64,000 nucleotides of DNA from positions 1 through 64,000 of the forward strand of contig MEDZ01000023.1 of NCBI GenBank assembly GCA_001724275.1, in the 5' to 3' direction. Position 1 is the first letter of the stretch. The number at the start of each line of letters is the position of its first letter. Shown here in pieces: positions 1 to 64,000 of the stretch. Source of the stretch: Gemmatimonadetes bacterium SCN 70-22 (GTDB taxonomy: Bacteria; Gemmatimonadota; Gemmatimonadetes; Gemmatimonadales; Gemmatimonadaceae). The notes beneath the pieces were generated by a model. That model searched no databases. It was given only the letters and a program-made list of their open reading frames with translations, and had not been told where the DNA came from. Position numbers and translations under genes: made by a program.

Positions 1-1
1 G

Positions 2-589
2 CCCCCCGCCCCCGACGCCGTCACCGCCGCGTCCCCGGCGCGGCCCGACGGGGCACGTCCGGGCGCCCTCGACGTGACGACGCTCGATACCGCCGCCGCC
101 GCCCAAGCGGCCGCCGCCCAAGCGGCCGCCGCCCAAGCGGCCGCCGCCCAAGCCGCCGCCACCCAAGCCGCCCCCGCCCAAGCCGCCGCCGCCCAAGCGG
201 CCGCCGCCCCGGTCGTCGGGCCGCGCGCGCTCCCCGCCGTCTTCGCGGGGCTGGAGCAGGGGGGGGCGCTGGTGGCGCTGCTCGCGGACGCCGACGGCCT
301 CGTGCTCGCCGGGGAGGCCCGCGACGCGTTCGGGCGCGACCGGTCGGAGGAGCTGGCGGCGGAGCTCGCGGCGCTGTCCGGCGACGCGGCGCGAGCCCTT
401 CGCCAGCTGCACCTCGGGGAGTGGGAGCGCGTGCAGGTGGAGTGCGAGGGGGCGACCCTGGCGCTGGCGCCGGGGGGAGGGGAGACCGTGACCCTCGTCG
501 TGACCGACGCCCGCACGCCGGCAGGGGTCCCGCGGCGCCTCCTCGACCGGGCGCAACGCCAGGCGGCCGCATGGCTGGAGTCGCTGTGA
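2..589 (+). CDS. Roadblock/LC7 domain protein with Ala/Gln repeat (5' partial)
   Basis: The frame is open at the left window edge, so the true start is upstream; an internal GTG at 74 is unlikely to be the real start. The visible part has a Pro/Ala-rich stretch, then seven AAAAQ-type pentapeptides, then a C-terminal domain of about 120 residues with the alternating strand/helix pattern of roadblock/LC7 (MglB-like) proteins. Such proteins dimerise and act as partners or GAPs of small Ras-like GTPases. The GTPase encoded at 965 is the obvious partner, with a second roadblock gene in between. The domain call rests on pattern and context rather than a catalytic motif. Confidence 0.6.
   Translation, partial: PPAPDAVTAASPARPDGARPGALDVTTLDTAAAAQAAAAQAAAAQAAAAQAAATQAAPAQAAAAQAAAAPVVGPRALPAVFAGLEQGGALVALLADADGLVLAGEARDAFGRDRSEELAAELAALSGDAARALRQLHLGEWERVQVECEGATLALAPGGGETVTLVVTDARTPAGVPRRLLDRAQRQAAAWLESL
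92..208 (+). repeat. 15-bp coding minisatellite (AAAAQ repeat)
   Basis: Seven consecutive 15-bp units, plus a partial eighth, encode Ala-Ala-Ala-Ala-Gln with two substituted copies (AAATQ, AAPAQ). The unit is a whole number of codons, so gain or loss of copies keeps the frame. It forms a flexible or helical linker before the roadblock domain. Confidence 0.9.
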
Positions 590-936
590 GCACGCGCCCG
601 CTCGCGCCCTCGGTGGCGAGTCTCGCCCGCTTGCGCGGGGTGCGGGGTGTCCTGCTCACCTCGCTCGACGACGCCATCCCGATCGAGGCGAGCGTGCACG
701 TCGACGTGGATCCCGACGCGCTGGCCGCCTTCGCGGCGGCGCTCTATCGGCGCGCGCACGCGGTGGCGGAGAGCTCCGGCGCGGGAGCGGTGAAACTCGT
801 GTCGCTCGAGGCGTTCGCCGGCCGCCTGGCGGCCGCGGCGCGGGGGACGCTGTTGCTCGTCGTTCTCGCCGAGCGCGAGACCAACTCGGGATTGTTGCGC
901 GTGTCGCTTCAGCGCGCCCTGGAGGAGCTGGCCTGA
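586..936 (+). CDS. Roadblock/LC7 domain protein
   Basis: About 116 residues, essentially one roadblock/LC7 domain. I chose GTG at 586 because it overlaps the upstream TGA as GTGA and has a GGAG motif 5 nt upstream; an in-frame ATG at 571 is the alternative. It is translationally coupled to the preceding roadblock gene and lies 28 nt before the MglA-like GTPase, so it is probably a second regulatory partner of that GTPase. The paired roadblock genes could form a heterodimer (inference). Confidence 0.7.
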
Positions 937-964
937 CGGGGGCCCCGTCACCAGCACGGAACCG

Positions 965-1576
965 ATGCCGATCATCAACTACGCCTCGCGCGAGATCACC
1001 TGCAAGATCGTCTACTACGGCCCGGGGCGGTCGGGGAAGACGACCAACCTGCACTACGTCTACGACCGCGTCCCCGACGCCCGGCGCGGGGCGATGGTGT
1101 CGCTGGCGACCCAGAACGAGCGCACCCTGTTCTTCGACTTCCTCCCCCTCGACCTGGGATCGATCGCCGGATTCCAGACGCGGTTCCAGCTCTACACGGT
1201 CCCCGGGCAGATCTACTACCGCAGCACGCGCAAGCTCGTGCTGTCGGGCGCCGACGGCGTCGTCTTCGTGGCCGACTCGCAGCGACGCCAGCTGGACGAG
1301 AACCTGGAGAGCCTCCGCGACCTGCACGAGGTGCTGGCGGAGCAGGGCGTTGACGCGCGCGGGCTCCCACTCGTCCTCCAGTACAACAAGCAGGACCTGC
1401 CGCGGGAACTCGTGTATCCGGCGGACGAGCTCGATGACGCCCTCAACTTTCGCGGGGTTCCGAGCTTCGCCGCCGATGCCCTGGTGGGAAAGGGAGTCTT
1501 CGAAACGCTGCGCAAGGCGTCGGAGCTCGTGCTCCGCCGGCTGGGCGCGGGCGCCGGCGCGGGCGCTGGGAGATAG
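965..1576 (+). CDS. MglA-like small Ras-type GTPase
   Basis: 203 residues. It has a P-loop G19PGRSGKT26, a TVPGQ motif at 78-82 in place of the usual DxxGQ, and NKQD at 141-144 for guanine recognition. Replacement of the Asp by Thr in the Walker B/switch II region is characteristic of the bacterial MglA family, which sets cell polarity for gliding and type IV pili and is controlled by roadblock-domain MglB proteins. Two such proteins are encoded immediately upstream. A Gly/Ala-rich tail ends the protein. The family is firm, but the polarity role here is inferred. Confidence 0.88.
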
Positions 1577-1579
1577 GAC

Positions 1580-3400
1580 GTGCTCGACGGACGCTTTCGG
1601 TTCGACAACTTCGTGGTCGGCGCCGCCAATCGCCTCGCGGCGACGGCGGCGCGCGCCGTGGCCGAGGCCCCGGGAGCCGCCTACAACCCGCTCTTCATCT
1701 ACAGTTCGTCCGGGCTCGGCAAGACGCACCTGCTCGGCGCCGTCGGGTACCATGCCCGTCAGCTGCATCCCGAGCTCGTCGTGGAGTACCTGACGCTCGA
1801 CGACTTCGTGGCGCAGCTCCACCAGGCGATCGGGACGGGGCGCGCCGACACCTTCAAGCGGCGGTATTCGGGGGTCGGGCTCCTGCTGCTCGACGACGTC
1901 CAGTTCCTCACGGGCCGGGTGGAGACGCAGAGCGAGATCCTGCGGGTCTTCAATGCCCTGCAGGGGAGCGGGCGCCAGATCGTGATGACGTGCGACCGCG
2001 CCCCGACCGAGATCGCCGACGTGGACGAGCGCCTGGTCTCGCGCCTGGCCGGCGGCCTGATCGTCGACGTCGGCCCGCCCGATTACGAGACCCGCGTCGC
2101 GATCCTCCGGAACAAGTGCGCCGAGGGCGAGGTGCGCTTCGCGCCCGGCGTGCTCGAGGAGCTGGCTCGCAGCCCGGCAGGCAATGTCCGTGAGCTGCAA
2201 GGCGCGCTCAACCGGCTGATGGCGCACCAGTCGCTCCTCGATTCCCCGGTGGGCGTGAGCGACGTGTGGCAGGTGCTGGGCAAGGTGCGCGGCGCCGAGC
2301 CGCCGCCGGCCGACGAGTTCGAGCACTTCGTCAGCGACCTGGCCACCACCGTGGCCGCGTCGGTCGAGACGTGGCGCGTGCGCCTGGGCGAGCGCATCGC
2401 GCGCTGGTCGGGCGAGGGGTTCCGCACCGACCGGCTGGAGCGCGAGCTGGCGCGCGCCACGCCCCCCGACGTCGAGGCGCTGGAAGGGGCGTTCGCCACC
2501 GACGTGGAGCGCTTGCGCGCCCTCGAGTCGGAGGCCATTCGCCTCGACCCGCGCCATGCCGGGCTCGCGCTCTTCCGCGACCCGGCCCGCCTGGCCGAGG
2601 CCGAGGACTTCGTCGCACGCGCCCTGGCGACGCACGAGCCGCTCCCGGCCCCGCGCAAGGGATATCGCCTGCAGGACCTGGTGCGCACCTCGCGCAATCG
2701 CATGGCCATCCAGGCGGCGACGCTGGTCACCGAGGCGCCCGGCAGCCGGTACAACCCGCTCGTGATCCACGGCCCTTCCGGGTCGGGCAAGACGCACCTC
2801 GCGCACGCCATCGGGAATGCGCTGCGCCTCCGCGAGGGGGAGGGGCTGCGGGTCGCGTGCCTCAGCGGCGCCGACTTCGTGGACGGGTTGATCGACGCGC
2901 TGCAGCAGGGGACGGTCGAGCGCTGGCGCGCGCGCTACCGCGGCACCGATGTCCTCATCGTCGACGACATCCACGCCTTCGACGGCAAGGAGCGGACGCA
3001 GGACGAGTTCTTCCACCTCTTCAACGTGTTGCAGCAGGCGGGGAAGCAGGTGGTGCTCACGCTCGATCGGCCGCTCGGCGCGCTGGGCGCGTTGCAGCCG
3101 CGGTTGCGCTCGCGCTTCGAGGGCGGGTTGGTCGCGGAGCTGGGGGTCGTCGACGGGGTGGATCGCTGGGGGCGGGGGACCCCGGTCCCCGAAGGCGACG
3201 AAGCGGCGGCACCCACCATCGACGCCATGCTCGACGAGGCGCTCGCGCCCGACCCGGCGCTGGCCGCCGACGCGCACGAGGCCGGCCTCGCCCCCCTGAC
3301 CCAGCCGCCCCCGCCGCTCGACTCCTTCTTCTTCGACGCCGAGAAGATCGTGGCCGAGTGGCCGGGGACCGAGGGGCTGGTCGTGGAGGAGCTCCGCTGA
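1580..3400 (+). CDS. Protein with two tandem DnaA-type AAA+ ATPase domains
   Basis: 606 residues from a GTG start 3 nt after the GTPase stop. Domain 1 (about 5-215) has a DnaA-like Walker A with SGLGKTHL (44-51), Walker B LLLLDDVQFL (101-110), sensor 1 TCDR (137-140), an arginine-finger-like RLVSRLAGG (151-159) and a sensor 2 GNVRELQGALNRL (201-213). A helical linker of about 140 residues follows. Domain 2 (about 360-520) has Walker A GPSGSGKT (398-405), Walker B VLIVDDIHAF (458-467), TLDR (494-497) and LRSRFEGGL (509-517), but no sensor-2 lid. There is no domain IV helix-turn-helix, so it is not a canonical replication initiator. A role as an ATPase switch or scaffold in the GTPase module is inferred. 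Confidence 0.82.
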   Translation: MLDGRFRFDNFVVGAANRLAATAARAVAEAPGAAYNPLFIYSSSGLGKTHLLGAVGYHARQLHPELVVEYLTLDDFVAQLHQAIGTGRADTFKRRYSGVGLLLLDDVQFLTGRVETQSEILRVFNALQGSGRQIVMTCDRAPTEIADVDERLVSRLAGGLIVDVGPPDYETRVAILRNKCAEGEVRFAPGVLEELARSPAGNVRELQGALNRLMAHQSLLDSPVGVSDVWQVLGKVRGAEPPPADEFEHFVSDLATTVAASVETWRVRLGERIARWSGEGFRTDRLERELARATPPDVEALEGAFATDVERLRALESEAIRLDPRHAGLALFRDPARLAEAEDFVARALATHEPLPAPRKGYRLQDLVRTSRNRMAIQAATLVTEAPGSRYNPLVIHGPSGSGKTHLAHAIGNALRLREGEGLRVACLSGADFVDGLIDALQQGTVERWRARYRGTDVLIVDDIHAFDGKERTQDEFFHLFNVLQQAGKQVVLTLDRPLGALGALQPRLRSRFEGGLVAELGVVDGVDRWGRGTPVPEGDEAAAPTIDAMLDEALAPDPALAADAHEAGLAPLTQPPPPLDSFFFDAEKIVAEWPGTEGLVVEELR

Positions 3401-5019
3401 TGGCGATCCGCGGCTCCCTGCGCGAGGCCTCGCTCCCCGACGTCCTGCAGCTGCTGGCCATGGGGAAGAAGAGCGGCTGCCTGAGCGTCACGCACAAGCA
3501 CTCGTTCGGCAACATCTACTTCGACCAGGGGCGCATCAGCTTCGCCTCGATCGTGAACCGGCGCGACCGGCTGGGCGACCTGCTGGTCAAGAACGGGCTC
3601 ATCTCCCCGGCGCAGCTCGAGGCGGCCATCGCCCTCCAGGGACGCGCGCCCGAGCGCAAGCTGGGCGAGATCCTCATCGCCGAGCACATGCTCGCGCGCG
3701 AGGAGCTGCATCAGTACATCAAGCACCAGATCGAGGAGGCGGTCTACTTCCTCTTCACCTGGACGCAGGGGACGTTCTCGTTCGAGGCCGACGTGCGCCC
3801 CGACGCGCAGGACATCGTGGTCTCGATCAACCCGGAGTCGCTCCTGCTGGAGGGGGCACGCCGGGTGGACGAGTGGAGCCTGATCGAGAAGAAGATCCCC
3901 ACCTTCGACCTGATCTTCGCCCTCGACCGCGAGCACCTGGGCGGGAGCGAGGTGGTCCTCACCCCGGAGCAGGAGCTGCTCGTGCCGCTGCTCGACGGGC
4001 GCCGCGACGTGAGCGCGATGGTCGACGAGTCGGGGCTGGGCGAATTCGAGGTGGGCAAGGCGATCTTCGGCCTCATCACCGCCGGATTCGTGCACCGGGT
4101 GGGACGGACGCGCGCCCCCGCGCAGGTCAGCAACGAGGCGCGGGTGGCCGAGCACCGCAACCTGGGGGTCGCGTTCTACAAGACCGGGATGCTCGACGAG
4201 GCGGTGCGCGAGTTCCGCCGTGTCACCGAGCTCAGTCCCGGTGACGAGCACGGGGAGTTCCTCCTGGGGCTGCTCGCCCTGCGGCAGGGGCACCTCGACG
4301 AGGCGGTACGCACGCTGCGCGCCGCTGCCGCGCGCCCCGGGCCGCCCCGCGGTGCCACGTTCCTGAACCTCGCGCATGCGCTCGCGCGGTCCGGGCGCCT
4401 CGACGAGGCCCGGCAGGCGCTCGCGCGCGCCGAGCAGCTCCTCCCGCAGGATCCCGCCGTGCAGCTGGCGGTGGCGGTCCTGGCGCTGCGGCGGCACGAC
4501 GTGGCCGGGGCCGATGCGGCGCTGCGCCAAGCGGCAGGGCTGGCCGGGACGCGGGGGCGCCCGGCCGCCTGGTTCCACTACGCCGGACTCGTGGCCGCCA
4601 TCCTCGGCGACATCGATCGGGCCGTCGCCCTCCTCAGCGAAGGGGTCACCGTGCATCCGCATTCGGCGGTCCTGCTCAACAACCTCGCCGCCGCGCTCGA
4701 GCGCCGCGGGCGCTACGCCGAGGCGGCCGCCATCGTGGAGCGCGGGCAGCTCGAGGACCCGACGCTCCCGCAGCTGCACAAGAATGCGGGCGACCTGCAC
4801 TACCGCGCCGGCCGCTACGACGAAGCCCTGGAGTGCTACCAGCGCGCGGTGCGCGTGGCGCCCGACCTCGGCGGCGACGTCTGGCTCAAGCTGGGCAACA
4901 TCCGGTTCCGGCGACGGGAGCGCGACGAGGCGCTGAAGTGCTGGGAACGATCGCTCGCCCTCGCTCCCGACAACCCGATGGCGCGGAACAACATCGATAC
5001 GGCGCGGCGGCTCGCCTGA
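3400..5019 (+). CDS. DUF4388 (PATAN-like) protein with C-terminal TPR repeats
   Basis: 539 residues; the ATG at 3400 overlaps the preceding TGA as TGATG. The N-terminus (about 1-240) carries a DUF4388/PATAN-type domain, recognisable by its opening SLREASLPDVLQLLAMGKKSG and a following GNIYFDQGRISFA. The C-terminal half is a tetratricopeptide array of about eight helical pairs. DUF4388 proteins are common in gliding or chemosensory loci of Myxococcota-like bacteria and are thought to be adaptor domains. Position between the GTPase/AAA+ genes and cheD-cheB supports an adaptor role (inference). Confidence 0.8.
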   Translation: MAIRGSLREASLPDVLQLLAMGKKSGCLSVTHKHSFGNIYFDQGRISFASIVNRRDRLGDLLVKNGLISPAQLEAAIALQGRAPERKLGEILIAEHMLAREELHQYIKHQIEEAVYFLFTWTQGTFSFEADVRPDAQDIVVSINPESLLLEGARRVDEWSLIEKKIPTFDLIFALDREHLGGSEVVLTPEQELLVPLLDGRRDVSAMVDESGLGEFEVGKAIFGLITAGFVHRVGRTRAPAQVSNEARVAEHRNLGVAFYKTGMLDEAVREFRRVTELSPGDEHGEFLLGLLALRQGHLDEAVRTLRAAAARPGPPRGATFLNLAHALARSGRLDEARQALARAEQLLPQDPAVQLAVAVLALRRHDVAGADAALRQAAGLAGTRGRPAAWFHYAGLVAAILGDIDRAVALLSEGVTVHPHSAVLLNNLAAALERRGRYAEAAAIVERGQLEDPTLPQLHKNAGDLHYRAGRYDEALECYQRAVRVAPDLGGDVWLKLGNIRFRRRERDEALKCWERSLALAPDNPMARNNIDTARRLA

Positions 5020-5021
5020 CG

Positions 5022-5522
5022 ATGAGCGACATCTCGCCTTCCCCGCTCGAACTCCACGTCAACGTGGGGCAGGCGGCCGTGCGCCGTGACCACGGCGTCC
5101 TGTCGTGCATCGGGCTCGGCTCGTGCGTGGCGCTGATCCTCTACGATCGCGCGGCCCGCGTCGGGGCCGTCGCCCACATCCTGCTGCCCAACGAGGCCCT
5201 CTCGCGCGCGCGCGGGGGGCCGGCCAAGTACGCGAGCACCGCCGTCTCCTACCTGCTGGACGAGATGCGCGCGATCGGGGCCGTCGAGGCGCCCGACGCC
5301 CGGCTGGTGGGCGGCGCGAGCATGTTCACCGGCATCCTCAACGGCGCCGGGGTCAACATGGGCGAGCGCAACGTGCAGGCGACGCGGCGCGCGCTCGCCG
5401 CCGTGGGCGTGCCGATCATCGGCGAGGAGGTCGGCGGGAACCATGGACGCAGCGTCTTCCTCGACGTGGCCACGGGCGTGGTGCGCGTGACGTCGATCCG
5501 CCATGCCGAACGCATCCTGTAG
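5022..5522 (+). CDS. cheD: Chemoreceptor glutamine deamidase CheD
   Basis: 166 residues. CheD deamidates or de-esterifies receptor glutamines. The catalytic cysteine is C35 in GLGSC and the partner histidine is H52 in AHILLP. Conserved GGASMF, GERNV and GGNHGRSVFLD blocks follow, and length is normal for the family. The gene begins 2 nt after the DUF4388 stop and overlaps cheB by 20 nt, so expression is coupled. No receptor or CheA is visible in the window, so these probably lie upstream or elsewhere. Confidence 0.93.
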   Translation: MSDISPSPLELHVNVGQAAVRRDHGVLSCIGLGSCVALILYDRAARVGAVAHILLPNEALSRARGGPAKYASTAVSYLLDEMRAIGAVEAPDARLVGGASMFTGILNGAGVNMGERNVQATRRALAAVGVPIIGEEVGGNHGRSVFLDVATGVVRVTSIRHAERIL

Positions 5523-6579
5523 TCCGTACCGCGTGCTGGTCGTGGACGACTCGCCGTTCATCCGGCGCGTCGTGCGTGACGTGATCGCCGGGGCCCCCGA
5601 CTTCCAGGTGGTCGGGGAGGCCGGCGATGGGCACGAGGCGATCGGCCAGGTGCACGCCCTCGCGCCGGACATCGTGACCCTGGACGTGCGGATGCCCGGA
5701 CTGGACGGGCTGTCGGCGTTAGGCTACCTGATGAGCGAGGCGCCCTGCCCGGTCGTGATGCTGTCGGCCCTGGACGACGGGGGGGACACGACGATGCGCG
5801 CGCTCGAACTCGGCGCCGTCGACTTCGTCCGCAAGCCCTCGCAGGGGGACTCCCTCGACCTGGCGACGCTGCGCGAACGGCTGCTGGGGGCGCTGCGCAC
5901 CGCGATGCTCGCGCGCTACCGTTCGGTCCCCGTGCTGGCACGCGCGCGCGGGGCGCCGCCCCGCCCCCCCGCCGCTGGGGAGGGGAAGGGGGCGACGCAC
6001 GTCGTGGTGGTGGCGGCCTCCACCGGCGGGCCGCGCGCGCTTGCCGAGATCATCCCCTCGCTCCCCCCCATCCGGGCGGCCGTCGTGGTGGCGCAGCACA
6101 TGCCCTCCGGCTTCACCGAGAGCCTCGCCCGCCGTCTCGACACCCTCGCGGCGATGCCGGTTCGCGAAGCGCGAGACGAGGAGGCGCTGGTGGGCGGGTG
6201 CATCTATGTCGCGCCGGGGGGGCGCCACACGACGATCGAGGGACCGCCGTCGGCCCCGCGCCTCCGCGTGCGGTCCGGCTTCCCGGTGCACGGCGTGGCC
6301 CCGGCCGCCGATCTCCTGTTCGCCAGTGCGGCCGACGTCTTCGCCGCCCGGAGCGTGGCCGTCGTCCTCACCGGGATGGGGCATGATGGCGCGGCGGGGG
6401 CGCGACGCGTGCGCGACGCGGGGGGCATCGTCGTCGTGCAGGACGAATCGACCTCCATCGTCTTCGGGATGCCCCAAGCCGCGCTGGCCGCCGCCCACGA
6501 GGTCGCGTCCCTCTCCGGGCTGGCGGCGGCCATCAGCCGCGCCCTCCGCTCGCGGGGGTGCGAGATGAGCGACGCATGA
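5503..6579 (+). CDS. cheB: Chemotaxis response regulator protein-glutamate methylesterase CheB
   Basis: 358 residues. The N-terminal receiver has acidic D15/D16, phospho-acceptor D61 and K111. The C-terminal methylesterase has the catalytic triad S173 (ASTGGP), H199 (QHMPSGF) and D295 (TGMGHDGA). All key residues are present, so it should be active in removing receptor methyl esters when phosphorylated by CheA. It starts inside the end of cheD. It contains the first CGTTAGGC octamer of the window (5717-5724), encoding Ala-Leu-Gly with a rare TTA codon. Confidence 0.95.
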   Translation: MPNASCSPYRVLVVDDSPFIRRVVRDVIAGAPDFQVVGEAGDGHEAIGQVHALAPDIVTLDVRMPGLDGLSALGYLMSEAPCPVVMLSALDDGGDTTMRALELGAVDFVRKPSQGDSLDLATLRERLLGALRTAMLARYRSVPVLARARGAPPRPPAAGEGKGATHVVVVAASTGGPRALAEIIPSLPPIRAAVVVAQHMPSGFTESLARRLDTLAAMPVREARDEEALVGGCIYVAPGGRHTTIEGPPSAPRLRVRSGFPVHGVAPAADLLFASAADVFAARSVAVVLTGMGHDGAAGARRVRDAGGIVVVQDESTSIVFGMPQAALAAAHEVASLSGLAAAISRALRSRGCEMSDA

Positions 6580-6580
6580 G

Positions 6581-6614
6581 GGTGCGCCGGAACCGCCGGT
6601 GCGCCGGAACCGCC
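6581..6614. repeat. 17-bp tandem duplication after cheB
   Basis: Two perfect 17-bp copies (6581-6597 and 6598-6614) rich in GCCGG, followed by the start of a third. They lie just after the cheB stop in the roughly 100-nt gap before the next gene. I see no convincing terminator or promoter in that gap. Confidence 0.85.
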
Positions 6615-6686
6615 GGTGCCACGGAGTCCGCCAGCTGCCGCGCGGTCCGTGACGAGTCGAACGCCAGAGCGGTCTAGTTGGTGACC

Positions 6687-7232
6687 ATGCCTGCCACCCT
6701 ACCCCCTCCCAGCGACCGTGCGACGGACGCCGCCTCCGATGGCGCCGGCGTCGCGCCATCCCTGGTGCGGTTCCGCGATCGCGTCCGCGCGCGCAGCGGG
6801 ATGGCCGAGCTGCTCGCCTTCCGGGTGGGCGCGGAGCGATATGCCTTCGACGTGCGGGCGCTCGACGAGGCGCTCGACGCGCCGCCGATCGATCGCGTCG
6901 CGGCACACGAGACGTCGATCCTCGCCGGGCTCTTGCGCCTGTCGGGGGTGACCATTCCCGTCTTCGATGCGGGGCGCCTGCTCGGCGCCGGTGCGTCGCA
7001 GGGAGGGCAGGTGCTGGTGTTGCGCGGCGCGTCTCGCCGCATGGCGCTCCTCGTGGACGACGTGGACGACGTCGTGGCCCTCGACCTCGGGGGCGTGAGG
7101 CCGCCGCCGTTCGAGGCCTCGGACGACCTCCTCCTCGGCGTCGTCTGGGACGGCGCGTCGCTGACGTCGATCCTCGACGCACGCGCCATCGTCAGCGCCT
7201 GCCAGCAGCGCCCAACCGGAGGGAGCGCATGA
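6687..7232 (+). CDS. CheW-like adaptor domain protein
   Basis: About 181 residues from ATG 6687; TTG 6678 and GTG 6681 are in-frame alternatives. After a low-complexity N-terminus of about 35 residues there is a CheW-like fold: LLAFRVGAERYAFDV, then GLLRLSGVTIPVFDAGRLL, then MALLVDDVDDVV. These match strand patterns of CheW but are divergent, so it may be a specialised coupling protein. It overlaps the next cheW gene by 4 nt (ATGA). Confidence 0.72.
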   Translation: MPATLPPPSDRATDAASDGAGVAPSLVRFRDRVRARSGMAELLAFRVGAERYAFDVRALDEALDAPPIDRVAAHETSILAGLLRLSGVTIPVFDAGRLLGAGASQGGQVLVLRGASRRMALLVDDVDDVVALDLGGVRPPPFEASDDLLLGVVWDGASLTSILDARAIVSACQQRPTGGSA

Positions 7233-7738
7233 ACACGAACGAGCAGGTGCTGCGGCTCGTGACGTTCGGAGTGGGGAACGCCTCGTATGCCGCCGACATC
7301 GCGTGCGTGGAGCGGGTCCTCCGCCACGAAGGGGTGCATGCGATTCCCGGCATGCCGTCGTGGATGGAAGGGGTGATCGCGTACCAGGGGCGCGTCGTGC
7401 CGGTGGTGGACTTGCGCCGGCGCTTCGGCCTCGCGGAGCGATCCGGGGGCGCCGGTGGGCGTCTCCTCGTCTTCACGTGGGGCGACGACGCGATCGCGGC
7501 GGCCGTCGACCGGGTCGTCGACGTGCGGACCATCGCCCCCGGGGAGCTAGCCCCCCCGCCGCGCCTGGCCAGCGGCCCGTCCGCTGCCTTCCTGCGCGGC
7601 ATGGTGCGGCAGGGCGAGGCGATGGTGGTAGTCCTCGACCCCATGCGCCTCCTCTCGGATGAGGAGCAGGCGTCGCTTCACGACTGCATCGATGCACCCG
7701 CGGTCGAGGCGGCGGACGGTCGTGCGCCCGATGCCTGA
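7229..7738 (+). CDS. cheW: Chemotaxis coupling protein CheW
   Basis: 169 residues with the standard CheW order: LVTFGVGNASYAADI, a MPSWMEGVIAYQGRVVPVVDLRRRF core motif region, and DRVVDVRTI. It would bridge receptors and a CheA kinase. Overlap of 4 nt upstream and 8 nt downstream places it in one operon with the neighbouring CheW-like and TPR genes. Two adjacent CheW-type genes suggest a split coupling function or two signalling arrays. Confidence 0.88.
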   Translation: MNTNEQVLRLVTFGVGNASYAADIACVERVLRHEGVHAIPGMPSWMEGVIAYQGRVVPVVDLRRRFGLAERSGGAGGRLLVFTWGDDAIAAAVDRVVDVRTIAPGELAPPPRLASGPSAAFLRGMVRQGEAMVVVLDPMRLLSDEEQASLHDCIDAPAVEAADGRAPDA

Positions 7739-8651
7739 GGCGCCCTCCTCCCTCGCGACCGCCGGCCCCTTGCGCGAGCAGTTCGACGAGCTGCGCTCGT
7801 CGCTGGGTGCGCCGGACGCGGCGGAGCGCCGCGAGGCGCTCAAGGCGGACATCATCGCCCTCTACAGGGCGATCGAGTGTGAGCTGACCGACCTGGCTGC
7901 GCTCAAGGACGACGTGAAGGGGCTCGTGCAGCAGTGGAAATCGCTCGACGCCCTCGATGCGTCGCCCGCACCCGCTTCCGTGGTCCACGCACCCTCGGCC
8001 GCCACCACCGCTCCCGACGCGCCCCACGCCGCGCCGCCGACTCGCGCCGACCACCTCAATGCGTCCACGTTCCTCGAGAAGGGGTGGAGCCTCCTCTCGC
8101 TCGGGGACCACGCGGGCGCCGAGCAGGCGTTGCTCCGCGCGCTGGAGCTCTCGCCGAACGACCCGCAGGGAATATCGCTCCTGGGGTGGGCGCAGATGCT
8201 CCAGGCCAAGTACGACGACGCGCTGCTGAATTTCCAGAAGGTCCTGATGCGCGAGCCGCAGAACTCGCTCGCGCGCATCAATGTCGGCTACATCTGCCTC
8301 AAGAAGCAGATCTTCGGCGAGGCCATCGAGCACCTCTCGAAGGCGATCCGGCTCGACAACGACCGCAAGGCGACGCTCTACGCCCACTACTACCTCGGGC
8401 TCCTGTACCTGGAGCGGGAGATGTACGAGGACGCACAGAACTTCCTGAAGAAGGCGCTCGCGCTGGGTCCCAACCTGATCGAGGCGTACTACGAGCTGGG
8501 GCGCGCCATGTACTTTGCGGGTGACCGCGAGGGTGCGATGGCCGCGTGGCGCGACGGTGCGCGCGCCAACAAGTTCAGTCCATGGGGGAAGCGCTGCGCC
8601 GAATTGCTGAGCGAGGTAGAAGGTGGAGGTTCGCCGCCGCGCTCGTCGTAG
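7731..8651 (+). CDS. TPR repeat protein of the chemosensory operon
   Basis: 306 residues from ATG 7731, which overlaps the cheW stop. The N-terminus (about 15-75) is charged and predicted helical. A Pro/Ala linker follows, then five or so tetratricopeptide motifs from about residue 105, with typical G-W/Y-L-F-A-P spacing. TPR arrays bind partner proteins, and the position suggests a scaffold for the Che/GTPase system. No signal peptide is seen. No enzymatic motif is visible. Confidence 0.75.
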   Translation: MPEAPSSLATAGPLREQFDELRSSLGAPDAAERREALKADIIALYRAIECELTDLAALKDDVKGLVQQWKSLDALDASPAPASVVHAPSAATTAPDAPHAAPPTRADHLNASTFLEKGWSLLSLGDHAGAEQALLRALELSPNDPQGISLLGWAQMLQAKYDDALLNFQKVLMREPQNSLARINVGYICLKKQIFGEAIEHLSKAIRLDNDRKATLYAHYYLGLLYLEREMYEDAQNFLKKALALGPNLIEAYYELGRAMYFAGDREGAMAAWRDGARANKFSPWGKRCAELLSEVEGGGSPPRSS

Positions 8652-9664
8652 CCGCGGCCCTCGTCCCCGCCAGCGCCGCCACGGCACAGGGCCAGCCGCT
8701 CCGCCTGCAGGGCGGGCGATTCACCGTCGAGGCGAGCCGGGGCGATGAGACGCTCGCCCGATCCATCCTCGCCGCCTCGGTCCGCGGCGACACCTTTCCC
8801 GGGCTCCCCCGGCCGCGCGCCCCGCTGGTGATCCAGGTGGCCCCCGATGCGGCGACCTTCCGCGCCTGGGCGGGCGATGGGGCACCGGAGTGGGGGGCGG
8901 CGTTCGCCATCCCGGAGGAGGGGCGGATCCTGATGCAGGGGCGGCGTGCCTCGTCGCAGGCCGGGGACCCCATGCACGTCCTCCGGCACGAGCTGGCCCA
9001 CCTGGCGCTCCACGAATACCTGGGCGACCTCCCGCCGCGCTGGTTCGACGAGGGGTACGCGAGCTACGCGGCGGGTGAGTGGGACCGCGAGCAGGTGATC
9101 GCGACCAACCTGGCCCTCGCCGTGCGTGGGGTCCCCTCGCTGGCGGCCCTCGATTCGGGGTTCTACGCCGGCGCGTCGAGGGCCGACGCGTCGTACGCCT
9201 TCGCCTTCCGCGCGGTGGCCGAGCTGGCGGAGCTGGACCCGCAGCGCGGGCTGACGCTCCTGCTGGGGTACTGGCGCGAGGAGGGCGACTTCGAACGGGC
9301 GCTCCGCCGGGCGTACGGGCTCACGCAGGGCGAGTTCGAGCGGCGCTTTCGCGACCGGACGCGCCGGCGCTACGGGGCACTCGCCCTCTTCGCCGACGTC
9401 ACGATCGCCGCGCTGCTGATCGTCTTCGTGGCGGGCCCCTTCTATGTAATCCGGCGGCGGCGCGACAAGGCTCGCCTCGCGGCGATGCGGGCGGCCGACG
9501 CCGAGGCCGAGCGGCGCGAGCGGGCGAGCACGATCGACCTGCTCCTGCGGCAGGACGTCCCCGGGGGGGACGGAACCCCGTCCTCGCTCGACGCGCCCCC
9601 CGACGCGCCCCCTGATGCAGCCCCTGGCGGCGAGCGAGAGGAGCCAACATTGCGGGATGATTAA
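8582..9664 (+). CDS. Membrane-anchored peptidase-MA-like zinc metallopeptidase
   Basis: 360 residues. A basic N-region followed by a hydrophobic stretch ending SAATAQG (about 30-37) looks like a signal peptide. The zinc motif HELAH is at 136-140, with a glutamate in FDEGYA (157) as likely third ligand, as in the gluzincin peptidase-MA family. A hydrophobic helix at 267-289 and a charged tail suggest a C-terminal membrane anchor with the catalytic part outside the cytoplasm. ATG 8582 lies 70 nt inside the upstream TPR gene. Substrate unknown. Confidence 0.72.
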   Translation: MGEALRRIAERGRRWRFAAALVVAAALVPASAATAQGQPLRLQGGRFTVEASRGDETLARSILAASVRGDTFPGLPRPRAPLVIQVAPDAATFRAWAGDGAPEWGAAFAIPEEGRILMQGRRASSQAGDPMHVLRHELAHLALHEYLGDLPPRWFDEGYASYAAGEWDREQVIATNLALAVRGVPSLAALDSGFYAGASRADASYAFAFRAVAELAELDPQRGLTLLLGYWREEGDFERALRRAYGLTQGEFERRFRDRTRRRYGALALFADVTIAALLIVFVAGPFYVIRRRRDKARLAAMRAADAEAERRERASTIDLLLRQDVPGGDGTPSSLDAPPDAPPDAAPGGEREEPTLRDD

Positions 9665-9689
9665 GCGTAAGCGCCGCAGAGATATTCGC

Positions 9690-9719
9690 TTGACACTCCC
9701 CGTCGAGCATCCGTATCCT
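9690..9719 (+). promoter_or_regulatory. Sigma-70-type promoter, TTGACA / TATCCT
   Basis: TTGACA at 9690-9695 and TATCCT at 9714-9719 are separated by 18 bp. The predicted transcription start (near 9726) is only a few bases before ATG 9729, so the transcript would be almost leaderless for the small membrane protein and could continue into tRNA-Val. Confidence 0.65.
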
Positions 9720-9728
9720 TCCGCACAT

Positions 9729-9899
9729 ATGGCACAACCCAGCCCGTCGCCGCGCTCGCGGCCACTTTTGTTTTGGGGACTCGCGCTCGCCACGATCCTC
9801 GCCGGATTCGCGGACCTTTGGCGTGGTGGCGAGACGATCGCGCCGATCCTCCTCGTGATCGGCTATTGCGTCCTGGTGCCGATCGCGATCCTCAAGTAG
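9729..9899 (+). CDS. Small two-helix membrane protein
   Basis: 56 residues. After a short Ser/Pro/Arg N-terminus there are two hydrophobic segments (about 13-28 and 36-55) separated by a WRGGET turn, with a C-terminal lysine. No family recognised. The start is the ATG just downstream of a good promoter; there is no Shine-Dalgarno, which fits leaderless translation. It ends 25 nt before tRNA-Val. Length and hydrophobic pattern make it a credible gene, but it is short. Confidence 0.55.
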   Translation: MAQPSPSPRSRPLLFWGLALATILAGFADLWRGGETIAPILLVIGYCVLVPIAILK

Positions 9900-9924
9900 C
9901 GCAGACCCACAGCACGCCGTCGGC

Positions 9925-9998
9925 GGGCGAATAGCTCAGTTGGTCAGAGCGCCTGCCTTACACGCAGGATGTCGGGGGTTCGAGTCCCTCTTCGCCCA
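9925..9998 (+). tRNA. tRNA-Val (anticodon UAC)
   Basis: A 74-nt cloverleaf. The acceptor stem GGGCGAA pairs with TTCGCCC (9991-9997). The D arm has the AGCTCAGTTGGT pattern. The anticodon stem CCTGC/GCAGG encloses loop CTTACAC with anticodon TAC, and the T arm carries GGTTCGAGTCC. The discriminator base is A at 9998 and CCA is not encoded. It likely shares the promoter at 9690. Confidence 0.97.
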
Positions 9999-10017
9999 TT
10001 CGAGCAGGTTTCGCGGA

Positions 10018-10037
10018 CCCCGGTTTTCGGGGAGGTG
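10018..10037 (+). promoter_or_regulatory. Hairpin overlapping a strong ribosome binding site
   Basis: CCCCG at 10018-10022 pairs with CGGGG at 10028-10032 around a 5-nt loop. The 3' arm runs directly into the GGAGGTG (10031-10037) that serves as Shine-Dalgarno for ATG 10044. When folded, the hairpin would partly cover that site. It lies 20 nt after tRNA-Val. Confidence 0.45.
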
Positions 10038-10043
10038 TATGCA

Positions 10044-11777
10044 ATGAACAACCCGTTGGAGGACATGAACGTGAAGGCTCGGCAGCGCCCCGGTCGCCTC
10101 GTTGCGGCATTCCTCGTTGGGCTTGCACTGCAGGGCTCCGTGTCGGAGCTCGGCGCCCAGCAGCAGACGTTGCAGCGTGGCCAGACGCCTGGCCCCCGCT
10201 TCATGGTCCCGGTACTGCGGAGCAACGAACGCAGCCTCGGCGCCCAGGTGGCCGACCAGCTCCGTGAGCGCATGGGGGGCGACTTCATGATGCGCACGCT
10301 CTGGATCATCCCCAAGAGCGACATCGACAACGCGCTCGAGCAGTCCGGCTACTCCAAGACGGAGCCGCTCAACGCGAACGACGCCAAGCAGCTCGCGAAC
10401 CTCATCCGCGCCGAGGAGTACGTGGAGGGGACGGTCACGAAGAGCGACGCCGGGTACGAGTTCGATGGCTTCCTCCTGCTGGTCCGCGGGGACGGCATGG
10501 TGCAGCCGCTCCCCAAGGTGACGGCGCCGAAGATGGGCGACATCGCCAAGGGGGTGTCGAAGGCCATCGAGGATGCGCGCAAGCCGCTGGACGACATCAA
10601 GAAGTGCACGCTCAACGCGCGCCAGAGCAAATACGCCGATGCCATCGCCGACGCGAACAAGGGCATCAAGGACTACCCGAACTCGGTGATGTCGCGCGTC
10701 TGCCTCCTCGAGATCGCGAACTCCCAGAAGTGGGGCGCCGACTCGATCATCAAGTACTCCGAGGACGTGCTGCGCCTGCACCCGCAGAACCGTCGCGCCC
10801 TGGCGCTCGTCGCCGACGCGTACGGTGAGAAGAAGATGGATGAGCAGCAGATCCGGGCGCTCACCACGCTCCTCGCGCTCGACCCCACCAACGCCCGCCT
10901 CACCGAGTCGGTCGTGAACATCATCGCGGCCAGCGGCAAGCCGGAGGTCGCGCGCCCGATCATCGACGAGGCGGTCAAGCAGAACCCGGGCGACCCGTCG
11001 CTCATCCGCCTGCAGTGGCGCATCTACCTGGCGCTGCGCGAGTACCAGCAGGCGGTGGCGATCGGTGAGGAGATGGCCAGGGCGGACACCGCGGCGGCCG
11101 ACACGAGCTTCTTCACGCGCATCGCATCGGCCTACCTGCTGTCGGGCGACACCGTCAAGGCCGCCGAGGCCGCCGCGCGCGGGACGGCGAAGTTCCCGAA
11201 CAACGTGGCCCTGTGGATGCTGCAGGGGCAGTTGGCCCGCCAGGCGGGGCAGGGGCCGCAGGCGCTGGTCGCGCTGCGCAAGGCGCTCGCCCTCGACCCG
11301 AAGGCCGAGGGGGCCAACATGCTGGTGGCCCAGACGTTCGTGGAGATGAACCAGCTCGACAGCGTGGTGCCGGCCCTCGAGGCGGCGCTCGCCGCCGGTG
11401 ACGACAAGGCGACGGTGGCCGGGATGGCGAACACGGTGGCCAACCGCATTCGCCAGTCCTATGCGACGTCGAAGAATGCCGACGAAGCCAGGAAGGGGCT
11501 CGCGGTCCTCGACTTCGCCGAGAAGGCGAGCCCGACGCCGCAGACCTCCTTCCTGAAGGGCGTCTTCAACCTGCTCCTCGCGCAGAACCTCCTGCAGGAG
11601 GCCAACTCGGAGAAGAGCTGCGCCAAGACGAAGGAGGTCGGGGCGTACCTCACCGAGGCGCAGATCAACCTCCCGAAGGGGGCCGCCGCCTTCCCCGACC
11701 AGGCCAAGACGCTGCTCGAGGGGATGATGCAGTTGGCGCAGTATCAGGGGCAGATGGAGAAGGCCTACTGCAAGTAG
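10044..11777 (+). CDS. Secreted TPR-repeat protein
   Basis: 577 residues. ATG 10044 has GGAGGTG 6 nt upstream. The basic start and hydrophobic RLVAAFLVGLALQ, followed by SVSELGAQQ, look like a signal peptide, so the protein is probably periplasmic. The first 150 residues resemble a sugar- or metal-free alpha/beta sensor-like domain I cannot name. From about 190 onwards there are repeated TPR-like helices with RALALVADAYGEKKMDEQ and similar blocks. It is a single gene ending at a strong terminator, probably read together with tRNA-Val upstream. Confidence 0.72.
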   Translation: MNNPLEDMNVKARQRPGRLVAAFLVGLALQGSVSELGAQQQTLQRGQTPGPRFMVPVLRSNERSLGAQVADQLRERMGGDFMMRTLWIIPKSDIDNALEQSGYSKTEPLNANDAKQLANLIRAEEYVEGTVTKSDAGYEFDGFLLLVRGDGMVQPLPKVTAPKMGDIAKGVSKAIEDARKPLDDIKKCTLNARQSKYADAIADANKGIKDYPNSVMSRVCLLEIANSQKWGADSIIKYSEDVLRLHPQNRRALALVADAYGEKKMDEQQIRALTTLLALDPTNARLTESVVNIIAASGKPEVARPIIDEAVKQNPGDPSLIRLQWRIYLALREYQQAVAIGEEMARADTAAADTSFFTRIASAYLLSGDTVKAAEAAARGTAKFPNNVALWMLQGQLARQAGQGPQALVALRKALALDPKAEGANMLVAQTFVEMNQLDSVVPALEAALAAGDDKATVAGMANTVANRIRQSYATSKNADEARKGLAVLDFAEKASPTPQTSFLKGVFNLLLAQNLLQEANSEKSCAKTKEVGAYLTEAQINLPKGAAAFPDQAKTLLEGMMQLAQYQGQMEKAYCK

Positions 11778-11803
11778 GACGCTTCGCCGTGCCGCACGAG
11801 GAG

Positions 11804-11836
11804 AAGCCCGCCACCGGCATGCGGTGGCGGGCTTTT
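11804..11836 (+). terminator. Rho-independent terminator
   Basis: A 13-bp G/C-rich stem (11804-11816 with 11822-11834), loop GCATG, ends in TTTT. It closes the TPR transcription unit and separates it from the division cluster. Confidence 0.9.
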
Positions 11837-11935
11837 CGCATCCGGCCGCGTAGTCTTTCGCGCCCGTCGATCCCCTCGCGCGACGTGATGCGGGGCAATG
11901 TACGGGATGTGCATAACCGTGTTAGGCGTATGTAC

Positions 11936-11965
11936 TTGACGCATCGTTCAGGGCGCGGCTAGTAT
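11936..11965 (+). promoter_or_regulatory. Promoter of the division/cell-wall cluster
   Basis: TTGACG at 11936-11941 and TAGTAT at 11960-11965 are separated by 18 bp. The -10 element contains the first in-frame ATG (11964) of the rsmH frame. That rules out this ATG if the promoter is real and supports ATG 11988. A near-copy of the octamer (TGTTAGGC) sits just upstream at 11920-11927. Confidence 0.68.
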
Positions 11966-11987
11966 GACGCGTCCATCCACTGGCCGC

Positions 11988-12914
11988 ATGTCCTGGGAAA
12001 GCGCCTACCATGCGCCGGTTCTCGCGCGCGAGGTTGCTGAGTTGTTAGGCGACGCACGGCACGTCCTCGATGGCACGCTGGGCGGTGGCGGCCATGCGCT
12101 GGCGCTGCTCGAGCGTGGCACGCGGGTGACCGGCATCGATCGCGATCCGGAAGCCGTCCGAGAGGCGCACCAGCGACTGGCGCCGTACATCGCCGACGGT
12201 CGGCTCGCCGTGTTCCAGGGGAACTATGCCGACCTGGAGGCGATCCCCGAGCTGGCGGCGGCGCGCTTCGACGGGATCCTGCTCGATCTCGGGGTCTCGT
12301 CGCACCAGCTGGACGATGAGCGTCGCGGCTTCACCTTCCGCCCGGGGGCGATCCTCGACATGCGCATGGGCGAGGATGCCACGATGACGGCCGGCGAGTT
12401 CCTGAACACGGCGCCGGAGAGCGAGCTGGCGTGGGTCTTCCGCGAGTACGGGGACGAGCGCCGCGCCCCGCGCCTGGCGCGCGAGGTGGGGCGGCGCCGC
12501 GAGACGCGCCCCTTCGTCACGAGCGATGACCTGGTCGGGGCGATCCGCGGGGCGCTGGGTCCCACGACCGGGCCGGCCGACTTCGCGCGGCTGTTCCAGG
12601 CGGTGCGCATCGCGGTCAACCACGAGCTCTCGGGGCTCGAGCGCGCCCTGCCGGCCCTGCGCGCCCACCTCAACCCGGGCGGGACCCTCGCCGTCATCGC
12701 CTATCACTCGGGCGAGGACCGCCTGGTCAAGCACGCCTTTCGCGAGTGGAGCACGGCGTGCACCTGCCCGCCGCGGCAGCCGGTCTGCACGTGCCGGGGC
12801 GTGGCGTTAGGCACGCTGGTCACGCGCCGGGCGGTGACGGCGGCCGACGATGAAGTGGCGGTGAACCCTCGCGCGCGGAGCGCGCGGCTGCGGGCATGGC
12901 GAAGCGCCGCGTAG
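11988..12914 (+). CDS. rsmH: 16S rRNA (cytosine(1402)-N(4))-methyltransferase RsmH
   Basis: 308 residues. The N-terminal YHAPVLAREV and SAM-binding DGTLGGGGHA blocks are followed by GILLDLGVSS, AVNHELSGLE and a C-terminal IAYHSGEDRLVKHAFRE, all typical of MraW/RsmH. It methylates N4 of C1402 in 16S rRNA and is classically the first enzyme gene of the dcw cluster. I chose ATG 11988 rather than 11964 because of the promoter position and because the family begins shortly before Y-H-x-P-V-L. Two GTTAGGC sites lie in the gene (12044, and the exact octamer at 12805). Confidence 0.95.
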   Translation: MSWESAYHAPVLAREVAELLGDARHVLDGTLGGGGHALALLERGTRVTGIDRDPEAVREAHQRLAPYIADGRLAVFQGNYADLEAIPELAAARFDGILLDLGVSSHQLDDERRGFTFRPGAILDMRMGEDATMTAGEFLNTAPESELAWVFREYGDERRAPRLAREVGRRRETRPFVTSDDLVGAIRGALGPTTGPADFARLFQAVRIAVNHELSGLERALPALRAHLNPGGTLAVIAYHSGEDRLVKHAFREWSTACTCPPRQPVCTCRGVALGTLVTRRAVTAADDEVAVNPRARSARLRAWRSAA

Positions 12915-13204
12915 CGCGGCGCGGCCGCGTGCAGGTGGCGATCGGGCTCGCCGTCTTCGTCGTCGTGATGACCGGCGTCGTGTGGCGCCGCACGGTCGGC
13001 TACGCGCGCGCCGTCGCGATGCGGCAGCTCGAGGGCCAGGTGAAGGAACTCGAGGCGGAGCGCGCGAAGCTCATCACCGACATCCGGAGCGCCATGAGCA
13101 TCGGGCGTCTCGGGCCCGTCGTCCAGGCCCGTCTCGGGATGCGGCAGGCGAGCGATTCCCAGACCATCCGGCTCCCGATGCCGGCGCCGCGCGCGAAGGA
13201 CTGA
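12896..13204 (+). CDS. ftsL: FtsL-like cell division protein
   Basis: 102 residues. Basic cytoplasmic tail, one transmembrane helix (about 13-30), then a leucine-zipper-like helix MRQLEGQVKELEAERAKLITDI. This is the topology of FtsL, which forms a complex with FtsB and FtsQ at the septum. Sequence similarity in this family is low, so the call relies on size, topology and position between rsmH and ftsI. It overlaps rsmH by 19 nt. Confidence 0.72.
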   Translation: MAKRRVARRGRVQVAIGLAVFVVVMTGVVWRRTVGYARAVAMRQLEGQVKELEAERAKLITDIRSAMSIGRLGPVVQARLGMRQASDSQTIRLPMPAPRAKD

Positions 13205-13207
13205 CGC

Positions 13208-15265
13208 ATGCGGATCCCCTCGCGCCTCACCATCGTCCACGGCGTCCTGGTCGCGTTCTCCATCGCCCTCGTGGCCCGGGCCGGGCAGGTGCAACTCCTC
13301 CAGCACCAGCGGTGGGAGCAACGGGCGGCCCGCCAGCACACGGCCGAGGCGTCGCTCCCGGCACCGCGCGGCGAGATCGAGGACGCCACCGGCACCACGC
13401 TGGCGCGGAGCCGCGAACTGGTGCGCCTGAGCTTCGACCTCGACAACATGAAGGATCGGCGAGGCCTGTACCGGATGCTGCTCAAGGTCGGGGTCCCGCC
13501 GCTCCGCGCGCGCCCCGTCCTCGACCGCCGGCGCAAGTGGTACGACCTGCGCGAGCGCTTCCAGCCCTCCGACGTCGCCGCCCTCCTCAAGATGCCGGGG
13601 GTGCGTTCGGCGCCCGCGGGGGAGCGCGTCTACGTGCAGTCCGAGGGGACGCGCGAACTGCTCGGGCGCGTGAATCCCGACGGGGCCGCGATCGAGGGGC
13701 TCGAGCTGTTCCTGGATTCGCTGCTGCGCGGCGAACCCGGGCGCGCCCGGACCATGAAGTCGCCCAGCGGGCGGCGATTCGGGGCGCCGCAGACGCTGAC
13801 CGAGCCGCCGCAACCCGGCCATACGGTGCGGCTGACGGTGAACCAGGTGCTGCAGGACATCTGCGACCAGGCGCTGGCCGACGCCACGCGGCGTCTCAAT
13901 GCCGACGGCGGGGACATCGTCATCCTCGACCCGCACACGGGAGAGATCCGGTGCCTGACGAGCCACCGGCGCGGCGTCCCGGGAACCACTCCGTCGACCA
14001 TCGTCGAGCCGTTCGAACCGGGGTCGACGCTCAAGCCGTTCCTCGTCGCCCGCCTCCTGGAAGCGGGAAGGGCGACACCCGACGAGATGATCCAGACCTA
14101 CAACGGCGTGTACCAGGCGTTCGGGCGCCGCATCACCGACGTCCACAAGGCCCAGGCGATGACCGTCGCCGACGTCATCCGGTATTCGTCGAACGTCGGG
14201 ATCGCGCGGCTGAGCGAACGGGTGAGCGACGCCGAGCTCTTCATGCTGTACCGCGACCTGGGATTCGGGACACCGACCGGCGTCTCCTATCCGTCGGAAG
14301 CGGCGGGGGTGCTGTACGAGCCGCGGCGCTGGTCCCGGCAGTCGCATCACTCGCTCGCCATCGGCTATGAGCTCAGCGTGACGGCACTCCAACTGGCGCT
14401 TGCATACGGCGCCATCGCCAACGGCGGGGAGTTGATGGCGCCGGCGCTGGTGAAGGAGATCCGCGACGCCGCGGGAACGGTGGTGTACCGGCACGCGCCG
14501 CGTCCCGTGCGGCGCGTCTTCCGCGAGGAGACGACGCGGGCCGTGATGGCGATGCTGGAGAGCGTCGTCGACAGCGGGACGGCGCAGGACGCCGGGCTCG
14601 CCACCTTCGACCTGGCGGGGAAGAGCGGGACGGCGCGCCGCGTGGTGGGCGGTCGGTACGGGCGCGGCGGGACCCTGGCGTACAATTCATCCTTCGTGGG
14701 GCTCTTTCCCGCGCGCAAGCCGCAGTATGTCGTCCTGGTGAAGTTCGACAACCCGCGCGGCACGTACTACGGCGGCAAGACGGCGGCGCCCGTCAGCAAG
14801 GCGGTGATCACGGCCGCCCTCGCGGCGCGCGATGCCTCGCTGGACTGGGCCAACCTTCCGCCGCAGCGCGTCTCGTACATCCCCCCGGCCGCGGAAGCGG
14901 CGCCGGCGGCCCTCGACGTCCTCCCCGACCGGGAGGTGGCCGATGGCGCCGTCGCGGGCGCCGGCGCGCGCGGAGCGGACGCCGCCCCGTGGACGGCGTC
15001 GGTCCCGCTCGTCGACACGGTGCCCGAGCCGGGGCCCCGAGCCCCGGCGCGCTTCGACATCTCGCACCCGCTCCGCGAGCAGGTGCCGCCGTCGCGGGTC
15101 GTCTCCGTCCCCGACGTCCGCGGGCTGCCGCTCCGGGTGGCGGTGCGGGAGCTGCACCGGGCCGGCTTCCGCGTGCAGCTGACGGCGGGGGGACGCGGGG
15201 GCACGTCGCCGGTGGCCGGCGCGGCGGTGCGCACCGGCTCCCTGGTGCGGCTGGGGCGGCCGTGA
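13208..15265 (+). CDS. ftsI: Septal peptidoglycan transpeptidase (FtsI/PBP) with C-terminal PASTA domain
   Basis: 685 residues. One N-terminal membrane helix (about 8-24), a dimerisation domain, then a transpeptidase domain with S273-T-L-K276, SSN (327-329) and KSGT (472-475), so all three active-site motifs are intact. After a Pro/Ala linker there is one PASTA domain (about 618-685) beginning VPDVRGLPLRVAVREL. It crosslinks septal peptidoglycan with FtsW. A PASTA tail is more typical of Gram-positive and some deep-branching Gram-negative class B PBPs (SpoVD/Pbp2x style) than of proteobacterial FtsI. Confidence 0.92.
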   Translation: MRIPSRLTIVHGVLVAFSIALVARAGQVQLLQHQRWEQRAARQHTAEASLPAPRGEIEDATGTTLARSRELVRLSFDLDNMKDRRGLYRMLLKVGVPPLRARPVLDRRRKWYDLRERFQPSDVAALLKMPGVRSAPAGERVYVQSEGTRELLGRVNPDGAAIEGLELFLDSLLRGEPGRARTMKSPSGRRFGAPQTLTEPPQPGHTVRLTVNQVLQDICDQALADATRRLNADGGDIVILDPHTGEIRCLTSHRRGVPGTTPSTIVEPFEPGSTLKPFLVARLLEAGRATPDEMIQTYNGVYQAFGRRITDVHKAQAMTVADVIRYSSNVGIARLSERVSDAELFMLYRDLGFGTPTGVSYPSEAAGVLYEPRRWSRQSHHSLAIGYELSVTALQLALAYGAIANGGELMAPALVKEIRDAAGTVVYRHAPRPVRRVFREETTRAVMAMLESVVDSGTAQDAGLATFDLAGKSGTARRVVGGRYGRGGTLAYNSSFVGLFPARKPQYVVLVKFDNPRGTYYGGKTAAPVSKAVITAALAARDASLDWANLPPQRVSYIPPAAEAAPAALDVLPDREVADGAVAGAGARGADAAPWTASVPLVDTVPEPGPRAPARFDISHPLREQVPPSRVVSVPDVRGLPLRVAVRELHRAGFRVQLTAGGRGGTSPVAGAAVRTGSLVRLGRP

Positions 15266-16743
15266 CGTCGCTCGCATCCCTCGCGGCCATCGTCGACGCG
15301 CTCCGCGATGCCGGGGTCCTGGTCGAAACCCTCGGCACGCTGCCGCTCACGGCGCGGTCCGTCACCGATGATTCCCGCCACGTCGCCCCTGGCGCCCTGT
15401 TCATCGCCGTGCGCGGGAGCGTGCACGATGGGCACGACTTCCTCGCCGCGGCCGAGGGGGGAGGGGCGGCCGCCGCGATCGTGGAGGATCCGGGGCGCAC
15501 GACGCTCCCGCGCATCGTGGTGCGCGACGGACGGCGGGCGGCGGCCGTGGCCGCCGCCGCTGCCCATGGATTTCCCGGACGCTCGCTGTCGTTCGTTGGG
15601 GTGACGGGAACGAGCGGCAAGACGACGACCGTCTCGATGCTGCGCCACCTGCTCGATGCCCCCGGGACCCCGGCGGCCTCGATCGGGACGCTGGGGGTCC
15701 TGGTGGGGAGCGAGGGGGCGCCGCTCCCCGGCGGGGCCGGCCTCACCACCCCCGGGCCGGTGGAGCTCCAGCGCCTGCTGCGCCTCCTGGTCGACGCCGG
15801 CATCCGGCGGGTGGCCATGGAAGTGTCCTCGCACGCGCTCGACCAGCGGCGCGTGGAGGGGGTCCGGTTCGACGCGGCGGTGTTCACCAACCTCTCGCGC
15901 GATCACCTCGACTACCACCCCAGCATGGAGGCGTACCTCGCCGCCAAGGCCCGGCTGGTGTCGCACATTGCGCCTGGCGGCATCGCGGTCGTCAACGACG
16001 ACGTGGACACGTGGCGCAGCCTCCCCCCCGCGCCACGCGTGGTGCGCTACGGCGTCTCCAGCGCGCGCGCGGACGTCCGGGCGGCCGGCGTGACGTACAC
16101 ACCGGCCGGGAGTGCCTGGCGCCTCGTGACCCCCGCGGGCGAGGCACCGGTCACCCTCCCGCTCATCGGCGACTTCAACGTCGCCAATGCGTTGGGCGCG
16201 GCCGCCGCCGCATGGGCCCTCGGCCTGTCGCCCGCCGGCGTCGCGGCGCGCCTGTCGTCGCTCCCGCAGGTCCCGGGGCGCCTGGAGAAGATCCTCGACC
16301 GGCCGACGGTGCTGCGCGACTACGCGCACAAGCCCGATGCGATGGAGCGCGCGCTCGCGGCGGTGCGCCCGTTCACCACCGGACGGCTCATCGTCGTCTT
16401 CGGGTGCGGGGGCGACCGCGACCGGGGGAAGCGCCCGATCATGGGAGCGATCGCCGAGCGGCTGGCGGATGTCGTGATCGTCACCAGCGACAACCCGCGC
16501 ACGGAAGATCCGGAACGCATCCTCGACGAGATCGAGGCCGGGATGCAGCGTCCGCACGAGCGCCTCGAGGACCGCCGCGCCGCGATCGCCCGGGCCCTGG
16601 CCATCGCCGCCCCGGGTGACGTGGTCGTCCTGGCGGGGAAGGGGCACGAGACGTACCAGATCCGCGGCACGACCTCGCATCCGTTCGACGAGAAGCGCAT
16701 CGTGCACGAACTCGCCACGTCGGTCGCCGACGGAACGCCATGA
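15262..16743 (+). CDS. murE: UDP-MurNAc-tripeptide synthetase MurE (meso-DAP type)
   Basis: 493 residues from GTG 15262, overlapping the ftsI stop as GTGA. It has the ATP loop TGTSGKTT (115-122), the FTNLSRDHLDYH block, the carbamylated-lysine region AYLAAKARL (K229) and DNPR at 410-413. DNPR is the motif that selects meso-diaminopimelate over lysine. It adds the third residue of the stem peptide in the cytoplasm. Overlap with murF is 4 nt. Confidence 0.95.
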   Translation: MTSLASLAAIVDALRDAGVLVETLGTLPLTARSVTDDSRHVAPGALFIAVRGSVHDGHDFLAAAEGGGAAAAIVEDPGRTTLPRIVVRDGRRAAAVAAAAAHGFPGRSLSFVGVTGTSGKTTTVSMLRHLLDAPGTPAASIGTLGVLVGSEGAPLPGGAGLTTPGPVELQRLLRLLVDAGIRRVAMEVSSHALDQRRVEGVRFDAAVFTNLSRDHLDYHPSMEAYLAAKARLVSHIAPGGIAVVNDDVDTWRSLPPAPRVVRYGVSSARADVRAAGVTYTPAGSAWRLVTPAGEAPVTLPLIGDFNVANALGAAAAAWALGLSPAGVAARLSSLPQVPGRLEKILDRPTVLRDYAHKPDAMERALAAVRPFTTGRLIVVFGCGGDRDRGKRPIMGAIAERLADVVIVTSDNPRTEDPERILDEIEAGMQRPHERLEDRRAAIARALAIAAPGDVVVLAGKGHETYQIRGTTSHPFDEKRIVHELATSVADGTP

Positions 16744-18131
16744 ATTTCTGGACACTGGATCGCCTGGCCCAGGCGCTGGCCGATGAACTGGACGGGGCAC
16801 GCCCGGAGGGGCGGATCGCCCTCGGGCGCGTCGTCACCGACACGCGGATCGTCGCACCCGGCGACGTGTTCGTGGCGCTCATCGGCGAGCGTTTCGACGG
16901 CCACGACTTCTGCGCCGAGGCCGTGCAGCGCGGCGCCGTGGCCCTCGTCGTGTCGGAGCCCCGCCAGGTGCATGGCCTGGGGGTCCCGGCCTTCACCGTC
17001 GGGGACACCACGCGCGCGCTCGGCGCGTTAGGCAGCTACCGGCGCAGGGCGTGGCGCGGGCCAGTGGTCGCCGTCGCCGGCTCCAACGGCAAGACCAGCA
17101 CCAAGGAGCTGGTGGCCGCCGCGCTGTCGAGCGTCCTGTCGGTGCATGCCACCCGCGGGAACCTCAACAACCAGGTGGGCGTACCGCTGACGCTCCTGGC
17201 CATTCCCGACGACGCCGACATCGCGGTGGTGGAAATCGGGACCAATCACCCGGGCGAGGTCGCCGCCCTCCGCGCGATCGTCGAGCCCGACATCGCCGTC
17301 GTCACCTCGATCGGCGAGGAGCACCTGGAAGGGTTCGGCGACATCGAGGGGGTGCTGCGCGAGGAGTGCTCGGTGTTCGACGGCGTGGCGCTCGCCATCA
17401 CGCCGTCGGCCCAGCCGGAGGTGGCGCGCGAGGCCCGGACGCGCGCCGGACGCGTCGTCGAGGCGGGATGCGACCGTGGCGACGTGTACCCCGCGTCGTG
17501 GGGGGTCTCGGAGGACGGGCACGGGTGGGCGACGTTGGGCGACGTGACGCTCCGCGTCCCGCTCCTTGGCGCCCACAACGTGCGCAACGCGATGCTGGCC
17601 ATCGCGGTGGCGCGCTCGTGCGGCATCGCCGACGCCGATGCCGTCCGCGGGATCGAGTCCATGCCCCCCCTCCGCATGCGGAGCGCGCTCGAGGCGCTGG
17701 GGAGCATGCGCCTGCTGAACGACGCCTACAATGCGAATCCCGCGTCGGCACGCGAGGCGCTCGCCATGCTCGACGCGATCGGGGGCGAGCGCCCGCGCGT
17801 GGCCGTGCTCGGCTCGATGCTGGAGCTCGGGCCCCAGGGCGTGGCGCTCCACGAGGAGATCGCGGCCCGGGCGCTGGCCTCGCGCGCCTCGGTGGTGGCC
17901 GGCATCGGGGAGTTTGTCGCGGCACTCCAGAAGCTCGCGCCAGGCGACCCGCGCGTCATCGTCGCTCCCGATGCCGAGGCGCTCTGGCCGTTGCTGGCCC
18001 CACGGCTCGCCCCCGACGCCATCGTCCTCCTGAAGGGCTCGCGCGGCACCCGGCTCGAGCGCCTCGTCCCGTTCCTTCGTGCGTTCGCTGGCGTTCCGGA
18101 GCCGGACTCGGCGCCCGCCAACGCTCACTGA
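16740..18131 (+). CDS. murF: UDP-MurNAc-tripeptide:D-Ala-D-Ala ligase MurF
   Basis: 463 residues. N-terminal substrate domain with DTRIVAPGDVFVAL, ATP loop GSNGKTSTKEL, the EIGTNHPGEV motif, and LNDAYNANPAS near the C-terminal domain. It attaches D-Ala-D-Ala to UDP-MurNAc-tripeptide. The D-Ala substrate requires alanine racemase, which is encoded far downstream in this window (39419), but no D-Ala-D-Ala ligase gene is seen. Octamer at 17036-17043. Confidence 0.95.
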   Translation: MNFWTLDRLAQALADELDGARPEGRIALGRVVTDTRIVAPGDVFVALIGERFDGHDFCAEAVQRGAVALVVSEPRQVHGLGVPAFTVGDTTRALGALGSYRRRAWRGPVVAVAGSNGKTSTKELVAAALSSVLSVHATRGNLNNQVGVPLTLLAIPDDADIAVVEIGTNHPGEVAALRAIVEPDIAVVTSIGEEHLEGFGDIEGVLREECSVFDGVALAITPSAQPEVAREARTRAGRVVEAGCDRGDVYPASWGVSEDGHGWATLGDVTLRVPLLGAHNVRNAMLAIAVARSCGIADADAVRGIESMPPLRMRSALEALGSMRLLNDAYNANPASAREALAMLDAIGGERPRVAVLGSMLELGPQGVALHEEIAARALASRASVVAGIGEFVAALQKLAPGDPRVIVAPDAEALWPLLAPRLAPDAIVLLKGSRGTRLERLVPFLRAFAGVPEPDSAPANAH

Positions 18132-18166
18132 CCCCCGCTCCCCGCCTTCCGACCCCAGGGCATCGC

Positions 18167-19309
18167 GTGCTGCACTTCCTCCTCAGTCGCTTCGTCGCCG
18201 ACTTCCCGCCGCTCCGGCTGATCAACTACATCTCGGTGCGGGCGGCGGCGGCGGCGGTCACCGCGCTCCTCCTCTCGTTCCTGATCGGCCCGGCAATCGT
18301 CCGACGGCTGCGCGCCATGCGCGTGCGCCAGGTGATTCGCGAGGGGACGCCGGAGACGCACCAACAGAAGGCGACGACGCCGACGATGGGCGGGCTCATC
18401 ATCCTGGCGTGCTCGATCATCCCCACGCTCCTCTGGACGAGGCTCGACAATCGCTACGTCCTCCTCGCGCTGCTGGTGACCGTCTGGATGGGCGCGATCG
18501 GCTTCCTCGACGACTACCTCAAGCTCAAGCAGAAGCGGGAAGGGAAGAAGAACGAGGGGTTGGTCGAACGCTACAAGCTCGCGGGGCAGGTCTCGATCGG
18601 CCTCATCTTCGGCTTCATCCTCTGGAAGTTCCCGGTGTCGACGCTCCCCGGCGCCTCGACGACGCTCCCGTTCGTGAAGTACGTCCTCATCGTCCCCGCG
18701 ACCGTCGGGCTGTCGTGGCTGTACGTCCCCTTCACGACGTTCATCCTGACGGGGACGAGCAACTCGGTGAACCTGACCGACGGACTCGACGGGCTGGCGG
18801 CGGGGCTGGCCGCGATCGCCATCGTCACCTTCGCCCTCTTCGCGTACGTGATGGGGCGCGTCGATGCCAGCGCGTACCTCCAGCTCTTCTACCTGCGTGG
18901 AGCGGGAGAGCTGACGGTCTTCTGCCTCGCGCTCGCCGGCGCCTGCATCGGCTTCCTCTGGTACAACACGCACCCGGCCCAGGTGTTCATGGGCGACACG
19001 GGGTCGTTGGCGCTGGGCGGCGCCATCGGCGCGATCGCGATCCTGCTCAAGAGCGAGTTCCTCCTCGTCTTCGTCGGCGGGGTGTTCGTCGCCGAGACGC
19101 TCTCCGTGATCATCCAGCGCGGCGTGTTCAAGTGGCGTCGCCGGCGGCATGGCATCGAGTACGCGCGGGAGCATCGGGTCTTCCTGCGCGCCCCGTTGCA
19201 CCATCACTTCGAGCTCAAGGGGTGGAAGGAGTCGCAGGTCGTGGTGCGCTTCTGGATCCTCGGGATCCTGTGCGCCTTCGTCGCCCTCACCACCCTCAAG
19301 TTGCGCTGA
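18167..19309 (+). CDS. mraY: Phospho-MurNAc-pentapeptide translocase MraY
   Basis: 380 residues with about ten hydrophobic helices. Signature motifs are TPTMGGL, the catalytic aspartates in FLDDYLKL, NLTDGLDGLA, GDTGSLALGG and HHHFELKGW. It transfers phospho-MurNAc-pentapeptide to undecaprenyl phosphate to make lipid I. GTG 18167 is the best start, because the family opens with a similar short hydrophobic helix. A 35-nt gap separates it from murF. Confidence 0.95.
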   Translation: MLHFLLSRFVADFPPLRLINYISVRAAAAAVTALLLSFLIGPAIVRRLRAMRVRQVIREGTPETHQQKATTPTMGGLIILACSIIPTLLWTRLDNRYVLLALLVTVWMGAIGFLDDYLKLKQKREGKKNEGLVERYKLAGQVSIGLIFGFILWKFPVSTLPGASTTLPFVKYVLIVPATVGLSWLYVPFTTFILTGTSNSVNLTDGLDGLAAGLAAIAIVTFALFAYVMGRVDASAYLQLFYLRGAGELTVFCLALAGACIGFLWYNTHPAQVFMGDTGSLALGGAIGAIAILLKSEFLLVFVGGVFVAETLSVIIQRGVFKWRRRRHGIEYAREHRVFLRAPLHHHFELKGWKESQVVVRFWILGILCAFVALTTLKLR

Positions 19310-19327
19310 CCCGTATCCCCCCTCGTG

Positions 19328-20701
19328 ATGACCGTACCCTACGACTGGACGCGCGGCGAGATCGCCGTGGTGGGACTGGGACGCAGCGGCGTCTCGGCGA
19401 CGATGCTGCTGCGCCGGCTTGGCGCGCAGGTCTACGCCTCCGATGCCGGCACAACGCCGGCCGGGACGGATGCGTCGCTCCGGGCCATCGGGGCGAGCGT
19501 CCAGTCGGGTGCGCACGACCTGGCGCGCGTCGCCGGGGCCGCGCTCGTCGTCACGAGCCCGGGCGTCCCGCCGGATGCCGAGGCGCTGGTGGCCGCCCGC
19601 ACGGCCGGCGTGCCGATCATCAGCGAGGTCGAGCTGGCGCTGGCCGCGATGCCGGGGCTCCGGTACGTCGCCATCACCGGGACGAACGGCAAGTCGACCG
19701 TCACCGCCCTCGTCGCCCACCTGCTGCGGAGCGTTGGGGTGGCGGCCGAGGCCGCGGGAAACATCGGCACGCCGCTCAGCGAGCTTGCCCTCCGGCCGAC
19801 GCCCCCCTCGTGGGTGGCACTGGAGGTGTCCTCGTTCCAGCTCCACGACACGCCGTCGATGGCGCCCGCGGTCGGCGTCCTGACCAACCTTGCCCCCGAC
19901 CACCTCGATCGCTACCCGAGCGTCGACGCGTATTATGCCGACAAGGAGCTCCTGTTCCGGCACGCGACGCCGGCGTCGCAGTGGGTGGTCAACGCCGACG
20001 ACGAGGGCGTGATGGCGATGGTCAAGCGTCATCCGGGCGTCCAGCACCGGTTTGCCACGTCCGGCCGCCTCTGCGATGCGTTCCTCGGGGGGAAGGGGAA
20101 GCAGCAGCTGATCGTGCGCGACGAGACGCTCATGCTGCGTCGCGAGCTCCCGCTCCTCGGCGACCACAACGTCGCGAACGCCCTCGCGGCGGCGCTGGCC
20201 GTGATGGCGACCGACGACGCGCACGAGAGCCTCGACGATCGTGCCCGGCTCGCCGCGGCGCTGCGGGCGTTCCGGGCGCTCCCGCATCGACTGGAGCCGG
20301 TGGCCGAGGTGGGCGGTGTCCTGTGGATCGACGATTCCAAGGCGACCAACGTGGAGTCGGCGCGCGTGGCCATCGAGAGCATGACCCGGCCGGCCGTGCT
20401 GCTGCTCGGCGGGCGGCACAAGGGCGAGCCGTATACCGCGCTGATCGGCGCCATTGCGCGTCACTGCCGGATCGTCTTGGCGTATGGTGAGGCGGCGCCG
20501 CTCATCGAGGGCGACCTGGCCGGGCGCGCGGCCGTGCAGCGCGTCGACGGGGGCTTCGACGCCGTGGTGCAGCGCGCGCGCGAGCTGGCGCGCCCCGGTG
20601 ACACGGTGCTCCTCGCCCCGGCCTGCTCGAGCTTCGACATGTTCCGGAACTACGAGGAGCGGGGACGCACCTTTGCGGCGGCCGCCCGCGGCGAGGGGTG
20701 A
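19328..20701 (+). CDS. murD: UDP-MurNAc-L-alanine:D-glutamate ligase MurD
   Basis: 457 residues. It has N-terminal Rossmann-like VVGLGRSGVSATMLL, ATP loop ITGTNGKSTV, the SSFQL block and a C-terminal LLLGGRHKGE plus LLAPACSSFDMF(R)NYEERG typical of MurD. GTG 19325 directly abuts ATG 19328; I used the ATG. It is tightly coupled to ftsW, whose ATG shares the final A of this stop codon. Confidence 0.95.
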   Translation: MTVPYDWTRGEIAVVGLGRSGVSATMLLRRLGAQVYASDAGTTPAGTDASLRAIGASVQSGAHDLARVAGAALVVTSPGVPPDAEALVAARTAGVPIISEVELALAAMPGLRYVAITGTNGKSTVTALVAHLLRSVGVAAEAAGNIGTPLSELALRPTPPSWVALEVSSFQLHDTPSMAPAVGVLTNLAPDHLDRYPSVDAYYADKELLFRHATPASQWVVNADDEGVMAMVKRHPGVQHRFATSGRLCDAFLGGKGKQQLIVRDETLMLRRELPLLGDHNVANALAAALAVMATDDAHESLDDRARLAAALRAFRALPHRLEPVAEVGGVLWIDDSKATNVESARVAIESMTRPAVLLLGGRHKGEPYTALIGAIARHCRIVLAYGEAAPLIEGDLAGRAAVQRVDGGFDAVVQRARELARPGDTVLLAPACSSFDMFRNYEERGRTFAAAARGEG

Positions 20702-21858
20702 TGCACGATCCGACGCAGGTGCGCGAGCGGTGGGCGATGAGCGTCGAGGCGCGCGCGCTCGTGCTGGTGACGGCGTTGCTCACCGCCTTCGGACTCGCGA
20801 CCCTGTACAGTGCGAGCGCGTTCGTGGCGATGCAGGCGGACCACGCCTCGACGTACTACTTGTTCCGGCAGCTGGCGGGAGTCGGCGTGGGCATCGTCGC
20901 CTTCGCCTTCGCCGCCAAGTACGATGCCGACCGCTTCCAGAAGCTGGCATGGCCGCTCATGGCGGTCACGCTCTTCCTCATGCTCCTGACCGTCCTGCCG
21001 TTCACCAAGTCGATCGCCCCGTCCGTCAACGGCTCCAGGCGGTTCGTCTTCGGCGCGTCGGTGCAGCCGTCGGAGCTGGGCAAGCTGGCGGTGGTGATCT
21101 GGACGGCGATGCTGGTGCTCAAGAAGGGGGACCAGATGCGGCGCCTCACCAAGGGGTTGCTCCCGTTCCTCATGGTGGTCGGCGTGCTCGACCTGCTCGC
21201 CTTCTTCCAGCCCGATCTCTCGGTGGCGATGATGTTCACCCTCCTCATGGGAATCGTCCTGTTCGCCGCCGGGGTGCGGATCGGGCACTTCATCCTGCTG
21301 GGGATGATGGGCGCGCCGCTCCTCTGGCACGAGGTCGAGAAGCGGCAGTACGCCATGTCGCGCCTCCTCTCCTTCATGGGGTCGGGCGACGCGCCGGAGG
21401 CCATCAACTTCCAGCTGCGCCAATCGCTGATCGCGGTCGGCTCGGGCGGCTTCCTGGGGAAGGGGTTCGGGGAAGGGATGCAGCAGTACGGCTGGGTCCC
21501 GTTCGGGTACAATGACTTCATCGCCAGCAACATCGGCGAGGAGCTGGGCTTCCTCGGGATGACGTTCATCGTGATCGTGTTCGGGCTCTACACCTGGCTG
21601 GGGTTCCGCATCGCGCACCAGGCCCGCTCCCGCTTTCTCCAGTTGGTCGCCATCGGGCTCACCTGCACGACGTCGATCACGGCCTACCTGCACATCGGCG
21701 TGGTGATCGGGCTCCTGCCGACGACGGGGCTCACCCTGCCGTTCGTCTCGTTCGGCCGCTCGAACCTCCTGCTCAGCTTCGTCCTCACCGGGATCCTGGT
21801 GAACATCGGGAGCACGAGGGAGCGGGTCTACGGCGCGACGGCGACGTCGCCGGGGTAG
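20701..21858 (+). CDS. ftsW: Septal peptidoglycan glycosyltransferase FtsW
   Basis: 385 residues, SEDS family, about ten membrane helices. Typical blocks are TLYSAS near the first helix, FQPDLSVAMMF with the key aspartate, NFQLRQSLIAVGSGGFLGKG and the C-terminal GLTLPFVSFGRSNLL. It polymerises lipid II at the septum with FtsI. The ATG overlaps the murD stop. Confidence 0.95.
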   Translation: MHDPTQVRERWAMSVEARALVLVTALLTAFGLATLYSASAFVAMQADHASTYYLFRQLAGVGVGIVAFAFAAKYDADRFQKLAWPLMAVTLFLMLLTVLPFTKSIAPSVNGSRRFVFGASVQPSELGKLAVVIWTAMLVLKKGDQMRRLTKGLLPFLMVVGVLDLLAFFQPDLSVAMMFTLLMGIVLFAAGVRIGHFILLGMMGAPLLWHEVEKRQYAMSRLLSFMGSGDAPEAINFQLRQSLIAVGSGGFLGKGFGEGMQQYGWVPFGYNDFIASNIGEELGFLGMTFIVIVFGLYTWLGFRIAHQARSRFLQLVAIGLTCTTSITAYLHIGVVIGLLPTTGLTLPFVSFGRSNLLLSFVLTGILVNIGSTRERVYGATATSPG

Positions 21859-21866
21859 GGGCGCGC

Positions 21867-22976
21867 GTGCGGGTACTCTTCACTGGAGGGGGGACGGGAG
21901 GGCACCTGTACCCGGCGCTGGCCATCGCCCGCGCCCTGGTGCGCTTGCGCCCGGACGTGCGCCCGCACTTCGTCGGGGCGACGCGCGGCATCGAGCGGGT
22001 GATCCTTCCCGACACCGAGTTCCCGCACACGCTGCTCGACCTGCACCCGGTGTATCGCTCGGCGCCCTGGCGCAACTGGCGCACGATGGCGGGGCTGGTG
22101 CAGGGATGGCGCCGCCTCGCGGCACTGGAACAGGACGCGCCGGCGCGGCTCGTGGTGGCGACGGGGGGGTACGCGGCCTCCGGCGCCCTGGCCTTCGCCG
22201 CGGCACACCGCATCCCGTACGTGCTGCAGGAGCAGAACTCGTTTCCGGGGAAGACCGTGGCGCTCTTCGCCCGCTGGGCGCGCGAAGTCTATCTCGGCTT
22301 TCCCGAGGCCGCCGGCGGGCTGCCGCCGGCGGCGCGCGCGCGGGCCATCGACACCGGGAATCCGATCGAGCCTCCCCCGGCCGTGCGTCCGGACCGGGAG
22401 ATGCAACGTACGGTTTGGGGGTTCGACGCCTCGGTGCGCTTCGTGGTGCTGGCGTTCGGGGGGAGCCAGGGGTCGGCGGCGCTGAACGGGCTGGTGGATG
22501 GCTGGATCGCGCACGGGCTCCCGCCGGGGGTGGGCGTGATCTGGGGGACGGGGCGCGATCATTTCCAGCGGCACGCCGCTCGCGCCGGGCGGCACGTCGT
22601 CGTGCACCCGTACCTGGCGCCGATCGCCGAGGCGTACGCGTGCGCGGACCTCGCGATCGCGCGCGCCGGCGCCATGACCACCGCCGAGCTGTGCGCCTGG
22701 GGGATCCCGATGTTCCTCGTCCCGCTCCCGACCGCCGCCGCCGACCACCAGACGGCGAATGCCCGTGCGCTGGCCGAGGCGGGGGCGGCGCGGTGGATCG
22801 CGCAGCGCGAGGCGACACCGGCGCACCTGGCGGCGGTGGTGGCCGAGGTGGCCCGCGATGCGGCGCTGCGCGAGCGGTGGGGGATGGCGGCGGCGCAACG
22901 CGGGCGTCCCGATGCCTCGGCGCGCATCGCCGAGCGCCTCTCGGTGCTGCTGGACGCCACGGGGCGCTCGGCTTGA
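21867..22976 (+). CDS. murG: UDP-GlcNAc:lipid I N-acetylglucosaminyltransferase MurG
   Basis: 369 residues, GT28 fold. N-terminal GGGTGGHLYPALAIA, central GGYAASGALAFAA, LQEQNSFPGKT, FGGSQGSAALN and a donor-binding RAGAMTTAELCAWGIPMFLVPLP are all present. GTG 21867 follows the ftsW stop by 8 nt. It makes lipid II on the inner membrane face. The 3' end overlaps a probable murC promoter. Confidence 0.95.
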   Translation: MRVLFTGGGTGGHLYPALAIARALVRLRPDVRPHFVGATRGIERVILPDTEFPHTLLDLHPVYRSAPWRNWRTMAGLVQGWRRLAALEQDAPARLVVATGGYAASGALAFAAAHRIPYVLQEQNSFPGKTVALFARWAREVYLGFPEAAGGLPPAARARAIDTGNPIEPPPAVRPDREMQRTVWGFDASVRFVVLAFGGSQGSAALNGLVDGWIAHGLPPGVGVIWGTGRDHFQRHAARAGRHVVVHPYLAPIAEAYACADLAIARAGAMTTAELCAWGIPMFLVPLPTAAADHQTANARALAEAGAARWIAQREATPAHLAAVVAEVARDAALRERWGMAAAQRGRPDASARIAERLSVLLDATGRSA

Positions 22977-23002
22977 GCGGTGTTTTCGTGTCCCGCTAGA
23001 TT
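22973..23002 (+). promoter_or_regulatory. Probable internal promoter for murC-ftsQA
   Basis: TTGAGC at 22973-22978, which contains the murG stop codon, and TAGATT at 22997-23002 are 18 bp apart. ATG 23012 follows by 9 nt, implying a very short or absent leader. This could give murC-ftsQ-ftsA expression independent of the upstream genes. Confidence 0.5.
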
Positions 23003-23011
23003 CCGCACACG

Positions 23012-24397
23012 ATGCGCCTCCTCGACACGACCGATCCCCGGCCGGTGCACTTCGTCGGCATCGCCGGCGCCGGCATGAGCGCCCTGGCCGAGCTGTTCGT
23101 TAGGCGCGGGATCGCGGTGAGCGGGTGCGATACCGCCGTCGAGGGAGCCGACGACCTGCGGCGCCTTGGCGTCGCCCTGCACGGGGGCCATGCCCCGGCG
23201 CACGTGGCCGAGGCGCGTGCCCTGGTCGTCACCTCGGCGCTGCGGCGGGACCACCCCGAGCTCGAGGCGGCGCGCGCCGCCGGCCTCCCCATCATCCGGC
23301 GCGCCGAGGCGCTGGGCGAGGCCGTGGCCGGCGGGACGCTCGTGGCCGTGGCGGGGACCCATGGCAAGACGACCACCACCGTCATGACGACCGAGGCGCT
23401 GGCGGCGGCGGGGTTGCACCCGACGGGAATCGCCGGCGGGCGCGTAAAGGCCTGGGGCGGGAACCTCCGCTACGACGGCGACACCCTGTTCGTCGTCGAG
23501 GCCGACGAGTACGACCGGTCCTTCCTCGCCCTGACGCCCACGGTGGCGGTGGTCACGAACGTGGAGGCGGACCACCTCGACATCTACCGCGACCTGGCCG
23601 ACATCCGGGCGGCGTTCGAGTCGTTCCTGGCGCCGGCACGCACGATCGTGGTGTGCGGCGATGACGCGGGCGCGGCGTCGCTCGACGTGGCCACCGGTGC
23701 GCAGGTCCTGCGCTACGGCACGGACGACCGGCACGCCCGCGTGGTGGGTGCCCCGGTGTCGCGCGCGGACGGGCGCACCGTGGTGCGCGTGTCCTTCGAC
23801 GGAGAGCCGGTCGGCGAGCTGCGCCTCCGGGTCCCCGGGCTGCACAACGTCCGCAACGCCCTGGCGGCGATCGCGAGCGGCTTGGCGTTAGGCGCCACGG
23901 TCGAGGCGATGCGCCCGGGGCTCGAGGCGTTCGGCGGCGTGGAGCGACGCTTCGAGCGCCTGGGGACGGCGGCGGGTGTGGAGATCGTGGACGACTATGC
24001 GCACCACCCGACCGAAGTGGCGGCGACGATCGCGGCCGCCCGGGTGGCCTTTCCGGGCCGGCGCCTCGTCGTCGCCTTCCAGCCCCACCTGTACTCCCGC
24101 ACGCGCGACTTCGCCGATGGGTTCGCGCAGGCCCTCGCCACGGCCGACGCGACCTTCCTCACGGCGCTGTATCCGGCGCGCGAGCAGCCCATTCCGGGCG
24201 TGTCGTCGGCGCTGATCGCCGATCGCATGGCGGCGGGGGGGAGCGCCCCCGAGTGGCAAGGGGGGCGTGACGACGCCGCGGCGGCGCTCGCCGCGTTCGT
24301 CCGCGACGGGGACGTCGTGCTCACGATGGGGGCTGGTGACATCACGCGCACCGGGGCGGAGCTCCTGCACCGCCTGGCCGGACGAGGCGGGGCGTGA
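23012..24397 (+). CDS. murC: UDP-MurNAc:L-alanine ligase MurC
   Basis: 461 residues. N-terminal HFVGIAGAGMSALAEL, ATP loop GTHGKTTTT, VEADEYDRSFL, the C-terminal DDYAHHPTEVAATI and FQPHLYSRTRDF are diagnostic. It adds the first residue of the peptide stem. Two exact octamers occur in the gene: 23098 (read as Phe-Val-Arg-Arg) and 23886 (read as Ala-Leu-Gly), so the same DNA word is used in two different frames of one gene. The usual murB and ddl between murC and ftsQ are absent. Confidence 0.95.
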   Translation: MRLLDTTDPRPVHFVGIAGAGMSALAELFVRRGIAVSGCDTAVEGADDLRRLGVALHGGHAPAHVAEARALVVTSALRRDHPELEAARAAGLPIIRRAEALGEAVAGGTLVAVAGTHGKTTTTVMTTEALAAAGLHPTGIAGGRVKAWGGNLRYDGDTLFVVEADEYDRSFLALTPTVAVVTNVEADHLDIYRDLADIRAAFESFLAPARTIVVCGDDAGAASLDVATGAQVLRYGTDDRHARVVGAPVSRADGRTVVRVSFDGEPVGELRLRVPGLHNVRNALAAIASGLALGATVEAMRPGLEAFGGVERRFERLGTAAGVEIVDDYAHHPTEVAATIAAARVAFPGRRLVVAFQPHLYSRTRDFADGFAQALATADATFLTALYPAREQPIPGVSSALIADRMAAGGSAPEWQGGRDDAAAALAAFVRDGDVVLTMGAGDITRTGAELLHRLAGRGGA

Positions 24398-25113
24398 GGG
24401 ACGTCACGCCGGCGGAGGGGATGGCGGCGGCGCCGCCCCGGCGCATCCGGCTGCGCTGGTACCTCCTGGGGATCGTGCTCGCGGCCCTCGCCGTCGGGAC
24501 CATGCCCTGGTGGGGACATGATCTCGCGTTCTTTAGGGTACAGCAGGTCGAGGTGCGGGGGACGCGATATGCGCGCCCCGCCGACATCGCCGCCCGCCTC
24601 GAGGTGGACACGACCTTCTCCATCTGGGGCAACCTCGACTCGCTCCGGGTGCGCGCGGAGGCGCACCCGCAGGTGCGGAGCGCGCGCATCTCACGGCGCC
24701 TGCCCAGCACGCTCGTCGTCACGGTGGAAGAGAACCTCCCCATCGCCCTCGTCCCGGGGCCCAGCGGATTCAAGGTGTACGACGATAGCGGACGCCCCCT
24801 CCCGCTCGACCCGGCCCGCTGGGGGGTGGACCTGCCGATCGTCCCGCGAGCCGACACCGCGCTCTTCCGCCTGCTCGCGGACGTGCGCGCCGAATGGCCG
24901 GAGTACTATGCCCGTGTCAGCGAGGCGCGGCGCGTGGGCAAGGACGAAGTGTACCTGCAGCTCGTGGATGTCGGGGTGCGGGCGATGCTGGACCTGAGCA
25001 CCGATCGCCTCCTCCAGCTATCTTCCGTCGAGGCCGACCTCGCGAAGCGCCGCCTGCGTCCCGTGGAGCTCGACCTGCGCTACAAGGACCTCGTCATCGC
25101 CCGACTTCCATGA
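24394..25113 (+). CDS. ftsQ: Cell division protein FtsQ
   Basis: 239 residues from GTG 24394, overlapping the murC stop. Short cytoplasmic Arg-rich tail, one membrane helix (about 22-38), then a POTRA domain beginning FFRVQQVEVRGTRYARPADI, with HPQVRSARISRRLPSTLVVTVEEN, and a beta domain. It links FtsL/FtsB with the septal synthase. Overlap with ftsA is ATGA. Confidence 0.88.
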   Translation: MRDVTPAEGMAAAPPRRIRLRWYLLGIVLAALAVGTMPWWGHDLAFFRVQQVEVRGTRYARPADIAARLEVDTTFSIWGNLDSLRVRAEAHPQVRSARISRRLPSTLVVTVEENLPIALVPGPSGFKVYDDSGRPLPLDPARWGVDLPIVPRADTALFRLLADVRAEWPEYYARVSEARRVGKDEVYLQLVDVGVRAMLDLSTDRLLQLSSVEADLAKRRLRPVELDLRYKDLVIARLP

Positions 25114-26369
25114 ACGTCGAACGACTGGTTGCAGGACTCGACATCGGATCCGCCAAGACGACGGCGATCATCGCCGAGGTCGTGGGTGACCTCCCGCGCC
25201 ACCCCGGCATCAAGGTGCTCGGCGTTGGGCAGTCGCGCACGACCGGGTTGCGACGTGGCGTGGTGGCGGACATCGAGGAGACCACGCAGTCCATCCGCAA
25301 GGCAGTGAGCGACGCCGAGCAGATGGCCGGGGCCAAGGTCGACGCCTGCTACGTGGGGATCGCGGGCGAGCACGTCCAGGCGATGATCTCCAAGGGGATC
25401 GTGGCCGTGAGTGGCGACGAGATCACCCGGGGTGACGTGGAGCGGGCCAACGCCGTGGCGCGGGCCCAGGCGATTCCTCCCGAGCGCGAACTCCTGCACA
25501 GCATCCCGCAGGAGTACACGGTGGACAAGAACGAGGGGATCCGCGATCCGGTCGGGATGGTGGGGACGCGCCTCGAGACCGAGATGTACCTGGTCACGAT
25601 CGGGAGTTCGCCGGCGCTCAACCTGCGCAAGGCGGTCGAACGCGCGGGCTACAAGCCGCTGCTGCTGGTGCTGGAGCCGCTGGCGTCGGCGCTCGCCGTC
25701 CTGACGGAGGACGAGAAGGAGCTGGGGGTCGCCCTCATCGAGATGGGGGCGGGGACGACCGACATCGCCGTCTTCCACGAGGCGAAGATCCGCCACCTCG
25801 GGACCGTGCCGTTCGGCGGGAACAACGTGACCAACGACATCGTGCACGGGCTCGGGGTGACGCAGGCCGACGCCGAGCGGCTCAAGGAGCGGTATGGCTG
25901 TGCGTACGAGCCGATGGTCGACCCGTCGGAGGTCATCACGCTGCCGAGCACGGTGGCGCAGGGCGATCGGCAGATTCCGCGCGAGTTGCTGGCGCACATC
26001 ATCCACCAGCGCATGGATGAGATCTACGACCTGGTGATGCGCGACATCGAGGCCGCTGGCTACGTGGGGAAGCTCAGCGCCGGCGTCGTGCTCACGGGAG
26101 GGGCGGCGACGCTCCCCGGTGTGAGCGAACTCGCGGCCGAGGTGTTCGGGACCGGGGTACGGGTGGGGATCCCGTCGGAAAATATCAGCGGACTCGTCGA
26201 TGCGGTGGAGGCGCCGCGCTTTGCGACGGCGGTGGGGCTTGCGCTGTATGCGGCGAGCCGCGTGGCGCTGGGCGCGGAGTCGCCGAGCGGGCGCAAGCTG
26301 CAGCTCAATGCACCCAATGTGGACAAGTTGGCGCAGCGCGTGAAGACGTGGTTGCAGGACTTCTTCTAG
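25110..26369 (+). CDS. ftsA: Cell division protein FtsA
   Basis: 419 residues, actin-like. N-terminal GLDIGSAKTTAII (phosphate 1), a 1C subdomain with GVVADIEE, ALIEMGAGTTDIAVF (phosphate 2), VLTGGAATLPGV (adenosine) and a C-terminal amphipathic helix KLAQRVKTWLQDFF for membrane tethering. It anchors FtsZ. Start is ATG 25110, overlapping the ftsQ stop. Unlike the tight coupling upstream, it is followed by a long gap before ftsZ. Confidence 0.95.
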   Translation: MNVERLVAGLDIGSAKTTAIIAEVVGDLPRHPGIKVLGVGQSRTTGLRRGVVADIEETTQSIRKAVSDAEQMAGAKVDACYVGIAGEHVQAMISKGIVAVSGDEITRGDVERANAVARAQAIPPERELLHSIPQEYTVDKNEGIRDPVGMVGTRLETEMYLVTIGSSPALNLRKAVERAGYKPLLLVLEPLASALAVLTEDEKELGVALIEMGAGTTDIAVFHEAKIRHLGTVPFGGNNVTNDIVHGLGVTQADAERLKERYGCAYEPMVDPSEVITLPSTVAQGDRQIPRELLAHIIHQRMDEIYDLVMRDIEAAGYVGKLSAGVVLTGGAATLPGVSELAAEVFGTGVRVGIPSENISGLVDAVEAPRFATAVGLALYAASRVALGAESPSGRKLQLNAPNVDKLAQRVKTWLQDFF

Positions 26370-26725
26370 GACGCGAAGACGAGAAGACGAGAAGACGAGG
26401 GGGGCATCGTTAGGATGGGAGGGGCGGCGACCGGAAAGTGGGCCGCCCGTTGTGTTACAAAGATGATCTTCTCCCGGTGATTGTGGAGAAACATTGGTCG
26501 CACTCGCGACGCGAACGCGGCGCAGAACTTTGTCTTGCGTCACACGTAGCCGGAATGCGCGAACGCATTATATTCTGCCGCGAATCGAGGAGGCCGATGA
26601 CGTGAGGTCGGCGTGATGTTCCGCGGTCGCGCTTGTGACGCCACGAGGCGACGCGACGTCGGCTCTTCGAACGGTGTCCCCATCGCTGTCCGACCATCCT
26701 CGCGAAAAGAGGAGCTGCGCGCGCC
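26370..26725. other. Long ftsA-ftsZ intergenic region with repeat and palindrome
   Basis: This 356-nt stretch has no credible gene. It begins with three 8-bp copies of gaagacga (26375-26398) and a near-octamer CGTTAGGA (26408-26415). It is noticeably more A/T-rich around 26450-26580. A perfect inverted repeat AATGCG-CGAA-CGCATT (26554-26569) abuts a TATATT element (26569-26574), which is a plausible -10, though I find no good -35 at 16-18 bp. An AGGAG lies 11 nt before the ftsZ ATG. The region probably holds the ftsZ promoter and an operator. Confidence 0.55.
26554..26574 (+). promoter_or_regulatory. Palindrome abutting a -10-like TATATT upstream of ftsZ
   Basis: Six-base arms around CGAA, immediately followed by TATATT. 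A dimeric repressor bound here would block the presumed ftsZ promoter. It could also fold as a tetraloop hairpin in RNA. Confidence 0.4.
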
Positions 26726-28006
26726 ATGATCTTCGAATTCGAGGACAACGCATCACAGAACGCCCGCATGAAGGTCGTGGGGGTCGGGGGCGGCGGCGGG
26801 AACGCCGTGAACCGGATGATCGAGGAGCACCTCGAGAGCGTCGAGTTCATCTCGATCAACACGGATTCGCAGGCGTTGCTGGCGTCGAAGTCCGACGTGA
26901 AGATCCAGATCGGGAAGAAGCTGACGCGTGGCCTGGGGGCCGGCGCCCGTCCCGAGATCGGGCGCCAGGCCATCGACGAGAATCGTGACGAGGTCGGCCG
27001 CGTGCTGCAGAGCGCCGACCTCGTCTTCGTCACGTGCGGCATGGGCGGGGGGACCGGCACCGGCGCGGCGCCCGTGGTCGCCGAGCTCGCCAAGGAGGCG
27101 GGGGCGCTCACCGTCGGCATCGTCACCAAGCCGTTCCTGTTCGAGGGGCGCAAGCGGATGCGCCAGGCGGACATGGGAATTGCCGAGATGCGCAAGCACG
27201 TGGACACGATGATCATCGTGCCTAACGAACGCCTCCTGGCGGTCGTCGGCAAGGGGATCCCGTTCCAGGACGCGCTCAAGAAGGCGGACGAGGTCCTGCT
27301 CCACGCCACGCAGGGCATCTCGACCCTCATCTCCAAGACCGGCCTCGTCAACGTCGACTTCGCCGACGTGCGCACGGTGATGCAGAACGGCGGCTCGGCC
27401 CTCATGGGGACGGGGATCGGGCGCGGCGAGAACCGGGCGATGGAGGCGGCGCAGCAGGCCATCTCGTCGCCGCTGCTCGACAACATCTCCATCGGCGGCT
27501 CCACCGGCGTGCTGCTGAACATCACCGGCGGCGGCGACCTGACCCTCGGCGAGGTGACGCAGATCTCCGAGATCGTGCACGACGCAGCGGGCGATGAGGC
27601 CGAGATCATCTTTGGCGCGGTGTCCGAGCCGGCGATGCAGGGGGAGATCCGGGTGACGGTCATCGCCACCGGGTTCGACAAGGCGCTGGGGCAGACGGGA
27701 ACGGTCGTGAACGTCCCACTCAGCCTGGGGCACGGCGCTGCGGCGAATGGGGAACGTGTGGCGGCGCAGGGGGGTATCCCGATGCCGAGGCCGGTCCCGG
27801 CAGCGGCGGCCGCCGCCGCGGCGTCCAACGTGATCCCGATCACGCAGCGGACGGGGCAGGGAGCGCGTTCCGTGGTTGGCGGGCAGACGACGCGCGCCGC
27901 CATTCCGAACGATCCCAATCGGCGTTTCGCGCCGCCCAGCTCACGCGTCAACGAGGAGATCGACCCGATGGACATCCCGACCTTCATTCGGAGGCAGATG
28001 GATTGA
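26726..28006 (+). CDS. ftsZ: Cell division GTPase FtsZ
   Basis: 426 residues. Tubulin-type GGGTGTG signature (in [17 protein letters not shown]), NTDSQAL, T7 loop region [11 protein letters not shown] and a conserved C-terminal peptide [12 protein letters not shown] that binds FtsA. The linker before it is Ala/Pro-rich, about 90 residues. It forms the Z ring. The octamer is present in reverse at 27220-27227 (read Pro-Asn). The next gene starts inside its last codons. Confidence 0.97.
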
Positions 28007-29250
28007 GCGGCTGGCGCGCTCGACTCGTGGTCTTCACGGCGATGGCGCTCCTGGCGGGGGGCGCCATCGCCGTCATGCGTCCGATTCCGGAGAAGCGGCC
28101 GGGGGAGGTGCTGACGGGGACACGCACCCCCACCTGGCTGGAGCAGGTCGACTCGCTGGCGCGCGGGGAGACGCTGGGGAGGCTGCTGGCGCGTGGCGGG
28201 CTCACCGACCAGGAAGCGGCGCAGGCGCTCGATGCCGCGACGACCATCGACCCGCGCCGCGTCCCGGCGGGGATGCGGGTGACGCTGGGGCGCGTGGAGG
28301 GGAGTGCGCCCAGCCGGATCGTCTTCCAGCTGGCGGTCGACCGCTTGTTGCACCTGACGAGAACCGACAGCGGCTGGGTGGGGCGCGAGGAGCGCCTGCC
28401 GTGGAAGGTCGACACGCTCGTGGTGCGCGGCGAGATTGCCCGCACGCTGTACGACGCCTTCAATGCGGGCGCCGCCACCGAGCTCCCCGCGGGCGCACGG
28501 GCCGAGCTGGCGTGGAACGTCGCCGACATCTTCGAGTATCGCCTCGACATGAGCCGCGACCTCCAGCCCGGTGACGAGTTCCGCGTCCTGTTCGAGCGCG
28601 AGCAGGGGCCCCAGGGCGCCGTGCGCGTCGGCCGCGTCCTCGCCGCCGGCTACAGCTCGGGCAACGCGTCGATCGACGCCATCCGCTTCGACGCGGGGAA
28701 CGGGCGGGGGCGCTATTACGACGCGACGGGCAAGTCGTTGCAGGCGATGTTCCTCCGCGCCCCGCTCGAGTTCCGGCGGATCTCCTCGGTCTTCGGGATG
28801 CGGAAGCACCCCATCCTCGGCGTCTGGCGCGCCCACCGCGGCACCGACTACGCGGCCTCGTCGGGGACGCCGGTGCGGAGCATCGGCGATGGCGTGGTGG
28901 TGCGCGCCGGGCGCATGAGCGGCTACGGCAACGTGGTCGACGTTAGGCACGCCAATGGCTTCGTGTCGCGCTACGGCCACCTGCGCGGCTTCGCCCAGGG
29001 GGTGCGAAGCGGGAGCCGCGTCGGCATCGGCCAGACGGTGGGATACGTCGGGATGACCGGTCTCGCGACCGCGCCGCACCTGCACTTCGAGGTCCTGGTG
29101 GGGGGCGTGCAGCGCAACCCGCGCTCGGCGCTGGCCAGCACGGGAGGGGTCCCCCTGGCTGCGGCCGAACGCCCGGCGTTCGATCGGGCGCGCCAGACGT
29201 ACCTGGCGATGCTGCAGCGTGCGTCGACGCAGGTGGCCGACTCCAACTGA
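28003..29250 (+). CDS. M23-family murein endopeptidase
   Basis: 415 residues from TTG 28003, which overlaps the ftsZ stop as TTGA and has GGAGG 8 nt upstream. One N-terminal membrane helix or signal (about 7-24), a LysM/OapA-like middle region, then a LytM domain with H278xxxD282 and H359xH361, the four zinc ligands of active M23 peptidases. It probably cleaves peptidoglycan crosslinks during division, consistent with its position behind ftsZ. Octamer at 28941-28948. Confidence 0.85.
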
Positions 29251-29293
29251 CCGGTTCACAGCGTCCGGCGTTCCCCGGGCGTAATTTCCCGTC

Positions 29294-31093
29294 ATGATCT
29301 CCTGGTTGATCGCCCTCGCCGCCGGTGCGGCGGGCGCCGGCGCGGCGTACGCACGCGTCCGCGCCCACGGACGCCTCGTCCCCGCGCTCCTGCGCGCCCT
29401 CTCGGTCACGAGCCTGGCGGCGCTCGCCCTCAACGCCGTGGTCGGCGCGCGCCGCGTACCGCCCCCGCTGGTGGCGCTCGACGTCTCGGCGTCGTGGGGG
29501 CGGGGGAGGGACGCCGCCGCCTTCACCACGCTCGCGCGCCGGGCGCGGGAGGAGGGCGGGGATTCCCTCTACCTGTTCGGCGATTCGCTGCGGCTGGCGG
29601 GCGACAGCCTAACGACCACGGACCGCGCCTCGCGCGTGCGCCCCGCCGCGGAGCGGGCAATGGCGGCCGGGCGCCCGCTCGTCGTGTTCACCGACGGCGA
29701 GATCGACGATCCCGAGGCGTTGCGCGCGGTCCCGGCCGGGTCGCGGGTGGTGATCGGCCCGGCGGGATCCGGGGCCGATGCCGCGGTCGTGGACGTGCGG
29801 GCCCCTCGCGTGGCGTCGGCCGGCGATACCGTCGCGGTGCGAGTGACGGTGGGGGCGGGGACGGGCGCGGCGCCGGGCGGGACGTTGCGCCTGGAACTCG
29901 CCGGGCGGCGCGTCGCCTCGCTCCCGTTCGAGGCGCTCCCCGCACTCGGCGAGCGCACGGTCACGATGACGTTCGTCGTCCCCGCCGGGAATGGCCCGGC
30001 CGAACTGCGCGCCGTGATCGAGGTGGCGGGCGATGCCGAGCCGGGGAACGACGCCGCGTCGGCCGTGCTCGACCTCACGGCGGGGGCGGCGGCGGTCCTG
30101 GTGTCGACCTCCCCCGACCTGGACTCGCGCGAGCTGGCGGCGCTCCTGCGCGGGACGGTCCTCCTGCCGACCCGCGCGTACTTTCGCGTGGCCCCCGGGC
30201 AGTGGCGCGAGGACCAGGCGTTGCAGCCGGTGGGCGAGGAGGTGGTGCGGCGGGCGGTGCGCGAGGCGCCGGTGGTGGTGCTGCATGGGGACACCGCGCT
30301 CTTCGGCCCGCCGCGCGAGGTGACACGGGGGGCGCTGGCCCTGGTGGCGCCGCCGGCCGCCCCGCAGGGCGAGTGGTTCGCCACCGGCGCCCCGCTGTCG
30401 CCGATGAGCACGCCGCTCAGCGGGACGATGTGGGATTCCCTCCCGCCCCTCGACGTGTCCCCGGCGCTCCCGCCTAACGCGCAGTTCGACGTGCTGGAGA
30501 CGCGTCGCGCGCGGCGGCTCGACCAGCGGGTGGCGATCGTCGGCTGGGAGCGCCCGCGCCGCGTGCTGGTGGCGGGCGCCTCCGGCTTCTGGCGGTGGCG
30601 CTTCGGCGGCGGCGTGGGGAGCGACGCCTTCACCGCCGTCTGGGGGAGCATCCTCGACTGGCTGGCCGGGGAGAGTGCCGACGCGCGCGCGGCCTACCCG
30701 GTGCCGGGGGCGGTGCGCGCCGGCGAGGTGATCCAGTGGCGGCGCGGCGCGGGGGGGGACAGCGTGGTGCGGGCCGCGATCGTTAGGCGCGACGGCGGGG
30801 GACGGGAGGATTCGCTCGTCCTGCGCTTCGGGAGCGGCAACGGGGTCACGCAGCAGCCGGCCCCGCCGCCGGGGCGCTACGAGGTCCGCACGCCCGGTGG
30901 GAGCTCGCTCCTCGTCGTGAATCCCTCGGCGGAGCTCCTCCCGAGACGCCCGACCGTCGCGGATGGTGCGATCGGGAGCGGGACGACGATGGGGGAGGCC
31001 CCTCGGGCGCGCGACGTCCCCTGGCTCTTCGCCGTGGCGCTCCTCGCGCTCTGCGCCGAGTGGCTCGCGCGGCGCCGCGTCGGGCTTAGGTAA
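29294..31093 (+). CDS. Membrane protein with VWA-like domain (BatA/B-like)
   Basis: 599 residues. Two N-terminal hydrophobic segments (about 3-20 and 31-50), a VWA-type start with D63xS65xS67 (metal-ion-dependent adhesion site) and VFTDGEID further on, a long beta-rich region, and a C-terminal membrane helix (about 577-593) with basic end. The layout resembles aerotolerance Bat or related periplasmic VWA proteins, but no exact family is assigned. It contains three octamers within 1.2 kb (29607, 30472 and 30781), the densest group in the window. Confidence 0.6.
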   Translation: MISWLIALAAGAAGAGAAYARVRAHGRLVPALLRALSVTSLAALALNAVVGARRVPPPLVALDVSASWGRGRDAAAFTTLARRAREEGGDSLYLFGDSLRLAGDSLTTTDRASRVRPAAERAMAAGRPLVVFTDGEIDDPEALRAVPAGSRVVIGPAGSGADAAVVDVRAPRVASAGDTVAVRVTVGAGTGAAPGGTLRLELAGRRVASLPFEALPALGERTVTMTFVVPAGNGPAELRAVIEVAGDAEPGNDAASAVLDLTAGAAAVLVSTSPDLDSRELAALLRGTVLLPTRAYFRVAPGQWREDQALQPVGEEVVRRAVREAPVVVLHGDTALFGPPREVTRGALALVAPPAAPQGEWFATGAPLSPMSTPLSGTMWDSLPPLDVSPALPPNAQFDVLETRRARRLDQRVAIVGWERPRRVLVAGASGFWRWRFGGGVGSDAFTAVWGSILDWLAGESADARAAYPVPGAVRAGEVIQWRRGAGGDSVVRAAIVRRDGGGREDSLVLRFGSGNGVTQQPAPPPGRYEVRTPGGSSLLVVNPSAELLPRRPTVADGAIGSGTTMGEAPRARDVPWLFAVALLALCAEWLARRRVGLR

Positions 31094-31114
31094 GCCGCCC
31101 CGACCCCTTACCTT
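31086..31114 (+). promoter_or_regulatory. Weak promoter candidate for ftsY
   Basis: TTAGGT at 31086-31091, inside the end of the upstream gene, and TACCTT at 31109-31114 are 17 bp apart, 7 nt before ATG 31122. TACCTTTG also fits a TAnnTTTG element. A C-rich/G-rich pair (ccccgacccc / ggggg) surrounds it. Confidence 0.35.
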
Positions 31115-31121
31115 TGGGGGC

Positions 31122-32054
31122 ATGGCCAGGCTCTTTCGGCGCTCGGGCGACCTCCCCAGGCGGTCGCTGTGGCAGCGCATCAAGGATATCGCCCTCACCG
31201 ACGTGGGGGCGCTCGTGCGGAAGGGGGCGCGCGAAGGCTCCCTCGAACAGATCGAGGAGCTCCTCCTCGAGGCGGACTTCGGCGTCGCGACGACCCTGAA
31301 GCTGGTGGAGGAGGTCGACCGCCAGGCGCAACGCGGCAAGATCCGGACGCACGACGAGTTCCTGGCCGCGCTGCGCGCCGGGGTCGAGGCGGCCCTGCGA
31401 ACGGGGAACGCGCACCCCGCGCTGGCGGCCGCCCCCACCCCGCCGACGGTGATCCTCGTCATCGGCGTCAATGGGGCGGGCAAGACCACCTTCATCGGCA
31501 AGCTCGCCCACCGCTTCCGCCAGGAGGGGAAGCGGGTGATCGTGGCCGCGGGCGACACCTTCCGCGCCGGCGCCATCGACCAGCTGCGGGTCTGGGCCGA
31601 GCGGACGGGGGCCGACTTCGTCGGCGGGAAGGCCGGCGGCGACCCCGCCGCCGTGGCTTTCGACGCGATCGACGCCGGCGTGACGCGCGGGGCCGATGTT
31701 GTCATCATCGACACGGCGGGCCGCCTGCACACCAGCGACAACCTCATGGACGAGCTGCGGAAGGTCGCGCGCGTCATCAAGCGGCGCATGCCCGAGGCCC
31801 CCCACGAGACGCTCCTCGTCCTGGACGGGACCATCGGGCAGAACGCGGTGGTGCAGGCCCGGACCTTCTCGGACGCGGTCCCGGTGACCGGCCTGGTGGT
31901 GACGAAGCTCGACGGGACGGCGCGCGGCGGGATCGTCGTGGCGGTGCACGAGGCCCTCGATGTCCCCGTGAAGTTCATCGGGGTCGGCGAGCAGCTGGCC
32001 GACCTCGAGCCGTTCGACGCCGCCCAGTTCGCGCAGGAACTGCTGGAAGAATAG
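31122..32054 (+). CDS. ftsY: Signal recognition particle receptor FtsY
   Basis: 310 residues. A short basic N-terminus lacks the long acidic A domain of E. coli FtsY. The NG domain has G1 GVNGAGKTT, DTFRAGAIDQL, DTAGRLHT and TKLDGTARGG, and ends FIGVGEQLADLEPFD. It docks ribosome-SRP complexes at the membrane. The family assignment over Ffh follows from the absence of an M domain. Confidence 0.96.
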   Translation: MARLFRRSGDLPRRSLWQRIKDIALTDVGALVRKGAREGSLEQIEELLLEADFGVATTLKLVEEVDRQAQRGKIRTHDEFLAALRAGVEAALRTGNAHPALAAAPTPPTVILVIGVNGAGKTTFIGKLAHRFRQEGKRVIVAAGDTFRAGAIDQLRVWAERTGADFVGGKAGGDPAAVAFDAIDAGVTRGADVVIIDTAGRLHTSDNLMDELRKVARVIKRRMPEAPHETLLVLDGTIGQNAVVQARTFSDAVPVTGLVVTKLDGTARGGIVVAVHEALDVPVKFIGVGEQLADLEPFDAAQFAQELLEE

Positions 32055-32057
32055 GCG

Positions 32058-32086
32058 CGCCCCCTGGCGAGGGACGCCGGGGGGCG
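32058..32086 (+). terminator. Strong hairpin between ftsY and recG (no U-tract)
   Basis: A near-perfect 12-bp stem (32058-32069 with 32075-32086, one G-T pair) with a 5-nt loop follows the ftsY stop. There is no run of T after it, so it may be an RNA-stabilising structure or an imperfect terminator. Confidence 0.4.
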
Positions 32087-32112
32087 ATCTCGACATCCGG
32101 TGGGAGTGACCA

Positions 32113-34215
32113 GTGGCCGTTCGACGCGACGATCGACTCGCCAGCACGCCGCGCATCACGCTGGACATGCCGGTGCAGTTCCTCAAGGGCGTGGGGGAGC
32201 GTCGCGCGCAGCTCCTGCGCAAGCTGAGGATCGACACCGCGCGCGACCTGCTGCTGCACGTCCCCCACCGCTACGAGGACGCCAGCACCATCACCCCGAT
32301 CTCGGCCGTCGCTCCCGGGATGGACGTGACGGTCATGGGACGGGTCATCTCCAAGGGGATCCTCCCCACCCGCAAGGGGCTACGCATCTTCCAGGCCGTG
32401 GTGCGCGATGCCAGCGGGATGCTGGAGGTCTCGTGGCCCGGACAGGCGTTCCTCGACCGCACGATCGACAAGGACGACGTCCTCCTGCTCAGCGGCCCGG
32501 TCCGCTTCTACCACGGCCGGCAGCTGCAACCGAGGGAGTTCGTGAACCTCGGCGCCGAGGATTCGGGGAACGCCCACGGGCGCGTCCTCTCGGTGTATCC
32601 GGCCACCGAGGGCCTCACCGCCCGGCAGTTGCGCTCCCTCATCGACCAGCACCTCCCCTCGCTCCTCCCGCTGGTGCAGGAGCACCTCCCGGCCACGGTG
32701 GTGCAGGCGGCGGGCGTGCCGCCCCTGGCCGAGGCGCTGCGCATGGTGCACCGCCCCGAGTCGGTGGCCGAGGCGGCGCGGGGGCGCGACCGGCTCGCCT
32801 TCGACGAGCTCCTCTTCGTGCAGCTGCTCCACCGGCGCGCCAACGCGCTGGCCCGCGCGCCGCGCCAGGGGATCGTCTTCTCCCCCCGCCGCACCCTCAC
32901 CACGCAGCTGCGCGAGTCGCTCCCGTTCACCCTCACCGGGGCGCAGGCGCGCGCGCTGCGCGAGATCGTCGCCGACATGTGCTCCCCCCGGCGCATGCAC
33001 CGTCTCCTGCAGGGCGATGTGGGAAGCGGCAAGACGGTCGTCGCGCTCTTCGCGGCGCTCCTCGCGGTGGAGAACGGCTACCAGGCGGCGCTGATGGCGC
33101 CGACGGAGCTCCTGGCCGAACAGCATGCGCGCACCTTCGAGCGGCTGCTGGCCCCGCTGGGGATGCGGCCGGAGCTGGTCACCGGGAGCCTGGCGGCCGC
33201 CGAGCGCCGGCGCATCGACGAGCGCCTGGGCTCGGCCGCGCCGCTCATCGCCGTCGGGACCCACGCCCTCGTGCAGGAGCGGACGCACTTCGGCCGACTG
33301 GGGTTCGTCGCGATCGACGAGCAGCACCGCTTCGGCGTCGAGCAGCGCGCCGCGTTAGGCGCCAAGGGCGAGTCGCCCGACGTCCTGCTGATGAGCGCCA
33401 CGCCCATCCCGCGCTCGCTGGCGCTGACGCTCCATGGCGACCTGGACGTCTCCATCCTCGACGAGCGCCCGCCCGGGCGCAAGCCGATCACCACCGCGCT
33501 GCGGCCGGAGTCGGCGCGCGCGCGCGTCCTCCAGTTCGTCGACGCGCAGGTGGCCAAGGGGCGGCAGGCCTACATCGTCTATCCCGTCATCGAGGAATCG
33601 GAGAAGACCGACCTCAAGGCGGCGACCACGATGGCCGGCGAGCTGTCGAGCGGTCCGTTCGCGGCGCGCCGCGTGGCGCTGCTGCACGGGCGCCTCCCCA
33701 ACGACGAGCGCGACGCGATCATGCGCCGCTTTCGCGACGGCGCCATCGACGTCCTCGTCGCCACCACCGTCATCGAGGTCGGCATCGACGTCGCCAATGC
33801 GACGGTGATGCTCATCGAGCATCCCGAGCGCTTCGGCCTCTCGCAGCTGCACCAGCTGCGCGGACGGGTGGGGCGCGGGGCGGAGGAGTCGTTCTGCATC
33901 CTCCTGGGCGACGTGGGGCAGGAGGCGCACGAGCGATTGGTCCTCTTCGCGTCCACCGAGGATGGCTTCGAGATCGCCCGCGCCGACCTGCGCCTGCGCG
34001 GAATGGGGGACCTCTTCGGCGAGAAGCAGAGCGGCGACGTCCCGTTCCGCGTGGCCGACCTGCTGCGGGACGAGGCGCTCAACGACCGGGCGCGCGCCAT
34101 CGCCGAGCGCCTCCTGGCCGACGATCCCGGGCTGACGCGCGCCGAGCACGCCGGGATGCGCGGGACGCTCACCTCGCGCTACGCGCGCGCGCTGGAGCTG
34201 TTTCGCGTCGGGTGA
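32113..34215 (+). CDS. recG: ATP-dependent DNA helicase RecG
   Basis: 700 residues from GTG 32113. N-terminal wedge/OB domain (LKGVGERRAQLLRKL), helicase motifs GDVGSGKTVV (Walker A), DEQHRF (motif II, DExH), MSATPIPRSLALT and a C-terminal QLRGRVGRG. It reverses stalled forks and processes recombination intermediates. The stop codon lies inside the first unit of a 33-bp tandem repeat, so the repeat array continues in frame beyond the stop. Octamer at 33353-33360. Confidence 0.96.
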   Translation: MAVRRDDRLASTPRITLDMPVQFLKGVGERRAQLLRKLRIDTARDLLLHVPHRYEDASTITPISAVAPGMDVTVMGRVISKGILPTRKGLRIFQAVVRDASGMLEVSWPGQAFLDRTIDKDDVLLLSGPVRFYHGRQLQPREFVNLGAEDSGNAHGRVLSVYPATEGLTARQLRSLIDQHLPSLLPLVQEHLPATVVQAAGVPPLAEALRMVHRPESVAEAARGRDRLAFDELLFVQLLHRRANALARAPRQGIVFSPRRTLTTQLRESLPFTLTGAQARALREIVADMCSPRRMHRLLQGDVGSGKTVVALFAALLAVENGYQAALMAPTELLAEQHARTFERLLAPLGMRPELVTGSLAAAERRRIDERLGSAAPLIAVGTHALVQERTHFGRLGFVAIDEQHRFGVEQRAALGAKGESPDVLLMSATPIPRSLALTLHGDLDVSILDERPPGRKPITTALRPESARARVLQFVDAQVAKGRQAYIVYPVIEESEKTDLKAATTMAGELSSGPFAARRVALLHGRLPNDERDAIMRRFRDGAIDVLVATTVIEVGIDVANATVMLIEHPERFGLSQLHQLRGRVGRGAEESFCILLGDVGQEAHERLVLFASTEDGFEIARADLRLRGMGDLFGEKQSGDVPFRVADLLRDEALNDRARAIAERLLADDPGLTRAEHAGMRGTLTSRYARALELFRVG

Positions 34216-34357
34216 CGGCGGGCGCGGGCGTCGTTTCGCGTCGGGAGACGGGGTGTGCGGGCGTCACTTCGCGTCGGGAGACGGGGTGTGCGGAAGTCAC
34301 TTCGCGTCGGGAGACGGGGTGCGCGGAAGTCACTTCGCGTCGGGAGACGGGGTGCGT
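34201..34357. repeat. 33-bp tandem repeat derived from the recG 3' end
   Basis: Units start at 34201, 34234, 34267, 34300 and 34333 (the last is partial). The first unit holds the recG stop (GGG TGA); in all later units the matching triplet is AGA, so the array is open in the recG frame. The unit is 11 codons long. Later units are nearly identical, with GAAGTCACTTC palindromes at two junctions. It fills the space between convergent recG and the minus-strand lipoprotein gene, and I see no conventional terminator there. Confidence 0.92.
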
Positions 34358-34374
34358 CGCCCCGCCGATGCGCG

Positions 34375-34968
34375 TCACGGCTGCCGGGCGGCGAGTCGCC
34401 GCTTGATGCGCTCCAGCTCGGCCGTCGTGCGATCGACGATGTCGTTGAGCCGGCGGATCTCCTCGTCACGCGCCTTCTCGCGCGCATCGGCCGACGTGCG
34501 CACCGTGGCGAGCAGCGACCGCGTGGAGTCGAGCGATTCCACCACGCGACGGAGGATGAGCGCCTCCGCATGACGAGGGAGGGCGGCGCCGCCGCTCAGG
34601 TACGCGTCGTAGAGCGCCATGGACTCGCGCGGCGTGACGTCGCGATTGGCCGGATCGGTCCTGAGGAGGGCGCGCCAGAAATCGCTCTCGGCGCCATCCG
34701 GCGTCCCGGCGTGCGCGACGCTGAACGCCGTCAGGAGCCGCTCGGCCTCGTCGAAGCGCCCGCCCTCGGCGGCGCGGAGGGCGCTGGAGAGCGTGCCGGG
34801 CCAGGGGGAGAGTGGGGCCGGGACGACGACTTCGGGGATCACCGGGGGGGGCATCGCGGGCGCCGGGCGCTGGCAGGCGAGGATCGCCGCGGCGATCGGG
34901 AGTGCGGCAATCCCGATCCCACGGTGCGCGCGTCCCGGCCGGTGCTGAGCGAACTGGGGACGGCTCAT
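34375..34968 (-). CDS. Lipoprotein with C-terminal coiled coil
   Basis: 197 residues. N-terminal basic region, hydrophobic stretch and a lipobox ending A-I-L-A-C at C32, then a Pro-rich linker, a helical domain with TPR-like pattern and a C-terminal charged coiled coil ending in ELERIKRRLAAR. Probably an envelope lipoprotein. The start overlaps the kinase stop by 4 nt, so it is the second gene of a two-gene operon with the sensor kinase and may act with it (inference). No named family. Confidence 0.7.
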   Translation of the reverse strand: MSRPQFAQHRPGRAHRGIGIAALPIAAAILACQRPAPAMPPPVIPEVVVPAPLSPWPGTLSSALRAAEGGRFDEAERLLTAFSVAHAGTPDGAESDFWRALLRTDPANRDVTPRESMALYDAYLSGGAALPRHAEALILRRVVESLDSTRSLLATVRTSADAREKARDEEIRRLNDIVDRTTAELERIKRRLAARQP

Positions 34969-36458
34969 GCGACAGTCGACTCCTCGGGCTGGTGAAACGG
35001 CATCAGGCGAGTGGCGGCCGACGTGATGGGGAGGTGCAGGGTGAAGGTCGTCCCCACGCCGACGGTGCTCTCGACCCCGATATTACCCCCGTGAGCGGTC
35101 ACGATCCCCTTGGCGATCGCCAGTCCCAGCCCCGTCCCCTTGATCCCCGTGGTCTGGTTGCTGGCCTGGTAGAACTTCTCGAAGACGTATGCCAGCTCGG
35201 TGGCCGGGATCCCGGCCCCGGTGTCGCGCACGCGCATCCGGACCAGCTCGCCGTCGCGTTCCACCTCGAGGTCCACGCGACCGCCGCTGGGGGTGAACTT
35301 GAAGGCGTTGGAGAGGAGGTTGCCGAGGACCTCGTTGATGCGCTCGGGGTCCCACCGCACGTCGGCGGGGAGGTCGATGGAGCGGGTGACGGTGAAGCCG
35401 ACGTTCCGCTGGATGGCGAGGACGCGGAAGGTGCGTTCGAGGTCGCCGAGGAAGGCGGGGAGGGGGAAGGTGCGGGGTTCGACCTTGCCGCCGCCGGCCT
35501 CGAAGCGGGAGACGTCGAGGAGCTGGCGGACGAGGCGCGCGAGCGACTTGCTCTGGGCGGTGAGGGTGCTGACGATCTCGAGCTGCCGGGGATTGAGCTC
35601 GCCGTAGACGTTGTCCTGCAGCAGCTGCAAGTAGCCCATGACGACGTTGATGGGCGTCTTGAGCTCGTGGGAGGCGACCGAGATGAATTCGGCCTTGAGG
35701 CGGTCGAGCTCGCGTAGCTGGGTGGCCATGGAGTTGTACGAGGCGGCGAGGCGGCCGAACTCGTCGCGGCGCTGCGGCGCCAGCTGCAACGGGTGGCCGA
35801 AGTCGCCCTCGGCCACGGCGCGCATCCCGGCGTCGAGCTCGTCGATGGGGCGGCTCACCGACTGCGTGAGCCAGAGGCCCATGAGGACGGCGAGGAGGGC
35901 GGCGGCCGCGAGGAGGCGCAGGGAGGTGTTGCGTGACCGCACCGACTCGAGCGCGATCTCGTTGACGCGCTCGCGCGTGCGGTCCTGCAAGGACTGCTCG
36001 GAGAAGGCGAGGATGCGCTCGATGTCGTCGATGGCCGGGGAGATGGTCTTGTCGAGCACCGAGTCGGCCAGCGCGCCCCGCCCGGCCGCGGCGAGCTGGT
36101 AGGTGCGCGCCGACTCGTCGGCGATCAGCTGCAACGAGGCGTGCACCCGGCTGATCCCCGCCAGGCCGTTGAGCGCCCCGAGCGAGTCCACCAGCGACCG
36201 CACGGCCGCCAGCTTCTCCGTCACCTGCTGGCGCGTCGCCTCCTCGGGGAGGATCGACAGGTACTCCTTGGCCTGGTCGAGCTCCTGCACCGCCGTGCGC
36301 ACCTTGCCCAGCACCACCGCCGCCTGGAACTCGACGTCGCGAATGCGCTCCGTGTCGGTGCGCAGCTGCCGCATGGACGCGAGGGAGAGCATCACCGGGA
36401 CCAGCATCAGCGTGACGATGCTGCCGATGCCCAGCGCGAGACGCGTGCGCAGCATCAT
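34965..36458 (-). CDS. Membrane sensor histidine kinase
   Basis: 497 residues from an ATG at 36458 with GAGGG upstream. TM1 (about 8-29), a helical periplasmic sensor, TM2 (about 181-198), HAMP (about 199-252), HisKA with H264 in VASHELKTPI, and HATPase with NLLSNAFKFTP, DTGAGIP and GTGLGLAIAKG. All kinase boxes are intact. No response regulator is adjacent. The frame is open further upstream through a 15-bp repeat (MRGCR/MRGRG repeats), giving an alternative 38-residue extension that I reject as a start. Confidence 0.88.
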   Translation of the reverse strand: MMLRTRLALGIGSIVTLMLVPVMLSLASMRQLRTDTERIRDVEFQAAVVLGKVRTAVQELDQAKEYLSILPEEATRQQVTEKLAAVRSLVDSLGALNGLAGISRVHASLQLIADESARTYQLAAAGRGALADSVLDKTISPAIDDIERILAFSEQSLQDRTRERVNEIALESVRSRNTSLRLLAAAALLAVLMGLWLTQSVSRPIDELDAGMRAVAEGDFGHPLQLAPQRRDEFGRLAASYNSMATQLRELDRLKAEFISVASHELKTPINVVMGYLQLLQDNVYGELNPRQLEIVSTLTAQSKSLARLVRQLLDVSRFEAGGGKVEPRTFPLPAFLGDLERTFRVLAIQRNVGFTVTRSIDLPADVRWDPERINEVLGNLLSNAFKFTPSGGRVDLEVERDGELVRMRVRDTGAGIPATELAYVFEKFYQASNQTTGIKGTGLGLAIAKGIVTAHGGNIGVESTVGVGTTFTLHLPITSAATRLMPFHQPEESTVA

Positions 36459-36490
36459 GGGCACACCCTCAGCCGGCGCGCCGTCCGCGG

Positions 36491-36580
36491 CGCGCATGCC
36501 GCGCCCGCGCATGCCGCGCCCGCGCATGCGGCACCCGCGCATGCGGCACCCGCGCATGCGGCACCCGCGCATGCCGCGCG
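36491..36580. repeat. Six 15-bp tandem repeats upstream of the kinase gene
   Basis: Six consecutive units begin cgcgcatg at 36491, 36506, 36521, 36536, 36551 and 36566, each carrying a GCATGC-like palindrome. They lie between the minus-strand kinase start and the asnS promoter. On the minus strand they would encode Met-Arg-Gly-Cys-Arg repeats, so every unit offers an in-frame ATG. Confidence 0.9.
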
Positions 36581-36588
36581 CGCGTCCG

Positions 36589-36617
36589 TTGCACGCCCCC
36601 CGGTGCGTTCATAGCTT
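36589..36617 (+). promoter_or_regulatory. Promoter of asnS
   Basis: TTGCAC at 36589-36594 and TAGCTT at 36612-36617 are separated by 17 bp, with GTG start 36649 about 25 nt after the likely transcription start. It begins right at the end of the 15-bp repeat array. Confidence 0.55.
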
Positions 36618-36648
36618 ACGCCGATCATCGACCCCTTGAATCCGGCTC

Positions 36649-37950
36649 GTGTCCACTCCGTACGCTACCATATCCGCGCTTCCCGGGCACGTGGGGAGCA
36701 CCGTCACCGTCCGCGGCTGGGCGACCCACCTGCGCTCGTCCGGCAAGATCGCCTTCATCGTGATGCGCGATGGGACGGGCGTCCTGCAGTGCGTCCTCGT
36801 CAAGAACCAGCTCCCCGCGGAGGCCTGGGCACGCTTTGCCGACCTGACGCAGGAAAGCTGCATCGCCGTGACCGGGGAGGTTCGTGCCGAGCCTCGTGCC
36901 CCTGGCGGGCACGAGATGGGGGTGACGGAACTCACGATCCTCGGCCGCTCGCCCGTCGACTACCCGATCCAGCCCAAGGAGCACGGGATCGACTTCCTGC
37001 TGGATCACCGCCACCTCTGGCTCCGCTCGCCGCGGCAGGTGGCGATCATGCGCATCCGGCACGAGGTGGAGCAGGCCATCCATGACTTCTTCTACGAGCG
37101 GGAGTTCATCCACGTCGACACGCCGATCCTGACCGCGGCCATCGGGGAGCGGTCCGGGCTCTTCTCGACCGAGTACTTCGATGAGGGGCACGCGTACCTG
37201 GCGCAAACGGGTCAGCTGTATGGGGAAGCGGCGGCGGCGGCCCTGGGGCGAATCTACACCTTCGGCCCCACGTTCCGCGCCGAGAAGTCCAAGACCCGGC
37301 GACACCTCACCGAGTTCTGGATGATCGAGCCGGAGATGGCCTTCTACGATACGCACGATAACATGCGGTTGCAGGAGGAGCTTGTGACTCACATCGTGCG
37401 ACGCGTCCTGGAGCGTCGTCGCCCGGAGTTGCAGGAAGTGGAGCGCGACACGGCTCGCCTGGAGAAGGCCCTGGCCCCGTTCCCGCGCATCGACTACTCC
37501 GACGCCGTCACGACGCTGCAGGCCAAGGGAAGTGCGATCAAGTGGGGGGACGACCTGGGGGCGGAGGACGAAACGCTCCTGGTGGCCGACCATGAGACCC
37601 CCATCTTCGTCTGCAACTACCCCCGGGAGGCCAAGGCGTTCTACATGAAGGAGAACCCGGCCGACCCCCGCACGGTCCTCTGCGACGACTGCCTGGCGCC
37701 GGAGGGGTACGGCGAGATCATCGGCGGGTCGCAGCGCGAGGACGACTACGACAAGCTCCTGCAGCGCATCCGCGAGGAGGGGCTCCCCGAGGACGCGTAC
37801 GGGTGGTACCTCGACCTGCGGCGCTACGGGACGTTCGTCCACTCCGGCTTCGGGATCGGGCTGGAGCGCACGATCGCGTGGATCTGCGGCACCCCCCACA
37901 TCCGCGAGTGCATCCCCTTCCCGCGGATGATGCACCGCCTGCGCCCATGA
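36649..37950 (+). CDS. asnS: Asparaginyl-tRNA synthetase
   Basis: 433 residues from GTG 36649. N-terminal OB-fold anticodon domain (VTVRGWATHLRSSGKIAFIVMRDG), class II motif 2 YTFGPTFRAE followed by HLTEFWMIEPEMAF, and motif 3 GFGIGLERTIAWICG. The features match AsnRS rather than bacterial AspRS, which is longer and has an insertion domain. Its presence implies direct charging of tRNA-Asn. It overlaps the DinB-like gene by 4 nt. Confidence 0.92.
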   Translation: MSTPYATISALPGHVGSTVTVRGWATHLRSSGKIAFIVMRDGTGVLQCVLVKNQLPAEAWARFADLTQESCIAVTGEVRAEPRAPGGHEMGVTELTILGRSPVDYPIQPKEHGIDFLLDHRHLWLRSPRQVAIMRIRHEVEQAIHDFFYEREFIHVDTPILTAAIGERSGLFSTEYFDEGHAYLAQTGQLYGEAAAAALGRIYTFGPTFRAEKSKTRRHLTEFWMIEPEMAFYDTHDNMRLQEELVTHIVRRVLERRRPELQEVERDTARLEKALAPFPRIDYSDAVTTLQAKGSAIKWGDDLGAEDETLLVADHETPIFVCNYPREAKAFYMKENPADPRTVLCDDCLAPEGYGEIIGGSQREDDYDKLLQRIREEGLPEDAYGWYLDLRRYGTFVHSGFGIGLERTIAWICGTPHIRECIPFPRMMHRLRP

Positions 37951-38504
37951 GCGCGCCCGTGCCGCCGTTCGATGTGGGGGCGCGGTTCCTCGAGCGCTCC
38001 CGCTACTACCTGGGGGTGGAATACCCGGCGAAGCTCCGCGCGGCGCTCCTGGCGCTCCCGGCGGGGCGGCTCTGGTGGCGCCCGGATGCGGCGTCGAACA
38101 GCGCCGGCAACCTGGTCTTGCATCTGGCGGGAAACGTGCGCCAGTGGGTGGTGAGCGGGATCGGGGGGGCGCCCGACGTCCGCGCGCGGGACGCGGAATT
38201 CGCCGCCGAGGGCGGGATGGACGCCGCCGGGCTCCTGCAGCACCTGGAGGCGACGCTGGCCGAGGTCGACGCCGTCCTCGCCGCCCTGGGGCCCGAATCG
38301 TTAGGCGAGTCGCGCCGCATCCAGGGGCGCGATACCACGGTCCTCTCCGCGCTCTACCACGTCGTGGAGCACTTCTCGGGGCACGTCGGGCAGGTGATCC
38401 TCATCGCCAAGATGCACGCCCCCGGGGCGATCCGCTTCTACGAGAGTGCGAATGGGCTGGCGCACCCGACCTTCCTCGGCGAGGGGCGCAGCGACGTCGA
38501 CTAG
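37947..38504 (+). CDS. DinB-like four-helix protein
   Basis: 185 residues. Four-helix pattern with a histidine near LVLHLAGNVRQWV and another pair in YHVVEHFSGHVGQVILIAKM, the metal-binding arrangement of DinB/YfiT-like proteins (DUF1572 type). Such proteins are thought to be thiol S-transferases or have unknown enzymatic roles. It is coupled to asnS by ATGA. Octamer at 38299-38306. Confidence 0.72.
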   Translation: MSAPVPPFDVGARFLERSRYYLGVEYPAKLRAALLALPAGRLWWRPDAASNSAGNLVLHLAGNVRQWVVSGIGGAPDVRARDAEFAAEGGMDAAGLLQHLEATLAEVDAVLAALGPESLGESRRIQGRDTTVLSALYHVVEHFSGHVGQVILIAKMHAPGAIRFYESANGLAHPTFLGEGRSDVD

Positions 38505-38570
38505 GAGGGGCGTGCCGTCGCCCCGGGGGGGCATGCCCGCGTCCGGGGACGGTGCCCGTGGCGGGCGCGC

Positions 38571-39371
38571 CTAACGCTCGCCGGCGGTGCGCTCCTGCGC
38601 CTTCACCTCGTCCCACAGCCCGTCGAGCACGGCCAGTCCGGCCGTCCTGACGTCGAGGCCGCGCTCGGCGGCCAGGCGCTCGATGGCCCCGAATCGGCGC
38701 GCGAACTTCGCGTTCGCCGTGTCGAGCGCCAGCGAGGCGTGGACCCCCGCCTTCCGGCAGAGGTTCACGACGGCGAAGAGGAGGTCGCCCAGCTCCGCCT
38801 CGAGGGCGGCGTGCGCGTCGTCGTGCTGGGGGGCGCCGTGGGGCGAGCGCCGCACCGGAGCGGCCGCGAGCTGGTCGCGCACTTCGCGCAGCTCCTCCTC
38901 CACCTTCTCCGCCGGCCCGTTCACGTCGTCCCAATCGAAGCCGACGCCGGCGGCGCGATCCTGCAGGCGGTGGGCACGGTGGAGCGATGGGAGCCCGGCG
39001 GGGAGCCCTTCCTCGATGGAGGTGCGCTTGCGTGCCTTGAATGTCTCCCAGGCGATTCGCTCGCCGTCGCCGTACAGGTGGGGATGCCGGGCATGCATCT
39101 TGGCGACGAGGCCGCCGGCCACGTCGCCGATGTCGAAGGCGCCGCGCTCCTCGGCCACCACCGAGTGGAACAGGACCTGGAGGAGGACGTCGCCCAGTTC
39201 CTCGCGCATCTGCGTCGCGTTCCCCTCGCGGAGGGCGTCGTCGAGCTCGTGCGCCTCCTCGATGAGATACGGGCGCAGCGAGTCGTGCGTCTGGGCGGCG
39301 TCCCACTCGCAACGGGCGCGGAGATCGCGCATCAGCGAGAGCGTATCTTCAAGCGTGGCTTTAGCTTGCAT
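38571..39371 (-). CDS. mazG: Nucleoside triphosphate pyrophosphohydrolase MazG
   Basis: 266 residues, tandem MazG domains. Metal-binding EEAHEL and EELGDVLLQ in the first, EAELGDLLFAVVN in the second; HPHLYGD and ETFKARKR are family blocks. It hydrolyses non-canonical or damaged NTPs to NMP and pyrophosphate. The ATG at 39371 has GGAGG 5 nt upstream. Its stop codon TAG is part of a reverse-oriented CGTTAGGC (38569-38576). It is transcribed divergently from alr. Confidence 0.93.
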   Translation of the reverse strand: MQAKATLEDTLSLMRDLRARCEWDAAQTHDSLRPYLIEEAHELDDALREGNATQMREELGDVLLQVLFHSVVAEERGAFDIGDVAGGLVAKMHARHPHLYGDGERIAWETFKARKRTSIEEGLPAGLPSLHRAHRLQDRAAGVGFDWDDVNGPAEKVEEELREVRDQLAAAPVRRSPHGAPQHDDAHAALEAELGDLLFAVVNLCRKAGVHASLALDTANAKFARRFGAIERLAAERGLDVRTAGLAVLDGLWDEVKAQERTAGER

Positions 39372-39394
39372 AGTATCCTCCGAGGGCCTATACT
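39366..39394 (+). promoter_or_regulatory. alr promoter, TTGCAT / TATACT
   Basis: TTGCAT at 39366-39371 and TATACT at 39389-39394 are 17 bp apart, a near-consensus sigma-70 arrangement. Its -35 overlaps the mazG start codon and its -10 overlaps the -10 of the opposite promoter. Confidence 0.7.
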
Positions 39395-39419
39395 ACCCGC
39401 CCCTCACGCCCTTGGTCAA
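39390..39419 (-). promoter_or_regulatory. mazG promoter, TTGACC / TAGTAT
   Basis: On the minus strand TTGACC (39419-39414) and TAGTAT (39395-39390) are 18 bp apart. The -35 touches the alr start codon. The two -10 boxes share five base pairs, so the divergent promoters should compete. Confidence 0.6.
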
Positions 39420-40501
39420 TGGACGCTGACACGCGACGCGCCTGGGTCGACATCGACCTTGGCGCGTTACAGCAGAATGCCCGTACGATGGCGCGCCGTG
39501 CCGGGAAGCCGATCCTCCCCATGGTGAAGGCCGACGCGTACGGGCTCGGCGCCGTCGCCGTCGCCCGCGCCCTCGAGCCGCTCGACGTGTGGGGCTTCGG
39601 GATCGCGGCGGTTCGCGAGGGCGAGGAGCTGCGGGCCGCGGGGATCCGCCGTCCGATCCTCGTCTTCACCCCGCTTCTGGCGAGCGAGTTCGGCGAAGTG
39701 CGGCGCCTGGGGCTCACGCCGACCTTCGGCGACGCGGCGGCGATCCGCGCCTGGGTCGAGAGCGGAGGCGGGGCGTGGCACCTGGCGATCGATACCGGGA
39801 TGAACCGGGCCGGCGTCGCCTGGCGGGAGGTCGCCACGGTCGCCCCGCTCGTGGCGGCGCACCCGCCGGCCGGTGCCTTCACGCACTTCCATTCGGCCGA
39901 GCGCAACGACGGGTCGGTGGCCGTGCAGCAGCAACGCTTCCGCGACGCGTTGCAGCTGCTGGGGACGCCGATCCCGCTCCTGCATGCGGAGAACAGCCCG
40001 GGCGTCGAGCGTCAGTCGCCGTCGCCGTGGAGCCTCGCCCGCCCGGGGGTCTTCCTCTACGGCGTGGGAGGGGGCGAGGGGGCGGGGGTGTCGCCGCAAC
40101 CGGTCGCCTCCCTCCGCGCTCGCATCGTGGAGCTGCGCACCATCGAGGCGGGGGACACGGTGAGCTACGCCGCGACGTACCGTGCGCCCGGGCGGCGGCG
40201 CATCGCCACGCTGTCGTGCGGGTACGCCGACGGCTACCGGCGGGCCTTCGGCAACCGCGGCATCGCGCTGGTGAACGGGCGGCGCGCCCTGGTGGCGGGC
40301 GTGATCACGATGGACATGACGATGGTCGACGTGACCGATGTTCCCTGCGCGGTGGGCGACGTGGCCACGCTCTTCGGCCGGGACGGGGACGAACAGCTCG
40401 ACGTGAACGAGGCGGCCCGCGTGGCGGAGCTCTCGCCGTACGAACTCCTGGTCGGCCTCAAGCTGCGCGTCCCGCGCCGGTACACGGGGGGGACGGCGTG
40501 A
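39419..40501 (+). CDS. alr: Alanine racemase
   Basis: 360 residues. PLP lysine K37 in VKADAYGLG and the opposite catalytic tyrosine Y250 in TVSYAATYRAPG are present, as is the GDVATLFG block near the C-terminus. It makes D-alanine for peptidoglycan. It is first in an operon with deoB, cdd and eutN, overlapping deoB by 4 nt, so a cell-wall enzyme is co-expressed with nucleoside catabolism genes. Confidence 0.94.
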   Translation: MDADTRRAWVDIDLGALQQNARTMARRAGKPILPMVKADAYGLGAVAVARALEPLDVWGFGIAAVREGEELRAAGIRRPILVFTPLLASEFGEVRRLGLTPTFGDAAAIRAWVESGGGAWHLAIDTGMNRAGVAWREVATVAPLVAAHPPAGAFTHFHSAERNDGSVAVQQQRFRDALQLLGTPIPLLHAENSPGVERQSPSPWSLARPGVFLYGVGGGEGAGVSPQPVASLRARIVELRTIEAGDTVSYAATYRAPGRRRIATLSCGYADGYRRAFGNRGIALVNGRRALVAGVITMDMTMVDVTDVPCAVGDVATLFGRDGDEQLDVNEAARVAELSPYELLVGLKLRVPRRYTGGTA

Positions 40502-41679
40502 GCGCATCCGTCGGCGGCCGGCGGGCGATCGTCATCGTGCTCGACGGGGTGGGGATCGGGGCGGCGCACGATGCCGTCGCCTATGGCGACGCCGGGAGCC
40601 ATACCCTGGGGAACACCGCGCGGGCGGTGGGGGGCTTTGCGCTCCCGCATCTCGAGTCGTTAGGGCTGGGGACGCTCGACGTGCTCGCGGGGATGCGCGG
40701 CGACGTGGTGGCGCGTGCCGCCCGCACGACGCTGCAGCCCGCGTCGGCCGGGAAGGACAGCACCACCGGGCACTGGGAGCTGTGCGGGCTGCGGCTCGCG
40801 GTCCCGTTCCCGACGTACCCCCAGGGGTTCCCGGACGACGTGGTGACCGCCTTCGAGCGCCTAACGGGACGCCCGGTCATCGGCAACGTCGTCGGGAGCG
40901 GGACGGCGGTCATTGCCCGGTATGGCGCCGAGCAGGAGCGGACGGGGGGGGTGATCCTCTACACCTCCGCCGACTCGGTCTTCCAGGTGGCGGCGCACGA
41001 GGGCGTGGTCCCCCCGGAGGAGCTGTACCGGATCTGCCAGCGGGCGCGGGAGATGCTGGTGGCCCCGCACAACGTCTCGCGGGTCATCGCCCGCCCGTTC
41101 GTGGGGGAGGATGGCGACTACCGGCGGACCCCCAACCGGCGGGACTTCTCCCTGGCGCCGGTGGGGGAGACGCTCCTCGACGCCCTCGCCGAGGGGGGCG
41201 TGGCGCGGCAGGGGATCGGGAAGGTCGACGATCTCTTCGCGGGGCGCGCGATCACGTCGCACCACACGGCCGACAACGCCGAGGGGCTGGCCAGGATCCA
41301 GGCGTGGCTTCACGGCGCGGAGAGTGGGTTCCTCTTCGCCAACCTAGTAGATTTTGACCAGCTATTCGGGCACAGAAACGATGTCGCGGGGTTCTACGGG
41401 GCGCTGCGCCAGTTTGACCGTGCCTTACCGTCGCTGCTTTCCGCCTTGCGCGAGGACGACCTGCTTTTCATCACGGCCGATCACGGCAACGATCCCACCA
41501 CGCCCTCCACCGACCATGCGCGCGAGCGCGTGCCGGTGCTCGTGGCCGGTCGTCGCGTGCGCCCGGTCCAGCTGGCGGAGCGCGCGACGTTCGCCGACCT
41601 GGGCGCGACGGTGGCGGAATGGTTCGCCCTCGCGTTCCGTGGGAGCGGGACGTCGTTCCTGGGCGAGGTCGTCGCGTGA
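40498..41679 (+). CDS. deoB: Phosphopentomutase DeoB
   Basis: 393 residues from GTG 40498. Alkaline-phosphatase-fold metal motif VLDGVGIG at the start, GKDSTTGHWE with the phosphorylated threonine, and ITADHGNDP near the end. It interconverts deoxyribose-1-phosphate and deoxyribose-5-phosphate in nucleoside salvage. It overlaps cdd. A reversed octamer is at 40859-40866 and a one-mismatch copy at 40658. Confidence 0.94.
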   Translation: MSASVGGRRAIVIVLDGVGIGAAHDAVAYGDAGSHTLGNTARAVGGFALPHLESLGLGTLDVLAGMRGDVVARAARTTLQPASAGKDSTTGHWELCGLRLAVPFPTYPQGFPDDVVTAFERLTGRPVIGNVVGSGTAVIARYGAEQERTGGVILYTSADSVFQVAAHEGVVPPEELYRICQRAREMLVAPHNVSRVIARPFVGEDGDYRRTPNRRDFSLAPVGETLLDALAEGGVARQGIGKVDDLFAGRAITSHHTADNAEGLARIQAWLHGAESGFLFANLVDFDQLFGHRNDVAGFYGALRQFDRALPSLLSALREDDLLFITADHGNDPTTPSTDHARERVPVLVAGRRVRPVQLAERATFADLGATVAEWFALAFRGSGTSFLGEVVA

Positions 41680-42092
41680 GCCACCCCGCCGGCCCTGACC
41701 GCGCCTCGCTCGTGGCGTCTGCCCGCGACGCCATGGCGCGTGCATATGCCCCGTACTCCGGCTTTCGGGTGGGGGCGGCGCTGGCGGCGGACGACGGGCG
41801 GGTCTTCGTCGGCTGCAACGTGGAGAATGCCGCGTACCCGGCGGGGATGTGCGCCGAGCGGGGGGCGGTGGCGGCCGCGGTGGCGCAGGGAGCCAGGCGC
41901 TTCTCGGCCATCGTGATTGCCACCGAGGCGGAGCAGCCGACACCGCCGTGCGGGGTCTGCCGGCAGGTGCTGGTCGAGTTCGGGCCGGCGCTGGAGGTCG
42001 TGAGCGTCGCCTCGGGGGGAGCGACGGCGCGGTGGGACCTGCGCGCGCTCCTCCCCGCGCCCTTCACGCCGGACGCCCTGGCCCGCGCATGA
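41676..42092 (+). CDS. cdd: Cytidine deaminase
   Basis: 138 residues from GTG 41676 overlapping the deoB stop. Zinc site C-A-E in GMCAERGAV and PPCGVCRQVL, and substrate NVENAAYP. It deaminates cytidine and deoxycytidine to uridine forms, feeding the same pentose-phosphate route as DeoB. It overlaps the vertex-protein gene by 4 nt. Confidence 0.94.
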   Translation: MSHPAGPDRASLVASARDAMARAYAPYSGFRVGAALAADDGRVFVGCNVENAAYPAGMCAERGAVAAAVAQGARRFSAIVIATEAEQPTPPCGVCRQVLVEFGPALEVVSVASGGATARWDLRALLPAPFTPDALARA

Positions 42093-42376
42093 AGCTCGGC
42101 CGCGTGATCGGGAGCGTGGTGGCGACCCGCAAGGATCCCTCGCTCGAGTCGCTCAAGCTCCTCATCGTGGAGAACGTGACGAGCGCCCTCGAACGGGAAG
42201 GCGGGTACGTGGTGGCAGTGGACAGCGTGGGAGCGGGGGTGGGCGAGGTGGTGTTGTACGCGACCGGAAGCTCGGCGCGCCTGACGGCGGTCACCAAGGA
42301 CCGCCCGGTGGACGCCGTGATCATGGCCATAGTGGACAGCTTCGACATAGATGGACGTGTCACTCGACTGGCGTAA
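42089..42376 (+). CDS. EutN/CcmL-family microcompartment vertex protein
   Basis: 95 residues. MKLGRVIGSVVATRKDPSLE, then LKLLIVENV, VVAVDSVGAGVGEVVLYATGSSAR match the EutN/CcmL/PduN pentamer family, which caps the vertices of bacterial microcompartment shells. It is coupled to cdd by ATGA and is the only shell-type gene in the window; no hexameric or trimeric shell gene is visible. Coupling with deoB and cdd suggests a microcompartment for deoxyribose or nucleoside breakdown encoded partly elsewhere, or a repurposed pentamer (inference). Confidence 0.87.
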   Translation: MKLGRVIGSVVATRKDPSLESLKLLIVENVTSALEREGGYVVAVDSVGAGVGEVVLYATGSSARLTAVTKDRPVDAVIMAIVDSFDIDGRVTRLA

Positions 42377-43628
42377 GCGCGCGCGCGTCGTGCTCCTCGG
42401 CCTCGCGTTAGGCGCGGGCGTCGTGGCCTGCGGCGAAGACCTGGAGAGCGGGGCGGCGTGCCCGGTGCTCTGCCCCGGGCAGAACCTCACCGTCTTCGAC
42501 ACGACGTTCGACGCGGTGAGCTTCGACACCACGGTGTCCGGAATCCCGGGCTTCGGCACGGAGGCCTCGATGTACCTCGCCACCCGCGGCGACACGCTCG
42601 ACGTGCGCGGGGTGGTGCGGTTCGATTCCCTCCCGTCGACGTTCCAGAAGGCGTCGGCCGACTCGGCGATCACGCGGCTCGACAGCGCCTACGTCCTGTT
42701 CGCGGTCAACGCCACGGCGACGCGGGTGCGCGGGAGCGTGCGCATCGACCTGTTCGACGTGGACACCGCCGACGCCGACACGGTCAATGCGGTGGTGGCC
42801 TCGCTCTTCCGCCCCGACCGCCTGATCGGCGGGACGACCTTCGACTCGGCGCAGGTCAAGGACTCCATCAAGGTGTACCTCGACAAGGCCAAGCTCCTGG
42901 CCAAGGTCACCGGGAAGCAGCGGTTGCGCCTTGGCGTGAAGGCGACATCGGCGACGGGAGCGGAGGTGGAGCTCGGGACCATCGAGGGGGGGCGGTCGTC
43001 GCTCCTGCGCTTCGACCCGGCCCCCGAGGACACCGCGATCAAGGCGCTCACCGTGGCACCGACGTCCAGCACGCCTCCCGGCGACGGCATCATTGCCGGC
43101 GACTACCTGGACTACACGCTGGTGGTGGCGGCGCCTCCCGCACCGAGCGGGGCGCTGCTGAGCGTCGGCGGGCTCCCGAACCGTCGCGGCTTCCTTCGCT
43201 TCGACGTTCCCTCGCGCATCCTCGATTCATCGACGGTGCTGCGGGCCTCGCTGATCTTCACGCAGCAGCCGAACCGGGGAATCGGCGCCCGCGACACGCT
43301 CGCCCTCGTCCCCGAAGTCTCGCTGGCGGGCGAGGACGTGACCGACCTGACGCGCGCCGCGCTGCTGCTGGGCGGGTTCGCCTTCGACACGCTTCGTGTT
43401 GCGCCTGGCGATAGCGGGACGCGGGTGCTGGAGGTGGCCACGGCCCTCCGGCAATGGGCGGCCATGTCGTCGTCCACCATCAAGCAGCAGCGGGCCATCG
43501 TCCTGCGCAGCACGCGTGAGGCCACGAGCACGTTCGACATCCATATCTCCTCGCGGGAGGCGCCGCCGGCGCTGCGCCCGCGGCTGCGCGTGAACTACGC
43601 GCTGCGCTCCAGCTTCGGGATCCCGTGA
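42351..43628 (+). CDS. Lipoprotein of unknown function
   Basis: 425 residues. Basic start, hydrophobic segment and lipobox with C27 (GVVAC). The mature part is beta-rich with many Asp/Thr/Ser and two repeated-looking halves, resembling DNRLRE-type surface domains, but I cannot name the family. It overlaps eutN by 26 nt and shares the stop/start base with the outer-membrane protein gene downstream, which suggests a joint surface complex. Octamer at 42406-42413. Confidence 0.65.
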   Translation: MDVSLDWRKRARVVLLGLALGAGVVACGEDLESGAACPVLCPGQNLTVFDTTFDAVSFDTTVSGIPGFGTEASMYLATRGDTLDVRGVVRFDSLPSTFQKASADSAITRLDSAYVLFAVNATATRVRGSVRIDLFDVDTADADTVNAVVASLFRPDRLIGGTTFDSAQVKDSIKVYLDKAKLLAKVTGKQRLRLGVKATSATGAEVELGTIEGGRSSLLRFDPAPEDTAIKALTVAPTSSTPPGDGIIAGDYLDYTLVVAAPPAPSGALLSVGGLPNRRGFLRFDVPSRILDSSTVLRASLIFTQQPNRGIGARDTLALVPEVSLAGEDVTDLTRAALLLGGFAFDTLRVAPGDSGTRVLEVATALRQWAAMSSSTIKQQRAIVLRSTREATSTFDIHISSREAPPALRPRLRVNYALRSSFGIP

Positions 43629-44770
43629 TGCGCGCACCATTCGTCAGGCTCGTGGCGGCCGCGGTCGCTGTCGCTACCGGCGCGTCAGCGGCCCGGGCCC
43701 AGGGAACGCTCAGCACGCAGGGATTCGGCTACCCGCTGGGTGGGCTGAGCGCACGCGCGGCGGCCACCGGGGGGGCGTTGGGGGAGTTCGATCACCTCTC
43801 GTCGCGCAACCCCGCGGCCCTCGGCGGGTGGGGGCGCTCGGGACTGTACTTCCAGTACGATCCTGAGCTGCGGAGCCTTTCGGCGGGGGCGAACGACGAG
43901 CGCACCACGATCGCACGGTTCGGGACCGTAGCCGCCGGATTCACGGTGGGGACGCGCTGGGCCATCGGCCTCTCCAGCCATTCGTTCCTCGACCGCACCT
44001 TCGCCACGTCGGTGCGTTCGGGCCAGCGCCTCGGCGACGACAGCCTCTCGTATACCGAGCGCTTCTCGTCCAAGGGGGGCATCGGGGACAAGCGGCTCGC
44101 CGTCGCGTACCAGGCGCACCGGATGCTGGCCCTCGGGGTCGGGCTGCACCTGTATTCCGGGGAGAACCGGCTCAACCTCGTCAGGCGGTTCGACGACAGC
44201 GTGCGATACGGGACGCTGGACCGCGACATCACGTTGTCCTACACCGGGAGCGGCGCCTCGGCGGGGGTCGTCTTCACTCCCGTTCCGCGTTTCGCGCTGG
44301 CGGCGTCGTTCCGGCAGGGGGGGACGCTGAAGCTGCGCGTCGTCGACACCGTCCGCACCGAGGCGAAGGTCCCCGGCCGGTTCGGCGTGGCGGCCAGGGT
44401 CGAGCCCCTGACAGGGCTCACGCTCCTCGTCGGCGCCGACCGCGACGAGTGGTCCAGGATGAATGGGCTGGGGACGGCCGCGGCGGCGGCGCGCGATACG
44501 TGGGAGTACTCGGCTGGCGCCGAATTCGCCGGGCAGCGCACGCGCAGCGCGGCGTGGACGTATCGTCTCGGCTACCGGACGCGCGACCTCCCGTTCGCCG
44601 CGGCGGGCAGCACGGTGACCGAGAAGGTCATCAGCGGGGGGGCCGCCATCCCCGTGGCCGGCCCGCGCGCCACGATGGAAGTCGCGCTCCAGCGGGCCGC
44701 GCGCGATGCCGCAGGGACCGTGCGCGAGCGCGCATGGCTCCTGAGCCTGGGGCTGTCCATTCGCCCATGA
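43628..44770 (+). CDS. Outer-membrane beta-barrel protein
   Basis: 380 residues. Signal peptide ending SAARAQG (about 20-26), then alternating hydrophobic strands with GFGYPLGGLSARAAATGGALGEFD near the N-terminus and a C-terminal strand ending in an aromatic-free RP. The early GG and N-P-A-A motifs resemble FadL/PorV-like long-chain transporter barrels. Function unknown. It is coupled to the upstream lipoprotein. Confidence 0.65.
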   Translation: MRAPFVRLVAAAVAVATGASAARAQGTLSTQGFGYPLGGLSARAAATGGALGEFDHLSSRNPAALGGWGRSGLYFQYDPELRSLSAGANDERTTIARFGTVAAGFTVGTRWAIGLSSHSFLDRTFATSVRSGQRLGDDSLSYTERFSSKGGIGDKRLAVAYQAHRMLALGVGLHLYSGENRLNLVRRFDDSVRYGTLDRDITLSYTGSGASAGVVFTPVPRFALAASFRQGGTLKLRVVDTVRTEAKVPGRFGVAARVEPLTGLTLLVGADRDEWSRMNGLGTAAAAARDTWEYSAGAEFAGQRTRSAAWTYRLGYRTRDLPFAAAGSTVTEKVISGGAAIPVAGPRATMEVALQRAARDAAGTVRERAWLLSLGLSIRP

Positions 44771-44776
44771 CGGGGG

Positions 44777-45958
44777 ATGACCACGCCGGCGTCCGAAGCC
44801 CCGCTGCTGCTCGTCGTCGACGACTCGGAGGCCAACTGCGAGCTGGTGCGTGAGCAGCTGCGCTCGTTAGGCTTCCGCTCCGTCGCGGCGTTCGACGGTC
44901 CGGCCGCCCTCGACGCCGCGTTCCTGCACCGGCCGGACCTCGTTCTGCTCGACGTCAACATGCCGGCCGGCGACCTGGGCGTGGACGACGGGGGGACCGG
45001 CTACGAGGTGTGCCGCCGCCTCAAGCGCGATCCCCGCACCGCCGCCACCCCGGTCATCTTCATCACCGCCCTCAACGACGACGACGACCGCCTGCGGGCG
45101 ATCGAGGCGGGAGGGGACGACTTCCTGGCGAAGCCGCACAACCGCCTCCTCCTGGGGGCCCGCGTCCGCTCCCTGCTCAAGCTCAAGGGGGCCACCGCCG
45201 CGCTCGAGGACTCGTACCGCCGGCTGCGCGAGCTCGAGCGCGTCCGCGACGACCTGATGAAGATGATCGTGCACGACCTCAAGACGCCCCTGACGTCGAT
45301 CCTGGCGACGCTGGAACTGCTGGGCGATGGGGACCTTGGGGCGCTGAGCGAGCGGCAGCGCGACGCGGTGGCCGACACGCAGGTCAAGGCCGAGGAACTG
45401 CTCTCCCTCATCAACGACCTCCTCGAGGTGCGGCGCATCGAGGAAACCGCGATCGCGTTGCACCTGGAGGAGATCGACGCCACGGGGCTGCTCGACGAGA
45501 TCCTGCGCGACTGGACCCTCCGCTTCCAGCAGGAGCGCACGGTCGCCGCCGCCGAGGTGGCCGCCGGGACCCCGCGCGTTCGCGGCGACCGCGGGATGCT
45601 CAAGCGGGTCTTCGGCAACCTGATCCAGAACGCGCTCGTGCACTCGGGGACCCCGATCGCGCTCACGCTCGTGGCGCGCCCCGATCCGAGCGGCGTGCGA
45701 TTCTCGGTGGTCGACACCGGGCCGGGAATCCCGCCCGAGTATCACGACGTCATCTTTCGCAAGTTCGAGCAGGTGCGCCTGGCCAACGTCCCCCGCGTCA
45801 GGACCTCGGGTCTCGGGCTCGCCTTCTGCCGCCTCGTCGTCGAGGCGCACGGGGGGCGCATCTGGGTGCAGAGCAGCGAGGGAAAGGGGAGCGCCTTCCA
45901 TTTCATCCTCCCCCCGGATCCCGCGCCGGCACCGGAGGGAGCGGCGACGGGACGATGA
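44777..45958 (+). CDS. Receiver-histidine kinase (REC-HisKA-HATPase) protein
   Basis: 393 residues, soluble. Receiver domain with D15/D16, D59 and K119, then a coiled linker and kinase with H166 (MIVHDLKTPLTS), NLIQNALVHSG, DTGPGIP and TSGLGLAFCR. It has the reverse order of classical hybrid kinases, so phosphorylation of its receiver probably controls its own kinase. ATG 44777 follows the outer-membrane gene by 6 nt and it overlaps mtaB by 4 nt. Octamer at 44875-44882. Confidence 0.9.
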   Translation: MTTPASEAPLLLVVDDSEANCELVREQLRSLGFRSVAAFDGPAALDAAFLHRPDLVLLDVNMPAGDLGVDDGGTGYEVCRRLKRDPRTAATPVIFITALNDDDDRLRAIEAGGDDFLAKPHNRLLLGARVRSLLKLKGATAALEDSYRRLRELERVRDDLMKMIVHDLKTPLTSILATLELLGDGDLGALSERQRDAVADTQVKAEELLSLINDLLEVRRIEETAIALHLEEIDATGLLDEILRDWTLRFQQERTVAAAEVAAGTPRVRGDRGMLKRVFGNLIQNALVHSGTPIALTLVARPDPSGVRFSVVDTGPGIPPEYHDVIFRKFEQVRLANVPRVRTSGLGLAFCRLVVEAHGGRIWVQSSEGKGSAFHFILPPDPAPAPEGAATGR

Positions 45959-47196
45959 AGGTCTACCTGCGCACGTTCGGCTGTCGCGCCAACCAGTACG
46001 ACTCCGAGTCCGTCCGGGCCATGATCGAGCGGGGAGGGGGCGAGATGGTGGAACGCCCGGCCGACGCCGACATCGCGATCTTCAACTCCTGCGCGGTGAC
46101 CGCCGAGGCGGAGGTGGAGCTGCGCAAGGGCATTCGCCGCGCGGCGCGTGCGCGCCCCGAGCTGCGGACGCTGGTGATGGGATGCGCCTCGGCGCGCGAC
46201 GACGGGACCCTCCGCGCGCTCCCCACGGTGACGCAGCTGGTGGCCGGGGCCGACCTGGCGGCGATTGCCGGCGCCCTGGAACTCCCGCCCGAATCGTTAG
46301 GCGTCGCCCGCCAGCAGCACGGAACGCGCGCCCTCCTCCGCATCCAGGACGGGTGTGACGAGCACTGCACCTTCTGCGCGACGACGCTGGCGCGCGGGGC
46401 CAACCGCTCGCGTCCCGCCGACGAGATCATCGCCGAGGCCGAGCGGCTGGCGGAGCGCCACCCGGAGATCGTGGTCACCGGGATCCACATCGGGACGTAC
46501 GGCGCCGATATCGACAGCACGCTCGGACACCTCCTGGTGCGCCTGGTGCGCGCCGTCCCCGCCGCACGCTTTCGCCTCACCTCGGTCGAGGCCACGGAGG
46601 TGGACGATCGCCTGCGCGAGCTCCTGGCGGAGCCGGCACACCTCGTCCCGCACCTGCACGCCCCCCTGCAGTCGGGGAGCGACCGCATCCTCCGGCGCAT
46701 GGGGCGGCACTGGTACACCGCGTCCGGCTACGCCCGGGCGGTGGAGCGACTCGCCGCGGCGCTCCCCGTCCTGGGGCTCGGTGCCGACCTGATCGCGGGC
46801 TTCCCGGGGGAGGAGGAGGCGGACCACCAGGAGACGCTCGCCCTCGTGGCGTCGCTCCCCTTCACGTACCTGCACGTCTTCCCCTTTTCCCGCCGCCCGG
46901 GAACCGCCGCCGAGCGGCTCCCCGGGCACCTGCCGAGCGAGGTGGTGCAGCGGCGCGCACGCGAGCTGCGCCAGGCCGGCGACGCCAAGGCCCGCGCCCA
47001 CCGCGCGCGCCGCCTCGGGGCGGTGGCCGACGTCGTCGTGGTGCGGGGCGACATCCGGGAAGGGCTCACCGAGGATTATCTTACCGTGGCCATGGCCGAC
47101 CCCCCGCCGCCGCGCGGGGCCCGGCTCCCGGCGCGCCTCGAGGGAGACGCCGACCGGCTGGTGGCGGTCCCCCTCGTCCCGATCACTCCGGCATGA
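45955..47196 (+). CDS. mtaB: tRNA (t6A37)-C2 methylthiotransferase MtaB
   Basis: 413 residues. N-terminal UPF0004 domain opening TFGCRANQYDSE, radical-SAM cluster CDEHCTFC, and LHAPLQSGSDRILRRMGR. The CRANQ start and spacing match MtaB, which converts t6A to ms2t6A at tRNA position 37, rather than MiaB (CQMN) or RimO. It overlaps miaB by 4 nt, giving two tRNA methylthiotransferases in a row. Octamer at 46295-46302. Confidence 0.88.
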   Translation: MKVYLRTFGCRANQYDSESVRAMIERGGGEMVERPADADIAIFNSCAVTAEAEVELRKGIRRAARARPELRTLVMGCASARDDGTLRALPTVTQLVAGADLAAIAGALELPPESLGVARQQHGTRALLRIQDGCDEHCTFCATTLARGANRSRPADEIIAEAERLAERHPEIVVTGIHIGTYGADIDSTLGHLLVRLVRAVPAARFRLTSVEATEVDDRLRELLAEPAHLVPHLHAPLQSGSDRILRRMGRHWYTASGYARAVERLAAALPVLGLGADLIAGFPGEEEADHQETLALVASLPFTYLHVFPFSRRPGTAAERLPGHLPSEVVQRRARELRQAGDAKARAHRARRLGAVADVVVVRGDIREGLTEDYLTVAMADPPPPRGARLPARLEGDADRLVAVPLVPITPA

Positions 47197-48533
47197 CCCA
47201 CGACGCCCGTTCGACGGTCTACATCGAGACCTACGGCTGCCAGATGAACGTGAGCGATTCCGAGCTGATGCTCGGCAAGCTTGCAGCTGCCGGATACGCG
47301 CCCGTCGAGTCGCCGGACGGGGCGGACGTGATCCTCCTCAACACGTGCGCCATCCGCGACCACGCGGAACAGCGGGTCATCGGGCGGCTGGGGGAGCTCA
47401 AGCGGGCCATGAAGGCGGGGACGGTGGTCGGGGTCGCGGGGTGCATGGCGCAGCGCCTGGGGCCCGAGCTCCTGTCGAAGGCCCGCCACGTGAGCCTCGT
47501 GATCGGCCCCGACGGCTACCGCGCCCTCCCCGAGCTCGTGGCGAAGGCGCGCGACGGCGAGCGGGCGGTGCAGACCGCCTTCGACATGGAGGAGCACTAC
47601 GAGGACTTCGCCCCGCGCCGATTCGACAAGGTGAAGGCGTGGATCCCCGTGCAGCGCGGGTGTGACTACCGCTGCACGTACTGCATCGTCCCGTACACGC
47701 GGGGCGCGGAGCGGAGCCGCAAGCTCGAGGACGTGGTACGCGAGGCGCGGCAGGTGGTGGAGGAGGGGATCAGCGAGGTCACGCTCCTCGGGCAGACGGT
47801 GAACTCGTACCACGACGGCAGCCACGACTTCGCCGACCTGCTGCGCGCCGTTGGCGCGGTGCCGGGCGTGCGCCGGCTCCGCTTCACCTCACCGCACCCC
47901 AGCGACTTCAGCGACGCCGTCATCGATGCCATGGCGGAGGTGGCGGCGGTGTGCGAGCACGTGCACCTGCCCATGCAGTCGGGGGCGACGAGCATGCTCA
48001 AGCGCATGCTGCGCCGCTATTCCCGCGAGGACTACCTGGCGTGCGTGGAACGCCTCCGGACCCGCGTCCCCGGGATCGGCCTGACGACCGACATCATCGT
48101 CGGTTTCCCGGGCGAGACGGAGGCCGAGTTCGCGGAGACCCTCTCGGCGGTGCGGGAGGTCGGCTTCGACGACGCCTTCACCTTCAAGTTCTCGCCGCGC
48201 GAGGGAACGCCCGCCACGCGCATGCCCGCGGAGTGGACGGTCCCCGACGAGGTGGCGTCGGAGCGCCTCGAGCGCCTCATCGAGGTGGTGCGCTCGGGTG
48301 CGCGCGAGAAGAACCTGCGCCTCCTGGGCCAGCGACGCGAGGTCCTCGTGGAGAAGCCGGCGCGTCGGGGCGAGTTGCTGCAGGCGCGGTCTCGCGACTA
48401 CAAGACGGTGCTGATTCCGGGAAACGAGTCGCTGGTCGGGCAGTACGTCACGGTGGAGCTGACCGGGACGACGGGCTCGACCTTCACCGGAGCCGTCGTC
48501 CGCGAGCGTCAGCCCCTCCCGGTCGCCGGCTGA
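47193..48533 (+). CDS. miaB: tRNA (i6A37)-C2 methylthiotransferase MiaB
   Basis: 446 residues. ETYGCQMNVSDSE, NTCAIRDHAEQR, radical-SAM CDYRCTYC and a C-terminal TRAM domain (VGQYVTVELTGTTGSTFTGAV) are diagnostic. It produces ms2i6A at tRNA position 37. It depends on two iron-sulfur clusters. It is the last gene before a repeat-rich 318-nt gap. Confidence 0.95.
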   Translation: MTHDARSTVYIETYGCQMNVSDSELMLGKLAAAGYAPVESPDGADVILLNTCAIRDHAEQRVIGRLGELKRAMKAGTVVGVAGCMAQRLGPELLSKARHVSLVIGPDGYRALPELVAKARDGERAVQTAFDMEEHYEDFAPRRFDKVKAWIPVQRGCDYRCTYCIVPYTRGAERSRKLEDVVREARQVVEEGISEVTLLGQTVNSYHDGSHDFADLLRAVGAVPGVRRLRFTSPHPSDFSDAVIDAMAEVAAVCEHVHLPMQSGATSMLKRMLRRYSREDYLACVERLRTRVPGIGLTTDIIVGFPGETEAEFAETLSAVREVGFDDAFTFKFSPREGTPATRMPAEWTVPDEVASERLERLIEVVRSGAREKNLRLLGQRREVLVEKPARRGELLQARSRDYKTVLIPGNESLVGQYVTVELTGTTGSTFTGAVVRERQPLPVAG

Positions 48534-48851
48534 ACCGGCATCGCGGCGACGGGGCGCCCAACGGAGTGTCACTGGGCGTCCCCCTCGGCGTGGCCCTGGG
48601 CGTGCCCCTGGGCGTGCCCCTGGGCGTGCCCCTGGGCGTGCCCCTGGGCGTGCCCCTGGGCGTGCCCCTGGGAACGCCGGCCGCCGTCGCCGCTCCCGAA
48701 GCCAGTGTGCCACGCCTCACGCCGCACGCGGGAGGTGCACCCTCGCGTGACCAGTGCAGGGTCCTCGATCGTCAGGGGTGAGGCGGCTTGGGGTCGGTCG
48801 CCCACTCGGTCGACGTCCTCGGTCGACGTTCTCGTCTCCACCCGCGGCCTG
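48534..48851. other. Repeat-rich gap between miaB and comFB-like gene
   Basis: No reliable gene. The first half is a 12-bp tandem array (48575-48670). Near 48805-48832 there is a second small direct repeat containing tcggtcgacgt twice. Open frames across the array read as VPLG or RGTP repeats and look like by-products of the repeat. No clear promoter for the downstream gene is seen. Confidence 0.6.
48575..48670. repeat. 12-bp tandem array (GGCGTGCCCCTG)
   Basis: Eight 12-bp units. The first two are diverged and the last six (48599-48670) are identical. Perfect identity of six units indicates recent expansion or ongoing length change. Confidence 0.95.
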
Positions 48852-49148
48852 ATGCACAACGCGCTGGAAGAAGTGGTCGGTGAAGTCTACGAGCGGCTGG
48901 CACGGGGGCGCGCGCGCTTCTGCCACTGTGCGCAATGCCGGGATGACATCATCACGCTCACGCTGAATCAAGCTCGTCCCAGGTACATCAGCAGGTCGCT
49001 GATCGGCTCAGCGGTCACGCGGGTGGCGCTGTCGCATGAGCAGGTGCGGGCCGAGTTGGCCGTGCTCATGCTCGAGGCCATCGGCACGGTGGCCGCGCGT
49101 CCGCGTCACCCCCTTCGCGCCAGCGCCACGGAGGCGACGCCGGGCTAG
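48852..49148 (+). CDS. ComFB-like late competence protein
   Basis: 98 residues from ATG 48852. MHNALEEVVGEVYERL, then FCHCAQCRDDIITLTLNQARPRY, match the ComFB domain, which binds cyclic di-nucleotides in some lineages and sits in the comF operon of Bacillus. The cysteines C-x-C-x-x-C may bind metal. It directly precedes comEC (20 nt between stop and ATG), which supports a competence link. Start choice is tentative, because no Shine-Dalgarno is seen. Confidence 0.72.
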   Translation: MHNALEEVVGEVYERLARGRARFCHCAQCRDDIITLTLNQARPRYISRSLIGSAVTRVALSHEQVRAELAVLMLEAIGTVAARPRHPLRASATEATPG

Positions 49149-49168
49149 GCCCCTTGGTCGGGAGGGCC

Positions 49169-51379
49169 ATGCCGCTCGTCGTCATGGCATTCGGGGCGTA
49201 CGCCGCCGGTCTCCTCGCGGGATTCGGCGGCGTCGTCGTCGTGGGAATGGGTGCGGCGGGCGTGGGCGGCGTGCTCGCCGCTGCATTCCGTCGCTGGAGC
49301 CACGCGGCGCTCGCGCTCGCCCTGGCGGCGGGGGCGTTGCACGGCACGCAGGCGCTGCACGGCGACCGGCGTTGCGTGCGGACGGTGCGCGCCGACGGGT
49401 TCGCGACGGTCCGGCTCGCGTCGGACCTGTCGCCCGCGACGCCGGCGTGGGGACGGGTAGAGCGCCGGGGATGCGGCGTGCGGATGCGCATCCGGTCGCG
49501 GACCACGTCGGCCGCTGCCGGGAGCACCGTCGCCGTCAGCGGGAGCTTCGCGCGGCGTGGCGCCTCGCTGGAGCTGCGACAGGGGACGGTGCGCGTGCTG
49601 CGGCCCCCCGGGCGGCTGGCCCGGTGGCGCGCGTGGACCGGCCGGCGCATCGACGCCCTCTACGGCACCGACGCCCCGCTCGCCCGCGCGCTCCTCCTCG
49701 CCGACGCCGACGACATCGACCGCGCGGTGCGCGATCGGTTCGCCGACGCCGGGATCATCCACATGCTCTCCGTGTCGGGATTGCATGTGGGAATCATCGC
49801 CGGCGCCGTGCGCGCCCTGGCCGGCGCGGCGCGCGCCGGTGCGCTCGGCGCCGATCTCGTGTCGTTAGGCGTCACGCTCGCCTTCGTCCTCTTCATCGGG
49901 GCGCCGCCACCGGCCGTTCGCTCGGCGGGGATGCTCGCCCTGGGGGTGGTGGCGCGCCTGCGCCAGCGCCCGACTGCGCCCTGGGGGATCTGGGCGGTGT
50001 CCTGCGCCGTCCCCCTCGTCGAGCCGCGCGTCGTGCTCGACCTCGGCTGGCAGTTGAGCGTGGCCGGGATGGCGGGGCTCCTGGCCAGTGGCGCCGTCAG
50101 CCGGCGCGTGACGGCGTCGCTGCGCGGGTGGCGCCGGACGGTCGTGGAGTCGATGGTCGCCACCACCGTCGCATCCGCCGCCACGGCACCGCTCGTGGCG
50201 TGGGTCTTCGGCCGCGTGAGCCTCGCCGCAGTGGTCACCAACGTCGTCGCCGCCCCGCTGTTCGGCCTCGCCCAGCCCCTCCTGTTCGCGTCGCTCGTCG
50301 CCCTCCCCGCGCGAGCGGTGGCGTCGCTCCTGGCCGAAGCGGCGCGCAGCGCGCTGGCGCTCATCGACCTCGTGGCGCGGGGCGGGGCCGCGCTCCCCCT
50401 CGCCGTGGTGCGCGCCGAGCCCGACGCCGCGACGGCGCTCCTGCTTGGCATCGCCGCCCTCGCGGGGGTGGTGGCGCTCGTCGGCCGCTGGCGCCGTCGC
50501 CCGGCGCTCGTCTCGCTCGCGGCGCTGGCGCTCGCCACGTGGTGGCCCACGCTGCGTCCGGGACCGGGGCGGCTCGAACTGCACGCCATCGACGTGGGGC
50601 AGGGCGACGCGCTCGCCCTCCGGTCTCCGCGAGGACGCTGGTTCCTCGTGGACGCGGGTGGGGGTGGGCGAGGTGGTGATGCGGCACAATCGGTCATCTG
50701 GCCGTACCTGCGGCGCCATGGCGGCGACGTCGTCCATCTCTCCCTCTCCCATCCGCACCTCGACCACATCGGCGGCGCGGCGACTCTGATCACCCGGGCG
50801 GCCCCCGACACCATCTGGGACGGGGCCTACGTGACCGGCAGTGAGGCGTATCGGGAGATGCTGCTCGCCGCCCGGCGCGAGCGGCGGCCGTGGCGCAGGG
50901 TTGCGGCTGGCGACTCGGTCGGGTTCGACGGCGTGTCGATCGTGGTGCTCGCCCCCGACTCGGCGTGGCTGGCCGGACTGACCGATCCCAACGAGGCGAG
51001 TGTCGTGCTGCGCGTGTCGTACGGGGGAGTGCGCTTCCTCCTGACCGGCGACGCGGAATCCGGCGAGGAGGAGTGGCTCCTGCGGCGGTACGGGGACGCG
51101 CTGCGCGCCGACGTGCTCAAGGTCGCGCATCACGGGAGCCGGACCAGCACGACGCCTCCATTCCTCGACGCGGTGCGGCCGCGCGTCGCGATCGTCTCCG
51201 TGGGGGCGGGAAACAGCTATGGCCACCCGTCGCTCGAGGTGTTGCAGTCGCTCGACGAGCGCGGCATCCACCTGTTGCGCACCGACGACGACGGCACCAT
51301 CGTGACCTCGACGGACGGCTCCGATGTGGAGGTCCGCGCCGATGGGCGGCGCTGGAAATACCTGCGCCCGCCCCCCTGA
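49169..51379 (+). CDS. comEC: DNA uptake channel ComEC/Rec2 with metallo-beta-lactamase domain
   Basis: 736 residues from ATG 49169 (TTG 49154 is possible). A short N-terminal region with two or three helices and an OB-like beta domain, a multi-helix Competence domain with MLSVSGLHVGIIAG, and a C-terminal metallo-beta-lactamase domain with SHPHLDHIGG and a later HHGS. ComEC is the inner-membrane channel for single-stranded DNA in natural transformation. It carries its own octamer at 49863-49870. Confidence 0.93.
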   Translation: MPLVVMAFGAYAAGLLAGFGGVVVVGMGAAGVGGVLAAAFRRWSHAALALALAAGALHGTQALHGDRRCVRTVRADGFATVRLASDLSPATPAWGRVERRGCGVRMRIRSRTTSAAAGSTVAVSGSFARRGASLELRQGTVRVLRPPGRLARWRAWTGRRIDALYGTDAPLARALLLADADDIDRAVRDRFADAGIIHMLSVSGLHVGIIAGAVRALAGAARAGALGADLVSLGVTLAFVLFIGAPPPAVRSAGMLALGVVARLRQRPTAPWGIWAVSCAVPLVEPRVVLDLGWQLSVAGMAGLLASGAVSRRVTASLRGWRRTVVESMVATTVASAATAPLVAWVFGRVSLAAVVTNVVAAPLFGLAQPLLFASLVALPARAVASLLAEAARSALALIDLVARGGAALPLAVVRAEPDAATALLLGIAALAGVVALVGRWRRRPALVSLAALALATWWPTLRPGPGRLELHAIDVGQGDALALRSPRGRWFLVDAGGGGRGGDAAQSVIWPYLRRHGGDVVHLSLSHPHLDHIGGAATLITRAAPDTIWDGAYVTGSEAYREMLLAARRERRPWRRVAAGDSVGFDGVSIVVLAPDSAWLAGLTDPNEASVVLRVSYGGVRFLLTGDAESGEEEWLLRRYGDALRADVLKVAHHGSRTSTTPPFLDAVRPRVAIVSVGAGNSYGHPSLEVLQSLDERGIHLLRTDDDGTIVTSTDGSDVEVRADGRRWKYLRPPP

Positions 51380-51423
51380 GTTCGGATGGCGATGCGACCA
51401 CCCGGGAGGACACACGAGCGCAC

Positions 51424-51819
51424 ATGCTGTTGCGGGTGATGAGATCGATGACCGGGGAGCCCGATTCGCTCCCGGCGGCCCTGTTGGAGCAGTTTCCGGA
51501 GCTCGGCGCGATGCGCGTGCGCCGCGGCGGCGTCCTTCCGCGGCTCGGGGGGTGGTGCCTGGGGCAGGCCACCGTCGCCGGGATCACGGTGGGGCGCACC
51601 GTCTGGCTCGGCCGGAACGTCGTGCCCTCGGCGGAACTACTCTTGCACGAGCTTCGCCACGTTCACCAGTTTGAGTCCGTGCGGGCGTTCGCCCTGCGCT
51701 ACGTGTGGGAATCCCTGCGGCGCGGGTATCATTCGAACCGATTCGAAGTGGAGGCCCGTCAGTTCGCCGTCGAGCGGACGCGCCCCCCGCGCGAAGTCCC
51801 CTTCACCGAGGGCGTGTAG
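51424..51819 (+). CDS. Small HExxH protein (putative metallopeptidase-like)
   Basis: 131 residues from ATG 51424. Central helix [14 protein letters not shown] contains HELRH, a zincin-type HExxH, as in DUF4157-like domains. A glycine-rich beta segment [19 protein letters not shown] precedes it. No signal peptide. It lies between comEC and fbp, 2 nt before fbp. Catalysis is not established, since DUF4157-like proteins are often small and poorly characterised. Confidence 0.6.
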
Positions 51820-51821
51820 AC

Positions 51822-52847
<1,026 letters not shown>

Positions 52848-52872
52848 CGCCGCGTCACCGGGCAGCGCGACG

Positions 52873-52904
52873 CGGGACGGGGCGGGGTTGCCCCGTCCCG
52901 TTCT
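52873..52904 (+). terminator. Rho-independent terminator after fbp
   Basis: An 11-bp perfect stem (52873-52883 with 52890-52900), 6-nt loop, then TTCT. The T-tract is short but the stem is very stable. Confidence 0.75.
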
Positions 52905-52953
52905 CCGTTCCACGGACGCTATGCCGGCGCCCGTGCCCGTGTAGCTTTCGCCC

Positions 52954-54591
52954 ATGTCCAAGCCCATCGACGAGCGCCTCTCTCCCGCCGGCATCCCGAC
53001 CAGGCCGGTGTACCGCCCCGACGACGTCGCCGGCCGCTATGAAGAAACGTTAGGCGATCCGGGGCGCTTCCCCTTCACCCGCGGCGTGCAGCCGACGATG
53101 TACCGCGGGCGCCTCTGGACCATGCGCCAGTACGCCGGATTCGGGACGGCCGCCGAGACGAACGAACGCTTCCGGCACCTGCTGGCGGCGGGGCAGACGG
53201 GGCTCTCGGTCGCCTTCGACCTCCCGACCCAGATGGGGATCGACAGCGACGCGCCGCGAGCCCGGGGCGAGGTGGGGCGCGTGGGGGTGGCCATCGACAC
53301 GGTCGAGGACCTGCACGTCCTCCTGCGCGACCTCCCCCTGGACCGGGTCTCGACCTCGATGACCATCAACGCCACGGCGGCGACGCTGCTGGCGATGTAC
53401 ATCGTGGTCGCCGAGGAACGCGGGCTGTCGCGCGCCCAGGTGAGCGGGACGATCCAGAACGACCTGCTCAAGGAATACATCGCCCGCGGCACGTACATCT
53501 ATCCCCCCGGGCCGTCGCTGCGCCTGATCGCCGAGATCTTCCGATTCTGCGCCGCCGAGGTGCCCAACTGGAATCCGATCTCGATCTCGGGCTATCACAT
53601 TCGCGAGGCGGGGGCCACGGCGGTGCAGGAACTCGCCTTCACCTTCGCGAACACGATCGAGTACGTGCAGCGGGCCATCGACGCCGGGCTCGCGGTCGAC
53701 ACCTTCGCCCCGCGCCTGTCGTTCTTCTTCGCGGCGCACAACGACCTCTTCGAGGAGGTGGCCAAGTTCCGGGCGGCGCGCCGGATCTACGCCCGCCTCA
53801 TGCGCGAGCGCTTCGGCGCCAGCGACGCCTCGTGCCGCCTGCGCTTCCACACCCAGACGGGCGGGGTGACGCTCACGGCGCAGCAGCCGCTCAACAACGT
53901 GGTGCGGGTGACGGTGCAGACGCTGGCGGCCACGTTAGGCGGGACGCAGTCGCTGCACACCAACGGCTACGACGAGGCGCTCGCCCTCCCCACGGCCGAA
54001 GCGGCGACGCTCGCGTTGCGCACCCAGCAGATCGTCGCCTACGAGTCCGGGGTGGCGTCCACGGTCGACCCCCTCGCGGGGTCGTACTACGTCGAGGCGC
54101 TCACCGACGCGCTCGAAGCGCGCACCATGGAGCTGCTGGACAAGGTGGACGCCATGGGTGGCGCGGAGCGCGCCATCGCCGCCGGCTTCTTCCAGGAAGA
54201 AATTGCCCGGAGCGCGTACGCGCACCAGCTGCGGGTCGAATCCGGCGAGACGGTCGTGGTCGGGGTCAACCGGTTCGACGATGGCAAGGAGCCGCCGATC
54301 ATCCCGTCCCCCGACTACTCGCGCCTCGAGGGAGAACAGGTGGCGCGACTGCAGGCGGTGAAGCGGGGGCGCGCCGCCGCGCGCGTGCACGCCGCCCTGG
54401 CGGCGCTGTCGAGCGCGGCGGCCTCGTACGCCGATGGAGCCGAGGGTGAGGGAGGGGCCGTGGCGACCGAGACACAGGGGGGGCTCCCCCCGTTGATGCC
54501 GCTGATCATCGACGCAGTGCGCGAGCGCGCGACGGTCGGGGAGATCAGCGACACACTGCAGGCGCGCTGGAGCCTCTACCGCCCCGCCTAG
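52954..54591 (+). CDS. Methylmalonyl-CoA mutase large (catalytic) subunit family protein
   Basis: 545 residues. TIM-barrel catalytic domain with [50 protein letters not shown] and [16 protein letters not shown]. It lacks the C-terminal B12-binding domain, so a separate small subunit must supply it, as in the two-gene MCM and related acyl-CoA mutases (isobutyryl-CoA, ethylmalonyl-CoA). The exact substrate cannot be read from the sequence. It carries two octamers (53048 and 53933). Confidence 0.85.
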
Positions 54592-54670
54592 CGGATGGCG
54601 CACGGCGGAAGGGGGCAAGTCGGCGCCGCCCCGTTCGCGCGTGGACCGGCGCCGCGGGCCAGCTGGACGG

Positions 54671-54699
54671 TTGAGCCGCGCCGTCGAGTCGGCTAAGTT
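54671..54699 (+). promoter_or_regulatory. Promoter for the fmdB-like/argS operon
   Basis: TTGAGC at 54671-54676 and TAAGTT at 54694-54699 are 17 bp apart, ending about 35 nt before ATG 54736. AGCCG/CGGCT in the spacer can pair, so an operator-like hairpin is possible. Confidence 0.55.
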
Positions 54700-54735
54700 A
54701 TTGATGCTGTAACGCTTGCACCCCTGGACCCTCGC

Positions 54736-55107
54736 ATGCCGACCTACGAGTTCCGCTGCCCCGACGGCTCGATCATCGAGCGATTCTTCAAGATCTCGGA
54801 AGTGCCCAGCGAGATTCCCGCCCCCGACGGCTCCGGGATGGCGGTGCGTGTCATTTCCGGTGGCGCCGGCCTGATCTTCAAGGGGTCGGGTTTCTACATC
54901 ACGGACTACGGAAAGGACGGCAAGAAGGACCAGCGCGCCGCGTCGTCGCCGAGCGCCGATCGCGATTCGGCATCGGGGAGCTCGGGTGGGGCATCGTCGA
55001 GTGGGGCGACCTCGAGCGGCTCGTCGGCGAGCACACCGGCGAGCGGCGCGTCGTCTCCCGCCACATCCTCGTCGCCCGGGTCGGCGAAGCCGAGCGGCGG
55101 CGAATGA
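54736..55107 (+). CDS. FmdB-like protein with degenerate zinc ribbon
   Basis: 123 residues. It starts MPTYEFRC and has GGAGLIFKGSGFYITDYGK, the invariant ends of the FmdB/zinc-ribbon family (CxxC_CxxC). Of the four ribbon cysteines only C8 remains; the others are replaced and the ribbon is shortened, so zinc binding is unlikely. A long Ser/Gly/Ala tail follows. It overlaps argS by 4 nt. Confidence 0.75.
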   Translation: MPTYEFRCPDGSIIERFFKISEVPSEIPAPDGSGMAVRVISGGAGLIFKGSGFYITDYGKDGKKDQRAASSPSADRDSASGSSGGASSSGATSSGSSASTPASGASSPATSSSPGSAKPSGGE

Positions 55108-56747
55108 CCCCGGAACAGATCCTTCGCGACGCGCTGCGCGACGCGGCGCTGGCCGCGGGCGCGCCCGCCGACTTCCAGCCGCAACTCGAACGGCCGCGCG
55201 ATCCCGCGTTCGGCGACTGGGCCAGCAATGCGGCCATGCTCCTGGCGCGTCACCTGAAGCGCAAGCCGCTGGAGATCGCGCAGGACCTGGTCGCGCGTCT
55301 CGACGTCGCGCGGGCCGGCGTCTCGGAGGCGTACGTGGCCGGCGCCGGATTCATCAACTTCCGCCTGGCTGCGGGGGCCGAGGCCGCGGGGCTGGCCGAC
55401 GTCCTGGCCGCCGGGAGCACCTACGGGCGCTCCAACGAGGGAGAGCAGCACGTCGTGAACGTCGAGTTCGTCTCGGCGAACCCGACCGGGCCGCTGCACG
55501 TCGGCCACGGCCGCCAGGCTGCCATCGGCGATGCGGTCTCGACGCTCCTCGAGTGGACGGGATGGCAGGTCACGCGCGAGTTCTACTACAACGACGCGGG
55601 CGTCCAGATCGCCAACCTCGCGCGGTCGGTGCAGGCCCGCGTCCGCGAGCTCACGACGGGCGTCGCGGAGATCCCGGAAGGCGGGTACCACGGCGAGTAC
55701 ATCCGGGAGATCGCGCGCGACTACGTGGGCGCCTACCCGGGCGATGCCGCGGGGAACGACCTCGAGGCCATCCGCGCCTTCGCCGTCGCCGCGCTGCGCC
55801 ACGAGCAGGACAAGGACCTGCAGGCGTTCGGTGTCCGGTTCGACGTGTACTACCTGGAGTCCTCGCTGTATACCGACGGCAAGGTGGACGAGACCGTCCG
55901 CCTGCTGGTGGATGGGGGGCACACGTTCGAGAAGGACGGGGCGCTCTGGCTGCGCACCACCGACTACGGCGACGACAAGGACCGCGTGATGCGGAAGTCG
56001 GACGGGACGTACACCTACTTCCTGCCCGACGTCGCCTACCACCTGGCCAAGTGGCGCCGCGGCTTCGCCCGCGCCATCAACGTGCAGGGGGCGGACCACC
56101 ACAGCACGGTGACGCGCGTGCGCGCGGGACTGCAGGCGTTGGGCACGGGGATCCCCCGGGGATACCCCGAGTACGAGCTGCACCAGATGGTGACCGTCAT
56201 GCGGGGCGGTGAGGAGGTCAAGATCTCCAAGCGGGCCGGGAGCTACGTGACGGTGCGCGACCTCATCGACGAGGTGGGACGCGACGCGGTGCGCTACTTC
56301 CTGCTCATGCGCAAGTCGGACTCGCAGCTGGTCTTCGATGTCGACGTGGCACGTGCGCAGAGCGAGGAGAATCCGGTCTACTACATCCAGATGGCGCACG
56401 CGCGGCTGTGCGGGATCTTCCGGGTCGGCGAGATCGCCCCGGACTCCATCACCGGCGCCGGGGTCGAATGGGGGGCGCTGGTGGAGGACGATGAGCGTGA
56501 GCTCGTGAAGGCGCTGCTCGGCTTCCCCGGGCTGGTGACGGCGGCGGCGCGCACCCTCGCACCGCACCTCGTGGCCACGTACCTCCTGGATACGGCACGG
56601 CTCGTCCATACGTGGTATCACAAGCATCACGTCCTCGGCGAGCCGGAGCCCGTGCGGTCGGCCCGCCTCGCGCTCGCGCGCGCCGCGCAGGTGGTGCTGG
56701 CCAACGGCCTCGCCATCCTCGGCATTTCGGCGCCGGAGCGGATGTAG
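55104..56747 (+). CDS. argS: Arginyl-tRNA synthetase
   Basis: 547 residues, class I. N-terminal additional domain, HIGH region NPTGPLHVGHGR, KISKRAGS (KMSKS-like) and C-terminal DALR anticodon domain ending LGISAPERM. It charges tRNA-Arg. It is co-transcribed with the fmdB-like gene. Confidence 0.96.
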   Translation: MTPEQILRDALRDAALAAGAPADFQPQLERPRDPAFGDWASNAAMLLARHLKRKPLEIAQDLVARLDVARAGVSEAYVAGAGFINFRLAAGAEAAGLADVLAAGSTYGRSNEGEQHVVNVEFVSANPTGPLHVGHGRQAAIGDAVSTLLEWTGWQVTREFYYNDAGVQIANLARSVQARVRELTTGVAEIPEGGYHGEYIREIARDYVGAYPGDAAGNDLEAIRAFAVAALRHEQDKDLQAFGVRFDVYYLESSLYTDGKVDETVRLLVDGGHTFEKDGALWLRTTDYGDDKDRVMRKSDGTYTYFLPDVAYHLAKWRRGFARAINVQGADHHSTVTRVRAGLQALGTGIPRGYPEYELHQMVTVMRGGEEVKISKRAGSYVTVRDLIDEVGRDAVRYFLLMRKSDSQLVFDVDVARAQSEENPVYYIQMAHARLCGIFRVGEIAPDSITGAGVEWGALVEDDERELVKALLGFPGLVTAAARTLAPHLVATYLLDTARLVHTWYHKHHVLGEPEPVRSARLALARAAQVVLANGLAILGISAPERM

Positions 56748-56758
56748 GAGGCTTGGAC

Positions 56759-56779
56759 GGGCGACGGGCGACGGGCGAC
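56759..56779. repeat. 7-bp tandem repeat (gggcgac x3)
   Basis: Three perfect 7-bp copies followed by ggga, 12 nt after the argS stop. The following 100 nt contain a duplicated gagcccgt and C-rich sequence but no gene and no clear promoter for the PfkB gene. Confidence 0.85.
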
Positions 56780-56889
56780 GGGAGGGCGCGCTGCGCGCGC
56801 GAGCCCGTGCGCCGGAGCCCGTCGACCGTGAGAGCACGCTTCGCCTGCTGCAACTGCGCCTCGCCTCAACGTCTCCCGTCTCCCATCCC

Positions 56890-57807
56890 ATGTCCGTCCT
56901 GGTTGTCGGCTCCGTCGCCCTCGATTCCGTCGAAACTCCCTTCGGCAAGGCAGAGGATGTCCTGGGGGGCTCGGGGACGTTCTTTTCCGCCGCCGCGAGC
57001 CACCTGACGCCGGTGCAGCTGGTGGGCGTCGTGGGGAGCGACTATCCGGTGCAGCAGCTCGAGCCGCTGGGCGCGCGCGGCGTCGACCTCCGTGGCGTCG
57101 AGCGGGCCGAGGGCGAGTCGTTCCGCTGGCGAGGGCGCTACCGCCACGACCTCAACTCGGCGGAGACGCTCGAGACGCGGCTGGGGGTGTTCTCGCACTT
57201 CCGCCCGAAGATCCCGGAGCAGTTTCGCCGCGCGCCGTACGTCTTCCTGGCCAACATCGACCCGCGCTTGCAGCTGGACGTGCTCCGCCAGGTGGAGCGT
57301 CCCAAGCTCGTGGCCTGCGACACCATGAACTTCTGGATCGAGAGCCGGCGCACGGACCTCCTCGAGCTCCTGAAGCACGTGGATGCGCTCCTCCTGAACG
57401 ACGGCGAGGCCCGGCAGCTCACGGAGCACTCCAACCTCGTGAAGGCGGCGCGGTGGATCCTGGCGCGCGGGCCGCGCATCGTGATCATCAAGAAGGGGGA
57501 GCACGGGGCGTTCATGTTCACCTCACACTCGGTCTTCTTCGCCCCCGCCTATCCGCTCGAGGACGTCTTCGACCCCACGGGCGCGGGCGATTCCTTCGCC
57601 GGGGGCTTCATGGGGTACCTGGCGCGTACCGGCCAGGTCGACGAGGAGCACATGCGCCGCGCCGTCGTCTACGGATCGGCGCTCGGCTCGTTCGCGGTGG
57701 AGAAGTTCTCGATCGATCGCCTGCTCGAGCTCGATCACGATATCATTCGGGAGCGGCTCAACGAATTCCGCCGCCTCGTCGCCTTCCAGGAGGAACTGCC
57801 CGCGTGA
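56890..57807 (+). CDS. PfkB-family carbohydrate/nucleoside kinase
   Basis: 305 residues. N-terminal VLVVGSVALDSVETPFG and GGSGTFFSAAASHL, C-terminal catalytic DPTGAGDSFAGGF with anion-hole GAGD. This is the ribokinase/PfkB fold; the substrate sugar or nucleoside cannot be fixed from sequence. It overlaps purM by 4 nt. Confidence 0.82.
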   Translation: MSVLVVGSVALDSVETPFGKAEDVLGGSGTFFSAAASHLTPVQLVGVVGSDYPVQQLEPLGARGVDLRGVERAEGESFRWRGRYRHDLNSAETLETRLGVFSHFRPKIPEQFRRAPYVFLANIDPRLQLDVLRQVERPKLVACDTMNFWIESRRTDLLELLKHVDALLLNDGEARQLTEHSNLVKAARWILARGPRIVIIKKGEHGAFMFTSHSVFFAPAYPLEDVFDPTGAGDSFAGGFMGYLARTGQVDEEHMRRAVVYGSALGSFAVEKFSIDRLLELDHDIIRERLNEFRRLVAFQEELPA

Positions 57808-58856
57808 CCACGTCGCCGCAGGACCGCGGGGGGATGAGCTATCGCTCGGCCGGGGTCGACATCGACGCCGCCGACGACGCCAAGACCCGCATCGGCAAGC
57901 TCGTCGAGTCCACCCGCACCGCCGGCTGCATCGGCGCGTTCGGGTCGTTCGGGGGGATGTTCCGCGCGCCCACCAGTGGCAGCCCGATCCTCGTCGCCAG
58001 CGCCGACGGCGTCGGGACCAAGATCAAGGTGGCCATCGACTCCGGCCGCCACGACACGGTGGGGCACTGCCTCGTCAACCACTGCGTCAACGACATCCTC
58101 GCCCAGGGAGCGACGCCGCTCTTCTTCCTCGACTACGTGGCCTTCGGCGCCCTCGAGCCGGCGGTGGTCGAGGCGGTCGTCGCCGGGGTCGCCGCCGGGT
58201 GCCGCGAGAACCAGTGCGCCCTGATCGGCGGCGAAACCGCCGAAATGCCCGGGCTCTACACGCCGCCGGACTACGACCTCGCGGGCTTCATCGTGGGCAC
58301 GGTCCAGGAGGGAGCCACGTTGGGCGCGGAGCGCGTGCGGGCGGGCGACGTCCTCGTCGGCTTCGAGAGCTCGGGGCTGCACACCAACGGCTATTCGCTC
58401 GCCCGGCGCATCGTCAGCGACCGGTTGCGGCTGTCGGTGGGCGACCCGTTCCCGGGCGAGGACGGGGCGACGGTCGCCGACGTCCTGCTGCGCGTCCATC
58501 GCTCCTACCTCGCCGCGGTGCGCCCCGTCCTGGGGCGCGTCCGTGCGCTGGCGCACATCACCGGGGGCGGGCTCCCCGGCAACCTGAACCGGGCACTCCC
58601 GCCCACGCTCGACGCCATCGTCGATCCCTCCTCGTGGGAGATCCCGAACGTCTTCCGGGTGCTGGAGGAGGCGGGCGGCGTGGCGCGCGACGAGATGTTC
58701 CGCGCCTTCAACATGGGGGTGGGGATGGTCGTCGTTGCCGACGCGGCCGACGTGTCGTCGGTGCTGCAGGCGGCGGCCGAAGCGGGAGTGCGCGCCTGGC
58801 GCCTGGGGCACGTGGCCCCGGGCACCGGCCAGGTGCAACTCCGGGCGGCGCGATAG
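57804..58856 (+). CDS. purM: Phosphoribosylformylglycinamidine cyclo-ligase PurM
   Basis: 350 residues from GTG 57804, with AGGAGG 10 nt upstream and GTGA overlap; ATG 57834 (MSYRSAGVDID) is an equally family-like start. ADGVGTKIKVA, NHCVNDILAQGA, GGETAEMPG and HITGGGLPGNLNR are PurM hallmarks. It closes the imidazole ring in purine synthesis. Confidence 0.94.
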   Translation: MTTSPQDRGGMSYRSAGVDIDAADDAKTRIGKLVESTRTAGCIGAFGSFGGMFRAPTSGSPILVASADGVGTKIKVAIDSGRHDTVGHCLVNHCVNDILAQGATPLFFLDYVAFGALEPAVVEAVVAGVAAGCRENQCALIGGETAEMPGLYTPPDYDLAGFIVGTVQEGATLGAERVRAGDVLVGFESSGLHTNGYSLARRIVSDRLRLSVGDPFPGEDGATVADVLLRVHRSYLAAVRPVLGRVRALAHITGGGLPGNLNRALPPTLDAIVDPSSWEIPNVFRVLEEAGGVARDEMFRAFNMGVGMVVVADAADVSSVLQAAAEAGVRAWRLGHVAPGTGQVQLRAAR

Positions 58857-58891
58857 GCAACCGGCCGCCTCACGCAACGGAGCGATTCGAC

Positions 58892-59911
58892 ATGGGGCGC
58901 AGCAGATTCACCCGATGGCAGCTGGCAGCCGGGGCCCTCGCCCTGGCGCTCTCCGTCGTATCCGGCGACGCGCGGGCGCAGGGGGGAACCATCGACCCCC
59001 AATGCATGGGCGGGGGAACCGCGGGGCTCGTCACCCGCGACGCCTGCCAGAAGGCGATCGACCTGTTCCAGTTCGTGGCCCCGCAGCTGGCGGGGACCCT
59101 CGTCGGAGGGAGCGCCGTCCAGGGCGAGCACTCCACACTGCGCGGACTGGGGCACTTCTCCGTGGGCCTTCGCGCGAACGCCGTCCGGGCCAGGCTCCCG
59201 CAGGTCGACCAGCACACGCCGTCGGTCACCGGCGCCGTCGCGAGCGACTACGCCGTCGACGAGCGGTGGATCGCGGCCCCCGTCCTGGATGCGGCCATCG
59301 GGATCTTCCGCGGGATCCCCTTCGCCGGGACGCACGCGCTGGGGCTGGACGCCCTCGTCAACCTCTCGTACATCCCCGAGGTCGACCGGGGCGACTTCTC
59401 CGTCAGGCTCCCCGACGGTTCGCTGAAGCTCGGCTTCGGCGGGCGTCTCGGGCTCCTGCGCGAGACCTTCCTCACCCCCGGCGTCTCGTTCACCTGGCTG
59501 CAGCGCGACCTTCCGACCGTCGACGTCACGGGGCGCGCCGGCGGCGACGAGCTCGACGTGCGCGACGTGCGCGTCTCGACCACCGCCTGGCGGCTCGTGG
59601 GCGGCAAGAGCTTCTCGGTCTTCGGGATCGCTTTCGGGGGCGGGCAGGATCGCTACGACACCGAGGCGAGCGCCCAGGTCACGATCAACCACCTCGGTCC
59701 CAGCGTGAGCTCGGGGGTGATCTCGGCGCGGCAGGAACTGACCAGGACCAACTTCTTCGGCAGCCTCTCGCTCAACCTCGCCCTGCTGCGGGTCGTTGCG
59801 GAAGCCGGGCGCTCGAGCGGGGGGACGATCGCCACCTACAACACCTTCAGCGGCCACGACCCGGCCGCCGCGCAGACCTACGGCTCGTTGGGGCTGCGCT
59901 TCACCTGGTGA
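58892..59911 (+). CDS. Outer-membrane beta-barrel-like protein
   Basis: 339 residues. Signal peptide ending DARAQG (about 27-31), a cysteine pair C38/C51 that may form a disulfide, then amphipathic strands with a C-terminal LGLRFTW ending in an aromatic, typical of Bam-inserted barrels. No family named. It lies between purM and ribD, 3 nt before ribD. Confidence 0.65.
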   Translation: MGRSRFTRWQLAAGALALALSVVSGDARAQGGTIDPQCMGGGTAGLVTRDACQKAIDLFQFVAPQLAGTLVGGSAVQGEHSTLRGLGHFSVGLRANAVRARLPQVDQHTPSVTGAVASDYAVDERWIAAPVLDAAIGIFRGIPFAGTHALGLDALVNLSYIPEVDRGDFSVRLPDGSLKLGFGGRLGLLRETFLTPGVSFTWLQRDLPTVDVTGRAGGDELDVRDVRVSTTAWRLVGGKSFSVFGIAFGGGQDRYDTEASAQVTINHLGPSVSSGVISARQELTRTNFFGSLSLNLALLRVVAEAGRSSGGTIATYNTFSGHDPAAAQTYGSLGLRFTW

Positions 59912-59914
59912 CGC

Positions 59915-61045
59915 ATGGGACGGCGCACGAAGGACGGGGAGGGCGCAGACGGCGCCGCCGACGTGCGCTTCATGCGGCGGGCCCTTGCGCTCGCCGAGCG
60001 GGGATGGGGACAGGTCTCGCCCAACCCCCTCGTCGGCGCCGTCGTGGTGCGTGACGGGAAGGTCGTGGGCGAAGGGTACCACGCTGCCTTCGGGCGCGAC
60101 CATGCGGAGGTGGTGGCGTTAGGCAGGGCGGGGAACCAGGCGCGGGGGAGCACGGTCTTCGTCACCCTCGAGCCCTGCACCCACCACGGCAAGACGCCGC
60201 CATGTACCGACGCCCTGCTCGCCGCCGGGGTACGGCGCGTGGTGGTCGCCGTGCGCGATCCGCACCCCGTGGCCGCGGGGGGGGTCGAGCTGCTGCGGGA
60301 ACGGGGGGTCACCGTCGACGTCGGCACCTGCGAGGCGGAGGGGCGCGAGCTGAACGCCCCCTTCCTGCACGCCGTGACCAGCCCTCGTCCGTGGGTGACG
60401 CTCAAGCTCGCGATCTCCGTGGACGGGGCCATCGCCGATCACACGCGCCGTCAGGGGTGGCTCACCGGCGCCGAGGCGCGCGCCGAAGTGCATCGCCTGC
60501 GCGCGAGCCACGATGCCCTGGGAGTCGGGATGGGGACGGTCCTCGCCGACGATCCCGCCCTCACCGTCCGCGACGCCCGGGCCCCGCGCGTCCCCCCGCT
60601 TCGCGTCGTTTTTTCGCGCACCGGGCGCCTCCCCGTCACGAGCGCGCTGGCGACCACCGCCCGCGACGTCCCCGTCGTCGTGGTGGCGCGGGAGACCGAT
60701 CCCGCGTACGAGGCGACGCTCAACGAGATGGGGGTCGAGGTGGTCACCACGTCGACGCTGGACGACGCCCTGCGCGCCCTGCGGATGCGTGGCGTGCACT
60801 CGATCATGGTCGAGGGGGGGGCGAGGCTGGCCGGCGCGCTGCTATTCGAAGGATTCGTCGATCGGCTGGTCGTCTTCACCGCTCCGGTCGTGCTCGGCGC
60901 GGGCGCGCTCAACGCCTTCCTGCTCGCCCCGGCGCAGCGCGCCGAGTCGGCGCCGCGCATGCGGGTCGTGCGGCGCGAGAGCTTCGGCGACGACCTCATG
61001 ACCGTCTATGCGCTCGACCAGGGTCGCGCGCGGGAGAGCACGTGA
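59915..61045 (+). CDS. ribD: Riboflavin biosynthesis deaminase/reductase RibD
   Basis: 376 residues. Deaminase domain with HAEVVAL, EPCTHHGKTPPC zinc site, then the reductase domain with LKLAISVDGAIAD and MVEGGARLAGALL. It performs two successive steps after GTP cyclohydrolase II. The stop shares a base with ribE. Octamer at 60117-60124. Confidence 0.95.
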   Translation: MGRRTKDGEGADGAADVRFMRRALALAERGWGQVSPNPLVGAVVVRDGKVVGEGYHAAFGRDHAEVVALGRAGNQARGSTVFVTLEPCTHHGKTPPCTDALLAAGVRRVVVAVRDPHPVAAGGVELLRERGVTVDVGTCEAEGRELNAPFLHAVTSPRPWVTLKLAISVDGAIADHTRRQGWLTGAEARAEVHRLRASHDALGVGMGTVLADDPALTVRDARAPRVPPLRVVFSRTGRLPVTSALATTARDVPVVVVARETDPAYEATLNEMGVEVVTTSTLDDALRALRMRGVHSIMVEGGARLAGALLFEGFVDRLVVFTAPVVLGAGALNAFLLAPAQRAESAPRMRVVRRESFGDDLMTVYALDQGRAREST

Positions 61046-61653
61046 TGTTCACCGGTCTCGTGGACGACGTGGGAACCATCACCGCGGTCGAGGAGAACGA
61101 GGCGGGGCGCGAGTTCCGAATCGCCTGTCGCTACCAGGACCTCGTTCCGGGCGAGAGCATTGCCTGCCAGGGGGCGTGCCTGACGGTTCGTGAATGCGGC
61201 GACGGCTGGTTCACGGTGGCCGCCGTGGTCACGACGCTGGGCCGCACGTCGATCGGCGATTGGGGGGTCGGACGCCGCCTCAACCTCGAGCGCTCGCTGC
61301 GCGCGGGCGACCGGCTGGGGGGGCACATGGTGCAGGGGCACGTGGATGGCGTCGGCGAGGTCGTCGCGGCGGCACGACAGGGCGACGCATGGCTCATCGA
61401 CATCGCGGTCCCGCCCGAGATCGCGGAACTCCTCGTCCCGCACGGTTCGGTGTGCGTGGACGGGGTGAGCCTGACCGTGAACTCGCTCCCCCGTCAGGGG
61501 GTTCTTCAGGTGTCGATCGTCGAATACACGCTTCGCCACACGACGCTGGGCGAGCTGACCACCGGTGACCGGGTGCACCTGGAGGGGGACGTGGTGGGGA
61601 AGTACGTGCGATCGCTGGTCACCCCCTACCTCCCGGGCGGCCCGCGCCGGTAA
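61045..61653 (+). CDS. ribE: Riboflavin synthase alpha chain RibE
   Basis: 202 residues, two lumazine-binding barrels. It opens MFTGLVDDVGTI and has GGHMVQGHVDGVGEV and VCVDGVSLTVNS. It dismutates 6,7-dimethyl-8-ribityllumazine to riboflavin. It follows ribD directly. Confidence 0.95.
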   Translation: MFTGLVDDVGTITAVEENEAGREFRIACRYQDLVPGESIACQGACLTVRECGDGWFTVAAVVTTLGRTSIGDWGVGRRLNLERSLRAGDRLGGHMVQGHVDGVGEVVAAARQGDAWLIDIAVPPEIAELLVPHGSVCVDGVSLTVNSLPRQGVLQVSIVEYTLRHTTLGELTTGDRVHLEGDVVGKYVRSLVTPYLPGGPRR

Positions 61654-61682
61654 TCCCCGTGTCCGGCGGGCGGCGGGCGTCG

Positions 61683-61712
61683 TTTTGGCCTTGCCCCTCA
61701 ACGGGTTACGTT
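61683..61712 (+). promoter_or_regulatory. Weak promoter candidate for ribBA
   Basis: TTTTGG at 61683-61688 and TACGTT at 61707-61712, 18 bp apart, 6 nt before ATG 61719. TTTG to TAnnTTTC spacing of 19 also fits a Bacteroidota-like element. No FMN riboswitch (RFN element) is visible in this 65-nt gap. Confidence 0.35.
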
Positions 61713-61718
61713 TCCTCC

Positions 61719-62927
61719 ATGGCATTCGGAACTGTTCAGCAGGCAATCGAGGACATCCGCAGCGGCAAGTTCGTCGTGGTCGCGGACGATGAGGACCGTG
61801 AGAACGAGGGCGACCTCGTCTGCGCGGCGGAGTTCGTCACGCCCGAGATGGTCAACTTCATGCTGCGCGTGAAGGGGATGATCTGCGTCGCCCTCCCGCC
61901 GGAGCGCGTTGCCCAGCTCGGGCTCGCGATGCAGGCGCGCGAGAACACGGAGTCGATGAAGACCGCCTTCACCGTCTCCATCGACGGTGCCCCGCGCTAC
62001 GGGGTGTCGACCGGTATCTCGGCATCCGATCGGGCGACGACGATCCGCATCGCGGCCGACCCGACCAAGGGAGCCGACGACATCCGCACGCCTGGACACG
62101 TGCACCCGCTGCGCGGGCGTCACGGCGGGGTGCTGCAACGGGTGGGGCACACCGAGGCGGCGATCGACCTCTGCCGCCTGGCGGGGGTGCAGCCGGCCGG
62201 CGTGATCTGCGAGATCCTGAACGACGCCGGGCGGACGATGAAGCGCGACGAGCTGGACGTCTTCGCGCTGGAGCACGGGTTGACGTTCATCACGGTCGCC
62301 GACCTGGTGGCCCACCGCCTCACGAACGAGCGGCTGGTGCATCGCGAGGCGGAGGCCCGGCTCCCGAACGACCTGGGGGGCGACGGGTGGCGCATCGTGG
62401 GCTACCGCAACGACGTCGACGAGCGCGAGCACGTGGCGTTGGTGTACGGCGACCTGGGGAACGGCGAGGACGTCCTCGTGCGCATGCACTCGAAGTGCCT
62501 GACGGGCGACGTCTTCCACTCGCGGCGGTGCGACTGCGGCTGGCAGCTGCACAAGGCGATGGAGATGATCGCGGCCGAGGGGCGCGGCGTGGTCGTGTAC
62601 CTGGACCAGGAGGGGCGTGGCATCGGGCTCCTCAACAAGCTCCGGGCCTACGAGCTGCAGGACCAGGGGCACGACACGGTCGAGGCGAACGAGAAGCTCG
62701 GCTTCAAGTCCGACCTCAGGAACTACGGCGTCGGGGCGCAGATCCTCCTCGACCTCGGGCTCAAGTCGATCCGTGTCATGACGAACAATCCCACGAAGCT
62801 GGTGGGGCTCAAGGGATACGGCCTCGAGATCGTCGACCGCGTGCGCATCGCCGCCCCGAGCAACGAGGAGAACGCGTCGTACCTCGAGACGAAGCGGACC
62901 AAGATGGGACACCTGCTCAACACCTGA
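61719..62927 (+). CDS. ribBA: Bifunctional DHBP synthase / GTP cyclohydrolase II RibBA
   Basis: 402 residues. RibB half with DDEDRENEGDLVCAAE and TPGHVHPLRGRHGGVLQRVGHTEA, RibA half with the zinc cysteines in HSRRCDCGWQ and DQEGRGIGL. It supplies both precursors of riboflavin. It shares one base with ribH. Confidence 0.96.
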   Translation: MAFGTVQQAIEDIRSGKFVVVADDEDRENEGDLVCAAEFVTPEMVNFMLRVKGMICVALPPERVAQLGLAMQARENTESMKTAFTVSIDGAPRYGVSTGISASDRATTIRIAADPTKGADDIRTPGHVHPLRGRHGGVLQRVGHTEAAIDLCRLAGVQPAGVICEILNDAGRTMKRDELDVFALEHGLTFITVADLVAHRLTNERLVHREAEARLPNDLGGDGWRIVGYRNDVDEREHVALVYGDLGNGEDVLVRMHSKCLTGDVFHSRRCDCGWQLHKAMEMIAAEGRGVVVYLDQEGRGIGLLNKLRAYELQDQGHDTVEANEKLGFKSDLRNYGVGAQILLDLGLKSIRVMTNNPTKLVGLKGYGLEIVDRVRIAAPSNEENASYLETKRTKMGHLLNT

Positions 62928-63406
62928 TGCCCGAATACACCGGCTCGCCCCATGGGGCAGGGCGCCGCATCGCGATCGTCGTCGCGCGCTTCAACGAGAC
63001 CATCACCCAGCGGCTCCTCGACGGGGCGCTCGATGCGCTCACCCGCCATGGCGTGGCGTTCGACGATGTCGACGTGCTCTGGGTCCCGGGGGCGTGGGAG
63101 GTCCCCTTCGCGGCGCGCCGTGCGCTGGGGAGCGACCGCTACGACGCGCTCGTCGCCCTGGGCGCGGTGATCCGCGGCGACACCCCGCACTTCGACTTCG
63201 TGGCCGGCGAGTGCGCCCGTGGCCTGTCGCAGGCGTGCGCCGACCTGGACTTCCCGATCGCCTTTGGCGTCCTGACGTGCGACACGATGGAGCAGGCGGA
63301 GGCGCGGGCCGGCGGCGCCCACGGCAACAAGGGGTGGGACGCGGCGCTTGCCGCACTCGAGATGGCGGACCTGTTCGGACGACTCGATGCCGCTGACGAA
63401 GCGTGA
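62927..63406 (+). CDS. ribH: 6,7-dimethyl-8-ribityllumazine synthase RibH
   Basis: 159 residues. VARFNETITQRLLDGALDAL, VPGAWEVPFAARR, LGAVIRGDTPHFDFVA and the C-terminal GNKGWDAALAALEM match lumazine synthase, which forms icosahedral or pentameric assemblies. It overlaps nusB by 20 nt, a common ribH-nusB arrangement. Confidence 0.95.
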   Translation: MPEYTGSPHGAGRRIAIVVARFNETITQRLLDGALDALTRHGVAFDDVDVLWVPGAWEVPFAARRALGSDRYDALVALGAVIRGDTPHFDFVAGECARGLSQACADLDFPIAFGVLTCDTMEQAEARAGGAHGNKGWDAALAALEMADLFGRLDAADEA

Positions 63407-63836
63407 GCAGCGGCAGCGCCGCCGGGCGCGCGCTCGGGCGGTGCAGGCCATGTACGCCTGGGACGTGGCCCACGCCGGCTCGATTGCCGGGGTCACCCAG
63501 CGCGTCTGGGACGACATGGCGTTAGGCGCGGCGGAGCGGGCCTTCGCCGAGCCGCTCATCCGGACGATCGAGCTCCACGGCGACGACATCGACGCGCAGC
63601 TGGCCGACCTCACCACCAACTGGCGCCTCGAGCGCATCGGCGCCATCGAGCGTGCAGTGCTGCGCGTGGGGGCGGCCGAGCTCATGTGGGGCGGGAGCGA
63701 ACGCCGCGAGTACACCCCGCCGCGCGTGGCCATGCAGGAGGCGGTCCTCCTCGCCGAGCGCTTCGGGAGCCCGGAGAGCGCGCGGTTCGTCAACGGCGTC
63801 CTCGACGCGCTGGCGCGGAAGCTCGGGAGGATCTAG
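63387..63836 (+). CDS. nusB: Transcription antitermination factor NusB
   Basis: 149 residues. A basic N-terminus MPLTKREQRQRRRAR, then AVQAMYAWDVA, TNWRLERIGAIERAVLRVGAAEL and FVNGVLDALARK. With NusE (S10) it binds boxA in rRNA leaders. Octamer at 63520-63527, the last in the window. Confidence 0.93.
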   Translation: MPLTKREQRQRRRARARAVQAMYAWDVAHAGSIAGVTQRVWDDMALGAAERAFAEPLIRTIELHGDDIDAQLADLTTNWRLERIGAIERAVLRVGAAELMWGGSERREYTPPRVAMQEAVLLAERFGSPESARFVNGVLDALARKLGRI

Positions 63837-64000
63837 TTGCGGCTCCTGCTCGTCAACTGGCAGGACCGGGAGAATCCCCAGGCGGGTGGCGCCGAGATCC
63901 ACCTGCACGAGATCTTTGGGCGCCTTGCCGGGCGCGGGCACCAGGTCACGCTCCTCTGCGGCGGGTGGCCCGGCTGTCCGCCACGCGCCACGCTCGACGG
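63837..64000 (+). CDS. Glycosyltransferase (GT4-like), 3' partial
   Basis: A TTG at 63837 directly follows the nusB stop and has GGGAGG 6 nt upstream, a strong ribosome site. The 54 visible residues read LLLVNWQDRENPQAGGAEIHLHEIFGRLAGRGHQVTLLCGG in family terms: the GGAE and RGHxVTLL pattern is typical of GT-B glycosyltransferases of families 1/4. It continues beyond the window. Confidence 0.7.
   Translation, partial: MRLLLVNWQDRENPQAGGAEIHLHEIFGRLAGRGHQVTLLCGGWPGCPPRATLD

Follow-up and report, generated by a model that had tools for sequence, protein, structure and literature searches.

The window, a 64,000-nt stretch of DNA that starts at the beginning of a contig of Gemmatimonadetes bacterium SCN 70-22, opens with a series of genes that all lie on the forward strand. 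Two roadblock (MglB-like) genes come first (2..589, its 5' end cut by the contig start, and 580..936, Robl_LC7 28.5 bits against a cut-off of 23), followed by a gene for an MglA-like small GTPase of 203 aa with the P-loop GRSGKTT and a TVPGQ motif (965..1576). Three nucleotides later, as a sequence-only reading of this DNA had stated, comes a gene for a two-headed DnaA-type AAA+ protein, here called TWIN (1580..3400; 606 aa, GTG start, TGA stop). Its stop shares 1 nt with the ATG of the next gene, which encodes a 539-aa protein made up of DUF4388 (PATAN-like), an MshEN-like module and TPRs, referred to here as DUF4388-TPR (3400..5019). Genes for CheD (5022..5522), CheB with receiver and methylesterase (5503..6579), two CheW proteins (6678..7232 and 7229..7738) and a peptidase-MA-superfamily protein (8546..9664) follow.

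Two DnaA-type heads, a linker and a tail

The TWIN open reading frame is real and not a chance one, as Pfam Bac_DnaA matches it in two stretches (341 bits, E 1.3e-102). Pfam, AlphaFold2 and Foldseek concur on two DnaA-like ATPase heads fused in one chain, the arrangement that the sequence-only reading had proposed. AlphaFold2, given a 42-sequence alignment, returned a pLDDT above 90 for head 1, head 2 and the linker and about 45 for the tail, with a pTM of 0.48 for the full protein, in which the mutual placement of the heads is not predicted. The top Foldseek match is domain III of B. subtilis DnaA, and DnaA domain III structures rank ahead of Hda and two-ring AAA+ proteins.

Head 1 with its lid (residues 2-236; 1583..2287) has the complete ATP site that had been claimed for it, with Walker A K48, Walker B D105/D106, box VII Arg R151, Arg finger R155 and sensor 2 R204. 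The head 2 core (residues 359-523; 2654..3148) likewise has the expected Walker A (K404), Walker B (D462/D463) and Arg finger (R512), together with box VII Arg R508. Head 2 had also been described as having lost its lid, which is correct for this lineage and some others but does not hold as a family trait, orthologues often keeping 84-102 residues there; judged from the alignment, the family's defining degeneration is that of the ATP site of head 2 and not that of the lid. The sequence-only reading overlooked the conserved C-terminal tail (584-606) and the helical linker (about 247-352). The linker (residues 247-352; 2318..2635), whose first helix reads DEFxxFL, reached a pLDDT of 91 and a pTM of 0.74 when folded alone by AlphaFold2. 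A search for it found no Pfam family and no sequence relative in the PDB, and a fold assignment was dropped when the best VIA-align Z was 4.0 and all matches were common helical bundles.

The tail (residues 584-606; 3329..3397), ending ...EKIVAEWPGTEGLVVEELR, is conserved through the phylum and predicted to be disordered alone, as would be expected of a docking peptide. Its consensus is EKxVWxWPDxxxRLIEELR (core EKxVxxWPxxxRxxEE), and all 52 aligned sequences long enough to cover the Trp have it. Scanned across 48 genomes, a degenerate DNA pattern of the tail core matched 20 times, never more than once in a genome and always at the end of a TWIN gene just ahead of DUF4388-TPR (reversed control, 0). 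The next gene starts within or directly after the tail codons, with TGATG in most cases, and the final -EE- is often coded GAGGAG, which may double as the ribosome-binding site of that gene, so that part of the tail conservation would have another cause. The tail is nevertheless kept where the next start lies 8-36 nt away (L037, L042, L099 and L114). We rejected a mere ribosome-binding site as the explanation of the E-K/W-P part, which has no such use; for -EE- it is a possible second use.

The evidence supports the earlier proposal that TWIN is no replication initiator. TWIN matches neither Bac_DnaA_C, the domain IV helix-turn-helix, nor DnaA_N, which is domain I, in Pfam, and the chain opens directly at head 1; the canonical DnaA of the same genome, serving as positive control, scored 90.5 and 36.5 bits with these models. 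That canonical dnaA is a separate gene (G000:C3), TWIN thus not being the sole dnaA-type gene, and TWIN itself stands in a signalling neighbourhood. The sequence-only reading had named beforehand a DnaA C-terminal helix-turn-helix in homologues as the observation that would speak against it; domain IV is absent among the 25 commonest families matched by 42 TWIN orthologues. The NCBIfam DnaA equivalog model TIGR00362 does score TWIN above its cut-off (449 bits versus 344), because the scores of the two heads add up, and automatic pipelines and public annotation may therefore name it DnaA or dnaA.

Across 56 distinct aligned TWIN sequences the duties of DnaA appear to be divided between the heads. 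In head 1 the Walker A Lys (K48) and first Walker B Asp (D105) are each present in 56/56 and the sensor 2 Arg in 55/56. The hydrophobic residue of the DnaA H-motif is lost from head 1, mostly to His, Thr, Glu or Ala (H81 here), and the B-motif position is Glu or Gln in 55/56 (E115 here). In head 2 the H-motif (V211) position is Ile or Val in 55/56 and the B-motif (R245) position Arg in 52/56, while R450 and R452, of an extra W-R-x-R, and the box VII Arg R508 and Arg finger R512 are invariant (56/56 each). The P-loop Lys of head 2 is gone from all 25 of 25 deep-clade members. By this alignment the losses are complementary, H- and B-motif residues being lost in head 1 and kept in head 2. Canonical DnaA is itself variable at the R245 position (Arg in 5/18), which weakens the change to Glu as proof that head 1 lost ssDNA binding; the H-motif change is the better sequence evidence. 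In DnaA the Arg finger R285 sits opposite the ATP site and touches the ATP bound to the adjoining protomer; R281 has an oligomer-stabilising role (PMC5742627). The simplest reading of the pattern is that the preserved duty of head 2 would be to present its Arg finger to the ATP of head 1.

A constant partner in a variable neighbourhood

The constant partner of TWIN is the DUF4388-TPR gene, and the pair is the core of the locus. DUF4388-TPR is the next gene after TWIN or its tail at every assessable locus, and of 74 genomes, which are not independent of one another, 69 have both tail and DUF4388-TPR and 5 have neither. Within DUF4388, which we take to be PATAN, lies a module of the MshEN-type, c-di-GMP-binding-like kind (partner residues 57-110; 3568..3729), scored by the NCBIfam MshE-type c-di-GMP motif model NF053729 at 55.3 bits against a cut-off of 38. 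By model score the window partner has the 53-residue tandem motif RLGxx..G..L..L..Q, with an imperfect motif II (K-L-G, His replacing the second Gly). The model matches all 33 partners of proteins that carry two heads, one head or only linker and tail, and none of the 10 partners of the microproteins described below, which are without exactly 53 aligned residues, the MshEN-like insert; the MshEN domain is 53 residues long (PMC5013675). To go by these model matches, the DUF4388/MshEN/TPR partner probably senses c-di-GMP.

The surroundings of this pair differ between lineages. In Gemmatimonadales the cluster reads CheW-CheY-CheA-CheC-TPR-DUF4388TPR-roadblock-roadblock-(roadblock)-MglA-TWIN and continues from TWIN as DUF4388TPR-(CheR)-CheD-CheB-CheW-CheW-TPR-peptidase, where CheY, CheA and CheC are named from sequence features and a CheA search. 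Deep-branching families have the order TWIN-DUF4388TPR-peptidase MA-sigma54 response regulator. The sequence-only reading had drawn a role in polarity or array assembly from the adjacent MglA and had called for a survey of the same fusion beside mglA. Of the 23 Gemmatimonadales loci assessed, 22 have MglA directly upstream; it is adjacent in family f4 (G045) and at L045 as well, and for these members the suggestion has support. It does not carry over to the deep clade, where L045 is the sole exception to the absence of an adjacent MglA, or to some reduced lineages, and MglA is likewise not beside TWIN at L091, L109, L111/L120 and L112; linkage with mglA does not extend throughout the family. 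At least one MglA-like gene occurs somewhere in every genome tested, and no CheA was found in 13 of the 15 TWIN-carrying genomes tested from deep family f5. The MglA/Che link was gained or lost regionally. A PilT family ATPase of the type IV pilus is present in 74 of 74 genomes; the presumed target machine is therefore everywhere, yet useless as a discriminator.

The genes missing upstream of the window, which starts at the contig start, lie at the end of contig C22 of the same genome (L119, G000:C22:38000-52245). That end holds CheW, CheY, CheA, CheC, a 926-aa TPR protein, DUF4388-TPR and the start of a TPR-roadblock protein, ordered as in G002, and the roadblock gene at 1-589 of the window is apparently split by the contig break. 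CheR, present in relatives such as L083 (12388-13353), is absent here between DUF4388-TPR and CheD (5019-5022), and a further roadblock gene that precedes MglA in L083 (7760-8356) is missing here (936-965). The peptidase-MA gene directly follows DUF4388-TPR in deep Gemmatimonadota and stands behind the che genes here (8546-9664), which suggests that the che genes came in between the two. It is probably an ancestral neighbour and possibly the third member of an ancestral operon. At L113 (G151:C1) a 1000-aa frame on the minus strand (1606-4608) joins a Bac_DnaA head and a peptidase-MA domain, with TPR in another frame, and is either a fusion or an assembly frameshift. A more distant MglA-like GTPase (about 60% identical) is found away from the cluster in most of the 74 genomes, here at G000:C41:25982-26458. 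Many MglA matches in families f4-f5 contain one TGA in the matched stretch, a recurrent feature that may reflect alignments overrunning the stop.

Spread and erosion of the family

Orthologues with the TWIN layout occur throughout Gemmatimonadota: at a threshold of E 1e-60, 231 of the 395 genomes sampled have a match, though a handful of the weakest matches may be ordinary DnaA and the count misses reduced members. Loci L062-L077 and L080, picked up when genome contigs were scanned, proved to be ordinary DnaA or DnaA-like sequences with a single head and do not belong to the family. In a tree of single heads, all head 2 sequences form one group (support 100/99), as do all head 1 sequences (68/97), so that one ancestral tandem explains all; the TWIN family is ancient and Gemmatimonadota-wide. 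Outside the phylum, a systematic search for the linker, with a positive control, covered the phyla Acidobacteriota (that of G399, Terriglobia) and Zixiibacteriota (that of G398) and found it in 0 of 297 and 0 of 132 genomes, respectively. Open-licence papers on DnaA with MglA, on DUF4388 with MglA and on DnaA-like proteins held no description of TWIN, and the family is apparently undescribed in that literature. Head 1 is under purifying selection (pN 0.051 vs pS 0.373); head 2 evolves fast.

Genomes of a single bacterial family show a series of reductions. In G122 the protein is head 1-linker-tail (507 aa), and in its congeners G019 and G125 head 1 is also without its lid (407 and 395 aa). G018 has one head, linker and tail, G017 linker and tail only (about 190 aa), and G077 one degenerate head and the tail (283 aa). 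In genera g5, g7 and g36 (10/10 genomes) the product is a microprotein of 60-86 aa that retains just the tail and the opening helix of the linker (xEFxxFLxxL); an independent search by profile also picked up the helix remnant weakly, where it was expected, in G006, G008 and G051. The reduced genomes had at first seemed to lack TWIN. Close pairs of microprotein genes show purifying selection, with pN/pS of about 0.05/0.23 and 0.16/0.50 (ratio about 0.2-0.4).

A tree of the partner unites the microprotein genomes in one clade and places the remaining reductions separately; G077 was left out of this tree, but TWIN is full-length in its congeners G083 and G102. On these sequences the AAA+ heads appear to have been eroded at least four times, with the tail kept every time. 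The heads are dispensable; the tail beside DUF4388-TPR always stays. Because the microprotein genomes are one clade, their loss of the heads and of MshEN is one joint event and not independent replication, and as a link between the two it is suggestive in these sequences. G017 lost its heads and kept the MshEN of its partner, which suggests that head loss can precede MshEN loss.

Mechanism, alternatives and known systems

We tentatively propose, at just short of an even chance, that TWIN is an ATP-gated scaffold that docks DUF4388-TPR and feeds motility or polarity control where MglA and Che proteins are present. Head 1 would bind and hydrolyse ATP, and head 2, often no longer an ATPase, would give its Arg finger to the ATP site of head 1, within a chain or between chains as DnaA protomers do. 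ATP in head 1 would decide whether chains assemble. The linker and C-terminal tail would protrude and dock the DUF4388/MshEN/TPR protein, with assembly presenting many copies of both, and c-di-GMP would tune the partner. In Gemmatimonadales the complex would be wired to MglA/MglB and the CheA chemosensory cluster, and elsewhere the pair would work without them. The output in Gemmatimonadales would most likely be type IV pilus polarity or activity; as the deep clade is mostly without CheA and an adjacent MglA, a motility output would not be general. Microprotein lineages would keep the docking but neither the ATP switch nor the partner's c-di-GMP module. More tentatively again, we envisage a DnaA motor that was doubled within a single chain, one copy becoming the ATPase half and the other the arginine-finger/contact half. 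The product would be an ATP-gated assembly switch for a c-di-GMP-sensing, Ras-GTPase-linked surface-motility complex, with its output in a short docking tail, which survives on its own as a microprotein in some lineages.

The direct target of TWIN might instead be the neighbouring MglA, for which it would serve as a GAP, an exchange factor or a partner in localisation, with DUF4388-TPR as a downstream effector. The frequency of MglA directly upstream in Gemmatimonadales, and its adjacency in f4 and at L045, speak for such a role, and the MglA-like gene carried by every tested genome would permit action in trans. Yet the TWIN gene persists without an adjacent MglA in the deep clade and at the further loci named above, always with DUF4388-TPR, and we consider this reading unlikely. 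Less likely still is that head 2 binds ssDNA or RNA through a retained DnaA ssDNA-contact surface, with head 1 as its ATPase. The residues kept at the V211 and R245 positions and the invariant R450 and R452 would fit such a surface, but the R245 position varies in canonical DnaA and the same residues lie near DnaA protomer interfaces, where they may serve protein contacts. The lack of domain IV, the signalling neighbourhood and the complete loss of head 2 in several lineages that keep tail and partner also argue against it.

We find it quite improbable that TWIN is an Hda-like regulator whose Arg fingers act on canonical DnaA-ATP and couple surface life to replication. TWIN does consist of domain III only, with intact fingers, and Hda is among its fold matches; the Hda model TIGR03420, however, gives it 131.5 bits, below the cut-off of 194.8, and head-less versions keep the tail and the neighbourhood. 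Nor is there a clamp-binding extension at the N-terminus: inspection found no such motif in TWIN, which begins VLDGRFRFDNFVVG directly in head 1, and no conserved N-terminal extension in its orthologues. The least credible proposal, that TWIN is a decaying dnaA duplicate without function, could draw on the fast-evolving head 2 and on repeated head loss, but is opposed by phylum-wide retention, by the invariant R508 and R512 and by the selection on head 1 and on the microproteins.

Almost all that is known of DnaA-type AAA+ proteins concerns replication and its control. Gemmatimonadota, which live in soil and water, reused the DnaA fold in tandem, without the DNA-binding domain, inside a signalling gene cluster. 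With its ATP site and Arg finger split over two heads, TWIN would be an asymmetric AAA+ switch open to direct testing, and nature's own reductions, from the two-headed protein down to a tail-only microprotein, point to the part that would bear the output. The ATP-gated scaffold that we favour is also a pointer to how Gemmatimonadota may control type IV pili, in a phylum whose motility biology is little known. For annotation the family carries a warning that the DnaA equivalog model would label TWIN as DnaA.

Several known systems resemble parts of this arrangement. SgmX is a TPR protein, and we know of no DnaA-like ATPase in the Myxococcus xanthus MglA-MglB module for which it is an effector. 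That module (PMC7668184) shares with the locus a Ras-like GTPase with roadblock proteins, there acting on type IV pili. It differs in that the MglA link here is not universal. The partner recalls the cyanobacterial PATAN (PatA N-terminal) response regulators, in which a PATAN-type domain with an alpha-helical insertion acts on type IV pili and is accompanied by chemosensory genes (PMC7690835). Those are PATAN-CheY proteins, whereas here DUF4388 with an MshEN-like insert and TPRs is paired with a two-headed ATPase. Hda is single-headed, with an N-terminal clamp-binding motif; like Hda/HdaA, the regulatory inactivator of DnaA, TWIN is a DnaA-type AAA+ protein without domain IV that retains its Arg finger, but it falls under the curated Hda cut-off and has two heads. 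With DnaA domain III, its top match in both sequence and fold, TWIN shares the AAA+ fold, Walker A/B, box VII, Arg finger and sensor 2; it differs in its doubled head, its lack of domains I and IV, an added linker and tail, a signalling neighbourhood and duties split between the heads. TWIN fails the defining features of DnaA and of Hda, yet it is built like part of a DnaA oligomer and probably works in the same way as such a part.
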